Shown here piece by piece: positions 1 to 64,000 of a stretch of 64,000 bases of DNA. Under the pieces are notes generated by a model. That model made no database searches, was not told the origin of the DNA, and saw nothing but the letters and a program-made list of their open reading frames with translations. Every line of letters starts with the position of its first letter. Within the stretch, counting starts at the first letter, position 1. The stretch covers positions 6,386,001-6,450,000 of the forward strand of contig CP082844.1 of the NCBI GenBank assembly GCA_019930625.1, read 5' to 3'. The stretch is from Nocardia asteroides. GTDB taxonomy: Bacteria; Actinomycetota; Actinomycetes; Mycobacteriales; Mycobacteriaceae. A program made the position numbers and the translations under genes.

Positions 1-56
1 ACGCATGGCGATCCGACCGGCCCGTCGACACCGGCCCCTGCGCCTCCTGACCCGCG

Positions 57-641
57 TCAGGAAGCGTCGGCGACGATCACCACACCGCTCGACGCGTCGA
101 GCAGCGGAATCGTCCGCTCCGCGGCGTCGTCGACGTGCACGCGCGGGTGCGGGGGCAGTTCGGTCTCGAAATAGGTGCCCGGCCCGTAGAACTGGCCGTA
201 CTTCACCACCACACCGTCGAAGTCCAGCACGGCCGCTTCGTGCTCCTGGATCACCGCACCCCGGCCCGCGGGCGGCTCCCACGCGATGCTCTGCGCGAGA
301 AAGCGTTTGGCCCCCGCTGCCCGCGCGGCGGCGATCAAGTTCCGGGTGCCCTCGGTGCGGATGCGCGCGTTCGCCTCGGCCCGCTCCGGCAGCAATGCCG
401 CGTCGTCCGGCAGATCCGTGAGCTGATGCATCACCATGTCGGCTCCGAACCCGGCCACCGCGGCGATCACAGCTTCCACGTCGTAGACATCGCACACCAC
501 CGGCTCGGCGCCCGCCGCCCGCACCTGGTCGGCCTTCGCCGCCGACCGGGTCATCCCCGCCACCTCGTGCCCCGCCTCGATCAGCAGCGGAAGCAAGCGG
601 ACACCGATCACGCCGGTCGCACCGGCCAGGAAGATGCGCAC
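57..641 (-). CDS. NAD(P)-binding epimerase-like protein, short
   Basis: This is a 194-residue NAD-dependent epimerase/dehydratase-like protein of the extended SDR fold. The Rossmann motif GATGVIG lies at residues 7-13, directly after the GTG start chosen because the fold begins there; no ATG gives a sensible N-terminus. A later HVDDAA segment is typical of the substrate side of these enzymes. Relatives usually have about 290-330 residues, and here the protein stops soon after the HVDDAA segment, so roughly the last third is missing. It may be a truncated, non-functional copy. The substrate cannot be predicted. It is followed upstream on the same strand by a GNAT gene, about 80 bp away. Confidence 0.65.
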   Translation of the reverse strand: MRIFLAGATGVIGVRLLPLLIEAGHEVAGMTRSAAKADQVRAAGAEPVVCDVYDVEAVIAAVAGFGADMVMHQLTDLPDDAALLPERAEANARIRTEGTRNLIAAARAAGAKRFLAQSIAWEPPAGRGAVIQEHEAAVLDFDGVVVKYGQFYGPGTYFETELPPHPRVHVDDAAERTIPLLDASSGVVIVADAS

Positions 642-721
642 GGTGTCATTTTGCCGCGCCTGCGCCGTGGCGTGTTCGCGGGCCCTGACTCCGGCAAGGC
701 CGAGTAGCGCGGCGCGATAGC

Positions 722-1210
722 TCAACGGCAGCTCACCCAAGCGGTGACCGCATCGTCGTTCACGGTGTATCCGATCCCGCGGGCGGTGAGCATGCGCAGC
801 ACCGCCGTGTTGTCCGCTGTGGTGCTCACGAAGATTCGCGAGTAGCCCTCGACGGTCGCGCGCTGGATCAATGCGGTGAGCACCGCCGTTCCGACGCCCG
901 ATCCCCGGCGGGAGCGGCCGATCCATACGCCCGCCTCCGCTGCACCCTTCGCGGTGGGGAGCGGACACAGGCGCGCAGCCCCGACCACCTCACCGTCCAC
1001 GCATACGCAATAGGTCGATTCGACCGGCGGACTCGCCAGCGCCCGGCTTCGATGGAACTTCCGGAAGCTCGCTTCCCGGTCGGCATTCCAGCTCGTATCG
1101 GGTCCTTCGACCGGCATCACTTCGCCTGGCTCCGCGTCCGCCACCGCGGTGCGCAGCAGATCGGTCAGCAGGTCTTCATGGAGCGGTTCGAGGGTGACAT
1201 GACCGGGCAC
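722..1210 (-). CDS. GNAT family N-acetyltransferase
   Basis: The 162-residue product has the GNAT fold, with the acetyl-CoA pyrophosphate-binding loop RRGSGVG at residues 101-107 after a GVWIG beta strand, and a C-terminal segment on alternating strand and helix that ends the fold. GNAT enzymes transfer an acetyl group from acetyl-CoA to an amine of a small molecule or protein; the acceptor cannot be told from sequence. The length is normal for the family. It lies between the short epimerase gene and the GMC oxidase gene on the same strand, but the spacing does not force an operon. Confidence 0.8.
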   Translation of the reverse strand: MPGHVTLEPLHEDLLTDLLRTAVADAEPGEVMPVEGPDTSWNADREASFRKFHRSRALASPPVESTYCVCVDGEVVGAARLCPLPTAKGAAEAGVWIGRSRRGSGVGTAVLTALIQRATVEGYSRIFVSTTADNTAVLRMLTARGIGYTVNDDAVTAWVSCR

Positions 1211-1261
1211 GACCCGATCCTGTCATCGGGCCCGCCCGCACGCGACCGGTTTTCCGCCCGC

Positions 1262-2959
1262 TCAGACCGGGGTGATCGGCAGTCGCAGTGCGCCGGGCGC
1301 GGCGACCGGCACCACGGGGTTCTTCGGTTCGATCGGCGCGAGTCGGCGGTAGGCGTCCCCGAGGGGCGGGCGCGGGTCGTCCTCGCCCTTGTTCGGCCAC
1401 AACGACATGGCGCGTTCGGCTTGGGCGGTGATGGTCAGGGAGGGATTCACGCCCAGGTTCGCCGAAATGGTCGAGCCGTCGGTGATGTGCAGGCCGGGGT
1501 GACCGTAGACGCGGTGATACGGGTCCACGACGCCGGTCTCGGCCGAGTCGCCGATGGCGCAGCCGCCGATGAAGTGACCCGTGATCGGGATGTTCACCAG
1601 CTCCGTCCAGGCCCCCTGCGGAAGGCCGCCGACCTTCTCGGCGATCCGCCTGGTGACCTCGTGGCCTTCCGGAATCCAGGTCGGCGGCGCGACGCCCTCC
1701 CCCGGCTTGGTCGTCATTCGCCTGCCGAACAAGCCGCGCTTGGTGTAGGTCACGATCGAGTTGTCGACGTTCTGCATGACGAGCACGCCGATCATGCGTT
1801 CTGACCAGCGTCGCGGACTGTGCAGCCGAATAAGATGGCGGCGTTGCGCGATCAGTTCCTTCACTCCCAGCAACCAGCGCGCCCTGCCTTCCTGAGCGTC
1901 CACCAGCACGGTGGTCAGCAAACTCATCGCGTTGCTGTCCTTGCCGTAGCGGACCGGCTCGATGTGGGTGTGATCATTGGGGTGGATCGATGAGGTGATC
2001 GCGACACCTTTGGTGAAGTCGGCGTCCCTGCGCAGAGAGCGCGCGCCGAGCACCGCTTCGGAGTTGGTGCGGGCAAGATACCCCAGCCGCGGCGAGACAT
2101 GCGGCAGGCTGCCGCTGTCACGCAGCCGGTGCAGCAGTTTTTGGGTGCCCAGCGCGGCCGCCGCGAAGATCACCTGGTCCGCGGTGAACGTCTGCTTCGC
2201 CTTGCGGACCCATCGCCCGGTGCGCACCGTCCGTACTTCGTAGCCGCCCGCAGGCCGCGGCCGCACGTCCGTCGCCGTCGTCAACGGGTGCACTGTGGCC
2301 CCGGCCTTTTCGGCCAGATAGAGGTAGTTCTTCACCAGCGTGTTCTTCGCGCCGTGCCGGCAACCGGTCATGCACTCGCCGCAGTGCGTGCAGGTCGAGC
2401 GCGCCGGTCCGGCTCCGCCGAAATACGGATCTGCGATCTGCTGGCCGGGGCGGGAATCGTTGTCGGCGAACAACACACCCACCGGCGTGCGGCGGTAGGT
2501 ATGGCCGATGCCCATGTCCTGCGCCACCGAACGCAGAATCCGGTCGGTCGGAGTGGTCGCCGGATTCTGCGTGACGCCGAGCATTCGTTTGGCCTGGTCG
2601 TAGCACGGCGCCAGCTCGGAGCGCCAATCGGTGATGTGCGCCCACTGCTTGTCGCGGTAGAACTTCTCCGGCGGCTCGTACAGCGTGTTGGCGTACACCA
2701 GCGACCCGCCCCCGACCCCTGTCCCGCTCATGACGAAAGTGTCGTTGAGCAGCGTCATCCGCTGGATGCCGTAGCAGCCGAATTTCGGCGCCCACAGGTA
2801 CTCGCGCAGATGCCAGGAGTTCTTCGCGTACTCGTCGTCGGCGAATCGGCGACCGGCCTCCAGCACGCCGACCCGGTATCCCTTCTCGGTCAACCGCAGG
2901 GCGGCAACGCTGCCGCCGAAGCCGGACCCGATGACGAGCACGTCGTAGTGGCTGTCCAT
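1262..2959 (-). CDS. choD: GMC oxidoreductase, cholesterol-oxidase (ChoD) type
   Basis: This 565-residue FAD enzyme belongs to the glucose-methanol-choline family and matches the ChoD type known from Mycobacterium. The FAD motif GSGFGG is at residues 11-16, a cysteine-rich CTHCGECMTGC segment lies near the middle, and the C-terminus has the GMC signature (HPGLHITDGS, then GVNPSLTI). No signal peptide is seen, so it is probably cytoplasmic. The start is the ATG immediately before the nucleotide-binding strand; an in-frame GTG/ATG further upstream would add non-homologous residues. ChoD-type enzymes are assigned to sterol oxidation, but real activity on cholesterol in this subgroup is debated, so another alcohol substrate is possible. 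Confidence 0.8.
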   Translation of the reverse strand: MDSHYDVLVIGSGFGGSVAALRLTEKGYRVGVLEAGRRFADDEYAKNSWHLREYLWAPKFGCYGIQRMTLLNDTFVMSGTGVGGGSLVYANTLYEPPEKFYRDKQWAHITDWRSELAPCYDQAKRMLGVTQNPATTPTDRILRSVAQDMGIGHTYRRTPVGVLFADNDSRPGQQIADPYFGGAGPARSTCTHCGECMTGCRHGAKNTLVKNYLYLAEKAGATVHPLTTATDVRPRPAGGYEVRTVRTGRWVRKAKQTFTADQVIFAAAALGTQKLLHRLRDSGSLPHVSPRLGYLARTNSEAVLGARSLRRDADFTKGVAITSSIHPNDHTHIEPVRYGKDSNAMSLLTTVLVDAQEGRARWLLGVKELIAQRRHLIRLHSPRRWSERMIGVLVMQNVDNSIVTYTKRGLFGRRMTTKPGEGVAPPTWIPEGHEVTRRIAEKVGGLPQGAWTELVNIPITGHFIGGCAIGDSAETGVVDPYHRVYGHPGLHITDGSTISANLGVNPSLTITAQAERAMSLWPNKGEDDPRPPLGDAYRRLAPIEPKNPVVPVAAPGALRLPITPV

Positions 2960-3077
2960 GCGCTCGAGCCTATGGCGGCGAACGCGCAGGCCGGAGGAGA
3001 GATACGGACGCGATATCGAGATTTCCGGCCATACTCGCAATCGGTCTGCACCGCAGCCAGCCGCGCGGATCGGCTGC

Positions 3078-4847
3078 TCATTGTTGGTCGGATGCCGGCC
3101 TCTCGTCGACGTCGGCTTGCCGGTCCGCTGCCGCGACCACAGCGTGAGCGACGTGGGTGGTGCGGCCTGCGTGGGCTTCGGTGCGCATGCGTTCGGACAT
3201 ATGGGGATAGTGCAGTTCGAAGGCCGGGCGTTCGGAGCGGATGCGCGGCAGTTCGTAGAAGTTGTGCCGCGGTGGTGGTGAGGTGGTCGCCCATTCCAGG
3301 GAGTTGCCTTGGCCCCACGGATCGTCGACGGTCACGACCTCGCCGTATCGCCAGCTCTTGAACACGTTCCACACGAAGGTGAGCATGGAGACGCCTAGCA
3401 GGAAAGAGCCGATCGTGGACACGGTATTGAGCGCGGTGAATCCGTCGTCGGGCAGGTAGTCCGCGTAGCGGCGAGGCATTCCCATGCTGCCGAGCCAGTG
3501 CTGGATCAGGAACGTCAGGTGGAATCCGATCAGGGTGGTCCAGAAATGGATTCTGCCGAGCCGCTCGTCGAGGAAGCGGCCGGTGAGTTTGGGGAACCAG
3601 AAGTAGATGCCCGCGAAGGTGGCGAACACGATGGTGCCGAACAACACGTAGTGGAAGTGGGCGACGACGAAATAGGTGTCGTGCACGTGGAAATCCAGCG
3701 GCGGGCTGGCCAGGATGACGCCGGACAGGCCGCCGAGCAGGAATGTCACGATGAACCCGACCGAGAACAGCATCGGTGTCTCGAAGGTCAACTGGCCCCG
3801 CCACATGGTGCCGATCCAGTTGAAGAATTTCACCCCGGTCGGTACGGCGATCAAGAAGGTCATCAGCGAGAAGTACGGCAACAGGACCGCGCCGGTGGCG
3901 TACATGTGGTGCGCCCACACCGCCACCGACAAAGCGCCGATGGCCAGGGTGGCGTAGACCAGGGCGGTGTAGCCGAAGATGGGTTTGCGGCTGAACACCG
4001 GAATCACCTCGGTGACGATGCCGAAGAACGGCAACGCGATGATGTACACCTCGGGATGCCCGAAGAACCAGAACAGGTGCTGCCACAGGATCGTGCCCCC
4101 GGTGCCCGGATCGTAGATGTGACCACCCAGATGCCGGTCATAGGCCAGCGCCATCAGCGCCGCGGTGAGGATCGGAAAGGCCAAGAGCACCAGGATGCTC
4201 GTAACCAGAATGTTCCAGGTGAAAATGGGCATCCGGAACATCGTCATCCCCGGCGCACGCAGGCAGATCACCGTGGTCGTCATGTTGACCGCGCCGAGGA
4301 TGGTGCCGAGACCGGAGACGGCGAGACCCATGATCCACAGATCCGCGCCCACTCCCGGCGCGTGCTCGGACAAGCTGAGCGGGGTATAAGCGGTCCACCC
4401 GAAATCAGCCGCGCCGCCCGGAGTGATAAAACCCGCGGTGGCCATGCTAGCCCCGAACAGATACAGCCAGTAGCTGAACGCGTTCAGCCGGGGGAACGCC
4501 ACGTCCGGAGCGCCGATCTGCAACGGCAGAATGGCGTTGGCGAAACCGAAGACGACCGGTGTCGCGTAGAACAGCAGCATGATGGTGCCGTGCATGGTGA
4601 ACAGCTGATTGTATTGTTCGGGCGAGAGGAATTGCAGTCCGGGCGCGGCGAGTTCTCCGCGCATCAGCAGCGCCATCAAGCCGCCGATCAGAAAGAACCC
4701 GGTCGCCGAGGTGAGATACAGGATTCCGAGCACTTTGGGGTCGGTGGTGGTGACCATTTTCCACAGGAACGAGCCTTTCGGCCCGACTCGCGCGGGGTAC
4801 GGCCGCGTCGCCTCGACAGGTGGAATTTCACGCGCCATCGCAGCCAT
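3078..4847 (-). CDS. ctaD: cytochrome c oxidase subunit I
   Basis: The 589-residue protein is the catalytic subunit of an aa3-type terminal oxidase in the plasma membrane, where it reduces oxygen and pumps protons. About twelve membrane segments are visible, with the haem/CuB motifs FGHPEVY and [15 protein letters not shown] carrying the metal-ligand histidines. The ATG is preceded at good spacing by AGAAGG; a second ATG nine bases later is also possible. The other oxidase subunits are not nearby, which is normal in Nocardia and mycobacteria, where ctaD stands apart from ctaC/ctaE. Members of this group may carry several ctaD copies, so this could be a paralogue. Confidence 0.93.
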
Positions 4848-5021
4848 CGTGCACCTTCTTCCTGGTCGGACGCGCACGCCGTACCCGGGAATCGAGGCTC
4901 TAAACCCGGGTGAAAGGCGAGGCTCGCCCGCTCGGTGTTCTCTCGATGACCGTTCCCGATCGGTGGCCATGGCGCGTACCGACCCACAGGCGAGGCTGCG
5001 GCCCGGCGAACGGTTTCGTGG

Positions 5022-5432
5022 TCAGGTGTGCGCGGGCAGAAGTTCGGCGACGAGTTCCTCGACGAGAGTCTTGATCTCATCCCGAATCGGGCGCACCGAC
5101 TCGACACCCTTGCCCGCGGGGTCCTCGAGCACCCAATCCCGGTAGCTCACCCCTGGAAATACCGGGCAGGTGTCACCGCAGCCCATCGTGATGACGACAT
5201 CGGAGGCTTCCACGGCGTCGAAAGTGAGAATCTTGGGCGATCGGTCGGAGATATCGATGCCGATCTCGCGCATGGCCTCGACCGCGGCCGGATTAATGGA
5301 TTCGGCGGGTGCACTACCTGCTGAGCGAACTTCGATCTCGTCTCCGGCGAGGTGGGCGAGGAAGCCTGCGGCCATCTGGGAGCGGCCGGCGTTATGGACG
5401 CAGACGAACAGAACACTGGGCTTGGATGCCAT
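5022..5432 (-). CDS. arsC: arsenate reductase, LMW-PTP fold
   Basis: The 136-residue protein has the low-molecular-weight phosphatase fold used by thiol-dependent arsenate reductases. The phosphate-binding loop C-X5-R is at Cys11-Arg17, and ITMGCGDTCP supplies further cysteines. It reduces arsenate to arsenite, which the pump encoded just upstream on the same strand expels. In actinomycetes the reductant is likely mycothiol with mycoredoxin, or thioredoxin; the sequence alone does not decide. It is the last gene of an arsR-acr3-arsC operon, 70 bp after acr3. Confidence 0.9.
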   Translation of the reverse strand: MASKPSVLFVCVHNAGRSQMAAGFLAHLAGDEIEVRSAGSAPAESINPAAVEAMREIGIDISDRSPKILTFDAVEASDVVITMGCGDTCPVFPGVSYRDWVLEDPAGKGVESVRPIRDEIKTLVEELVAELLPAHT

Positions 5433-5502
5433 GAATCAATGGCCTTTCAGCTGGTGGAGATGTCGGATACGGTCGGCACCAACAGCAGTGCGCGGGTCAC
5501 GC

Positions 5503-6624
5503 TCATCGCTCGAGCACCTTTTCCTGCGTCGAGTCGGCAGGTGTGGGTGCGGCGGGGGTGGTGAGACGGAAGCGTGTGCGTAGTGCCAGGGAGACGTACA
5601 CCAGCCCGACGAGGACGGGGACTTCGATCAGGGGTCCGACGACTCCGGCGAGGGCTTGGCCGGAGGTGGCGCCGTAGGTGGCGATGGCGACGGCGATGGC
5701 GAGTTCGAAGTTGTTGCCCGCCGCGGTGAACGCCAGTGTGGTGGTGCGTTCGTAGCCCAAGCCCATCACAGCGCCGAAGAGGTAGCCGCCGCCCCACATG
5801 ATGGCGAAGTAGGCCAGCAGCGGGATCGCGATGCGCACGACGTCGAGGGGTTGGGAGGCGATTTGTTCGCCTTGCAGGGCGAACAGGATCACGATCGTGA
5901 ACAGCAGCCCGTACAGCGCCCACGGCCCGATGCGGGGCAGCAGTGTGGATTCATACCAAGCGCGGCCTTTGGCGCGTTCGCCGTAGCGGCGGGTCACGTA
6001 ACCCGCCAGCAGGGGGATGCCAAGGAAGATCAGCACCGATTTCGCGATCTGCCACGGCGAGGTGTCGATCGTGGTCTGCTGCCACCCGAGCCAGCCGGGC
6101 AGCACCGACAGGTAGAACCAGCCCAGCACCGCGAACATCAGCACCTGGAACACCGAGTTCAACGCCACCAGCACGGCGGCGGCTTCGCGGTCGCCACAAG
6201 CCAGATCGTTCCAGATGATGACCATCGCGATGCAGCGCGCCAACCCGACGATGATCAACCCGGTGCGGTACTCCGGCAGGTCCGGCAGCAACAGCCATGC
6301 CAGAGCGAACATCAGCGCTGGACCCAGCACCCAGTTCGACACCAGCGACCCGATCAGCAGCTTGCGGTCGCCGGTGACGGTGTCGAGCCGGTCATAGCGC
6401 ACCTTCGCCAAAACGGGGTACATCATGATCAGCAGCCCGATCGCGATCGGCAGCGAAATGCCATCGATCTCCACCGCGCTCAACCCATTCCCCAGACCGG
6501 GGATCATCCGCCCCAGCAGCAGGCCCGCGGCCATCGCGACACCGATCCACACCGGCAGGAACCGATCCAGCGTCGACAGCTTCGCCACCACGGCATGGTC
6601 GCGTGTTGTGGTGGCGGCGCTCAC
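5503..6624 (-). CDS. acr3: Acr3-type arsenite efflux transporter
   Basis: This 373-residue, about ten-span membrane protein belongs to the ACR3 branch of the bile/arsenite/riboflavin transporter superfamily. The conserved Cys of the fourth segment is present in GLARCIAMVIIWNDLA, and AAGNNFELAIAVAI is another family signature. It exports arsenite across the plasma membrane. The start is a GTG that overlaps the stop codon of arsR (GTGA, four bases), showing translational coupling. The gene is followed by arsC, so the operon covers sensing, efflux and arsenate reduction. Confidence 0.92.
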   Translation of the reverse strand: MSAATTTRDHAVVAKLSTLDRFLPVWIGVAMAAGLLLGRMIPGLGNGLSAVEIDGISLPIAIGLLIMMYPVLAKVRYDRLDTVTGDRKLLIGSLVSNWVLGPALMFALAWLLLPDLPEYRTGLIIVGLARCIAMVIIWNDLACGDREAAAVLVALNSVFQVLMFAVLGWFYLSVLPGWLGWQQTTIDTSPWQIAKSVLIFLGIPLLAGYVTRRYGERAKGRAWYESTLLPRIGPWALYGLLFTIVILFALQGEQIASQPLDVVRIAIPLLAYFAIMWGGGYLFGAVMGLGYERTTTLAFTAAGNNFELAIAVAIATYGATSGQALAGVVGPLIEVPVLVGLVYVSLALRTRFRLTTPAAPTPADSTQEKVLER

Positions 6625-6998
6625 GCGTGCACCCCCGCGGCGGCGCCGCTTTCGACCAGCAGCACATCCGACAACCGTTGCAGCGCCTCGGGGATCACCC
6701 GGTAGTAGACCCAGGAGGCGCGGCGCTCGCTGGCCAGCAGCCCGGCCTCGCGCAGCACCTTCAAATGATGTGAGATCGTCGGCTGCGTCAGGTCGATGCC
6801 CTCGGACAGATCGCACACGCACGCTTCCTGCCCTTCGCGCGAGGCGATCGCGCTCAGCATCCGCAGCCGCACCGGGTCCGACAGCGCCTTGAACACACCC
6901 GCCAGCTCGGCGGCGGTCTGCGCGGGCAACGGTTGGCGCACGATCGGCGCGGCCGTACACGCTTGTACGGGAACGATCGGAAGCTGCGACTTCGACAT
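6621..6998 (-). CDS. arsR: ArsR family arsenic-responsive repressor
   Basis: The 125-residue winged-helix repressor carries the arsenite-sensing CVC motif (Cys60 and Cys62, in EACVCDLSEG) directly before the recognition helix TQPTISHHLKVL. ArsR proteins leave their operator when arsenite binds these thiols. An additional cysteine at residue 14 sits in a non-conserved N-terminal arm. The ATG was chosen because upstream in-frame sequence overlaps the operator. The inverted repeat at 7006-7023 lies just upstream of the start, which fits autoregulation of arsR-acr3-arsC and possibly control of the divergent genes. Confidence 0.92.
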   Translation of the reverse strand: MSKSQLPIVPVQACTAAPIVRQPLPAQTAAELAGVFKALSDPVRLRMLSAIASREGQEACVCDLSEGIDLTQPTISHHLKVLREAGLLASERRASWVYYRVIPEALQRLSDVLLVESGAAAGVHA

Positions 6999-7005
6999 GG
7001 ACCTA

Positions 7006-7023
7006 TATTGATCGATATCAATA
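7006..7023. promoter_or_regulatory. ArsR-type operator
   Basis: Seven-base inverted repeats TATTGAT and ATCAATA are separated by CGAT, eight bases upstream of the arsR start. ATTGAT/ATCAAT half-sites are typical of ArsR/SmtB operators. The site lies in the control region between arsR (minus) and the cysteine-protein/merR pair (plus), so it could influence both directions. Confidence 0.75.
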
Positions 7024-7115
7024 CTGGATCGCAAGCGAACAGTGGGCGAACAGAGTGCACGGACTGTTCCGTTCGGGTTGCATCCGGTACCCAGGTACAG
7101 GCTTACCGTGAGGTC

Positions 7116-7466
7116 ATGACGATGATCACGCCTTCTCCCGGCGATCGGGTGCCGGACTCCTGCACCCTGCCCACCGCCGAGCAACCGGTTCGGGTCGCGG
7201 AGTTCGACCGCTTCTTCGCCGAGTTCGTGCGGCGCGCGCGCCAGCCGACCCGCACACGGCTGGATCTGCTGCTGGACGCCGACGCCGAACCCACCGCCCG
7301 CGATCTTGCCGCCCGCGAGTCCGCCTGCTGTTCTTTCTTCGCCTTCACCTTCGACTCCACCATCGATGGGCTGGTGATGCGCATCGAGGTGCCCGGCAAC
7401 CAGGTCGAGGTCCTCGACGCGCTCGCGGTGCGGGTCGATGCCGCGATCGGCGGGGACCGGCGTTGA
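7116..7466 (+). CDS. small protein with a SACCSFF motif, linked to MerR
   Basis: The 116-residue protein is of unknown function. It is hydrophilic, has no signal peptide or membrane segment, and contains a vicinal cysteine pair in ESACCSFF at about residue 72, preceded by a predicted helix. An isolated Cys is also present near the N-terminus. Proteins with this ESACC motif are often found beside metal-responsive MerR regulators in actinobacteria, which suggests a metal- or metalloid-binding role; this is inference. It is translationally coupled to the following merR gene by a TTGA overlap and is divergent from the arsenic operon. A start six bases downstream is equally possible. Confidence 0.65.
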   Translation: MTMITPSPGDRVPDSCTLPTAEQPVRVAEFDRFFAEFVRRARQPTRTRLDLLLDADAEPTARDLAARESACCSFFAFTFDSTIDGLVMRIEVPGNQVEVLDALAVRVDAAIGGDRR

Positions 7467-7906
7467 CCGGGTTGCGCACCAGCCGGCTTGCCGCGGCCGC
7501 CGGGGTGAATACCCAAACGCTGCGGTACTACGAGCGCCGTGGGCTGCTCGCCGAACCGGAGCGGTCACTGGGCGGACACCGGCTGTATCCGCAGGAAGCG
7601 CTGACGGTGTTGCGGGTGATCAAGGCCGCCCAGCGGCTCGGGTTCACCCTCGAAGAGATCGCCGAACTGCTCGACCTCACCCGGATCGGGCGCCGACGCG
7701 CCGACGCCGGGTTGCAAACCCGCGCGACGGCGAAACTGGCGGAGATCGACGCGAAGCTCGCCGAGCTGACCGCGGTGCGCGACACCCTGCGCGCCGCGAT
7801 CGCGGCCGGATGCGACGACCTGATCGCATGCAGTGAAAGCCCGCGCTGCCCAGTGCCCTTCACCGACGATCACAGCGACGTCACCGGATGCCACCGTGAC
7901 TGTTGA
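7463..7906 (+). CDS. MerR family metal-responsive regulator
   Basis: The 147-residue protein has the N-terminal MerR winged helix (AAAGVNTQTLRYYERRGLL, residues about 12-30), a dimerisation coiled coil, and a cysteine-bearing C-terminus with GCDDLIAC, RCPVP and GCHRDC. Such C-terminal cysteines bind thiophilic metals in MerR sensors. The start is a TTG overlapping the stop of the upstream gene, since translation from it gives the full helix-turn-helix; a TTG nine bases on is an alternative. The ligand is not determined; soft metals or arsenic are reasonable because of the neighbouring arsenic operon. Confidence 0.85.
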   Translation: MTGLRTSRLAAAAGVNTQTLRYYERRGLLAEPERSLGGHRLYPQEALTVLRVIKAAQRLGFTLEEIAELLDLTRIGRRRADAGLQTRATAKLAEIDAKLAELTAVRDTLRAAIAAGCDDLIACSESPRCPVPFTDDHSDVTGCHRDC

Positions 7907-7928
7907 ATGAGCCACCGCGTCCCAGCGT

Positions 7929-8143
7929 TCACCGAGCGTTGACCTGGTCGCGCAACTCGACGACCGCGTCGATCGGATAACCGACCTCGCCGAGCACGGA
8001 CGCGATCATCTCCTCGGCCTCCCGCAGCAGCGCATCCCCGCCAGCGTGGAACGCAACTCGACCGCGCGGCGATCGTGCGTGCGTCGAACACCTTCGACCA
8101 GGCCTCGCGACTGGAGGCGCTGGATCGCTGAAGTCGGCTTCAT
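7929..8143 (-). pseudogene. remnant of a MarR family regulator
   Basis: Read on the minus strand from 8143, the sequence gives MKPTSAIQRLQSRGLVEGV, then RRTHDRRAVELRSTLAG: the recognition helix and wing of a MarR repressor. At a run of four C (8036-8039 on the plus strand) the frame is lost, and the next frame continues with GDALLREAEEMI to a stop at 7929, the expected C-terminal helix. One inserted base restores continuity. The N-terminal half of the regulator is missing and is replaced by the start of the divergent merR gene. This is a truncated and frameshifted remnant; a sequencing error could explain only the frameshift. Confidence 0.6.
8129..8142. promoter_or_regulatory. TGAAGTC/GGCTTCA dyad at the merR start
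   Basis: This 14-base imperfect dyad differs by one base from the perfect dyad in the monooxygenase promoter at 9925-9940. It touches the ATG of the MerR gene, but no good -35/-10 pair surrounds it. It also encodes part of the MarR remnant on the other strand, so the resemblance may be partly chance. Confidence 0.35.
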
Positions 8144-8666
8144 GCCGAGGTCTGCTCAGGAGCCGGTAACGTTCTCGATCGGCGAGGTGGCCAGGCGGTG
8201 CGGCGTGGCGGTGCCCGCGCTGCGGTGGTGGGAAAAGCAGGGCCTGCTGGTGCCTATTGCTCATGAGTCCGTGCGGCGGCGGTACGACGCGGCGGGCGTA
8301 CGGCGGATCGCGTTGATCCAACTGTTGCAGCAGACAGCGCTGATGAGTCTTGATGAGATCCGCACGGTGCTGAGCGGCGAACACCACTCGGGAGGGTGGC
8401 GGCAGGTTGTCCGGGCGCGCCTGGCCGCCTGCGAGGAGCAGCGGCTTCGGTTGCAGGCGGCCCAGGCCTACCTGTCCCACACGTTGACATGCCAGCGCGA
8501 TGACCCGATCGACGGAGGCCCATACCTTGCCGAGGAGATCGACAGGTACCTGAAGTCTGTCGGCGACCGTTCCTGTGATCACGCACCGCGGACGCCGCGG
8601 CAGCCTCAGCGACGCTCCGAAGCACTGACCGAACTATCCATCGACGGGCGGAAGGGCCGCCCGTAG
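8142..8666 (+). CDS. MerR family regulator, probable activator of the adjacent monooxygenase
   Basis: The 174-residue protein begins with a MerR DNA-binding domain (FSIGEVARRCGVAVPALRWW, followed by the wing RRRYDAAGVRR) and continues with a coiled-coil region rich in Leu, Gln and Arg. It has few cysteines, so it probably senses an organic or redox ligand rather than a soft metal. Its stop codon directly abuts the stop of the convergent FAD monooxygenase gene. The monooxygenase promoter contains a perfect dyad in a 19-bp spacer, the classic MerR arrangement, which makes this protein the obvious candidate regulator. The last 30 residues are low in homology. Confidence 0.82.
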   Translation: MPRSAQEPVTFSIGEVARRCGVAVPALRWWEKQGLLVPIAHESVRRRYDAAGVRRIALIQLLQQTALMSLDEIRTVLSGEHHSGGWRQVVRARLAACEEQRLRLQAAQAYLSHTLTCQRDDPIDGGPYLAEEIDRYLKSVGDRSCDHAPRTPRQPQRRSEALTELSIDGRKGRP

Positions 8667-9872
8667 TCAGCATGACCGGCCGGGGAGTCGAGCACCTGCT
8701 GCCACGGCACGATCGGCGTCGTAGCCGTAGAGCCAATCGAACCGGTTGAGGGTGAACCCGCGCATGACCACGTCGCGAGCCCGCTGCCTGATGCCGTCCG
8801 GCAACTGGAACAGATCACCGTTACGGATGGATCGTTGCTGGACGGTGGCGGTGCGGGCGTGCCGGGCTCGCTCATATCGACGAAGCGCGTCCGGCACGCC
8901 GGCCCTGCTCACCCCGTCGAGGCTGCGGCCCAGCACCCAGGCGTCCTCGATCGCTTGGGCCGCACCTTGGGCGAAGAAGGGCAGCATGGGGTGCGCGGCG
9001 TCGCCGAGCAGGGTTACCCGTCCCAGTCCGATCTTCTCGAGGGGTGGCCGGTCGAAAAGGGGCAGCCGAAGAGTCGTCGTCGCGGCCGCGAGGATCGTGT
9101 GCAGATCGGGATCCCAGCCCGCCATCGTGGCGGCGAATTCATCGACCGGGCCCTCGCGAGTCCAGGATTCGATGTCCGCGTCCGGGGCGGGCACCGCCGC
9201 GGCCAGGTTGAGCAGACTGCCCGCGGAGATCGGATAGCAGACAACGTGTTTGCCCGGCCCGAGCCACATCCGCGTCATGGGCGGCTCGGCCAGGTGCGCG
9301 ACGGAATCGACGGGGACCAGGACGCGCCAGGCGGCCTTCCCGGAGAAACGCGCTGCGCCGGAATGGAGGAGCCGGCGAAGCTCGGAGCCGAGACCGTCGG
9401 CGCCGATAACGACGTCCGCACGATGACCAGAGCCGTCGTCGAATCGGAGACTCACCCCGTCGTCGTCCTGGTCCACGCCGACACAGCGAAGGCCGGTACG
9501 AATGACTCCGCCAGGTAGGGCATCGACGAGCACGCGGTGCAGATCGGCGCGGTGCACTGTGTAGTACGGGGCACCATAGATCGCGGCAACATGACCACCG
9601 GCGTCGATTTCCTTGATGATCTTTCCCGAATTCCACCGGCGAATTTGCACGCGGGCCGGCTCGACGGCCACGGCGGCGAGCGCGTGGGACAACCCGAGGC
9701 GGTGCAGTAGCCGTGAGGCGTTCGGCCCGATCTGGATTCCAGCTCCCACCTCGCCGAGCTCGCTGGACCGTTCGAAACACACCACCTCATGCCCGGCACG
9801 CCGCACCGCGAGCGCTGCACTGACACCACCTATGCCCCCTCCGACGATGGCCACCTTCAATGGCGAAGTCAC
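8667..9872 (-). CDS. FAD-dependent aromatic monooxygenase
   Basis: This 401-residue single-component flavoprotein hydroxylase resembles salicylate and 3-hydroxybenzoate hydroxylases. It has the FAD motif GGGIGG at residues 11-16, a DG motif (VVIGADGLGS) near the centre, and the second FAD motif GDAAHPMLPFFAQGA. These enzymes use NAD(P)H and oxygen to hydroxylate a phenolic ring, or inactivate an antibiotic. There is no catabolic gene beside it, and it is controlled by a MerR-type promoter, so a detoxification or resistance role is as likely as catabolism. The ATG lies about 36 bases after the predicted transcription start. Confidence 0.85.
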   Translation of the reverse strand: MTSPLKVAIVGGGIGGVSAALAVRRAGHEVVCFERSSELGEVGAGIQIGPNASRLLHRLGLSHALAAVAVEPARVQIRRWNSGKIIKEIDAGGHVAAIYGAPYYTVHRADLHRVLVDALPGGVIRTGLRCVGVDQDDDGVSLRFDDGSGHRADVVIGADGLGSELRRLLHSGAARFSGKAAWRVLVPVDSVAHLAEPPMTRMWLGPGKHVVCYPISAGSLLNLAAAVPAPDADIESWTREGPVDEFAATMAGWDPDLHTILAAATTTLRLPLFDRPPLEKIGLGRVTLLGDAAHPMLPFFAQGAAQAIEDAWVLGRSLDGVSRAGVPDALRRYERARHARTATVQQRSIRNGDLFQLPDGIRQRARDVVMRGFTLNRFDWLYGYDADRAVAAGARLPGRSC

Positions 9873-9914
9873 GACGATCTACCTCTTTTCGACACGGTCG
9901 AGATCCGTACCGCG

Positions 9915-9945
9915 ACTATGTCAGCTGAAGTCGACTTCAGGTCAA
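9915..9945 (-). promoter_or_regulatory. MerR-type promoter of the FAD monooxygenase
   Basis: On the minus strand TTGACC (9945-9940) and CATAGT (9920-9915) are separated by exactly 19 bases, the over-long spacer that MerR activators correct by DNA distortion. A perfect 16-base palindrome CTGAAGTCGACTTCAG (9925-9940) fills the spacer and the edge of the -35 box. The start codon follows at a suitable distance. Confidence 0.8.
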
Positions 9946-10385
9946 GGTCGATTGATCGCACTTGATTCCGGATCGCGGTTCGCAGGCCCATGCTGTGTCG
10001 ATGAACCAAAGGGAGTCGCAGCCGATCTCGCCGAGCTCGATTCGCCTTCCGCTACCAGCTGATCGCCGCACACCCATCGACCCGGCCCACGTCATCGTCG
10101 AGGACTCCGCCGTAACAGGCCTTCTCGTCGTCCGGGGGTTTGAATGCCAGCGATGTCGACCCAGCCCCTCGCCGCCCAACTCGTCGCCCCGTACATTTCC
10201 TGCCCACACCGCGACCCACCACAAGTCGACGGCCACATTCCCTCGCGACCCCTCCGGGCGGCGGCGTTCTCGGACAATTCGCGGCGCACCACCTCGGTCC
10301 AGGCCTCGCTGTGAAGCCCCCGGCCGGGAACTCGTGCAGCGCACCGGCGGCCAGAAAACCGAGATCGATGCCCGTTGCAATGAAC
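9946..10385. other. degenerate region with a ferritin-like gene scrap
   Basis: No intact gene was recognised. The segment at about 10260-10310 closely matches the beginning of the ferritin-like gene at 18972-19020 (about 40 of 50 bases) and on the minus strand still reads EVVRRELSENAA against EAVRRELSENAD. The rest shows no clear similarity and is interrupted in all frames. Confidence 0.5.
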
Positions 10386-10781
10386 CTACCGGCGGCAGCC
10401 GTCGAGCAGCAGTCGAATGGTCAGGCGCGCATCGTAATTCGGATCTGCTGTTTCCGCGCCCGCGCAGATGTCGCCGATCGCGCGCATCAGCTGGTAGGCG
10501 GTGATATCGGCGGGGAATTCGCCGGCGCTGCGGGCGGTGGCGAGGATGTTGTCCAGTGCTGGTACGAGGCGATCCAGGAACAGGGCGTGCAGACCGGTGA
10601 AGCCGTCGGGGTCGTTGCGCAGAGCGGCGGCTAGGCCATGCTTGGTCGCCAGGAAACTGACGAACAGATCGACCCATCGACGCAACGCGTCGGACGGCGA
10701 GGTCGCTGTTTCGAGCAGGGCGGGCACGGCCTCCGCGCATGCTTCGACCTGGTGCCGATAGACCGCGGCGACGAGGTCCAT
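10386..10781 (-). pseudogene. TetR family regulator lacking its DNA-binding domain
   Basis: The 131-residue remnant begins at LVAAVYRHQVEACAEAVPALL and runs through the ligand-binding helices to a normal TetR-type C-terminus (YQLMRAIGDICAGA...). This corresponds to the C-terminal domain of TetR regulators; the helix-turn-helix of about 50 residues that should come first is absent. Just upstream on the opposite strand begins a fragment of an alpha/beta-hydrolase gene, and the two broken ends touch, so a deletion appears to have removed the TetR N-terminus and the intergenic region of a divergent pair. Confidence 0.65.
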
Positions 10782-10962
10782 CAAGCCGGTCGCCCTACCC
10801 GCGCCGGAGCGCGGCGACGACTTGCAGGTTCGGGTGTCGGCCCCGGCTTCGGGCACCGACGTCCCGGTCGTCGTCCTCGCCCATGGCTTCGGCAAGTCGA
10901 TGTCCTCCTACGACCCGCTGGTCGACGCGCTCGGCGACGGCGTGTCCGAGGGTTCGCTGTAA
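10780..10962 (+). pseudogene. N-terminal fragment of an alpha/beta hydrolase
   Basis: The reading frame from 10780 gives IKPVALPAPERGDDLQVRV and then VPVVVLAHGFGKSMSSYDPL before a stop at 10960. LAHGFG is the oxyanion-hole motif of alpha/beta hydrolases, which normally lies about 35 residues after the start. The catalytic Ser, Asp and His region is missing, and no start codon remains in frame. It is the partner of the TetR remnant on the other strand. Confidence 0.55.
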
Positions 10963-11253
10963 CGGGGCGGGCGAGCAGGAGTTCGGCTGCCCAGCCGTGG
11001 CCAGATGCGAGAAACCTCACCCGATGAGTACGAACCACCCCATCACAGGCTATTGTCGATCAGGTGCGTGACTTGTCACGCCAAGCGTCGTAGATCGCAT
11101 TCGCTTCGCAACCAGCGCTTGCCGCATCCGCTCTTATTACGGCGATCGATTTTGCCCATCGGCAATCTCGCCATTTCGTGCCCCCGGCGCGGACCCGCAA
11201 GGTCCGCAGACGGCCCGGGCACCACCTGATGCCCGAAAGGCACCGCAACACAT
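10963..11253 (+). promoter_or_regulatory. structured leader of the DEAD-box helicase
   Basis: No gene is seen. Close to the helicase start are two hairpins: GCGGACC/GGTCCGC with a five-base loop (11189-11207), and GGGCA/TGCCC with an eight-base loop (11217-11234), followed by GAAAGG. DEAD-box helicase genes often have long, cold-responsive leaders, so this may control translation; that role is inference. Confidence 0.4.
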
Positions 11254-12654
11254 ATGAGTTCTGCTGACATCTCTTTTGCCGCGCTCGGCGTGAGCGCACC
11301 GCTGGTGAAGGCGTTGACTCGCGCCCAGATCACCGAACCTTTTCCGATCCAGTCCGACACCCTGCCCGATTCGCTGGCCGGACGCGACGTGCTGGGCCGT
11401 GGCCGGACCGGCAGCGGCAAGACGCTCGCTTTCGCCATTCCGATGGTCAACCGTCTCGGCGGCGGTCTCGCCGGTAGACGCGCACCGAGCCGACCGACCG
11501 GCCTGGTGCTGGCGCCGACTCGGGAATTGGCCACCCAGATCGCGGCCGCGCTGGAACCCCTCGCCGCGGCCTATCGCATGACCGTCACCACGATTTTCGG
11601 TGGGGTCCCGCAGAACCGGCAGGTCCGGGCGCTGCGCGCCGGTGTCGACATTGTCGTCGCCTGCCCCGGCCGGCTCGAGGATCTGATGAACCAACGTCTG
11701 ATCTCCCTGGATGCCGTCGAGGTCACCGTTATCGACGAGGCCGACCACATGGCCGACCTCGGGTTCCTGCCAGGTGTGACCCGCATTCTCGCAGCCACCC
11801 CGAAGGACGGTCAGCGCCTGCTGTTCTCGGCCACCCTGGACAACGGCGTCAACAAGCTGGTCAGCCGCTTCCTGCCGGATGCCAAGCTGCATTCCGTCGA
11901 CGAGGCGAACTCCCCGGTCGCCGCCATGACCCATCATGTTTTCGAGACCGCGAGCGTCGAAGCCAAACGCGAGCTCGTGCACCGGCTCGCCTCGGGCTCG
12001 GGTCGGCGAATCCTGTTCATGCGCACCAAGCATCAGGCTCGCAAACTGGCCAAGCAGCTGACCCTCGCCGGAATCCCGGCCGTCGATCTGCACGGCAACC
12101 TCTCGCAGGGCGCCCGCGACCGCAACCTCGCGGTCTTCGCCGCCGGTGATGCCCTGGTGCTGGTGGCCACCGATGTGGCCGCGCGCGGCGTGCACGTCGA
12201 CGGTGTCGAGCTGGTCGTGCACGTTGACCCGCCCGCCGAACACAAGGCCTACCTGCACCGTTCGGGCCGTACCGCGCGGGCGGGCAACTCCGGTGAAGTG
12301 ATCACCCTGGTGCTGCCCGGCGAACGACGCGACCTGGCCGACCTCATGCGCAAGGCCAAGATCACGGTGACCCCGCAACGGGTCACCGCCGATTCGCCCG
12401 TGGTGGCCGAGCTCGTCGGCACGACTGCCCCATTCGTCGCGCCCTCCTACAGCGATCGGGCGGCACGTGAAGACGACCGCCGCAGCAGCGGCGGACCGTA
12501 TCGCAGCAGTGGCGGACCGCGCCGAGGCAATGGCGGACCCCGCAAGAGCAGTGGCGGACCGCGCCAAGGCAGCGGCCGTCGCAACGGCAATGCGGCGCAA
12601 GGGCAGTCGCGCGCCAAGCCGCGCGCTCATTCCGCGCGCGGAACGGCCGCATAG
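11254..12654 (+). CDS. DEAD-box ATP-dependent RNA helicase
   Basis: The 466-residue protein has both RecA-like domains of DEAD-box helicases: motif I GRTGSGKT, Ia PTRELA, II DEAD (VIDEADHMADLG), III SAT, and VI HRSGRTARAG. It unwinds structured RNA, with roles in ribosome assembly or cold adaptation. The helicase core ends at about residue 400; the tail is basic, low in complexity and carries tandem SSGGPR-like heptads, probably an RNA-binding tail. The closest family is RhlE/DeaD-like. The gene stands alone, with a structured leader and a strong hairpin after it. Confidence 0.93.
   Translation: MSSADISFAALGVSAPLVKALTRAQITEPFPIQSDTLPDSLAGRDVLGRGRTGSGKTLAFAIPMVNRLGGGLAGRRAPSRPTGLVLAPTRELATQIAAALEPLAAAYRMTVTTIFGGVPQNRQVRALRAGVDIVVACPGRLEDLMNQRLISLDAVEVTVIDEADHMADLGFLPGVTRILAATPKDGQRLLFSATLDNGVNKLVSRFLPDAKLHSVDEANSPVAAMTHHVFETASVEAKRELVHRLASGSGRRILFMRTKHQARKLAKQLTLAGIPAVDLHGNLSQGARDRNLAVFAAGDALVLVATDVAARGVHVDGVELVVHVDPPAEHKAYLHRSGRTARAGNSGEVITLVLPGERRDLADLMRKAKITVTPQRVTADSPVVAELVGTTAPFVAPSYSDRAAREDDRRSSGGPYRSSGGPRRGNGGPRKSSGGPRQGSGRRNGNAAQGQSRAKPRAHSARGTAA
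12481..12585 (+). repeat. 21-bp tandem repeat coding for SSGGPR heptads
   Basis: Five consecutive 21-base units code for RSSGGPY, RSSGGPR, RGNGGPR, KSSGGPR and QGSGRRN in the tail of the helicase. The first four keep the GGP core. Such repeats can change copy number by slippage. Confidence 0.85.
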
Positions 12655-12972
12655 GGCCCGCTTTTCGGTCGCTCCCCAGACAGGCCTATACCGAGATCGC
12701 CGAGGTGCTGAGCATCGCCAGCGGACTCCCGGACAGCGAATGCTGGTGAACGTGGCCGATGAAGCCGGTACCGGCGGGCAACCCATCGGGTGCGAGGCAT
12801 CGCTCGCGCACCTGATGGGTTGCCGTGCGATTGCGTAGCCGCGAAAGCTTGGTCGGCCGTCCGACTCGGCCGGTCGAGACCATGGCCGAGTGGGATCTTC
12901 GAGGGCTGCGGCGGAAGTAGGGCGGGCAGTGTCGGCTCGTCCCGTCCGACACGGCCCGCAGAGGGCGCGGCG
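12655..12972. other. convergent intergenic region
   Basis: This stretch separates the converging helicase and NDH-2-like genes. Apart from the long hairpin at 12777-12824, nothing coding or regulatory was recognised. Confidence 0.6.
12777..12824. terminator. long hairpin, probable bidirectional terminator
   Basis: Perfect 11-base arms GGCAACCCATC and GATGGGTTGCC enclose an inner stem GGTGCG/CGCACC. There is no U-tract, as is common in actinomycete terminators. It lies between two convergent genes. Confidence 0.65.
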
Positions 12973-14157
12973 TCACGCGGTGAGGGCGCGGGTCGGCTCG
13001 GCGGTGGCGATGTGACGGCGGCGGGACGGGAGCATCGAAGTCGGGTGCGAAATGCTCCAGGCCGCGCTCTTGCAGATGAACTCCTTGACTCGCGCGGCCG
13101 CCCTACCGGTGAGAGCCGAAGGCTTGGGCTGATCGTCGGGGGTGACCCACTGGACCACAGCGTCGCGGCGGCCGAGGCTGATGCACTGGGCGGTGTAGCC
13201 GATCGAATTGCAGGGGATCTTGCGACCGGTCAGACGTGCGGCGATGGCGTCGGCGGCGTGATAAGCCGAAGGGACACCCGAGGCGCAGGACATGCGCAGC
13301 GGATCGCCGTTCGCCCCGGGGGCGAGCGCGGCGTCGCCAACGGCGTAGACGTCGGGGTGCGACACCGACCGCATCGTGTCGTCGACGACGATCTGCCCCG
13401 TCGCCGACACCTGCAGGGTGGTGGCCGCGGCGATCGGGTGGACGGCGAAACCGGCTGTCCACACGGTGATTCGGGCCGGGATCGTGCGGCCGTCGGCGGT
13501 CTGGGCGCCGGTCCGCTCGACGCGGGCGATGTCGGTGTGCTCGTGCACGGTGATGCCGAGCCGGTCGAACGCTTTGCGCAGATGCTGTTGGGCCTTCTCG
13601 CTCAGCCAGTCGCCGAGGCCACCGCGAGCAGCGAGTGCGACCTCGAGGTCCGGCCGGGCTTCGGCGATTTCGGTGGCGGCCTCGATTCCGGTGAGACCAC
13701 CACCGGCGACCAGCACGGTCGCACCCGCGCCCAGGCTCGCCAGCCGCTCGCGCAGCCGCAGTGCGGACTGCTTGCCGGCGATGTCGTAGGCGTGTTCGGC
13801 CACACCGGGCACGCCACAGTCGGTGGCGGCGCTGCCGAGGGCGTAGACGAGAGTGTCGTAGGTGATCGACCGCGAGCCATCGGCGGCGACGATGTCGACG
13901 GTCTTGCGGTCGGCATCGACCGCGGCCACCCGGGCCGACACCACCCGCACGCCGGTGTCCGCGAAGACGTCGGTCAGCACGCGGCTCTTCAGCTCCTGAC
14001 CTGCGGCCAGCTGGTGCATACGGACGCGCTCGACGAACTCCGGGTCGGCGTTGACGAGGGTGATCTCGACATCCGCGGGGTGCAGCCGCTTGGCGAGGCG
14101 CCCGGCCGCGTTGGCTCCGGCGTATCCGGCGCCGAGAACGACGATGCGGTGTTTCAT
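12973..14157 (-). CDS. NAD(P)H dehydrogenase-like FAD oxidoreductase (NDH-2 type)
   Basis: The 394-residue flavoprotein has two nucleotide-binding motifs: GAGYAG near the start for FAD, and AGGGLTGIEAATEI near residue 150 for NAD(P)H; VYAVGDAA is the C-terminal FAD contact. It resembles single-subunit type II NADH:quinone oxidoreductases and related ferredoxin/quinone reductases. It lacks an obvious C-terminal membrane anchor, so whether it feeds the quinone pool is not certain. The ATG is preceded by AGGAGTGAG. A CRP-like site lies about 72 bases upstream, consistent with control by carbon or energy state. Confidence 0.82.
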   Translation of the reverse strand: MKHRIVVLGAGYAGANAAGRLAKRLHPADVEITLVNADPEFVERVRMHQLAAGQELKSRVLTDVFADTGVRVVSARVAAVDADRKTVDIVAADGSRSITYDTLVYALGSAATDCGVPGVAEHAYDIAGKQSALRLRERLASLGAGATVLVAGGGLTGIEAATEIAEARPDLEVALAARGGLGDWLSEKAQQHLRKAFDRLGITVHEHTDIARVERTGAQTADGRTIPARITVWTAGFAVHPIAAATTLQVSATGQIVVDDTMRSVSHPDVYAVGDAALAPGANGDPLRMSCASGVPSAYHAADAIAARLTGRKIPCNSIGYTAQCISLGRRDAVVQWVTPDDQPKPSALTGRAAARVKEFICKSAAWSISHPTSMLPSRRRHIATAEPTRALTA

Positions 14158-14469
14158 GGTCTCACTCCTGTCTGGATGGTGTTCGCTTCCTGAACCGGAT
14201 AGCGGCGCGAAACCTGACAGAATTGGACTGTGATATAGGTCACCACCCTTCCTGGAGGGGGTGAGCGTGCCGACCGGCCGCCTCGATCCGCGTTGGGCAC
14301 CGAATATCACACCGCAGTCCGATTCCATGTAATACCAGAGGGTTACGGCTGACGAGAATCCGGCCGATAGCTTCGAGATATCGAAATCGGCGCCCCGCTC
14401 CGACATCGACCGGCCGGCATCGTCGACGGACGGAGATGGCGTCCCCGACTCGAGCTCTCAGGAAGATCT
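14158..14469. other. divergent promoter region
   Basis: This region separates the NDH-2-like gene and the desaturase gene. It holds the CRP-like site at 14229-14244 and a short inverted repeat TTCGA-GATA-TCGAA near 14370. No gene was recognised. Confidence 0.5.
14229..14244. promoter_or_regulatory. CRP-like site TGTGA-N6-TCACC
   Basis: The 16-base site matches the consensus TGTGA-N6-TCACA at nine of ten fixed positions and lies 72 bases upstream of the NDH-2-like start. Confidence 0.55.
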
Positions 14470-15540
14470 ATGACGACACCTGCCTTGGTCCCCCAGTCAT
14501 CTCCACGGTCACCGCAGCGCGGCGCCGACGGTGATTACGCCCGTCTGTTGCGCCGGATCTCCGCCGCGGGGCTGATGAACCGGCGTCCCGTCTACTACGC
14601 CGTCCGGCTGAGCCTCGTCGGCGTCGCGTTCGCAGCCGGGTGGGCGGCGTTCGTCCTCATCGGCGATTCGTGGTGGACGCTGCTGGTCGCGGGGTTCATG
14701 GCCGTGACGTTCGCTCAGATCGCACTCGTCATGCACGATGTCGCACACCGCCAAGTCTTCCGGCTACGGCAGCCGACGGAACTGGTGGGACGTCTCGTGG
14801 GCAACGCCGGCATCGGCCTCGGCTACGGCTGGTGGCAGGACAAGCACACCCGGCATCACGCCAACCCCAACCACGAGGAACTCGACCCCGATGTGGCACC
14901 CGACATTCTGCTCTGGTCACAACAGCAGGCACGGTCCAGCCGAGGTCTGCCTCGTCTCATCGGGAGGACGCAGGCGTTCCTGTTCTTCCCCCTGCTGTTG
15001 CTGGAAGGCCTGAACCTCCATGTGGCCGGCGTACGCGCCCTCAGAAATCGATCGGTCAAACACCGCGGAATGGAGGGCGCACTGCTGTTCGGCCACTTCG
15101 CCGCGTACCTGGCCGCACTGTTCGCGGTTCTGCCCGCCGACAAAGCGTTCGCGTTCCTTGCCGTGCATCAAGGCCTCTTCGGCCTGTACATGGGTTGCAT
15201 CTTCGCCCCGAACCACAAGGGCATGCCGACCTTGACCGGCGACGACCGTCCCGACTACCTCCGTCGCCAGGTGCTGACCTCCCGCAACGTGCGGGGTGGC
15301 GCGTTGACCGACGTCGCCCTCGGCGGGCTCAACTATCAGATCGAGCATCATTTGTTCCCGAGCATGCCGACGCCGAACCTGCGTCACGCCCAGGTGATCG
15401 TCCGCGACTACTGCACCGAGATCGGCGTGCCCTATCACGAAACCGGGCTGTTCTCCTCTTACCGCGAGGCACTGAGACACCTCCACCACGTCGGCGCCCC
15501 CCTGCGCCCGGAGGCCGGAGTGCCACAACGCAATCGTTGA
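14470..15540 (+). CDS. membrane fatty-acid desaturase
   Basis: The 356-residue integral membrane di-iron enzyme has the three histidine boxes of acyl desaturases: HDVAH from His89, HTRHH at residues 126-130, and QIEHH with His293-His294. The QIEHH form of the third box is typical of front-end or linoleoyl-CoA-like desaturases and of mycobacterial DesA3 relatives. It inserts a cis double bond into an acyl-CoA or lipid chain, needing an electron donor not encoded next to it. Hydrophobic spans lie between the boxes as expected. The start has AGGAAG a few bases upstream. Confidence 0.9.
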   Translation: MTTPALVPQSSPRSPQRGADGDYARLLRRISAAGLMNRRPVYYAVRLSLVGVAFAAGWAAFVLIGDSWWTLLVAGFMAVTFAQIALVMHDVAHRQVFRLRQPTELVGRLVGNAGIGLGYGWWQDKHTRHHANPNHEELDPDVAPDILLWSQQQARSSRGLPRLIGRTQAFLFFPLLLLEGLNLHVAGVRALRNRSVKHRGMEGALLFGHFAAYLAALFAVLPADKAFAFLAVHQGLFGLYMGCIFAPNHKGMPTLTGDDRPDYLRRQVLTSRNVRGGALTDVALGGLNYQIEHHLFPSMPTPNLRHAQVIVRDYCTEIGVPYHETGLFSSYREALRHLHHVGAPLRPEAGVPQRNR

Positions 15541-15598
15541 CCGATCCACTGCTTGATTCGGTGGTGCCGGTGGCCGTGTCGCACGAGGATCGGGTGGT

Positions 15599-16191
15599 AT
15601 GAGACCGGAGGTCGGTGCCGCTGTGGTGCGGTGTGTCGAGTGTCGCGGTTACGAGTACGCGGGTGCCCCGCAGTGCCATCGTTGCCTGCGGCTGGTCGAC
15701 GATATCGTCGAGGAGGAGTGGCGGCGCTTCTTCCTCGACTGGCAGAGCGAACCCGCGCCCGAGGTCGCCCGACTCGTCGTCGCCGAGCCCGACCGGCACG
15801 ACTGGCGGGTCGTGGACGCCGCACTCGATCGGATCGTCTGCGACGAGTGCGGCAATCGGCTCGGTCGCGGACCGATGGACTGTGCGGAATGTAACTTGCG
15901 CACGGATTTCGTTATGCCGCAATGGAGACCGATCGGCCGGGCGTCCCGCCGGGCAACGAACACGCGATCCGCGTCAACGTCTCGGTCATCCGCCGACCCT
16001 GGGTGGCCTCGGCGCAAGAGCTGCTGGCTCGCAGACTCCTGCTGCCCGCCTTGCTGGTCGGCTTCCTACCGACCACCACGCAAGCCCAGCGAATCAGCAC
16101 CCTGATCAAATCCGACCCCACCCCGGAGCGAGCCACCCGCGTAGTAGATGACTTCCTCCGGGACAACGGCCTGGAAATCCCCACTCGGTGA
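15599..16191 (+). pseudogene. zinc-ribbon protein gene with an apparent frameshift
   Basis: From 15599 the frame codes for a protein with cysteine pairs RCVEC, QCHRC, CDEC and DCAEC, suggesting two zinc ribbons. After CAECNLR (near 15903) the frame loses sense, while the next frame continues with HGFRYAAMETDRPGVPPGN and ends at 16191 with an ordered helical tail. A one-base loss near 15903-15906 explains this. The joined product would have about 197 residues. Its function is unknown; a regulatory or nucleic-acid-binding role is a guess. Either a true mutation or a sequencing error is possible. Confidence 0.55.
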
Positions 16192-16315
16192 GCACGCACC
16201 CGACTGCCCCTCGGATCGAACCTCCGCGTTCGGCAGCACAGGGAGCAAGACGAGAAGCGGCAGCGATGTCGGTGCGCTGATGTCTGCGCGAGCAAGTCCG
16301 GTCTGGGTGAACGCT

Positions 16316-17584
16316 TCAGCCGGAGGTGACTGCGGCCCGGCGCGCATCGGCGGTCCCGTCTCCTGAAGGGCGGACACGAAACAGGTTGTCCCAGTGGTGA
16401 TCCAACCGCTGCCTGGCCTCGTCCGGCGGCAGCACACCGAGTGCGGCGTGCTCGTGCTCGATGAGCAGTTCCCAGTCCCGGAGTCTGCGCAGGCCGTCGC
16501 GGATCTGGAAGTCGAAGCTCGTCCCCCACTGCCTGCGAAACCAGTCCTCCACGCGTTGATCGAGTTCGGCGGCGGTGAGCGGGCGGTCGGCCGTGCGCAG
16601 GAAATGGTAGGCGAGGACGGCTTCCTTCACCTCCGATTCCTCGGCGGCACCCAGCAAATGACGGAACACTCCCGCATCGTTGTCGAGATTGCTGAAGTAA
16701 AGGTGTTCCGACAGCGTCTTCATCAACTTGATCTTGCGGTTCATGAACTTGGAGAACTGCCGAACCAGGTAACCGCCGAAAGCCGCCACCCCCGCGCCCA
16801 GGGTGACCAGCGTGGCCTGATCCAACGGCACGGACTCCTCGCGCAACCCGGCCCAAAACGCGAGCAACAGCACCAGCGGCCCCAACGAGGCAACGAGCTT
16901 CGTGACGACCACGACGATTCCGGAGACCACCGCGGGCACCCCGATCAGCAGCTTGTCCAGCGGCCGCATCCGCACCCGAACGCTCGGATACAGCATCTCG
17001 AGGTCGTTTCTCGGGACATTCTGGAACAGCTTCAGCAGCACACCGCCATTGGGGCGATCCACGACCGCCTCCGGACGCTCGGCGAAAGCGACGTACACCA
17101 GAACTTTGCCGTAGCTGGTGAATTCGATGCTGCGCCGCCGCAGACCGAACAACCACCTCACCTGTTCGGTGCGCTGCGACACCCCCCGTCGAAAGAACAT
17201 CGCCGTCTCGATGTCCTCCTCGTCGACCTCCAACCGCACCTTCACCAGGGAGTGCTCGGCGAACGCGCGCTGAATCTCAGCGGCATCGATGCGCGTGAAA
17301 TCCGCCGCCTCGGCCAGCGCGACCAGCTCCCGCTCCACCCGCACCCGCGCCGCCGCCCGATCCTCGGCTGTCGCGGCACGGATGGCCCGTTCATCCTCCG
17401 CGGGATCGACCAGCTGATACGCGTCGAGCACCTTTTCACCACGCACATGAAACTCGTAGTGCACCAAAGCCGCCAGCAGACGAGCGAACTCCGCGAACGA
17501 CTCGCGTTCGGCATCGGGAAGTTCGTCGGTACACAGAGATATCACCGCGCTCTTGCGGAACGGCAGGAAGTGTTCGGCATCCAT
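16316..17584 (-). CDS. DUF3754 (TMEM143-like) membrane protein
   Basis: The 422-residue protein has a soluble N-terminal region, a hydrophobic hairpin (LIGVPAVVSGIVVVVTKLV and a second span to about residue 260), a third short hydrophobic stretch, and a soluble C-terminal domain with YHFLRTADRPLTAAELD and WGTSFDFQIRDGLRRL. This matches the DUF3754/TMEM143 family, whose function is unknown. The start was set at the ATG preceded by GAGAGGAG; the upstream ATG, twelve codons earlier, has no ribosome site. It is isolated, convergent with the frameshifted zinc-ribbon gene. Confidence 0.75.
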   Translation of the reverse strand: MDAEHFLPFRKSAVISLCTDELPDAERESFAEFARLLAALVHYEFHVRGEKVLDAYQLVDPAEDERAIRAATAEDRAAARVRVERELVALAEAADFTRIDAAEIQRAFAEHSLVKVRLEVDEEDIETAMFFRRGVSQRTEQVRWLFGLRRRSIEFTSYGKVLVYVAFAERPEAVVDRPNGGVLLKLFQNVPRNDLEMLYPSVRVRMRPLDKLLIGVPAVVSGIVVVVTKLVASLGPLVLLLAFWAGLREESVPLDQATLVTLGAGVAAFGGYLVRQFSKFMNRKIKLMKTLSEHLYFSNLDNDAGVFRHLLGAAEESEVKEAVLAYHFLRTADRPLTAAELDQRVEDWFRRQWGTSFDFQIRDGLRRLRDWELLIEHEHAALGVLPPDEARQRLDHHWDNLFRVRPSGDGTADARRAAVTSG

Positions 17585-18148
17585 CGGCAACTCCTCTCGA
17601 CGGACCAGCCCGTCGGCCATAACCCTAGGGGGAAACCGATATTCACCGCCGATCGTTGATCGATCCGGAGAGGTCGTGCGGCACGCAGCACGCAGCCACC
17701 GTCGATTCGATGCGGGAGGCTTTTGGCGACATCATGCGGCTCGTGCTCGCGACCGCGCCACAATGCCGAGGCATTCGGCTACACGGGCTCCTTCACGCTG
17801 GTCGACGACAACGGCTGAGACAACGCCACCGGCAGACCAAGGACGGGTCAGAAGCACGTCACCACCGAACTTCGAAAAGGCTCGGGTGAAGTGCACGCTC
17901 GAAGCGAAGCGCGGATCACCTCGTGCTGACGCGGAGGTGACCGCGCCCCGGCCTGCCGCCGTGGGGGCGTCCCGCCTGCCAGCGCGAGGATGACCGTGCC
18001 CGGCCTGCCGCCACGCAAGCCTGCGGCGCGTTCTAGTTGCGGGCGCCGACAGCGATGCTGCTCGCAGGTCGATGCTCAGCCGCTGTTGCCGACCAGCGCG
18101 GCGGGCATCGTCGGCTGGCCGGGGCGTGTCGCTGCTCGGCGGCGGCGT
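17585..18148. other. non-coding region with a direct repeat
   Basis: No gene was recognised. The 14-base sequence CCCGGCCTGCCGCC occurs at 17947-17960 and 17999-18012, inside a longer imperfect repeat of about 30 bases that also shares a GAGGTGACCG-like stretch. Confidence 0.45.
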
Positions 18149-19111
18149 TCAGTTGATGCCGGCGATTTCTTGGGCGATCGCCGCGAGCCGCGTCTGGGCG
18201 GCCGAGACGACACCGTGCCGGTTCTTGTGGGCTTCCTCGTAGGCGACGATCGATCGAATGTCGGCGGGGTCGGAGAGATCCTTGACCGCCGCGACGGCTT
18301 GGCTGACGTTCAGCTCGTCGTAGTCGCCGATGGGCAACTCGTCGGGTTCGAGGACGCCGGTGGTGGTACGGATCGAACGCAACGCGTCGGCGGCGGTATC
18401 GGCGCCTTCGCGGCGGGTGACCTGCTCGGCGGTCTCGAGGGCGGCGTCGCGAGAGGCCGAGAGGGTTTTGACGGCGACATCCCCTGCGCGCGCACCTTGG
18501 GCGAGCAGTTCGCCGAGCACGGGTGGGGTGGCGCGGACGGTGTCCAGTGCCCGGTCCAGACCACGAGCGGACCAGGTGACCGGGAGGTTGACCAGCTTCA
18601 CCGCGGTTCCGGTGGCCGCCTGCAGTGGTGTGCGGCGCAGTGCGGCCGGCCCGCCGAGGGCGTCCTCGGCCAGGACGGTGGTCAGCCAGTCCACGGTCGC
18701 CGAGTGCGCGGTGATCAACCGCTCCGCCAGAGCCACCACCTGACGTTGACCGGCGGTGGTAGCCAGGGCCTTGATGTAGCGGGCGCGGTCGAGGAGTTGG
18801 TGTTCGAGGGTGAGGTCGCTCAGCAAGGCTTCGTCGAACGGCTGGGCCTGTTCGACCATCGCCTTGACCGCGGCCGCCGCGCGCCCGAGGAAAGGGCCGA
18901 CCAATTCCGGGACGCTGCCCAGGTCGCGGATGGCGGCCTCGATGGCCTCGGCGCGGGCACGGCCGTTGTCGGCGTTCTCGGACAGCTCGCGCCGCACCGC
19001 TTCGGTCCGGGCTTGAGCTATGCGGGTTTCGGCGACCTGGATTTCGGTGTTGGTCAAAGCGAGGACAGCGCGCAGCTGCGCCAGCAACGTGGTGGTGTCG
19101 GGAGTGCTCAT
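18149..19111 (-). CDS. ferritin-like domain protein, probably stress-induced
   Basis: The 320-residue protein is almost wholly alpha-helical, rich in Ala, Leu and Glu, with no signal peptide. Two repeats of four-helix-bundle character can be seen, with EHQLLDRARYIKAL and YEEAHKNRHGVVSA carrying possible metal-ligand Glu and His. It matches the actinobacterial ferritin-like family of unknown substrate. The ATG is preceded by GGGACGAG. The promoter at 19174-19198 has the GGTT-N16-GGGTA form used by SigB/SigF-type stress sigma factors. A hemerythrin-like gene is divergent from it, suggesting a joint oxidative-stress role. A scrap of a second copy exists near 10.3 kb. Confidence 0.7.
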   Translation of the reverse strand: MSTPDTTTLLAQLRAVLALTNTEIQVAETRIAQARTEAVRRELSENADNGRARAEAIEAAIRDLGSVPELVGPFLGRAAAAVKAMVEQAQPFDEALLSDLTLEHQLLDRARYIKALATTAGQRQVVALAERLITAHSATVDWLTTVLAEDALGGPAALRRTPLQAATGTAVKLVNLPVTWSARGLDRALDTVRATPPVLGELLAQGARAGDVAVKTLSASRDAALETAEQVTRREGADTAADALRSIRTTTGVLEPDELPIGDYDELNVSQAVAAVKDLSDPADIRSIVAYEEAHKNRHGVVSAAQTRLAAIAQEIAGIN

Positions 19112-19173
19112 GCGAATCTCGTCCCTTCGACGTTGACAGCATCGGGTCGGCGCAAGGTGCACCGCTATCCGCT

Positions 19174-19198
19174 TACCCGGCACTACCCGAGAGTAACC
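19174..19198 (-). promoter_or_regulatory. SigB/SigF-type promoter
   Basis: On the minus strand GGTT (19198-19195) is followed after exactly 16 bases by GGGTA (19178-19174), the form of general-stress promoters in Mycobacterium and relatives. It lies 63 bases upstream of the ferritin-like start. The rest of 19112-19498 contains nothing else recognised except a weaker GGGTA at about 19462 before the hemerythrin gene. Confidence 0.6.
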
Positions 19199-19498
19199 TG
19201 CTCCGAAAAAAGCATGCCTGACCGACATATGCCGAGGTAAGCATGGAATCTCCCGGCCAACGGATCATCCGGCTCGAGCTGCGGCGCGATTGTGCCCAAG
19301 TCGCGCATCGGGCCACCGGTGGCACCAGGCTTACGTGCAGCCAGGCGCCCGTACAGCTGGGAGTCGTCTCCCGTGGCAAACCTTCAGCTCTCGGTTGGCG
19401 TCTGCGGATGCGCGGGCTGGGCTCGACTCGCCAGAGCGGTCGGTCTCGCTCCGCGCAGTGCGGGTAGGACGAGCACGAACCGACCGAAGGAGCCTCCG

Positions 19499-20206
19499 AT
19501 GCCGGGTTCTCTTGCCGAGCAGACCGAAGCGGAGCTTGGTGGTCCCCGCAGTGTGCTGAGCTTGCAGCGCCGCGATCACCAAATCCTCGACGGGTTGCTG
19601 TCCCGCATCGACAGCAGCGGCGGCGACGAGCGCCGGGACGCGATGACGGCGCTGTGCTGGCTGGTCTTCCCGCACGCGTTCGCGGAGGAGGCGGTGCTGT
19701 GGCCGCTGGCTCGGAAGGTCCTCCCGGACGGCGAGGAACTGACGTTGCGCGTCGAGCAGGAGCAGCAAGAGATCAACGAGCTGTTCAGCGAGCTGGAGAC
19801 GATCGACGCCGACAGTCCCGAGCATCGCGGGCTGTTCGCGAGGATCGAGGGGCTGCTGCGCCAGGACGTGCGGGACGAAGAGGACGTGCTGCTGCCGAAG
19901 TTGCAGGAGGCACTCGACGCGCAGGCCTTGCGCCGGGCGGGCTGGGCGTGGCTGGCCGTGCGAGTCACCGCGCCCACACGGCCGCATCCGACCGTCGCGC
20001 GGCGGTTGCCCGGTAACGCGCTGGCGGCGGTGCCGCTCGCGCCGCTGGACCGTTCGCGCGACCGGCTCGACCAGGTGGCTCGCCGAGCGCCGCGACGATG
20101 GGCGAGCGGGTGCGCGCACGCCAGTCGCGCCCTCGCTGTAGTGGCGGGCGTGGTGGAACATCTGCCGCCGTTGCGACGCGGCGAGCACCCGTCCACGCGC
20201 ACCTGA
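19499..20206 (+). CDS. hemerythrin HHE-domain protein
   Basis: The 235-residue protein starts with a hemerythrin-like HHE domain (residues about 20-145): RRDHQILDGLL, FPHAFAEEAVLWP and DVRDEEDVLLPKLQ supply the His and Glu ligands of a possible di-iron site. The C-terminal 90 residues are basic and Pro/Arg-rich, with no recognised domain. Proteins of this kind bind oxygen, nitric oxide or iron. AAGGAG is well placed before the ATG. A GGGTA element about 40 bases upstream suggests stress sigma control like that of the divergent ferritin-like gene. Confidence 0.8.
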   Translation: MPGSLAEQTEAELGGPRSVLSLQRRDHQILDGLLSRIDSSGGDERRDAMTALCWLVFPHAFAEEAVLWPLARKVLPDGEELTLRVEQEQQEINELFSELETIDADSPEHRGLFARIEGLLRQDVRDEEDVLLPKLQEALDAQALRRAGWAWLAVRVTAPTRPHPTVARRLPGNALAAVPLAPLDRSRDRLDQVARRAPRRWASGCAHASRALAVVAGVVEHLPPLRRGEHPSTRT

Positions 20207-21075
20207 GCGCGCGCGATCCGGTCACCGGTGCGCCGGCGTCACCCGTTCGACGAGAGCGTGGTCGGATGCCGGCGCGCCGGCGTGAGTACACCCGTAACCG
20301 CAGCGCCGATCGTGAATTACGCAGGGAACCGATGGTTTTCAGTGGGATCCGGGCTCGGGCTCGAGTAGTCCGATGCGAAGTCGGGTGCTGGCATGCGCTA
20401 TTCCGGCATTGCGAATGTAGCTTTGTCGAGCAGTTCGGCGTGACTTGCACGCCGCTGAGATCCTCGGCAAGTGCGAAATTGACCGCACCACCGAAATTTT
20501 CATGATTTTTACAATCGCCGACAACATCGAACCCGACGCACTAGGGACTCCGCCAGCGCGTCGGGCGCCGTGCCCGACCGCGCGGGAGTATTCGAACCCG
20601 GTGCGAAGTTCACTGTCTTCACACCCGCCGAATAACTGAGACTCCGCGTCCTTCGGTGTGCGAGATGATCCGCGTTCGGCTGACGCAGGCGCCTGAGCGA
20701 TCGCCGGCACCCGACAGACCCGCTCATTTCCACCGCAAGGTTCATTCCTGGTCGCCGCCGGTGACCGCCGTCACCCGGTCAGCATGCGGTCGCCGAAGCA
20801 GTCCCGGCCGCCCTGGGACTCCCGGTCCCGTACGACGAAGGCATCGCTCCCGCAACTCGCCCTGCGGGTTCGGCACGCAGTCGCGCCAGGAATTACGAGT
20901 CGTCTCAGTGGAGCATCTCGACGGGTCGGAAAGTTCATACACGATTTACCTGGCCGTCGCGCCGCCATCAACGCGTGGCTTTTTTCGTGAGGACGCACGA
21001 AGGGCTGGATTCACGCATTCCCAGCAGTGGCGATAAACTCCGATTCGGACAATCAGCCGGTCTTAGACTGAGCCA
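20207..21075. other. 869-bp region without a recognised gene
   Basis: Reading frames on both strands are short or without family resemblance and codon bias. A more AT-rich stretch lies near 20490-20530. It may hold the promoter of the membrane-protein gene at 21076. It could contain decayed genes, but none could be named. Confidence 0.45.
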
Positions 21076-21837
21076 ATGGTGCAGCCGACGCCGTGGCGAG
21101 GGAACACTCCTCGAAATGGTCGGGGAAAGATCGTCAGTAATGCCACGGCGCGAGGGCCGAGGGCGTATCAGGTTGCGCTGCGCGGATATTGGGGCTATGC
21201 CTGGGCCGCAATCGGCAGCCTGGTGACACTCGCATTACTGTTCCAGCCGTGGATCACCGCGTCCGGCGCGGATGGCAGCGTCCGCGCGAATGCGTTCGGC
21301 CGCATGCAAATTACAACGGTGTTTCTCAATGTCTGGTCACGATCCAATCCGCGCGCCCCGCAGATCACCGGCTTCTGGGCACTGCTCGCCAGCGCGGCGA
21401 TCGTCGTCACCGTCTTGGCCGTGGTGATCAATCTGCGGTTCCGCATCGAGGCGCTCACACGGCTGGCGACGATGTCCACGCTGGCCACAACCGTGTTCGT
21501 GCTCATCACGGCCCTCTATGTCAACAGCAAGGGCGGCCAGCTGAAGTCCATGGTCTCCCGCACCTCGGATCTGGGTGGTCAGGTCGGATCGTTGCTCAAT
21601 TGGGCGTTCAACAACGGCAAGCTCGCGGTGCCGGGCTTCGGTCAGCACGCGTACGCCTCGGCGAGCCTCACGCCGTGGGCGTTCCTGGCCATCGCGGTGT
21701 CGATCGGATCGACCGTGGCGGCAGTCACCCAGTGGATGCGCAGCGGCTCGACGAACCTCTTCCGCATGCCCGTGCACATCCATTTCAGCAAGACACCACC
21801 CCCGTCTTCGGAAGCGGGCGACACCGACGGACCATGA
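21076..21837 (+). CDS. four-span membrane protein of unknown function
   Basis: The 253-residue protein has four hydrophobic segments, at roughly residues 41-62, 96-118, 130-152 and 205-228. A polar loop of about 50 residues lies between the third and fourth. The N-terminal 35 residues are basic and should be cytoplasmic; the tail is acidic and Pro-rich. Membrane proteins of this plan are common in Nocardia and Rhodococcus, but their function is unknown. It precedes corA on the same strand by 117 bases, with no proof of cotranscription. A later in-frame start is possible because the first 20 residues look atypical. Confidence 0.65.
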   Translation: MVQPTPWRGNTPRNGRGKIVSNATARGPRAYQVALRGYWGYAWAAIGSLVTLALLFQPWITASGADGSVRANAFGRMQITTVFLNVWSRSNPRAPQITGFWALLASAAIVVTVLAVVINLRFRIEALTRLATMSTLATTVFVLITALYVNSKGGQLKSMVSRTSDLGGQVGSLLNWAFNNGKLAVPGFGQHAYASASLTPWAFLAIAVSIGSTVAAVTQWMRSGSTNLFRMPVHIHFSKTPPPSSEAGDTDGP

Positions 21838-21954
21838 ACCGGCCCGCAGGCGTCCGCCTCCGGCGAGCCGCGCATCGACTGTCGATCCCCCATACCGAGC
21901 AGATCGCGACCCCGGCGAGCGCCCCCGGGTTCCGGTGGGTTCTAGGCTCGTGCG

Positions 21955-23055
21955 GTGGTTAACAAGTCTGGCCGGGACGCGGCTGCCGACGCGGTCGTGT
22001 CGTTGAAGCGAATTCCGGTGCCGGTGGCGCGGGCGGTCGTGGATTGCGGGGTCTACCGGGACGGGCACCGGGAACCGGGCCGGTTCACCCCGGCCCAAGC
22101 GCTGGCCGCCGTCCGCGACACCGCCACCGGCGCCGCGGGTGACGGCGCCGCCGGTGAGGGTGGCGGATTCGTGTGGCTGGGGTTGCACGAACCCGATGCC
22201 GGGCAGATGGCCGAGGTCGCCGCCTTGTTCGGGTTGCATCCGCTGGCCGTGGAGGACGCGGTGGTGGGGCATCAGCGCCCGAAACTGGAACGCTACGACC
22301 AGACCCTGGTACTGGGATTGCGCACGGTAGCCTACGTCGAGCACGACATGCACGCCGTCAGCGAGATCGTGCAGACCGGGGAAATCCTGATCTTCTGCGG
22401 CCCCGACTTCGTCGTCGCGGTGCGCCACGGCGCCCACTCCGGACTACGAGAGGTCCGCGCCGAACTCGAGACCGACCCCGCCCGGCTGGCGCTGGGACCG
22501 GCCGCGGTGCTGCACGCGATCACCGACCACGTCGTCGACGCCTACCTCGAGGTCACCGCGCAAGTCGAAGCCGACGTCGAGGAAATGGAAGAAGAGGTCT
22601 TCACCCCCCGCTCCCGGCTCACCATCGAAGCCATCTACCAGCTCAAGCGCGAGGTCGTCGAACTACGGCGAGCGATCACCCCGCTGGCAGTCCCGCTGCA
22701 GGCTTTGACCAAGCCCGACTCCGGGCTCGGCAAGGAAGTACGCCGCTACCTGCGCGACGTCGCCGATCACCACGCCACCGCCGCCGAACGCGTCCACGAC
22801 TTCGACGACGCCCTCTCCGCCCTGATCACCGCTTCCCTGGCGCGGATCGCGGTGCGCCAGAACACCGACATGCGCAAGATCTCCGCTCTCGTCGCCCTGG
22901 CCGCGGTCCCCACCATGATCGCGGGCATCTACGGCATGAACTTCGACCACATGCCCGAACTGCGCCAACCCTGGGGCTACCCCGCGGTCCTCATCCTCAT
23001 GGTCGTCGCCTGCAGCTGGCTGGCCCTGCTGTTCCGCCGCAACGGCTGGCTCTGA
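21955..23055 (+). CDS. corA: CorA family magnesium/cobalt transporter
   Basis: The 366-residue protein has the CorA plan: a long cytoplasmic domain ending in an extended helix (VEADVEEMEEEVF, IEAIYQLKREVVELRR), then two C-terminal membrane segments with the selectivity motif YGMNF between them. It forms a pentameric channel for divalent cations, usually Mg2+ and Co2+. The GTG start gives the complete N-terminal domain. There is a 262-base gap before the NRPS gene, in which no feature was recognised. Confidence 0.92.
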   Translation: MVNKSGRDAAADAVVSLKRIPVPVARAVVDCGVYRDGHREPGRFTPAQALAAVRDTATGAAGDGAAGEGGGFVWLGLHEPDAGQMAEVAALFGLHPLAVEDAVVGHQRPKLERYDQTLVLGLRTVAYVEHDMHAVSEIVQTGEILIFCGPDFVVAVRHGAHSGLREVRAELETDPARLALGPAAVLHAITDHVVDAYLEVTAQVEADVEEMEEEVFTPRSRLTIEAIYQLKREVVELRRAITPLAVPLQALTKPDSGLGKEVRRYLRDVADHHATAAERVHDFDDALSALITASLARIAVRQNTDMRKISALVALAAVPTMIAGIYGMNFDHMPELRQPWGYPAVLILMVVACSWLALLFRRNGWL

Positions 23056-23317
23056 CCAGGGCCGTGACCGACGGCCGACCGGCGTAGCCAGGAGTTGGCC
23101 CGGCGACAACACCACCGAGGAGCCGGCGCGGCTGACGTTGCTCGGCGTGCGGTCGATCCAGCGGCACCGATGGCTTCCCAATGACGGCAGGTCGATCCAC
23201 TCGTCGTTCGCTAAGGTCCGACCGCACGCTCCGGTCATGGGTTCGAGCATTCGAGGCCTTGCTTGCTGCTTCATTGCCGGGGCGCATTTTGCTCGATGTA
23301 GAGAGTGACCCCACCGC

Positions 23318-38854
<15,537 letters not shown>

Positions 38855-38869
38855 GCGTACCGGTGACGT

Positions 38870-39625
38870 ATGCATACGAACATCGGTGCGGCGAGGTGGC
38901 TCGCGGACGGTGTAGCCGTTGGGCTTCACCGTCGCGTGTGCCCGGCAACTACCCTGTTCTCGACAGAGCTACCGGAACGCAGTTGCCACCGCAGCCGCAC
39001 TTTGCATCGCCTGGCCGACGATCTCAACGACGTGCTCGACCACTTCGAGCCGGGACCGTTCATCCTTGTCGGCCACAGTGCCGGCGGCCCGATCGTGCGC
39101 CTCGCCGCCGCCCGTCGCCCCGATCGGATCGCAGGCCTGATACTGGTCGACCCCGCCGACGAAGCGGCCGATGTGCTGTTCAGCCGCAGCTTCCGCCGAG
39201 GTGAGCGCATCGCGCTCGGTGTCGGAACCGTCCTCACGCCGCTGGGGCTGACCAAAGTGCTGTTTCGAGGGCACCTGCGCGACATCCCGGCCGATGTTCG
39301 CCGTGACCTGCGGCGAGAGGGATTCACTTCCGGCGTGCTGCGCACCCAGCGGCACCAGGCCCGGACCTTCCTCGACGAGCTCGCCACCTGGCGCGACAAC
39401 CCGCCCGACGACGGGTCGATTCCGGTCACCGTCATCTCCGGCGGGCGCGTCGGCGACGGGATGAACGCCGCCATCCGCGCCGAGGCCATCGCCTCCCACG
39501 CCCACCGCGCCGCACGAGCGCACCAGGGCCGTCACGTCATCGCCGAACACTCCGGCCACTACGTCCCCCTCACCGAGCCGGACCTGATCGTCCGCGAGAT
39601 CACCAGGATGACAGCGCCGTCGTAG
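38870..39625 (+). pseudogene. alpha/beta hydrolase with a damaged N-terminus
   Basis: From RTLHRLADDLNDVL onwards the frame codes for a normal alpha/beta-hydrolase: nucleophile motif GHSAGG, LILVDPADEA, a lid region, and the catalytic His in SGHYVPLTEPD. The first 40 or so residues do not resemble the expected beta strands and oxyanion motif; pieces such as YPVLDRATG appear in another frame. The N-terminal third has probably decayed through frameshifts. It follows the NRPS by only 15 bases, but the TE of the NRPS is complete, so this need not be part of the pathway. Confidence 0.5.
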
Positions 39626-39752
39626 AGCGCGACCGGAGGCGCCCGCGCACTGTGTTCAGCAGTGTGCGAGCGCCGTCCCCGCCTGACCGGCAGGGGTTCC
39701 GCGAGTCGCGACGGCCTCGAGCGAAGTGCCCGGACCTTTCTGTGCGGTGAGG

Positions 39753-40964
39753 TCAGTTCGCGGGAGGTTCGAGCAACACCGGAAGAGTGAGGGGACCGCT
39801 GGTGATGAACTGTGGGCTGTGCGGGATCAGGGCGGGATCACATGCGAGGCTCAGGCGCGGGAACGTGTCGAACAGCGCGGACAGCGCGATTCGGGTTTCC
39901 AGTCGTGCCAGCGGCGCGCCGAGGCAGAAGTGCGGCCCGTGGCCGAAGGCCAGTTGGTCGCGATGATCGTGATCGATGTCGAAGACATCGGCGTCGGGAT
40001 ACCGTCGCAGATCCCGTCCGACTCCGGCGAACCACCCGACGATGGCGCCCGCGGGGATGTCGACCCCGGCGATGCTGACGTCCCGTAGCGCGTAGCGGTT
40101 GAACATCACGCATGCCGAGGAACGGAAACGCAGTGCCTCCTCCACCACATCCGTCCACCGATCCTCGGCGCGGGCTTTGGCGAGTTGCCCGGGATGGGTG
40201 CACAACGCGATGACCGCGTTCCCCAGCAAGTGCACTGTCGTCTCATGTCCGGCGATGATCACCAGCCACAACGTTTGAACCAGTTCCTCCTCGCTCAAAC
40301 CGTTCTCGACGTCGGCCCGCAGCAGGGCCGAGGTCAGGTCGTCACCGGGTGCGCGCCGCTTGCGGTCGAGAAGTTCGGTGAGATAGGCCAGCATTCCCTC
40401 CACGGCGGCCTTCGTCTCGTCCCCTGTGCTGGTGTGTGCCACGACCGTCGTGGCCCAGCGCCGGATCTGTGCTTGTTCGGCCGCGGGCACACCGAACAGT
40501 TCGCAGATCACGCGCACCGGTAAGGGTGTTGTGAAGTGGGGCACCAGATCGATCTCGGTGTCGTGATCACGCAGCTCATCGAGGAGCTCGCTGGTGATCT
40601 GCCGGATTCGCGGTTCCAGCGCGGCCACTCGGCCGGGGGTGAACGCTTGGCCGATCGCCCTGCGCAACCGGCGGTGATCGTCCCCGTCCTTGTTGAGCAT
40701 GTGGTCGATGTCGGTCAGCGCGCGCAGGGGCCAGTCCGCCGGGATGGTCCCATCGTGCAACGCGGGGCAGTTGCGGGCGTTCTTGCTGAACAGCGTGCCG
40801 TCGCCGGCGAGGACTTCACCGACCGCTTCGTGACCGACCGCGAGCCACGCCTCGACCGCGCCGGGCAGTTCGATCGGAACCACCTGCCCACGTACACGGA
40901 TTCGCTCATAGGTGTCGAAGATGGATTCTCCAGCGGTGGGCAGCTGGATCACGGCCTCGGTCAT
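39753..40964 (-). CDS. cytochrome P450
   Basis: The 403-residue soluble P450 has the I-helix oxygen-binding motif AGHETT, the K-helix ExxR in EALRFR, and the haem loop FGHGPHFCLG with the ligand Cys347. Length and motifs fit bacterial class I P450s of the CYP105/107 kind, which hydroxylate small natural products using ferredoxin. It could decorate the peptide of the adjacent NRPS, but it is transcribed towards the NRPS and is not in an operon with it, so this is inference. GGGAGA lies just before the ATG. No ferredoxin gene is next to it. Confidence 0.92.
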   Translation of the reverse strand: MTEAVIQLPTAGESIFDTYERIRVRGQVVPIELPGAVEAWLAVGHEAVGEVLAGDGTLFSKNARNCPALHDGTIPADWPLRALTDIDHMLNKDGDDHRRLRRAIGQAFTPGRVAALEPRIRQITSELLDELRDHDTEIDLVPHFTTPLPVRVICELFGVPAAEQAQIRRWATTVVAHTSTGDETKAAVEGMLAYLTELLDRKRRAPGDDLTSALLRADVENGLSEEELVQTLWLVIIAGHETTVHLLGNAVIALCTHPGQLAKARAEDRWTDVVEEALRFRSSACVMFNRYALRDVSIAGVDIPAGAIVGWFAGVGRDLRRYPDADVFDIDHDHRDQLAFGHGPHFCLGAPLARLETRIALSALFDTFPRLSLACDPALIPHSPQFITSGPLTLPVLLEPPAN

Positions 40965-41368
40965 GCTGTCTCCCAGGATCGCGAACAGGTGGCGCGCACG
41001 CAGCCGGGTCGGTTGCGGCGCCAAGTAGTGTGGACCGCCGCTCCGCGTCGCCTCATCCGAACCGAATTCCTCTGCCCCGGAACGCAATTTCGCGGCACAA
41101 AACCGATGGATGACATCATCGAGATCACGTTCGGCGTCGCCGGAACCTTCACACTCGGCATCCCCCTGGCGCCCGTGCCGAACTGCCAGCGCACGAACCG
41201 TCGCCCGCGACGACGTGCATACGCGGTAGGAGCCCGACCACCCGCAGCGCGAAACTCGCTCAGCCCGGCCTTGGGCGGCGCGAGTGGTGAAACAGGCCAC
41301 ATACCATCACGTCGGCGGTGGCTGTCTCGTCCTCTGATCGAAGACATCCACCTGCCAAGGAGTGCCCC
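40965..41368. other. divergent promoter region
   Basis: The 404 bases between the divergent P450 and hydrolase genes hold no recognised gene. An AAGGAG ribosome site at 41357 belongs to the hydrolase. No operator was identified with confidence. Confidence 0.45.
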
Positions 41369-42310
41369 ATGCGAACCAAGATCCGGTTCCCCCGCTCGGC
41401 CCTTGCCCTCGCCGCCACCATGACCGCGCTGTTCGCGCCGACTGTTCCGGTCGCAAACGCCTGGGAGCCGCCGAGGTCGGACCTGCCCTCCCGATACCTG
41501 ACGGGTGTCGAATCACGATATGCCGAAACCGATCTCGCTCGATTCCACTACACGGTTTCCGGTAGCGGATCGCCCGTCGTACTGATCGCCGGTGGCGGCT
41601 TGTGGGGCTACTCCTGGCGAGAGGTGGCCCCCGCGCTCGCCCTGCGGCACACCGTCTACGTAGTGGACCTGCCCAGCCAGGGCTACACCGAATCACGCAG
41701 CGCCGAGTTCGCCTTCGACCTGCCCGCCATGGCGGACGCCATCGCGAGCTTCCTCGACGCCGTCGGCTTGCATCGCGCCGCGCTGGTCGGGCACTCCTGG
41801 GGTGGAGCCTGGAGCCTGTACTTCGCCGAACAGCATCCCGAACGCGTCGAGCGGCTGGTGCTCTTGGATTCCCCCGGGCTGGACGCCGAGAAGGCGCCGA
41901 TCACACCCTTGTTCCAAACCCCGGTGATCGGTGAACTGACCACCGACCTCATGACCCGGTCGCTCTACGCCGAGAGCATCCGCGGTACGTTCACCCACCA
42001 GGAGCTCGTCACCGACGAACTGATCGATGAGTTCTACGAGCCGTTCTCGCGGCCCGCCAACCGCGACGGTTTCCTGACCCTGTGGCGAAATCTCGACTAC
42101 CGCCGCACCGACGCCGGACTGCACCAGGTGAGCGCACCCACCCTGGTGCTCTGGGGCGGCGACGACCAATGGCTGCCGTCCTCCCAGGCGACCCGACTGG
42201 CCGACCGAATCCCCCATGCCGAAGCGGTTATCCTCCCCGGCTGCGGCCACACCGTGCACGAGGACTGTCCCGCCGCGGCGATCCCCCGGATCACGACCTT
42301 CCTGAACTGA
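41369..42310 (+). CDS. secreted alpha/beta hydrolase
   Basis: The 313-residue protein begins with a signal peptide (basic MRTKIRFPR, a hydrophobic core, and cleavage probably after ANA at residue 31). The mature part is an alpha/beta hydrolase: the oxyanion region GGGLWGYSW, the nucleophile elbow GHSWGG with Ser143, the acid in LVLWGGDDQW, and the His in GCGHTVHED. The substrate is unknown; esters, amides or epoxides are all possible. It is divergent from the P450, so co-regulation is possible. AAGGAG supports the chosen ATG. Confidence 0.85.
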   Translation: MRTKIRFPRSALALAATMTALFAPTVPVANAWEPPRSDLPSRYLTGVESRYAETDLARFHYTVSGSGSPVVLIAGGGLWGYSWREVAPALALRHTVYVVDLPSQGYTESRSAEFAFDLPAMADAIASFLDAVGLHRAALVGHSWGGAWSLYFAEQHPERVERLVLLDSPGLDAEKAPITPLFQTPVIGELTTDLMTRSLYAESIRGTFTHQELVTDELIDEFYEPFSRPANRDGFLTLWRNLDYRRTDAGLHQVSAPTLVLWGGDDQWLPSSQATRLADRIPHAEAVILPGCGHTVHEDCPAAAIPRITTFLN

Positions 42311-42468
42311 TCACCACGAACGGGAGCAGCCGAGCACCGGAACAGAACGCCGGATTCGTCCGGTTGTCAGGGTTGGCGGATCGGGGACTGCCGTCAACCC
42401 GCCCGCTGGTCGACGGGACGCGAATACTGCGGCTCGGCCGTGTCAGCGCGCGTCGCTAGTCTGCCGAC

Positions 42469-43134
42469 ATGGTCTCACCCGATTCGGCACTGCGCCGCCT
42501 GCTGCGTGAAACAGGAAAACTGCTACAGCAGTACGGGTTCGACGGCGCCGACCCCACCTGGATACGGGTCGAGCCCGGCGGTGTCGCCTCCGTCGGCCGC
42601 ACCAGGGTCACCCGCACATGGGTCAGCGGACAGCAAGTGCTCAGCTTCGGCTTGGACCTGAACGCCACACCGACCGCCTGGTGGGAATACTGCAACTGGC
42701 GCAACGCACGACGGGGCCTACCGCCCACACCGTTGGAGAAAGCCACCGGCCCCGACCTCATCGACACCCATCCCCTACCCGACCGGCTGACCACGCCGTG
42801 GTCTCTGCGCCTGGACCCGACTCAACCGGGCCAACACGTGCTGCAGACCGACATCGACGCCATTCGCAGCGAACTGCCCTCGCGCGTGCACGCATACGCG
42901 CGCAGAGCGCTCCGACTCGTGGAGCCCGGTCGCTACCTCGACGAACTCTGCTCTCGGCCCGACCCGCGGATACAGACCTGGGAGGCCGTCACAGTCCTGC
43001 TCGCCGAACGCGGACCAGGACCAGAACTCGACGACGCGATACACCACCTGCGCCAAGGCCGCGCGGACAACGACGACTCGGCTCACGCACAGGAGGTCAT
43101 CGCCTATGCGCGGACCCGAGCCGCCCTGGTCTGA
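42469..43134 (+). CDS. hypothetical protein, possibly DUF4304-like
   Basis: The 221-residue soluble protein has no signal peptide or membrane span. The region RLLRETGKLLQQYGFDGADPTWIRV, followed by a Trp-rich stretch (ATPTAWWEYCNW), resembles the opening of DUF4304 proteins, but this is a weak impression. The C-terminal half is helical. No function can be proposed. The codon pattern is normal for the organism, and the gene converges with the ZIP transporter gene downstream. Confidence 0.6.
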   Translation: MVSPDSALRRLLRETGKLLQQYGFDGADPTWIRVEPGGVASVGRTRVTRTWVSGQQVLSFGLDLNATPTAWWEYCNWRNARRGLPPTPLEKATGPDLIDTHPLPDRLTTPWSLRLDPTQPGQHVLQTDIDAIRSELPSRVHAYARRALRLVEPGRYLDELCSRPDPRIQTWEAVTVLLAERGPGPELDDAIHHLRQGRADNDDSAHAQEVIAYARTRAALV

Positions 43135-43148
43135 GCACGCGGCACCGG

Positions 43149-43712
43149 TCAGGGCTGGACTTGGGACAGCCCGAACGCGGCGAGGAATCCTGCCACGATG
43201 ATCAATCCGATCCACAGGTGTGCGTCGCCGAATGCTTCGGGGATCATCGTGTCGGCGATCATCGCCAGGATCGCTCCGCCCGCGAGCGCGGTGATCGCGG
43301 CCAGCACGGCGGCGGGGACCCCGCCGAGCAGCCCGTACCCGGTCATGGCCGCGACCGCGCTGATCACCGCGATCCCTCCCCACAGGGTGAACACGTATCC
43401 GCGGCTGCGTCCGGCTCGCAGCATTCCCGAAGCACTGGGATGCGCACCGCGACGCGCGAGCACCACATTCGCCAGGGTGTACAGCACTGCCCCCGTCACA
43501 GCGCCCGCGGCGGTCGCGGCCATCCCGCCGCGTTCGTGGGCTTCGGCGATCAACTCGAACGACACCGCCGACAACAGCACGCCGCTGCCGAAAGCCATGA
43601 CACCGGCCACCACTCGTGCCGGGATCCGCTTCGAAAGGCCCGCCAGCGCTCCGATCAGCAACGCTGATCCCGCCAGCAGCCCCCAGCCACCCGCGACCAA
43701 TACTCCAGGCAC
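43149..43712 (-). CDS. ZIP-like metal transporter with an internal deletion
   Basis: The 187-residue membrane protein resembles actinobacterial ZIP transporters (usually about 240 residues) at both ends: an opening of two spans, and the final AGGAILAMIADTMIPEAFG and HLWIGLIIVAGFLAAF segments. The expected fourth and fifth spans, with the metal-binding DGIPE and NVPEG motifs, are missing; the frame passes directly from GAHPSAS to GMLRAGRSRGYVF. The loss is in frame at about 43430. Without these residues zinc transport is unlikely, so the gene may be a decayed relic or a changed-function protein. Confidence 0.65.
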   Translation of the reverse strand: MPGVLVAGGWGLLAGSALLIGALAGLSKRIPARVVAGVMAFGSGVLLSAVSFELIAEAHERGGMAATAAGAVTGAVLYTLANVVLARRGAHPSASGMLRAGRSRGYVFTLWGGIAVISAVAAMTGYGLLGGVPAAVLAAITALAGGAILAMIADTMIPEAFGDAHLWIGLIIVAGFLAAFGLSQVQP

Positions 43713-43993
43713 TCTTCATCCCTCATCCACACACGGTGACAACCGAAACCACGCTCACTACGAGCTATCCGACCGCCCCGATCCCAAACGTCCACGCTCG
43801 CAACCGGGACGATCCTCACTCGTGCGCGTGGCGACCCGGGCTGCCCCGCCCGTGTCGGCGACGTGGCAGATCAGTGGCACGACCATCCGCCGCTGCCTGT
43901 TTGGCCGTTCGAACCGGGGGTACGGTCCGATCACATTCGTTCGCATCGTCGGCGCGCGCGCCGGACAGTTGGCAGAAGGGAGCGACCACGACC

Positions 43994-45097
43994 ATGGATA
44001 CCCATGTACCGACTGTCGGTGTCGAAGAGGAATTCCTGCTGACCGATCCGGAAACAGGCGCCCCGACGCCCAAGAACACCCAGGTCGCCGAAGCGGCGAA
44101 GAAGGCGGACATCGACCTGCAACTGGAACTGACCAGCTGTCAGGTGGAGACCAGTAGCGGTGTCCACTCCGATATCGGCGACCTACTCACGGAGTTGCGC
44201 ACGCTGCGCAGGACCGTTGCCGAATGCGCGGCCGACAACGACGCTCGACTGCTCGCCGTCGCGGTGCCCCCGACGGTGCCCGAGGAGTTCCCGGTCACCG
44301 ACACGCCTCGATACCGGCGGATCGCCGACACCTTCGGCATGATCGCCCATGAGCAAGGATTGTGCGGCTGTCACGTGCATGTGGGTGTCCCCGACCGGGA
44401 CACCGCGATCCTCGTCGGCAATTACGTGCGCCCGTGGTTGCCGGTGTTCCTGGCGTTGACCGCCAACTCCGCGATCTACCGTGGCAGCGAGACCGGGTAC
44501 GCGAGTTGGCGCAGCATATTGTGGCGGCGCTGGCCGAGCGCGGGACCACCTCCGTACTTCGCTTCCGTCGACGACTACGACTCGATCGTGGCGATGATGC
44601 GGGCCAGCGGCAGCATCCTGGACAACAAGATGGTGTACTGGGACATCCGGCCCTCGGAATCGTTCCCCACGGTGGAGATTCGCGTCAGCGACGTCCCCGC
44701 CACCGCGGAGGAAGCCGCACTCCTCGCCGCGCTGATCAGGGCTACCGTCGCCACGGGCTTGCGATCGATCGAACGGGGTGAGCCCGCCCCGCCCATCCCG
44801 GCCGAAGTACTTCGCGCCGCCTACTGGAACGCCGCGCGGTCGGGGCTGGACGGCGGCGGACTCGACCCGCTCGAAGGCCGGGTAGTCCCCCACCGCGACT
44901 TGCTGGACAAACTCGTCGGTCACATCGAGCCCGCGCTCCGGGAGTCCGGTGACCACGCCTTCGTCGCGCGGGCGATCGTGGCTCTGGACGCGCGTGGCAA
45001 CGGCGCCCGGCGTCAGATCCGAGCCAGGCGCGCCCGCCACGAAATCGCGGACGTGGTCGCGGAACTGGCACACGCGACCCTCGAGGGATGCGCTTGA
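43994..45097 (+). CDS. carboxylate-amine ligase, GCS2 (YbdK) family
   Basis: The 367-residue enzyme belongs to the glutamate-cysteine ligase 2 family: GVEEEFLL at the N-terminus, LTSCQVETSSGVH, and CHVHVGVPD, which help form the ATP/Mg and substrate site. These enzymes join glutamate to cysteine or another amine with ATP; in actinomycetes without glutathione the product is uncertain. It is not beside ergothioneine genes, so it is not evidently EgtA. The ATG is preceded by GAAGGGAG; upstream in-frame sequence is not conserved. Confidence 0.88.
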   Translation: MDTHVPTVGVEEEFLLTDPETGAPTPKNTQVAEAAKKADIDLQLELTSCQVETSSGVHSDIGDLLTELRTLRRTVAECAADNDARLLAVAVPPTVPEEFPVTDTPRYRRIADTFGMIAHEQGLCGCHVHVGVPDRDTAILVGNYVRPWLPVFLALTANSAIYRGSETGYASWRSILWRRWPSAGPPPYFASVDDYDSIVAMMRASGSILDNKMVYWDIRPSESFPTVEIRVSDVPATAEEAALLAALIRATVATGLRSIERGEPAPPIPAEVLRAAYWNAARSGLDGGGLDPLEGRVVPHRDLLDKLVGHIEPALRESGDHAFVARAIVALDARGNGARRQIRARRARHEIADVVAELAHATLEGCA

Positions 45098-45277
45098 GCA
45101 GCCCGTCCCAGCTCGACGGTCATCGGCGGACAGCTGATCGCGGATCCGGCCGGCGCTCGAATGGTGCCGGTGTCATCGAACCGCACCTTCGCGGCGCACT
45201 CGTCGACGCCGACCGGCCCGTGCTCGTCCTCTCCCCTGGCGCCGCCGCCCGGCGAGGGAGCGCGATATCGTCGGAGC

Positions 45278-45913
45278 ATGCAGTCCCGGCCGCTGACTCT
45301 GATCCAGGACGACCTCGTCGACTACGACAAGGCCATGGAGCGCATGACCGAACTGGTTGAGGAGCGCCACAGCGGCGCGCGGCCGGATACGCTGTGGCTA
45401 CTGAGTCATCCGCCGGTCTACACCATCGGTCGCCGGACGCCACGAGAACACCTGCCGGACCCGGCCCACCACATCCCGGTAGTGCAGACCACTCGCGGGG
45501 GCCAGCTCACCTACCACGGACCCGGTCAGCTGGTCGGCTATCTCATCGTCCGGCTCGGCGCAGGCGAAGGGGTGGTCGACTACATCCGCGAGGTCGAGTT
45601 CCGCCTGATCGAGGCACTCGGCCGCCTCGGTGTTCCCGCCGAACGCCGCGACACCCCACCCGGCTCCGAACTGCTCACCGGCGTGTGGACCAAGCAGACC
45701 GACCGCAAGATCGTCTCCATCGGCATGCGCCAGAGCCGTGGTATCACCAGCCACGGCTTCGCACTCAATGTGGACGGTGATCTCGACCCCTGGCGCTGGG
45801 CTGTGGCCTGCGGACTCCCCGACGTCGACATGACCTCCGTGGCGCGCGAATCCGGGACAACGACCATGGAGCAAGTGCGCCGGACCGTCGCCACCGCCTT
45901 CGAAGCGAGCTGA
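45278..45913 (+). CDS. lipB: octanoyltransferase LipB-like
   Basis: The 211-residue protein has the LipB signature RGGQLTYHGPGQLVGY, the active-site lysine in TDRKIVSIGMR and the active-site cysteine in AVACGLPDV. LipB moves the octanoyl group from acyl carrier protein to lipoyl domains. Usually lipB sits next to lipA; here neither neighbour is related to lipoate, so this may be a second copy in the genome. The start was placed at the ATG immediately before the conserved region, preceded by CGGAG. Confidence 0.88.
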   Translation: MQSRPLTLIQDDLVDYDKAMERMTELVEERHSGARPDTLWLLSHPPVYTIGRRTPREHLPDPAHHIPVVQTTRGGQLTYHGPGQLVGYLIVRLGAGEGVVDYIREVEFRLIEALGRLGVPAERRDTPPGSELLTGVWTKQTDRKIVSIGMRQSRGITSHGFALNVDGDLDPWRWAVACGLPDVDMTSVARESGTTTMEQVRRTVATAFEAS

Positions 45914-46226
45914 CCGCAGAGTTCGCGAACGATTCACCGACCGCCGAAGACGATATCCCGGCACGTCTGCGCCCGGTCTGCGGATACTTCCGTACCTCCA
46001 CACGGCAGCAGCGATGAAGGTCGGCACCGCGGTTTCAGCGATATAGGAGAACCACGGGGTCGGTACCCGGTGCAGCGCAGCGACCTTGCAGGCGAGAGCC
46101 AGGGATGAGCTGCGCAGTTTCCACGGCGGGCATCGTAGGAGTCGCGACGGACATCCCGCCACATCTGATCGGCCGAACCATCCGAGAACCCGGCCGGTAG
46201 AGGTCGGCAGTCCTGATACCGAGGCG
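45914..46226. other. convergent intergenic region
   Basis: No gene was recognised in these 313 bases between lipB and the MpaB gene. A perfect 10-base palindrome GTTCGCGAAC lies at 45921-45930. A minus-strand reading frame with some hydrophobic content near 45990-46140 could not be assigned. Confidence 0.4.
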
Positions 46227-46967
46227 TCAGGCGCGCGCCGCGGGCACCGATCGCGCTCGGGAGGTCAATGCGCGCGTGCCCGTCTTCACGACCTTCGCGT
46301 AAGCGGCGGTCGCGGTCCGGTCGCCGGGCTGCAAAGAGATTCGCAGGAGCTGCCGGGTTCGGTCGTGCAGCAGAGTTCGCACGGCGAAGTCCGGAAGGGC
46401 GCGGGGCAACCAGACGTCGGGCCGCAGCAGTTGCGGCGCGAGCTTGTCGGTGTCGGGGGTGACGGCCAGTTCGGTGGCGCACACCGATTGCAGGTAGTCC
46501 TCGAAGTCCGCCCAGGTCCGCGGCATGTGCCGCGCCGAGATCCCGTACCGCCGATACCACTCGCAGCAATCGGCGTACAACGCCTTCTTCTCGTCGACAC
46601 TCAGGGGGCGGTCGAAGGTTTCGATGGCCGTGTACAGAGTGTCGACGTAGGTGGCGTGCTGGAAGAAGAACAGTTCGGGCGTCAGGCCGCTGTAGCGCTT
46701 GCCCCGGCTGTCGACGCCGTGCACCACCCCGTGCCCGTACAGGATCGCCAGGTGCGGATCGCACAGGGTGTACGCGAGGTAGATCATTCGCGACACCGTC
46801 CGCTTCTTGTGCGCCCACAAACTGCTCGGCGCGTGATCGACGATGGCAGCCGCGACGGACGGGTGCAGTATTTGCAGCCCGACCGCGCGGGGCAGAGTGA
46901 GGGCGAAACGGCGGTCGCCGAGGTAACGACCGAGAAGGGAACCACGGTCCAAGGGCGCGGTTTTCAT
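46227..46967 (-). CDS. MpaB/DUF2236 oxygenase family protein
   Basis: The 246-residue protein fits the MpaB (DUF2236) family of haem-dependent oxygenases and latex-clearing-protein relatives: LGDRRFALTLPRAVGLQIL, ADCCEWYRRYGISARHMPRTW, and the Tyr-/His-rich region in between (HATYVDTLYTAIETF). Its substrate is not known. The ATG overlaps the stop of a short upstream frame that ends in an MMPL-transporter tail (ATGA), implying coupled translation in the past. Start choice: MKTAPLD, six residues before conserved sequence. Confidence 0.8.
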   Translation of the reverse strand: MKTAPLDRGSLLGRYLGDRRFALTLPRAVGLQILHPSVAAAIVDHAPSSLWAHKKRTVSRMIYLAYTLCDPHLAILYGHGVVHGVDSRGKRYSGLTPELFFFQHATYVDTLYTAIETFDRPLSVDEKKALYADCCEWYRRYGISARHMPRTWADFEDYLQSVCATELAVTPDTDKLAPQLLRPDVWLPRALPDFAVRTLLHDRTRQLLRISLQPGDRTATAAYAKVVKTGTRALTSRARSVPAARA

Positions 46968-47086
46968 TCCCGCAGCCTTGCCCGAGCGACGACCGGCGCC
47001 ATCCAACCGGGCGCCCACCAGTTGGCGGTTCCTGCTGTCCGCATGGCGGCGGGGACGAGGATGGTGCGGACGAGGGCGACGTCCAG
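46964..47086 (-). pseudogene. C-terminal scrap of an MMPL/RND transporter
   Basis: Reading on the minus strand, LDVALVRTILVPAAMR followed by NWWAPGWMAP is the characteristic end of MMPL lipid transporters (a final span, then the NWW motif). The preceding frame bears no resemblance to MMPL, so only about 40 C-terminal residues remain of a protein that normally has 700-1000. It ends in an ATGA overlap with the MpaB gene. Confidence 0.55.
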
Positions 47087-47619
47087 GTACCCGCCTGGCC
47101 CCACGCCCTGCCGAGATGCCGCCTGGTTCGTATCAGGACCACCGGCTTCGTTGTCATACAACACTTTCCGGGTCACGATATGATCGCCCACAGCACCTCC
47201 TGAGTGCATGAGAAAGTATACGTTCCATTATCTCATCAGTCACCTCCGCGAGGTCGCATGGGACTCGAACGGCCGACCACTGCCGGATTCGGCCCACTTG
47301 CGACATGGTCCACAACTCCGTGTCACAGCAGGGTGACTCCCGGGTCCGTCGAAGAATTCCTGCCCGGGAATATTGCGGATGGCGGGTGAGCTCAGCCGGT
47401 AGGCGAACCGGCCCCGCCCCGTCACCGACTCGAAATGCGCGTATAGCACTCGCACCGATCCTCGATCAAATCCTCGATCTCGGCATTGACACCGACGCTT
47501 CCGGTCGCCGTCCGATCGCGGCATTATGCGTTACCGGACGTATCCCAAACCCCGGCGTCCAGCGTGCTGTCACACCACAGAATCCGCGTGTCGATTCGCG
47601 TCGGCGGCGCGTGTGAAGA
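47087..47619. other. non-coding region
   Basis: It holds the inverted repeat at 47209-47235 and a GGAGGTG ribosome-site-like sequence just before it on the minus strand. The remaining sequence up to the small membrane-protein gene shows no recognised feature. Confidence 0.4.
47209..47235. promoter_or_regulatory. imperfect inverted repeat, possible TetR-type operator
   Basis: The 27-base sequence has TGAGA/TCTCA ends and further matches inside (8 of 13 positions pair), with GTATACG near the centre. It is AT-rich relative to its surroundings and lies upstream of the MMPL scrap and MpaB gene. Confidence 0.35.
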
Positions 47620-47877
47620 ATGCTCACAAGTACGAAATCAATTGTCCCCCTGAGCATAACGTGCCATATGGAGCGGACGGAATTGATCGGAGAAATAGCG
47701 GTGGTACTGCTGTGGGTGGCAATCGTTGCCATCGTCCTGATTCTGCTCAGCGGTGCGGCCGCGGCCATGGTTTGGGATCCGAACTCCCGGCGTAGGGCTC
47801 GGGCGATGAAGAAGGGTGCCGCACTGCCGGTGACGAGCATGCGGACCGGGCACGAAATTTGGCCACACCGGCACTGA
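47620..47877 (+). CDS. small single-span membrane protein
   Basis: The 85-residue product (or 69 residues from the ATG at 47668) has one strong membrane segment, IAVVLLWVAIVAIVLILLSG, followed by a basic tail with RRRARAMKKG. The orientation would place the tail in the cytoplasm. No family was recognised. The ribosome site is weak for either start, so the existence of the gene rests on the clear hydrophobic segment and codon bias. Confidence 0.4.
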   Translation: MLTSTKSIVPLSITCHMERTELIGEIAVVLLWVAIVAIVLILLSGAAAAMVWDPNSRRRARAMKKGAALPVTSMRTGHEIWPHRH

Positions 47878-48102
47878 GGGGTCGCGCCTCGATCGTGTTC
47901 CGTCTTCGCTCACCGGTCCGGCGACCGACTCGACAGCACTTCGCATCGGATTTGCCAGACGGTTGCTCTTTGTTCGGCATTCGGGCCTGCGAGCACCTGT
48001 TCACCGGGTAGGTTGAGATGCCAGGAACACTGCGCCGAACTTGCCTGGGCGTCTGAACGCGGCGCAGGCGCCAAGAATTGCCGAATGAGCGGAGGTGCAG
48101 CG

Positions 48103-49056
48103 ATGACGGGCACAGATGCCGCTCCCGAAGCCTGGCCCGCCTTGCGCGTCGATAGCTGGACTTCTACTCGCGAGACGCTGCATATGTGGACACAGATTGT
48201 CGGCAAGATCAGGCTTTCGCGCGCGCCGCTGGTCAACCATTGGTGGCAGGTCACTTTCTACGTCAGCCCGAGGGGACTCACCACCTCCGCCATCCCGCAC
48301 GCGTCCGGTTGCTTCGACATCGAATTCGACTTCCTCGACCACCGGCTGCACATCCGCTCCAGCGACGGCCGCACTCGCCAGGTCGCGCTCGAGCCCAAGC
48401 CGGTGGCGGTCTTCTACGGCGAAACCGTCCGAGCACTCGGTGAACTCGGCATTCCGGTGCACATCCAGGCCAGACCCAACGAGGTCGAGCCCGCCGTCCC
48501 GTTCGCCGACGACTACGAGCATCGCTCCTATGACGCCGCGTCCGCCACCTTGTTCTGGCGCCAACTGATCGCCGCCGATCGCGTCATGCACCAGTTCCGT
48601 TCGCGTTTCCTCGGCAAGGTGAGCCCGGTGCACTTCTTCTGGGGCGCGATGGACCTGGCATGCACCAGATTCTCCGGGCGGGCCGCGCCGCCACACCCGG
48701 GCGGCGCCCCCAACTGCGGCGACTGGGTCATGGTCGAGGGCTACTCGCACGAACTGAGCAGTTGCGGCTTCTGGCCCGGCGGCGGGACCGAAGGCGCTTT
48801 CTATGCCTACGCGTACCCGGAACCCGCCGGCTTCGCCGACTACCGGGTCGGCCCGCGCGCAGCCTCCTACAGCGGCGACTACCGGCAGTTCCTCCTGCCG
48901 TATGAGGCAGTTCGCACCGCCGAAGCGCCCGAATCGGCACTGCTCGAGTTCCTCGACACGACATATGCGGCCGCCGCCGAACTCGGCCACTGGGACCGCT
49001 CGGCCCTGGAGGCGGACCCGGGCCGCTGGAACCACAAGCGCCGGCCCCCGACGTAA
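48103..49056 (+). CDS. DUF5996 family protein
   Basis: The 317-residue soluble protein matches the DUF5996 family: WPALRVDSW, MWTQIVGKIRL, NHWWQVTFYVSPRGLTTS near the start, then PVHFFWGAMDLACTRFSGR and HELSSCGFWPGG in the middle. The function is unknown, although the high content of aromatic residues and conserved His and Cys hint at an enzyme or ligand binder. GGAGGTG is ideally placed before the ATG. The gene is alone, with no operon partner. Confidence 0.82.
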   Translation: MTGTDAAPEAWPALRVDSWTSTRETLHMWTQIVGKIRLSRAPLVNHWWQVTFYVSPRGLTTSAIPHASGCFDIEFDFLDHRLHIRSSDGRTRQVALEPKPVAVFYGETVRALGELGIPVHIQARPNEVEPAVPFADDYEHRSYDAASATLFWRQLIAADRVMHQFRSRFLGKVSPVHFFWGAMDLACTRFSGRAAPPHPGGAPNCGDWVMVEGYSHELSSCGFWPGGGTEGAFYAYAYPEPAGFADYRVGPRAASYSGDYRQFLLPYEAVRTAEAPESALLEFLDTTYAAAAELGHWDRSALEADPGRWNHKRRPPT

Positions 49057-49378
49057 TGTGGCACAGCCGTGATCGGCCGAGCCGGGAGAGTGCCGCGACG
49101 GCGACGGTCACGCTCCTTCGACCCACCTCGGCGACACGCCTCGGCATGCCGTCCATGGCGGAGCCCCTGCTCACCTGCCACACACCGAAGCCGCTTCGCG
49201 CCCGGCCGAACGGCACGTCGGACAGGGCGTAAAACTTCCACCCGCCCGCGGTGACCGGCATCGTCGGCCTGATCAGCGCTTACATCATCGCTCCCACTCC
49301 TGGGAATAGTTGCGCCTACATCGGCCCACTGATTAATGTATCGTTATATGACGGCACGTTAATCGACGGGATAGACTC
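49057..49378. other. intergenic region
   Basis: No gene was recognised. An AT-rich stretch at about 49330-49352 probably contains the promoter of the small secreted-protein gene downstream. Confidence 0.4.
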
Positions 49379-49642
49379 ATGCAGAACACGAGGATGCGCG
49401 TAACAGTAGGTCGAGTGGTGGCTTCGGCGCTGATCGGCGGGGCGGTCGTGACGGCGGCGGCCATCGCCTCGCCGGAGCCCATCGTGACCACCACAGCGGA
49501 CCGGTACTCCCACGACCCTGCCGACAAGCGCGGTTCCGGCGTGGGAAGACGGGGCCTGAGCAGCAACCACGGCGGATACCAAGGTCGCAACGAACGTCCC
49601 TGCCAGTACACCCCGGAGGGGTACTGCACCGGAGGGCGTTGA
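49379..49642 (+). CDS. small secreted protein
   Basis: The 87-residue product has a plausible signal peptide (MQNTRMRVTVGR, hydrophobic VVASALIGGAVVTAAAIA, possible cleavage near residue 31). The short mature part is polar and Gly-rich, with two cysteines in RPCQY and GYCTGG that could form a disulfide. No family was recognised. The only ribosome-site-like sequence is GGGA ten bases before the ATG. An AT-rich upstream region fits a promoter. Confidence 0.45.
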   Translation: MQNTRMRVTVGRVVASALIGGAVVTAAAIASPEPIVTTTADRYSHDPADKRGSGVGRRGLSSNHGGYQGRNERPCQYTPEGYCTGGR

Positions 49643-49799
49643 CCCGACTGTCGCTACGGCGGGCCGGATCGTCCGGGCACCCCGCATGGGCCGCCCTTCC
49701 GTGTGCATCGAACCGAGCAATCGAGACCAGCGATCGGATACGAAGACACCGGCCCGACAGAGGCCGTCGGGCCGGTGGTCACACGTGCGGGGCCGTGCG

Positions 49800-50087
49800 T
49801 CAGCCGATGATCGCGTTCATGATGGTGCCCGCGCTCGTCGCCACCGCGCCGCCTGCCATCGCACTGGCGACCATTTTCGGCGACTGGAGGGTGCCGCCAT
49901 TCCATTTCTCCCACGCGAACCTGCCGCCGCCGTAAGTGATCGCCGTGATTCCGGAGAGCTGGACCAACCAGGTGAAGTAGCGGCCCAGCTGCATGAATTT
50001 GTCCGCGATCGGCGGCTCTTCCGCAGTCGGATTTTCGAACTGCTGCGCGACCACGGTGTCGTGCAGCGCGGCGAGGATCATGCTCAC
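49800..50087 (-). CDS. small two-span membrane protein
   Basis: The 95-residue protein has two hydrophobic stretches, FTWLVQLSGITAITYGGG and ASAMAGGAVATSAGTIMNAIIG, joined by a short polar loop with WEKWNGG. AAGGAG is seven bases before the GTG start; an ATG two codons later is also possible. The size and two-span plan recall VirB2/TrbC-like pilin subunits or small integral proteins of actinomycete integrative elements, but no other conjugation gene is in the window, so this is only a suggestion. Confidence 0.6.
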   Translation of the reverse strand: MSMILAALHDTVVAQQFENPTAEEPPIADKFMQLGRYFTWLVQLSGITAITYGGGRFAWEKWNGGTLQSPKMVASAMAGGAVATSAGTIMNAIIG

Positions 50088-50461
50088 GTTCGTTCTCCTT
50101 TTCGCATGCCGAGGTGATGCTGGAGACAGATTCGAGAGAAAGAGCTGCGGCTACCGAGCAGTTCGGCGCACCACGGGCACCGCGACATCCACGGCCGCCG
50201 ACCCGGCGGTCCCGTGTCGTGGTCGTGTGCCGCTTTACGAGCGATGACCGGGAAAACTCGTGACAAGATCAATTAGACCGCATGGCGCAGGTGTATTCCC
50301 CGCGACACACCGTAGTGCGCATGATTCAACTCACAGGCACGCGCCGTGCCGGAGAAGGCTGCGACCTCTAGGATTTCACTCAGTGCAGGGGCTGACATGA
50401 TGTCGGTGCAGTGCGGCGCCGAACCTTCCGCTGAGATCACCGTGACCGCGGGGAGGGCACA
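50088..50461. other. divergent intergenic region
   Basis: These 374 bases separate two small membrane-protein genes. No gene or convincing operator was recognised; the GGGGAGGG just before 50462 is the ribosome site of the plus-strand gene. Confidence 0.4.
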
Positions 50462-50617
50462 ATGCACACCGCTTTCTTGATTCCACTGCTCATCACGCTA
50501 TTGATCGTCACCGCGACGGCAGTCGTGGCCGGTTATGCCACCGTTGTCGCAGCGTATTGGTTCGAGCTGCGCTCGACCGAGAGACACGGTGGCCGACCGG
50601 ATATTTCACCTCGCTGA
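50462..50617 (+). CDS. very small membrane protein (51 residues)
   Basis: A 51-residue frame starts with MHTAFLIPLLITLLIVTATA and forms one long hydrophobic span reaching about residue 33, then a polar tail WFELRSTERHGGRP. GGGGAGGG lies four to five bases before the ATG, a strong ribosome site. Its 3' end lies about 60 bases before the end of the convergent sulfur operon. No family was recognised; it could be a regulatory small protein. Confidence 0.5.
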   Translation: MHTAFLIPLLITLLIVTATAVVAGYATVVAAYWFELRSTERHGGRPDISPR

Positions 50618-50677
50618 CCGGGGCGGAACACCGAACGCGCCGGGGCGTCGATCCGACACTGCGGCGCGTTCAGCCGT

Positions 50678-51619
50678 TCAGACCGATGCCACCGATTCGG
50701 CGAGCACCGTCCGGCCGATCCACGGCAGGACCGCATCCCGGACGCGCACCGTCCGCGGCAGCAGACCGTTTGCGGTCAGCAGATCCGCCGCGTGCTGCTG
50801 CTCGTCCAGGAAATCCTCGGATACGGGTTCGACGCCGAACGGCCTGCCGCGCAGGGCGGCTTCCCACTCGTCCAGGCTCGCGGTGGCGCCACGGGCGATC
50901 GCGTCGTCCACGAAGTACTGGGCGGCCGCTCGCGGGTTCTCCCTGATCCAGGCGTCGGACTGCTGCAAAGCGGTGACGATCGCCGTCAGCGCCGCGCGAT
51001 TGTCTTCGGCGAAGTCCCGGCGGGTGAACCACAGCGAGGGATGGCTGAACAGGGACTCGGTGTCCACGAGGGTCCGCAGCTCGGTGGCCGCCTCGACCGC
51101 CGCGAGACCCGGGTACGCGCCGACCCAGGCGTCCAGGTCACCGCGCAGCAGCGCCGCGCCGCCGTCGTGCACGTCGGTGTCCACCGGCTCGATGTCTCGC
51201 CAGGCAAGTCCCGCGCGGTCCAGCGCGAGCAACGCGAGGGTGGTCTGCCAGGAACCGTGCGCGATGCCGACTCGGTTGCCCTTCAGATCCAACACGGTCT
51301 CGATACCGGAATCGGCCTTGGTGACCAGGCGGCCGTTCTCCACCCGAGGTCCGGAGATGCCGACGTAGACGATGTCGCGCCCGCCCGCGAGTGCGGTCAG
51401 CGGCGGTGTGAAGCCGGTGCCGATGAAGTCGTAGCCTCCGGTGAACAGATGATCCGAATGCGACGACGGCAGTCCCGTCCTCGGGTCGACCGGCGCCGGG
51501 CGGGGCAGGTCACGCAGGTCGACCCATTCCGGATCGGGCAGCAGCTTTTCCAAGATGCCGCGGTGGCGCAGGACGAACAGTGAATTGTTGTGCGGGAAGT
51601 AGCCGACACGAACGGTCAT
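50678..51619 (-). CDS. SsuA/DszB-like protein without signal peptide
   Basis: The 313-residue protein has the fold of periplasmic binding protein type 2, like sulfonate-binding proteins and sulfinate desulfinases: VRVGYFPHNNS at the start, then LKGNRVGIAHGSWQ and a hinge before GDLDAWVGAYPGL. It lacks a signal peptide or lipobox, so it stays in the cytoplasm. At the position of the DszB catalytic Cys it has no cysteine (HNNS). It is the last gene of the sulfur operon, 31 bases after the aldolase gene. It could be an intracellular binder or an enzyme with altered chemistry. Confidence 0.75.
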   Translation of the reverse strand: MTVRVGYFPHNNSLFVLRHRGILEKLLPDPEWVDLRDLPRPAPVDPRTGLPSSHSDHLFTGGYDFIGTGFTPPLTALAGGRDIVYVGISGPRVENGRLVTKADSGIETVLDLKGNRVGIAHGSWQTTLALLALDRAGLAWRDIEPVDTDVHDGGAALLRGDLDAWVGAYPGLAAVEAATELRTLVDTESLFSHPSLWFTRRDFAEDNRAALTAIVTALQQSDAWIRENPRAAAQYFVDDAIARGATASLDEWEAALRGRPFGVEPVSEDFLDEQQHAADLLTANGLLPRTVRVRDAVLPWIGRTVLAESVASV

Positions 51620-51650
51620 GATGGTCCTCGATTTCGGTGGGTGGCGCCGG

Positions 51651-52358
51651 TCAGATCAAGCCGCGTCGGCGGGCTTCGTCGGCGAGTCCGCTGCGGCTCC
51701 ACTGCACCGCCAGGTTGGACGGATCGAATTCGACCGCGCCGCCGAGGGTTTCGGCGATCGCCTGATATTGCGCGCCCTCCTCGAGCAGCACGACGAACTT
51801 CGCCAGCTCCAGCAACCCCGAGCGGCCGATCACGTTCGCGCCGCCGTTCGCTTCGAAGATCGCGACCAGGTCCGGGTCGTCGACCAGCTTCGACAGGATG
51901 AAATCCCCCGCCCCGATGCTGCGATCGATGTGCGGCGGAATCCCCCTGGACAGGGTGAGGCGCTGCGAGGCCGCGTATCGGATCGGCAGCGTGCGGTGAG
52001 TCTGCGCCCATCCGCCCAGCCACGGCGTGTGGATGTGCACCACGGAGGTGATCTCCGGATGCGCGCGGAACACCTTCGCGTAGCCGGTGACGAAGCCGGC
52101 GGAGCCGGTCCCGGACAGCACCTCGCCGTCGAAGGTGGCGATCACCGGCGCGACGGTACGGTCGTCGGCCCACGGCCCCGGCTCGTTCAAGGCGACGGCG
52201 ATCTCCTCGCCCGGCACGCGTTCCACGAAGTTGACGGTGCCGTTGCCGGAAACGGTGCCGGTCTCCCGGAACACTCGGAACGCCTTCTGCGCGTCGCGGG
52301 TGGCGGCGGCGACGAAAGCGGTGACGGACTCCGGCAATCGGGTCTCGGTGGTGGTCAT
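51651..52358 (-). CDS. class II aldolase/adducin family protein
   Basis: The 235-residue protein has the class II aldolase fold. The zinc ligands HIH in VVHIHTPWLGG are present, with an N-terminal GNGTVNF loop corresponding to the phosphate-binding SGN loop and a possible third His later. Members cleave or isomerise phosphorylated sugars and related small molecules. In this operon it would process the carbon skeleton left after sulfur removal; that is inference. The gap to the upstream monooxygenase gene is only 13 bases. Confidence 0.8.
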   Translation of the reverse strand: MTTTETRLPESVTAFVAAATRDAQKAFRVFRETGTVSGNGTVNFVERVPGEEIAVALNEPGPWADDRTVAPVIATFDGEVLSGTGSAGFVTGYAKVFRAHPEITSVVHIHTPWLGGWAQTHRTLPIRYAASQRLTLSRGIPPHIDRSIGAGDFILSKLVDDPDLVAIFEANGGANVIGRSGLLELAKFVVLLEEGAQYQAIAETLGGAVEFDPSNLAVQWSRSGLADEARRRGLI

Positions 52359-52371
52359 TGTCTCTCCTGAA

Positions 52372-53541
52372 TCATCGAGCGGGGGAAAGGGACGTCGCGG
52401 CGGCAGACGCGGTGAGCCGGGACCGGCCGAGCAGTGGAAGCACCTCTTCGCCGACGCGGTAGGCCTCCTCCAGGTGCGGGTTGCCAGCGAGGATGAACGC
52501 GTCGACGCCGAGGTCGATCAGCTCGTCGAGCCGCTGCGCCACCTGCTCGTAGCTGCCGACCAGGCCGAACGCCGGTCCGCCGCGGATCAGGCTGAACCCG
52601 CACCAGACGTTGGGCTGTACTTCCAGGTCGCGGTACCCGGTGATGGTTTCGGGCACCCAGCCCTGGATACGGGCGGCGCCGACCGAATCGCCCTTGGCGG
52701 CCCGCTCGGCCGCGCCGCGGTCGACGAAGGCCCAGCCCTGCTCGATCTCCGCCCAGGCCGCCTCCTCGGTGTGCCGGGCCAGGATGTCGATGCGGACAGC
52801 GAATCTCGGTGTCCGGCCGATCGTCGCGGCGTGTGCGCGCACGCCGTCGAACTTGGCGCGCAGATCGCCGAACGGCTCCAGCCAGGACAGGTAGTAGTCG
52901 GCGTGCTTGCCCGCGGCTTGGACCGCGGCGGCCGAGGACCCCGAGAAGTACACCTCGGGGAACGGCTGCCCGGCGATGCCCGGCGCCAGCGCGGCGCCCT
53001 CGGTGCGGAAGAACCGGCCGTCGTGGTCGTAGGGCTCGCCGTCCCACACACCGCGCAGCACGTCGAGGAATTCGCTGGTGCGCGCGTAGCGATCGTCGTG
53101 CGCCACTTTGTCGCCCCACCACAGCTGGGCGGGCCCGCCGCCGCCGCTGATGATGTTGTAGACCAGCCTGCCACCGGTAGCGCGCTGCAAGCTCGCCGAC
53201 ATCCGCGCCGCCTGCACCGGATGCAGGAAGCCGGGCTGGAAGGCGACCATGAACCGGTAGGTGGTGGTCTCCCCGGCCAGCGCGGCCGCGACCGCCCACG
53301 GGTCGTCGGTCACCGGGAACGACGGCAGCAGGCCGCCGAGGAAACCGGCCGATTCGGAGGCTTTCGCCACCGCCGCCATGTGGTCGATGTAGCCGTAGCC
53401 GTCGAGTGCGCCGCCACGGATGGCGGGGGCGATGTTGCCCGGCCCGTAACCGCCTGCGTGGCCGCGGTTGTATCGGCGCGGGGTGCGCAGCGAGGCGTGG
53501 TCACCCTCCATGCCGATGCGCCAGTAGATGTCGATGGTCAT
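52372..53541 (-). CDS. SsuD-like flavin-dependent monooxygenase
   Basis: The 389-residue protein is a luciferase-like monooxygenase of the alkanesulfonate monooxygenase type: AFQPGFLHPVQAARMSASLQ, GGRLVYNIISGGG, and the C-terminal LVGSYEQVAQRLDELIDLG with the substrate-loop ILAGNPHLEE. Such enzymes use FMNH2 and oxygen to split a C-S bond of sulfonates or sulfones. GGAGG lies before the ATG, which overlaps the stop of the previous gene (ATGA). No flavin reductase is encoded nearby, so reduced flavin must come from elsewhere. Confidence 0.88.
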   Translation of the reverse strand: MTIDIYWRIGMEGDHASLRTPRRYNRGHAGGYGPGNIAPAIRGGALDGYGYIDHMAAVAKASESAGFLGGLLPSFPVTDDPWAVAAALAGETTTYRFMVAFQPGFLHPVQAARMSASLQRATGGRLVYNIISGGGGPAQLWWGDKVAHDDRYARTSEFLDVLRGVWDGEPYDHDGRFFRTEGAALAPGIAGQPFPEVYFSGSSAAAVQAAGKHADYYLSWLEPFGDLRAKFDGVRAHAATIGRTPRFAVRIDILARHTEEAAWAEIEQGWAFVDRGAAERAAKGDSVGAARIQGWVPETITGYRDLEVQPNVWCGFSLIRGGPAFGLVGSYEQVAQRLDELIDLGVDAFILAGNPHLEEAYRVGEEVLPLLGRSRLTASAAATSLSPAR

Positions 53542-54638
53542 GCGGTTACCTCCTGAGCGGTCAGGGTGCGCCCGACCGGGTCGGCGAGGAACAAGAGATG
53601 TTCGCCCGCGCGATGCAGTTCCTCGATGTGCGGGTGCCCCGAGAGCACCACGCTGTCGACGCCTGCCTCGGCGTAGGACGTAAGGCGGTGCGCCACCTGG
53701 GCGTAGCTGCCGACGAGGCCGATGCTCGCGGCGTATCCCAGGTCGGCGAACCCCGACCAGCGGCCGTCGCCCAGATCGTGTTCCCGTGCGCCGGGTCCAT
53801 CCGGGTGCACCTCGCGCCACTGCCGTTCGACGCGCGCCCACGCCTCGTCCTCGGTTTCCCGCGCGATGACCGGCAGCTCCAGTCCAGCCCGTACCGTCCG
53901 TCCCGCCGCCACGGCGCGAGCGCGCAGGGCGCCGATCGCGGTCCGCACGCCCGCCGCGGTCTCGGTGAAGACGTGCACGTCCCCGTGCTGGGCCGAAAGC
54001 TCGAGCGCCGCGGCGGAATCGCCGGACAGGTAGACCGTGGGGAACGGCAGCCCCGACAGGATGCCGCGAAAGCCACCGTCGATCACGTCGTAATGAGCGC
54101 CCGCGTAGTGGAACCCGGTGCCCGCGAATCCCGCCGCGGCCACCGGAGCGTCGTTCCATACGCCGCGGGCGACGGTGAGGAATTCAGCCGCCCTGGCGTA
54201 GCGGTCGTCCCCGGTGACGCAATCGCCGCGGGTCCGGGCGTCGGCGGGGTCGGTGTCCACGGCCGGCCGCCATGCCAGGCGTCCGCCCGAAATACGTTGC
54301 AGGGTCGCGGACATCTTCGCGGCGTAGACCGGTGTCCCGAAGGCGGGCTGGAATTCGACGACGACGCGGGAGTATCGCGTGCCGCGCAGCGCGCCGCCCG
54401 CGACGATCCACGATTCCTCGCCGTCCGGGTCGTAGGGCGCGAGCACCCCGTCCAGTCCGGCCAGTTCGGCGGCATCGATGATCTGGGCGAGGTCGTCGAA
54501 CGGGCCGTACCGTCCCGGTCGCGGGTCGGTCGCGGGTGTCCCCGGCACGGGTCCGCCGAAGCCGCCGCGGTTGCGCTGTCGCGGTCGGGCGTGGCGGCCG
54601 TCGCCGCGGGAAGGCAAACGCCACAGGAACTCCGTCAT
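53538..54638 (-). CDS. second SsuD-like flavin-dependent monooxygenase
   Basis: The 366-residue protein is another luciferase-like monooxygenase, related to the next gene: EFQPAFGTPVYAAKMSATLQ, ISGGRLAWRPAVDTD, and LVGSYAQVAHRLTSYAEAG then LSGHPHIEEL. It is shorter and more divergent at the N-terminus. Its start overlaps the stop of the desulfinase gene and its stop overlaps the start of the first monooxygenase (both ATGA), so the three proteins are likely made in balanced amounts. The two enzymes could act in sequence on one organosulfur compound. Confidence 0.86.
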   Translation of the reverse strand: MTEFLWRLPSRGDGRHARPRQRNRGGFGGPVPGTPATDPRPGRYGPFDDLAQIIDAAELAGLDGVLAPYDPDGEESWIVAGGALRGTRYSRVVVEFQPAFGTPVYAAKMSATLQRISGGRLAWRPAVDTDPADARTRGDCVTGDDRYARAAEFLTVARGVWNDAPVAAAGFAGTGFHYAGAHYDVIDGGFRGILSGLPFPTVYLSGDSAAALELSAQHGDVHVFTETAAGVRTAIGALRARAVAAGRTVRAGLELPVIARETEDEAWARVERQWREVHPDGPGAREHDLGDGRWSGFADLGYAASIGLVGSYAQVAHRLTSYAEAGVDSVVLSGHPHIEELHRAGEHLLFLADPVGRTLTAQEVTA

Positions 54639-55660
54639 GCGGGCACCCGCCCGGACTCGACGAGTTCCCTGGCCCGGGCCAGCGGTTCGGGCGCGATCCA
54701 GGAGTCCAGGTCGAAATCGGCGGCGAGGAAACCGTGTGTGTAGAGGAAGTGCTTCTGCACGCCGAGCAGCTCGATCCGCTCTTCCGACAGCGAGGGGTGC
54801 AGGTCGCGGTGGAAGTTCTCGCCGTACGCCGCGACGACACCCTCCGGGCCGGACAGCGTTTCCCGTTGCAGCACCTCCCGCACCCCGTGCAAATCGCCCG
54901 CGGCCCAGTCCGCCGCCCGCAGACTCTGCGCGAGGAACTCCACGACCACCTCCGGACGCGCCTGGAGCAAGTCGGCGTGCACGGTGATCGGGCGGGGGGT
55001 GCCGTTGTTGACCCGCGAGCGTTTGGCGTCGGTGGCGTCCAGATCCACGGCGACGCGCAGACCGTGCTCTCGCGCGACTTCCTGAGCGCGGGCGCCCTTG
55101 ACGTAGACGGCGTCCACTTCGCCGCGCAGCAGTTCCTCGACACCCCAGGTGACGGCGCGCCGGTTCGCCTGGACTTCGGTGCGCACCTGCGGGTTCCGCT
55201 CGACGCCGAGTTCGACGATGGTCACGTCGGCCAGGGTGTGTCCACCGAGCCGCAGTGCGTTCGCGAAGCCGTGCAGGGCCATCGCCCGGGGGAAGCTGCG
55301 CGCCTGGTCCTGTGCCCACGCGGGAACGCCGACGCGCAGCCCGGTCAGCTCGGCGGGGCCGCCGACCGTCGAGTCCGGACCGACCAGAATGGCCTGTGCC
55401 TCATCGATCCAGGTCAATCCGATCAAACGGGTCGGCGACCCCTGTGCGCGCGCCGCGAGGGCCGGAACGTTGCCGCCCTCCCGGATCAGCCCGGACAGGT
55501 CGTGCAGGAAGTGGTGGCCGGCCAGCTCCGGTCCAGCGTCCTGGAGGACGCCGAAGTCGAGCCCGGCCCGCGTGGCGGTATCGCCGAGCCAGCCGAGGCT
55601 GTGCGCGAGCCCGCTCGCGGTCGGAACCGGGCAACGGGTGTACCAGAGGGTGTCGGTCAT
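54635..55660 (-). CDS. DszB-like sulfinate desulfinase
   Basis: The 341-residue protein aligns with DszB, the 2'-hydroxybiphenyl-2-sulfinate desulfinase of the Rhodococcus 4S pathway. The catalytic Cys of DszB (YSNCPVPN) appears as YTRCPVPT near residue 10; its other active residues appear as His in GHHFLHD and Arg in IREGGN. There is no signal peptide. The rest has a type 2 binding-protein fold, as in DszB. It should release sulfite from an aromatic or alkyl sulfinate. AAGGAG lies before the ATG, and both ends overlap neighbours by ATGA. The exact substrate is unknown; the homology is strong in the active site but distant overall. Confidence 0.72.
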   Translation of the reverse strand: MTDTLWYTRCPVPTASGLAHSLGWLGDTATRAGLDFGVLQDAGPELAGHHFLHDLSGLIREGGNVPALAARAQGSPTRLIGLTWIDEAQAILVGPDSTVGGPAELTGLRVGVPAWAQDQARSFPRAMALHGFANALRLGGHTLADVTIVELGVERNPQVRTEVQANRRAVTWGVEELLRGEVDAVYVKGARAQEVAREHGLRVAVDLDATDAKRSRVNNGTPRPITVHADLLQARPEVVVEFLAQSLRAADWAAGDLHGVREVLQRETLSGPEGVVAAYGENFHRDLHPSLSEERIELLGVQKHFLYTHGFLAADFDLDSWIAPEPLARARELVESGRVPA

Positions 55661-56436
55661 GGGGCACTCCTTGGAGCGGGCGTGGTGTGACCCACGCCGA
55701 GCTGGGTGAGGAAAAGGGATCGGTAGCGCAGGGTCTCGGGGTCGGCGCGGTCGCGCGGGTGGGCCACGTCGATGTCGACATCCACGGCGAAGCGCCCGTT
55801 GTCCAGGATCAGCACCCGGTCGGCCAACCGGATCGCCTCGTCGACGTCGTGGGTCACCATCAGTACCGCGGGACGGTGCCGGGCGACGAGGTCGCCGACC
55901 AGATCCTGCATCTGCAAGCGGGTCAGCGCGTCCAGCGCCGCGAACGGCTCGTCGAGCAGCAACAGTTCGGGGTCGCGCACGAGGGCGCGAGCCAACGCAG
56001 CGCGCTGCGCTTCGCCGCCGGAGAGTGTGGCAGGCCACTGCCGGGCTTTGCCGACGAGGTTGACCTCGGCGAGCGCACGCAGTCCCGCTTCCCGGTTGTG
56101 CCGGGACCGGCGCTGCCCGACGATGACGTTCGCCAGCACCCGTTTCGAAGGGATCAACCGCGGCTCCTGGTACACGGTGGTGCGCCTGCCGGGGACGAGC
56201 ACCTCCCCTGCGTCCGGCGCTTCGAGTCCGGTGAGCAGGCGCAGCAGCGTGGTCTTGCCGGTGCCGCTGGGCCCGAGCAGGACGACGAACTCGCCGCGCC
56301 GGATGGTCAGATCGGCGCCGTCGAGAACCGTCTTGTCGCCGAAGGACTTCCGCAGGCCGGTGATCGATACCGCGACCGGTTCGGTCGGCGCGGGCGCGGT
56401 GGTCAGCTCCGCTCCGGGTTCGGTGACGGCGGTCAT
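55657..56436 (-). CDS. sulfonate-type ABC transporter ATPase (SsuB-like)
   Basis: The 259-residue ATPase has Walker A GPSGTGKTT, the signature LSGGEAQRAALARAL, Walker B LLLLDEPFAALD and the switch His in VTHDVDEA. It energises uptake of sulfonate, nitrate or taurine-like solutes. It overlaps the permease gene upstream and the desulfinase gene downstream by four bases each. The N-terminal 25 residues are a Pro/Ala-rich extension. Its position confirms that import and desulfonation form one operon. Confidence 0.92.
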   Translation of the reverse strand: MTAVTEPGAELTTAPAPTEPVAVSITGLRKSFGDKTVLDGADLTIRRGEFVVLLGPSGTGKTTLLRLLTGLEAPDAGEVLVPGRRTTVYQEPRLIPSKRVLANVIVGQRRSRHNREAGLRALAEVNLVGKARQWPATLSGGEAQRAALARALVRDPELLLLDEPFAALDALTRLQMQDLVGDLVARHRPAVLMVTHDVDEAIRLADRVLILDNGRFAVDVDIDVAHPRDRADPETLRYRSLFLTQLGVGHTTPAPRSAP

Positions 56437-57272
56437 CGGATCGCCACCTGTCCGCGCCATGGCATCGCGAAGCGCTCCGCCAGCCGAACCAGCCCGTCGA
56501 AGACCAGACCGAGCAGCGCGTACAACACGACACACAGCACCATGTAGTCCGTGCGGTTGTACTCCTGGGCCAAGGTGACCAGGTAGCCCACACCCTCCCT
56601 GGTGCCGACCTGTTCGGCAGCGATGAGACCGGTGATGCTGATGGACAAGCACACCCGCAGCGCCATCAGCACCCCGGGCAGCGCCGAAGGCAGGACGACC
56701 TCCAGCACCAGCCGCGGGCCCGCCAGCCCGAAACCGCGGGCGGCCTCGACCATCTTGCGGTCGACGTTGCGGACGCCGAGGTAGGTGTACGCGTACATCG
56801 GCGCGACCGTCGCGACGGCGATGAGCAGCACCTTGTACAGCTCGTCGATGCCGAACCAGGCGATGAACAGCGGCACCAGCGCGAGGAACGGCACCGCGCG
56901 CAGGATCTGCATGGTCGAGTCGACCAGTTCCTCACCGAGGCCGGACAACCCGGACAGCAGCCCGAGCGTCAACCCGATGGCCACGCCGATGCCGACGCCG
57001 AGCGCGGCGCGCACGAACGACGCGACCGCGAAGTCGACCAGCTGGCCGGTGCCGAGCAGCTCGGTGAATGCCGTCCACACGGCGGGCGGGCCCGCCAGTA
57101 CACGCTCGGAGAGTGCTCCGGTCGCGGAGCCCACCCACCAACCGGCCACGATCACTGCCGGAAGCAGGAACCGTAACGGCACCGAGAACCAAGTGGGCCT
57201 GCGCTTTCCGGCGCGGCTACGGGGCGGGGCGAGCTCGGTGGGCCCCGGCCCCGCCGCGGCGATCACCGCCAT
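56433..57272 (-). CDS. sulfonate-type ABC transporter permease (SsuC-like)
   Basis: The 279-residue protein has about six membrane spans and the inner-membrane permease EAA-like loop (VEAARGFGLAGPRLVLEVVLPSALPG) that contacts the ATPase. An N-terminal cytoplasmic extension of about 30 residues is basic. It forms the channel of the SsuABC-type importer. One base separates it from the binding-protein gene; it overlaps the ATPase gene. Confidence 0.92.
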   Translation of the reverse strand: MAVIAAAGPGPTELAPPRSRAGKRRPTWFSVPLRFLLPAVIVAGWWVGSATGALSERVLAGPPAVWTAFTELLGTGQLVDFAVASFVRAALGVGIGVAIGLTLGLLSGLSGLGEELVDSTMQILRAVPFLALVPLFIAWFGIDELYKVLLIAVATVAPMYAYTYLGVRNVDRKMVEAARGFGLAGPRLVLEVVLPSALPGVLMALRVCLSISITGLIAAEQVGTREGVGYLVTLAQEYNRTDYMVLCVVLYALLGLVFDGLVRLAERFAMPWRGQVAIR

Positions 57273-57273
57273 C

Positions 57274-58314
57274 TCAGCTGCCCGCCTGGACCGATGCCAG
57301 CTGCTCGGGCGTCAGCTTGGACTTCAGGTCGTAGAAGATGTCCGCGGCGGTGATCCTGCGGGTGATGACGCCGTTGTCGAAGAAGGTGTTCACCACGTCG
57401 GCCAAGGCGGCGGCGTCCGCCTCGTTCGGCAGGTGCGGCACGGTGGCCTCGGCGCCGACCCGGTGGGCGTCCGACAGCCGCTGGCCCGACAGCGCGCGCG
57501 GACCGGTCTTCTCGAAGACGTTCTCGAACTCGGCCGGGTTGGCCCGTTGCTTCACCGACAGACCCTGCAGCACTTCGAGATACTTCGCCGCCACGTCCGG
57601 GCGCTGCTCGAGCACCTCGGTGCGGAACACGACGACCGTATTGTCGTTGGAGCCGATACTCTTCTCGGTGGCGATCTCGACACCGCCGTTGGCCTTGGCC
57701 TCCTGGTAGGGCACCAGGAACGACGCCCAGCCGTCCACCTTGCCGGTCGCGAACGCCGAAGCGGCGTCCTTCTGTTGCAGCGGAACCCGCGTCACTTTGT
57801 CGGCCGGGACCCCTGCCTGCGCGAGCGCCTTGAGCAGGATGTACTCGCCCTTGGCGGCGGGATTCACCGCGACGCGCTTGCCGACCAGCTCGGCGACCGA
57901 ACGCACGCCCGATTCCGGAGCCACGATGATGCCGCTCTGATCCTTCCCCGCCGGATCCTGTACCGCGACGATCCGCACGCCAACGTCCTTGGACAGCGCG
58001 CCGACGACGGGGCTGAACGCCGCGCCGGACACGTCGAGTTCTCCGGTGTTGAACAGCTTCAGGTTCGAGCTGAAGCCGGGGGTGATACCGACCCACTCGA
58101 TCTTCGCGCCGAGCGGCGCCAGCGCGGCGTCGAAGGTTCCGTCGCGCTTGCCGACCGCCAACGGCCCGGAGTTCCCGGGATCGGCGACCTTCAGCACGAA
58201 AGAGGCTCCCGCGCCGGTGTCGTCGTCGGCGTCCGAACCACACGCGGCGACGAGTGCGACTAAGGGAACGATCGCTAGCGCGATGCGCATGAGGGCTTGC
58301 CGCCTGCGGGACAT
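57274..58314 (-). CDS. lipoprotein substrate-binding protein of the SsuABC-like importer
   Basis: The 346-residue protein starts with a lipoprotein signal (MSRRRQALMR, hydrophobic core, lipobox VAAC with Cys25), so it is anchored outside the membrane. The mature part is a type 2 solute-binding protein of the SsuA/TauA kind (FNTGELDVSGAAFSPVVGAL, GKRVAVNPAAKGEYILLKAL). It captures the organosulfur substrate. It is the first gene of the operon, and both IclR-type operators lie between it and the iclR gene. Confidence 0.9.
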   Translation of the reverse strand: MSRRRQALMRIALAIVPLVALVAACGSDADDDTGAGASFVLKVADPGNSGPLAVGKRDGTFDAALAPLGAKIEWVGITPGFSSNLKLFNTGELDVSGAAFSPVVGALSKDVGVRIVAVQDPAGKDQSGIIVAPESGVRSVAELVGKRVAVNPAAKGEYILLKALAQAGVPADKVTRVPLQQKDAASAFATGKVDGWASFLVPYQEAKANGGVEIATEKSIGSNDNTVVVFRTEVLEQRPDVAAKYLEVLQGLSVKQRANPAEFENVFEKTGPRALSGQRLSDAHRVGAEATVPHLPNEADAAALADVVNTFFDNGVITRRITAADIFYDLKSKLTPEQLASVQAGS

Positions 58315-58390
58315 CGTGAGGACTCCTTGTCGGAAATGTCGATCAATGCCTTCGCAGAGTAGGGAGGAGGAGACCTGGTCACGAGGTAAT

Positions 58391-58411
58391 GCTTTCCGTA
58401 GATCGGAAAGC
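58391..58411. promoter_or_regulatory. IclR-type operator 1
   Basis: Perfect 8-base arms GCTTTCCG and CGGAAAGC with a five-base spacer, 77 bases upstream of the binding-protein start. Shares the pattern CTTTCC-N7-GGAAAG with the second site 118 bases away. Confidence 0.7.
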
Positions 58412-58509
58412 TTGACATATCGGGGTCAGTGCCCAGCTCGTCCGAAACCCCCCTTACTTCCGCTCCTAAACGGAGTGTTGCGGAAGTGTCCACCTTGACC
58501 TTCTCATCC

Positions 58510-58528
58510 CTTTCCAAATATCGGAAAG
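58510..58528. promoter_or_regulatory. IclR-type operator 2
   Basis: CTTTCC and GGAAAG with a seven-base spacer, just after TTGACC (58495-58500) in the likely iclR promoter, 42 bases upstream of its start. This position would allow autorepression. Confidence 0.7.
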
Positions 58529-58570
58529 ATCGAACGGTTTGGTCCGCAGCCCTGTGTTACCGTCGCATTC

Positions 58571-59326
58571 GTGGAACCCTCCGGCGTGCAGACCGTCACC
58601 CGCGCTCTCTCGGTCTTGGACTGCTTCCGCGACGGCCGGGAGCGCGGCGTCTCGGAGGTGGCGCGGCAGCAGGGCCTGGCGGTGAGCACCACGCATCGCC
58701 TGCTGGCCACGCTCGTGCAGGCGGGATTCTTGGAGAAGAACGCCGAATCCAGCAGGTATCGCATGGGCGGCGCACTGGCGGAGTGGGGACAGATCGCCTA
58801 CCGCCAGCACCGGATCTACCTCGCCGAACCGTATCTGGAACACCTCGCGGGCACCACCGGCGCCAGTTGCTCGGTCGCCACCCGCCACGGGATCCACGCC
58901 GTACTGCTCGGCACCAGCCGGTGGCGGGAGACCGACGGGCACGCGCTCCAAGGCGTACGCCTGCCCCTGCACGCCAGCGCGCTCGGCAAGGCGCTGCTGG
59001 CCTGGTCCGAGGCCACCGACGAGCAGCTGCGCGAGCTGCCTTACGACGAAGGGACCGAGCGCTCGGTGTCCGGGCCGGACGAGCTGCGCGCGGAACTGGT
59101 CACCACGCGCGAGCGCGGGTACGCCTACAACGACGAGGAACTCGATCCCGGATTCCGCACCATCGGGCTGCCCATCCTCGACCCGGCGGGCCGCTGCCGG
59201 TTCGCGCTGGGTCTGCGCGGCCCCACGACGTTGATGATTCCCGAACGCGTGCCGTTCTTCGTCGAACTCGCGAAGGTCACCGCACAGGAGATCTCGGCCG
59301 GATTCGCCGCCGCCGACCAGGTCTGA
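58571..59326 (+). CDS. IclR family regulator of the sulfur operon
   Basis: The 251-residue protein has an N-terminal winged helix (SEVARQQGLAVSTTHRLLATL) and the C-terminal effector domain of IclR regulators (HASALGKALLAW, RGYAYNDEELDPGFRTIGLPI). It is divergent from the organosulfur operon and separated by 256 bases that contain two matching operators. It most likely represses the operon until a sulfonate-related effector or sulfur limitation is sensed; the effector is unknown. The GTG start gives the whole domain. Confidence 0.9.
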   Translation: MEPSGVQTVTRALSVLDCFRDGRERGVSEVARQQGLAVSTTHRLLATLVQAGFLEKNAESSRYRMGGALAEWGQIAYRQHRIYLAEPYLEHLAGTTGASCSVATRHGIHAVLLGTSRWRETDGHALQGVRLPLHASALGKALLAWSEATDEQLRELPYDEGTERSVSGPDELRAELVTTRERGYAYNDEELDPGFRTIGLPILDPAGRCRFALGLRGPTTLMIPERVPFFVELAKVTAQEISAGFAAADQV

Positions 59327-59477
59327 GCGAAGATCGGGATCATCCGGTCGAATCACCGTGTGCCAGATGTTCGCACCCCTATCCTTGACGCGTAATTCGT
59401 CACACGGGGTCGTCATTCGGGAGGCGACAGCGGTGCCGCGCCGGCTGTGCCCGGCGCCGCCTCGGAAGGGAGTCGCC

Positions 59478-60296
59478 ATGCCGGACGGTCACGCGTGGGT
59501 GCGCGCCGGGTCGCCGATCAAGCTCGACACGAACCTCGCGCACGAGGCGCGGGTCTACGACTATTGGCTCGGCGGCAAGGACAACTACCCCGCCGACCGC
59601 GCGCTCGGTGACACGATCGCCACGCACATTCCCGGCATCCGCGATATGGCTCGCGCCAATCGCGCGTTCCTCGGCCGGGCGGTACGCTGCCTCGCCGGCG
59701 AGGCGGGCATAGATCAATTCCTCGACATCGGCGTGGGCCTGCCCACAGCCGGCAGCACGCACGAGGTGGCCCAGCGGATCGATCCGTCCGCGCGCGTAGT
59801 CTACGTCGACAACGACCCTCTCGTACTCGCCCACGCCAGAGCCTTGATGGCGGGCAAACCACCGGGCCGGATCGCGTTCCTCGACGCCGATCTCCGCGAT
59901 CCGCGCGCCATTCTGGACGCGCCCGACCTGGCCGACACTTTCGACCCGGACCGGCCGATCGCGATAATCCTGGTGGCGATCATGATGTTCCTACCCGACA
60001 GCGCCGATCCGCACGGCGTCGTCGGGAGGCTGCTGGACGCGGCGCCGTCGGGCAGCTACCTGGTGCTCACCCATTCCACCGCCGATTTCGACCCGCGTGC
60101 GATGGCGCGCGCGACGGCCGCGGCCGAGCGGGCGGGCATCGCGTTCCGGCCGCGCAGCCGCGAGGAAACCGAAACCTTCTTCACCGGCACCGAACTCCTG
60201 GAGCCGGGTGTCGTGCCGATCACCGCCTGGCGTGCGGAATCGGATGCCGATCCGCGATCAGCCTGGTACTGGGCGGGGGTCGGGCGCAAGCCCTGA
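59478..60296 (+). CDS. DUF574 family SAM-dependent methyltransferase
   Basis: The 272-residue protein belongs to the actinobacterial DUF574 (PF04672) methyltransferase family: an N-terminal HEARVYDYWLGGKDNYPADR signature, the SAM-binding FLDIGVGLPT, VYVDNDPLVLAHARALM and a Trp-rich C-terminus. The substrate is unknown for most members. GGAAGGGAG supports the start. It may be in an operon with the small membrane-protein gene that follows after 85 bases. Confidence 0.88.
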   Translation: MPDGHAWVRAGSPIKLDTNLAHEARVYDYWLGGKDNYPADRALGDTIATHIPGIRDMARANRAFLGRAVRCLAGEAGIDQFLDIGVGLPTAGSTHEVAQRIDPSARVVYVDNDPLVLAHARALMAGKPPGRIAFLDADLRDPRAILDAPDLADTFDPDRPIAIILVAIMMFLPDSADPHGVVGRLLDAAPSGSYLVLTHSTADFDPRAMARATAAAERAGIAFRPRSREETETFFTGTELLEPGVVPITAWRAESDADPRSAWYWAGVGRKP

Positions 60297-60381
60297 GCCG
60301 AAGCGGGCGACGTTTGAGCCGTCGCGGCGCGGCAATCACGTCGGATGGACCCGACGGCCGCGGACGGCGAAGGCGGTGAAC

Positions 60382-60735
60382 ATGGTCGAAGACGTCGAGA
60401 AGCGCTGGCGCGATCCGCGCGGCTTCCGCCGCGCCGTGACCTACGTCGCCTCGGTGCTCGCCACCGCCGCGCTGGTCTTCGTGCTGATCCTGCTGTGGGC
60501 CGCCCAGCGCGAGTGCGCGGAACGGGACAGGCTGCTGTGTGACAGCGCCGCGCAGGTCGCCGTGGTGCTCGGACCGTCCGCGATCCTGCTGATCGGCGGC
60601 ATCGGCGCCTTCGTCGAAACCTATGTGCAGTGGCGCCGCGGCCGGACCTGGCCGATCTGGCAGGGTGCGGGCTGGTTCCTGTTCGTGCTGATGGTGGTGT
60701 ACCTCGGAATCGGCGGCGGCGCGGTCGCGCGTTGA
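60382..60735 (+). CDS. small three-span membrane protein
   Basis: The 117-residue protein has three membrane spans: about residues 18-42, 57-80 and 92-113. Two cysteines in the first loop (RECAERDRLLCD) could be paired outside the cell. Its family is not recognised, although similar proteins are widespread in Nocardia. It converges with the MDR gene, whose stop directly abuts its own. AAGGCGGTGA precedes the ATG. Confidence 0.65.
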   Translation: MVEDVEKRWRDPRGFRRAVTYVASVLATAALVFVLILLWAAQRECAERDRLLCDSAAQVAVVLGPSAILLIGGIGAFVETYVQWRRGRTWPIWQGAGWFLFVLMVVYLGIGGGAVAR

Positions 60736-61752
60736 TCAGTCGGCGACCCGCACGACCACCTTGCCGAAGTTACGCCCCTCGAGCATGCCGATGAACGCCT
60801 CGGGCGCTGCCGCCAAGCCGGGCACCACGTCCTCGAGATAACGCACACGACCCTCGGCGACCCATTCCCCCATCTCCCGCAGGAAGTCCGGGAACAACTC
60901 GCGGACGAACTCGGTCTGGATGAATCCGCGCACCGTCAGGCTCTTGGTCAGGATGCGGCCGTAGTAGGCGGGCAGCCGGTCCGGCCCCTCCGGAGCGCCG
61001 GCCGCGTTGTAGTTGGCGATCAGCCCGCAGACGGGCACGCGCGCGTAGGTGTTCAGCAGCGGATAGACCGCGTCCGCCACCGCGCCACCGACGTTCTCGA
61101 AATAGACGTCGATGCCGTCGGGCACCGCCGCCGCCAACTGCTCGGTGAAGTCGGGGGCGCGATGGTCGAGCGCGACGTCGAAGCCGAGTTCGTCCAGGTA
61201 GGCGACCTTGCGTGGCCCACCCGCGATGCCGACCGTGCGCGTGCCGCCGATCTTGGCGATCTGGCCGACGGCCGAGCCCACCGGTCCGGTGGCCGCGGCC
61301 ACCACGAGTGTTTCCCCCGGCTGGGGTTTGCCGATCTCGCGCAGTCCCGCGTAGGCCGTGAACCCGGGCATGCCGAGTACACCCAGTGCGGTCGAGACCG
61401 GGGCCTTGCCCGGGTCGAGCTTGCGTAGCCCGCGCGCCGGGGCGACGTCGTAGGTCTGCCACCCCGAGTAGGCCAGCACCACATCGCCTTCCGCGACCGA
61501 CGGGTCGCGGGATTCGAGCACTTCGGCCACGGTGGCGCCGACCATCACCCCGCCGATCTCCACCGGGTCGGCGTAGGACTCGGCCGAGCTCATACGGCCG
61601 CGCATGTACGGGTCGAGCGACAGGTAGAGGGTGCGCAGCAGGACTTCGCCCTCATCCGGTGCGGGGAGCTTCGCGATCTCGGTCCGGAAATTCTCCGGGG
61701 TGGGCGCGCCCACCGGCCGGGAAGCAAGCACGATTCGCGTCGACTCGACCAT
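60736..61752 (-). CDS. NADP-dependent MDR oxidoreductase (CurA/leukotriene-B4-dehydrogenase type)
   Basis: The 338-residue protein is a zinc-free medium-chain reductase: the N-terminal LYLSLDPYMRGRM motif, AAATGPVGSAVGQIAKIGGTRTVGIAGG for NADP binding, and DVYFENVGG, all typical of prostaglandin/curcumin reductase-like enzymes. They reduce enones to ketones. The ATG was chosen with GGTGGGG upstream; a GTG three codons earlier is possible. Confidence 0.88.
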   Translation of the reverse strand: MVESTRIVLASRPVGAPTPENFRTEIAKLPAPDEGEVLLRTLYLSLDPYMRGRMSSAESYADPVEIGGVMVGATVAEVLESRDPSVAEGDVVLAYSGWQTYDVAPARGLRKLDPGKAPVSTALGVLGMPGFTAYAGLREIGKPQPGETLVVAAATGPVGSAVGQIAKIGGTRTVGIAGGPRKVAYLDELGFDVALDHRAPDFTEQLAAAVPDGIDVYFENVGGAVADAVYPLLNTYARVPVCGLIANYNAAGAPEGPDRLPAYYGRILTKSLTVRGFIQTEFVRELFPDFLREMGEWVAEGRVRYLEDVVPGLAAAPEAFIGMLEGRNFGKVVVRVAD

Positions 61753-61812
61753 GCGCCCCACCCTAACCGGAAACGCGGGCGCCGGACGTCCGCGCCCGAT
61801 CGTGTCCGGCGC

Positions 61813-62586
61813 TCACCACGACGGCGCTTTCGGCCCCAGGAACAAGCCGCCGTTCACCTCCAGCGTCTGGCCGGTGACCCAGCGCCCGTCGTCGGAGGCG
61901 AAGAAGGCCACCGCGTCGGCGATGTCCGCGCCGCTGCCGACGCGCTCCAGCGCGGTCATGCCCGCGACGCCCGCGATCGCGCCGTCGTTGGTGTGCAGCC
62001 AGGAGTTCATGTCGGTGTCGGTGATGCCCGGCGAGACCGTGTTCACCGTGATCCCACGCGGCCCCAGCGTGTTCGCCAGCGACCTGCTCAGCACGTTGAG
62101 CGCGCCCTTGGTCATGCCGTAGACGACCTCCGGCGTGGCGAACCAGGTGACGCCGGAGGAGATGTTGACGATGCGCCCGCCGTCGCGCAGCAACGGCAAC
62201 GCCCGCTGGACGATGAACAGCGGCGCCCGTACGTTGACCGCGAACAGCCGGTCGAAGTCCTCGGGCGTGGCCTGCTCGACGGTGGCCTCGTAGGCGATGA
62301 TCGCGGCGTTGTTCACCAGGATGTCCAACGGCCTGCCGCCCAAGCCTGCCGCCAATTCGCCGAACAGCTGGTCGATGTCGCCCTCGACGCCCAGTTCGGC
62401 GCGCACCGGGAACGCCCGGCCGCCCGCGCGCCGGATCGCCGACACCGTCGCTTCGGCCGCCTCCTTGTTGGTGCCGTAATGCACGGCCACCTCGGCGCCG
62501 TCGGCGGCAAGGCGCTCGGCGATGGCCCGGCCTATCCCCCGCGAGGCCCCGGTAACCAGGGCGGTCTTCCCGTTCGACTCGGTCAT
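61813..62586 (-). CDS. SDR family oxidoreductase
   Basis: The 257-residue classical SDR has the cofactor motif TGASRGIG, NNAA (LVNNAAII), the catalytic Ser in NISSG and YxxxK in YGMTKG. It oxidises or reduces a hydroxy or keto compound with NAD(P). It is divergent from a TetR repressor gene, with an operator in the shared promoter, so substrate-like ligands probably induce it. GGGAG precedes the ATG. Confidence 0.9.
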   Translation of the reverse strand: MTESNGKTALVTGASRGIGRAIAERLAADGAEVAVHYGTNKEAAEATVSAIRRAGGRAFPVRAELGVEGDIDQLFGELAAGLGGRPLDILVNNAAIIAYEATVEQATPEDFDRLFAVNVRAPLFIVQRALPLLRDGGRIVNISSGVTWFATPEVVYGMTKGALNVLSRSLANTLGPRGITVNTVSPGITDTDMNSWLHTNDGAIAGVAGMTALERVGSGADIADAVAFFASDDGRWVTGQTLEVNGGLFLGPKAPSW

Positions 62587-62606
62587 TCTGCACTCCCGCA
62601 CTCTTG

Positions 62607-62624
62607 TTATGGAACGTTCCCTAA
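62607..62624. promoter_or_regulatory. TetR operator between SDR and tetR genes
   Basis: TTA-N-GGAACGTTCC-N-TAA: an 18-base palindrome with a perfect 10-base core. TTGTCA on the minus strand at about 62634-62629 provides a -35 for the SDR gene, so a bound repressor would cover its promoter. Confidence 0.75.
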
Positions 62625-62652
62625 CATCATTGACAAGCGCTACTGTAGACCC

Positions 62653-63240
62653 GTGGAACCGAAACGTCGAGCCGCCGCGGAAACCAAGGAGCACATCCTG
62701 GTCGTCGCACGGGAGCTGTTCTACCAACAGGGAATTCGCGCGACCGGCGTGGATCGCGTCGCGGCCGAGGCCGATGTCGCGCCGCCCACTCTGTACCGGC
62801 TCTTCGGCTCCAAAGACGATCTGGTCGCCGCGTACCTGGAGCGGGAGGACCGCCACTACCGGGAGTGGTTCACCGCGGCGGCCAGCGGGGACGGTCCGCG
62901 CGAACGCATCCTCGCCCTGTTCGAGGCGCTGGCCGAACAGGTCCGTCCCGAATCCTGCCGCGGTTGCCCCTTCCTCATCGCGCTCGGTGAGTTCCCGGAC
63001 CACGACCTGCTCGGCCACCAACACGCCGTCGCGATGAAGAGCTGGGTGCGCGCCCAGTTCGGCACCCTGGTCGGCGAACTCGCGGCGTGCGCGCCGATCC
63101 CCGATCCGGACGCGCTGGCCGACCAGCTGATGCTGGTGATGGAGGGCGTCTACGCGACAACGCAGGCGTTCGGCACCACCGGTCCGGCCGCCCGGTCCCT
63201 CTCGTTGGTCGAGGCATTGCTGCCCCGCGCATCGGCCTGA
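62653..63240 (+). CDS. TetR family repressor
   Basis: The 195-residue protein begins with the TetR helix-turn-helix (TGVDRVAAEADVAPPTLYRLFGSKDDLV) and then a helical ligand-binding domain. The GTG start gives EPKRRAAAE directly before the DNA-binding domain. It is divergent from the SDR gene, and the palindrome at 62607-62624 lies between them, which is the normal arrangement for a local repressor that also regulates itself. A cysteine-containing motif PESCRGCPF in the ligand domain is common in this subgroup. Confidence 0.9.
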   Translation: MEPKRRAAAETKEHILVVARELFYQQGIRATGVDRVAAEADVAPPTLYRLFGSKDDLVAAYLEREDRHYREWFTAAASGDGPRERILALFEALAEQVRPESCRGCPFLIALGEFPDHDLLGHQHAVAMKSWVRAQFGTLVGELAACAPIPDPDALADQLMLVMEGVYATTQAFGTTGPAARSLSLVEALLPRASA

Positions 63241-63391
63241 CCGAAGCGCGACCGCTGTCGCAGGAACGGACGCATCCGCGCGTCGAACAACGGAATCATT
63301 GGCGCGCAGCGGAATCGAGATGAGCGTACGGAGCATCGACTCGAGCGACCGGAACATTGGCGTGGGCGTCGCGACTTCGTAGCGTCGAGGC

Positions 63392-64000
63392 ATGACGTTG
63401 GAAATCGGCACCATCCTGCCCACCTCGACCCCCGATCCCGCGCGTCCCATCCTGGGCGACGTGCGGGCCGCCGCCCGTCTCGCCGAGCAGATCGGCATCG
63501 ACTCGGTCTGGTCCACCGATCATCTCGTGGGCAGCGCGCCGATGCTGGACAGCACCGTGGTGCTGGCCACCGCCGCCGCCGTCACCGACCGCGTCCGCAT
63601 CGGCTACGGCGTGCTGCTGCTGGCGTTGCGGCCGGTCGCGTGGGCGGCCAAGCAGATCGCCACCTTGCAGTATGTCTCCGGCGACCGGCTGATCCTGGGC
63701 GTCGGCACCGGAAACCCGGCGCACGGGGACATCGGATGGCGCGCGGCGGGCGCGCCGTTCGCCGAGCGCGGACGGCGCACGGACGAGGCGTTGCGCGTAC
63801 TGCCCGACCTGGTCGCCGGGCGGCAGGCCACTCTCCCGGACGGCACGGAGGTGACCCTGGCGCCCGGCGCGACCATGCCGCCGCTGCTGGTAGCGGGTGA
63901 CGGCGAGCGTGCTCGTCGACGCGCCGCCGCCTATGCCGACGGCTGGGTCGCCATCGGACTCGAGCCCCCTCAGGTCAGCGCGAGCGTGGTGGAATTGGCC
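63392..64000 (+). CDS. LLM class oxidoreductase, partial (right edge)
   Basis: The first 203 residues of a luciferase-like oxidoreductase are present; the gene runs off the window. The signature EIGTILPTS, ARLAEQIGIDSVWSTDHLV, ATAAAVTDRVRIGYGVLLLALR and GDRLILGVGTGN is typical of F420-dependent LLM enzymes in actinomycetes. Its substrate is unknown. CGAGG lies shortly before the ATG. It is unrelated in sequence detail to the two SsuD-like enzymes of the sulfur operon. Confidence 0.85.
   Translation, partial: MTLEIGTILPTSTPDPARPILGDVRAAARLAEQIGIDSVWSTDHLVGSAPMLDSTVVLATAAAVTDRVRIGYGVLLLALRPVAWAAKQIATLQYVSGDRLILGVGTGNPAHGDIGWRAAGAPFAERGRRTDEALRVLPDLVAGRQATLPDGTEVTLAPGATMPPLLVAGDGERARRRAAAYADGWVAIGLEPPQVSASVVELA

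Follow-up and report, generated by a model that had tools for sequence, protein, structure and literature searches.

The operon lies at positions 50678..58314 of the window, the whole stretch of 64,000 nucleotides of Nocardia asteroides DNA that was analysed, and its eight genes, here named A to H, were confirmed there, all on the minus strand (Table 1). The original prediction had coupled the importer to the enzyme genes by ATGA overlaps. Such overlaps are present at B/C, C/D, D/E and E/F, whereas A/B, F/G and G/H are separated by short gaps of 1, 13 and 31 nt, respectively. The prediction was silent on the leader-free H and on the divergent IclR gene.

Table 1. Genes and putative operators at the locus (positions in the window)
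Feature	Position	Strand	Description	Evidence or remark
A	57274..58314	-	SsuA-like substrate-binding lipoprotein of the importer, 346 aa	NMT1 PF09084, E 7.4e-15
B	56433..57272	-	SsuC-like permease, 279 aa	PF00528, E 1.4e-28
C	55657..56436	-	SsuB-like ATPase, 259 aa	PF00005, E 1.2e-27
D	54635..55660	-	Putative DszB-family desulfinase, 341 aa, leaderless	
E	53538..54638	-	Diverged luciferase-family (LLM) protein, 366 aa	PF00296, E 2.1e-34
F	52372..53541	-	SsuD-like LLM monooxygenase, 389 aa	PF00296, E 4.2e-57
G	51651..52358	-	Class II aldolase/adducin homologue, 235 aa, accessory	PF00596, 31.2 bits (cut-off 22.2)
H	50678..51619	-	Leaderless SsuA-like protein, 313 aa, predicted cytoplasmic	
IclR	58571..59326	+	Divergent IclR-family regulator	PF01614 and PF09339
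Operator 1	58392..58410	.	Putative operator, CTTTCC-N7-GGAAAG	Begins 96 nt before A start
Operator 2	58510..58528	.	Putative operator, same palindrome as operator 1	Ends 42 nt before IclR start

Protein A scored 119.7 bits on the SsuA_fam model, under its cut-off of 163.5, and the top NCBIfam models for B and C were SsuC (212.6 bits against a cut-off of 347) and an aliphatic sulfonate ATPase (219.9 bits against 395). A hydrophobic leader with a lipobox-like motif occurs in 82 of 83 A orthologues. By its similarity to SsuABC, the A-B-C importer would take up an organosulfur anion, and the SsuA-like H is expected to stay in the cytoplasm, where its ligand is probably the substrate or an intermediate.

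Conservation, regulation and sulfur content

The original prediction proposed a search for the same gene order in other genomes, and A to F, G where present, and H were found contiguous and ordered in 77 of 80 genome loci, these being the best 80 of 461 confirmed matches and thus biased towards close relatives. In the other three loci (L026, L028 and L084) the contig ends within the operon, and the remaining part keeps the same order. The shared order exceeds chance and recurs across Actinomycetota. Gene G is missing without replacement in 13 of the 77 complete loci. Its assignment as a class II aldolase stands at the family level, with PF00596 above cut-off, but the third metal ligand is lost: H108 and H110 are retained in at least 95% of the rows, and the position of the third histidine, which aligns with H165 of the aldolase 8iqa, is G172 in 103/103. 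This histidine (HG motif) is a metal ligand in FucA and AraD. G is an accessory, dispensable protein with an incomplete metal site.

A divergent IclR relative stands upstream of A in 65/80 loci, directly adjoining it in 60. Among 84 loci, 61 had a usable intergenic region (50-600 nt), and this set was cut to 46 by 8-mer sharing; the exact palindrome TTTCC-N7-GGAAA is found in 39 of these 46, against a mean of 0.02 and a maximum of 1 in Markov resamples, a resampling that ignores kinship. The IclR protein would bind the two palindromes of the divergent promoter region, and such dedicated palindromes offer a ready reporter for the natural inducer. A promoter scan gave no signal above chance, and no publication joining sulfonate, IclR and Rhodococcus with sulfur starvation was found in the literature search.

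Methionine and cysteine make up 0.83% of the residues encoded by the operon and 2.45% of those of 172 control genes, which were called by a GC-frame heuristic and covered 56% of 400 kb; the lowest value among 40 consecutive eight-gene control runs was 1.53%. On the other side, 8/172 single control genes were as poor in these residues as D, and B showed no depletion. The low share of sulfur amino acids in the operon suggests that it is expressed when sulfur is limiting, and it probably serves to draw sulfur from an organosulfur compound when sulfate runs low.

The desulfinase candidate and the LLM pair

The original prediction had recognized three active residues of DszB in D, the Cys of YTRCPVPT, the His of GHHF and the Arg of IREGG. 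They are indeed present, as C10, H50 and R60, and were aligned by phmmer with C27, H60 and R70 of DszB (PDB 2de2, E 2.9e-18); T8 and G63 correspond to S25 and G73. C10, H50, R60 and G63 are kept in 88/88 rows, and T8 replaces S25 with its hydroxyl retained. All 84 orthologues have exactly one cysteine, the invariant C10, and none has a secretion leader. In fold comparisons DszB was the top match for D by 7.9 Z units, closer than the sulfonate-binding proteins, and H behaved in the opposite way. The mechanism of DszB and the roles of its active-site residues are described in two reports (PMC6100217, PMC12168087). By fold and active-site residues D is a predicted DszB-type desulfinase. In the cytoplasm, D would act through C10, backed by H50 and T8, R60 and G63 would hold the sulfinate, and sulfite and a sulfur-free product would be freed. 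The one-cysteine D proteins are clean material to probe the mechanism of DszB. Relatives of D occur in at least 65 of 150 Nocardia genomes, the tallies of the genome searches being lower bounds since part of the candidates was scored per genome (10, 14 or 5 depending on the search). The named relatives among the 120 matches listed are mostly called 'ABC transporter substrate-binding protein', which points to a widespread putative actinomycete desulfinase that is mislabelled. D as a non-catalytic, leaderless binding protein like H, with sulfite coming from F only, agrees with these names and with the NMT1/SsuA type of the only family models that match D, yet it is very improbable given the conserved DszB positions, a single cysteine kept against depletion, and a fold match opposite to that of H.

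Proteins E and F are 36% identical and score 162.9 and 270.2 bits on the SsuD model (cut-off 518.2), and 46.4 and 86.2 bits on TIGR03860, the NtaA/DszA model (cut-off 279.7). In the tree a branch supported at 100/100 sets each of them apart as a group of its own, and the separation of E plus F from SsuD reaches only 83/77. The closest PDB relatives of F are MsuD and SsuD (E 8.2e-67), and R226, R297 and W196 are retained in 82 of 83 orthologues; in 81 of 83, C54 is replaced by T, H228 by D, and Y331 is changed. C54 and H228, like R226, belong to the catalytic positions of SsuD. With catalytic positions changed, F was rejected as a plain SsuD. In E the losses go further, C54 being G in 82/82 orthologues, H228 being P in 81/82 and R226 surviving in 14/82. 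E has only 179 aa in the locus L122, and in the distant locus L123 no E was found, although D, H and an LLM are still present. The two-step oxidation by two SsuD-like enzymes proposed originally is thus weakened, as E lacks most SsuD catalytic residues; E probably performs no second oxidation step, and we propose that it is a non-catalytic partner of F. The LLM of L123 shares only 38% identity with F, has H228 intact and clusters with SsuD/MsuD (94/91), so that the partner of D there may be a plain sulfonate monooxygenase, a point against the route favoured below.

Proposed sulfur route and its alternatives

DszB-family proteins adjoin three LLM subfamilies: NtaA/DszA with a true DszB (L115, whose DszA scores 491.7 on TIGR03860, cut-off 279.7), SfnG (L118) and the SsuD-like type described here. 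DszA and SfnG are each reported to convert a sulfone to a sulfinate, and the pairs in L115 and L118, built on sulfinate-making LLM types, point to a linked reaction. We favour, with moderate confidence, an IclR-controlled sulfur-scavenging operon in which A-B-C would import the substrate, F would make a sulfinate and D would free sulfite. The importer and desulfinase parts of the original prediction are thereby kept, and its two-step oxidation and aldolase are weakened. F, as an FMNH2-dependent LLM monooxygenase, would cut one C-S bond and leave the sulfinate, possibly in a complex with its homologue E and served by a flavin reductase encoded elsewhere; flavin reductase models matched none of the operon genes, and the 8 PF01613 genes of the genome all lie outside the window. 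It is tentatively suggested, as a doubtful extension, that E and F form a LuxA/LuxB-like tandem heterodimer, one subunit active and one decayed, which would open a polar sulfone or arylsulfonate from the soil and so yield the sulfinate used by the DszB-type desulfinase, with the cytoplasmic H carrying between importer and enzymes and the benzothiophene activity of Gordonia being a side activity.

That activity belongs to a cluster of G. terrae C-6, bdsABC with its flanking transporter genes, GTC6_01585-01620 (tags in fives), annotated as substrate-binding protein, hypothetical protein, alkanesulfonate monooxygenase, FMNH2-dependent monooxygenase, desulfinase, ATPase, permease and substrate-binding protein. 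All eight genes rose 92- to 188-fold in RNA-seq on benzothiophene relative to sulfate, and E. coli extracts with bdsABC and DszD, NADH and FMN converted benzothiophene to o-hydroxystyrene, as reported in PMC3868597. By annotation, our operon has the same order (substrate-binding protein-permease-ATPase-desulfinase-monooxygenase-monooxygenase-hypothetical-substrate-binding protein), and eight of eight genes agree in order and annotation type. The two printed primers had at least 6 mismatches in five long Gordonia operon loci (L070, L073-L075, L117), no better than controls, and no acceptable match in L096-L113 (3-4 kb pieces, which may stop short of the reverse site) or in nine longer stretches. 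Across 59 Gordonia genomes the forward primer had no site at up to 2 mismatches and one 3-mismatch site outside a desulfinase frame; in six Gordonia or Williamsia loci the primer ends also disagree with the N-terminus of D and the C-terminus of F, and a Gordonia D search gave no C-6-labelled entry among its best 120 matches. Therefore, the orthology with bdsABC (KC831580) is putative and rests on order and annotation. Two features of the reported chemistry sit uneasily with the favoured route. Should bdsABC act on benzothiophene as such, sulfur would also have to be oxidised by E or F, a step that no DszC-type gene here explains; and benzothiophene would be expected to enter without an ABC importer, which makes the importer a poor fit to the reported substrate. 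The D and F of the Gordonia locus L117 are about 72% and 84% identical to those of the operon. The name bdsABC is also borne by Bacillus enzymes.

It is possible, though unlikely in our estimation, that this is a 4S-like benzothiophene operon, with E in the DszC role of S-oxygenase, F in the DszA role of sulfone monooxygenase, D as the desulfinase, and an importer for thiophenes or their metabolites. The o-hydroxystyrene made by the heterologous extracts and the eight-gene agreement argue for it. Against it stand the loss from E of most catalytic residues of SsuD, its shortness in L122 and the failure to find it in L123. The importer is a polar one, the spread of D relatives in the genus is wider than we would expect for a fuel-thiophene trait, and the primers mismatch, which leaves the operon a putative counterpart of the C-6 cluster. 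This reading overlaps the favoured one at the F and D steps, and the two are not mutually exclusive.

A somewhat less probable alternative has two parallel routes, F being a true sulfonate monooxygenase that frees sulfite while D handles co-imported sulfinates, with no pathway link. The SsuABC-like importer, the proximity of F to MsuD/SsuD with R226 and R297 kept, and the SsuD/MsuD-like neighbour of the D relative in L123 would suit it; C54, H228 and Y331, each changed in F of 81/83 loci, and the sulfinate-making LLM types of L115 and L118 speak against it.

Comparison with known systems

The operon is not a new kind of system, since its order matches, by annotation, a cluster reported to desulfurize benzothiophene in another soil bacterium. 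The text of PMC3868597 available to us mentions neither IclR palindromes, nor a leaderless substrate-binding protein, nor the lost residues of E. In R. qingshengii, IGTS8_peg4799-4806 have SsuA, SsuB, SsuA/DszB, SsuD and SsuA at positions 1, 3, 4, 6 and 8, and peg4799, 4801, 4802, 4804 and 4806 rise in dibenzothiophene culture; Table 1 of PMC8557817 gives only the roles 'sulfur acquisition' and 'alkanesulfonate transporter'. This likeness is by annotation; R. qingshengii IEGM 1359 (L062) carries the operon.

The statement of the original prediction that this is neither a classic dszABC nor ssuEADCB was borne out by family cut-offs. The dszABC label was rejected because an NtaA/DszA-family LLM and a DszC are absent, no acyl-CoA dehydrogenase-like protein being among the eight genes; the ssuEADCB label was rejected because E and F fall under the SsuD cut-off and a flavin reductase is absent. 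With ssuEADCB the operon shares the importer and an SsuD-like LLM, but it adds a desulfinase, has no flavin reductase, and its LLM, under the SsuD cut-off, has altered catalytic residues. With DszB, D shares fold and active-site residues, but it is only 26-28% identical, has T8 for S25, stands beside an LLM outside the DszA family, and its orthologues carry E61, W84, K188, N218 and R223 (84/88 rows each), which are absent from the DszB relative of L115. If D frees sulfite from sulfinates, DszB chemistry would be a general soil sulfur trait, with fuel desulfurization as one offshoot.

Gene content and distribution of the operon

The operon lies in a genome of 7.4 Mb and comprises eight genes, which are listed in the table with neighboring features and loci of relatives. 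As predicted originally, ATGA overlaps couple genes, namely the pairs B/C, C/D, D/E and E/F, and protein D has the active-site residues of the desulfinase DszB. The fold of D is that of DszB as well.

Coordinates of the operon, its surroundings and loci of relatives
Feature	Position	Strand	Description
Genes A to H	58314 to 50678	minus	eight genes
A-B-C			SsuABC-like importer; A carries a lipoprotein leader
D			DszB-like protein
E, F			luciferase-family (LLM) proteins
G			class II aldolase homologue
H	50678-51619	minus	SsuA-like protein without leader
IclR gene	start 58571		divergent from the operon
Palindrome 1	58392-58410		CTTTCC-N7-GGAAAG
Palindrome 2	58510-58528		CTTTCC-N7-GGAAAG
L115	5036-10317		DszA-DszB pair, IS30-family transposase gene downstream
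L117	11899-15759		1286-aa protein between IclR gene and operon
L118	8034-10180		compact pair, SfnG-type LLM then DszB-family protein
L122	3381-5439		M20 peptidase/amidohydrolase gene between ATPase gene and truncated E

The identical gene order was also found elsewhere. A genome-contig scan confirmed 461 relatives of D, and A to F, G where present, and H are contiguous in the same order in 77 of the 80 best loci, which were retained for comparison, the remaining three (L026, L028 and L084) being interrupted by contig ends. G is missing without replacement in 13 of these 77 loci, and a divergent IclR relative stands upstream of A in 65 of the 80, as immediate neighbor in 60. The hosts are Nocardia, Rhodococcus, Prescottella, Williamsia, Gordonia, Tsukamurella, Amycolatopsis, Pseudonocardia, Sphaerisporangium, Actinomadura, Nonomuraea and Planotetraspora. 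Within the genus of the window, at least 65 of 150 genomes have a D match (≥76% identity in 59, own genome counted; 52-53% in 6), and a close D occurs in 5 of 59 genomes of a genus that is probably Gordonia. Even draws over the order and the phylum gave matches in at least 7 of 200 and at least 8 of 396 genomes, respectively, several of them weak. In a distant clade (L122 and L123), D is placed first and A, B, C, H and an LLM are retained; E has only 179 aa in L122, and none was found in L123. The M20 gene of L122, a locus of the window's own genus, perhaps points to a sulfur substrate conjugated as an amide. The large protein of L117 contains ABC transmembrane and ABC ATPase regions, two of each, and two additional ATPase matches occupy the corresponding interval in L068, L070, L073, L074 and L075.

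Probable local regulation, and sulfur economy

The palindrome CTTTCC-N7-GGAAAG has two copies between the IclR gene and A and no other perfect copy in the genome, where three more places lie at one mismatch; the reversed pattern, used as a control, matches four places with at most one mismatch. In a partly dereplicated set of 46 such intergenic regions, exact TTTCC-N7-GGAAA occurs in 39, against at most one in 200 Markov resamples, and the 12-base form has one or two sites in all 46 at up to two mismatches. Since the copies are confined to this region in the genome and recur across the set, the regulator looks local rather than a global sulfur regulator. The IclR protein would bind these putative operators.

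Methionine and cysteine make up 0.83% of the operon's residues (21 in 2520, start Met left out) vs. 2.45% in 172 control genes, and across 40 stretches of eight adjacent control genes the minimum was 1.53%. The strongest depletion is that of G together with H, a leaderless putative binding protein, both having neither residue; H orthologues are Cys-free in 80 of 82 cases and lack internal Met in 81 of 82. In each of the 84 loci, D contains a single Cys, which must be C10, as this residue is invariant, and its retention under depletion argues for catalysis by D. However, 8 of the 172 single control genes are as poor as D, 7 of the 77 controls of 230-450 aa have two or fewer such residues, B shows no depletion, and the control genes were called by a heuristic, all of which weigh against the depletion argument. 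We infer the substrate class, and likewise the role of H as a binder.

Monooxygenases and the proposed desulfination

The two monooxygenases had been predicted to be SsuD-like and to act in two oxidation steps. Both belong to the LLM family, with 36% identity to each other. F, which is nearest to MsuD and SsuD, retains SsuD residues R226, R297 and W196 in 82 of 83 loci, with C54 replaced by T, H228 by D and Y331 by N/V (81 of 83 each). E has C54 replaced by G (82/82), H228 by P (81/82), W196 by F/L (82/82) and R297 by G/A/T (81/82), and keeps R226 in 14 of 82. Mean pairwise identity over the 80 loci is lowest for E (62.5%; A is a close second with 63.3%) and 82.4% for F. LuxB sits beside LuxA as a partner, and from the changed positions we read E as a probable decayed partner of F in that fashion and not as a second oxidation step. 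No flavin reductase gene was found among the operon genes; the genome contains eight PF01613 genes, all outside the operon.

F would make a sulfinate that D would consume. This is the simplest inference, because the DszB-family proteins of other loci neighbor a DszA-type LLM (L115, where the neighbor is a true DszB, 451 bits) or an SfnG-type LLM (L118), and DszA and SfnG yield sulfinates from sulfones. Against F as sulfinate maker counts the LLM of L123, which retains H228 and groups with SsuD/MsuD. The pair of L118 and L119 (probably Gordonia; SfnG-type assignment tested for L118) has a DszB-family protein with about 30% identity to D and the same C/H/R-GG signature, and is possibly a separate sulfone-to-sulfite module.

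Comparison with known clusters

According to PMC3868597, GTC6_01585 to 01620 of Gordonia terrae C-6 are annotated as SBP, hypothetical protein, alkanesulfonate monooxygenase (bdsC), FMNH2-dependent monooxygenase (bdsB), desulfinase (bdsA), ATPase, permease and SBP, which corresponds to the order H to A. There, RNA-seq showed these eight genes up 92- to 188-fold on benzothiophene vs. sulfate, and o-hydroxystyrene was formed by bdsABC extracts supplied with DszD, NADH and FMN; according to the C-6 draft genome paper, only one cluster of that strain has a desulfinase gene. The published C-6 primers match none of the Gordonia loci compared, so the identification of the present operon as the bdsABC counterpart is by gene order and annotation. 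In Rhodococcus qingshengii IGTS8, peg4799, 4801, 4802, 4804 and 4806 were up in dibenzothiophene culture (PMC8557817), and their positions correspond to A, C, D, F and H; the operon is also present in R. qingshengii locus L062. From the order and annotation in C-6, the induced genes of IGTS8 and the L062 operon, this kind of operon is therefore already known.
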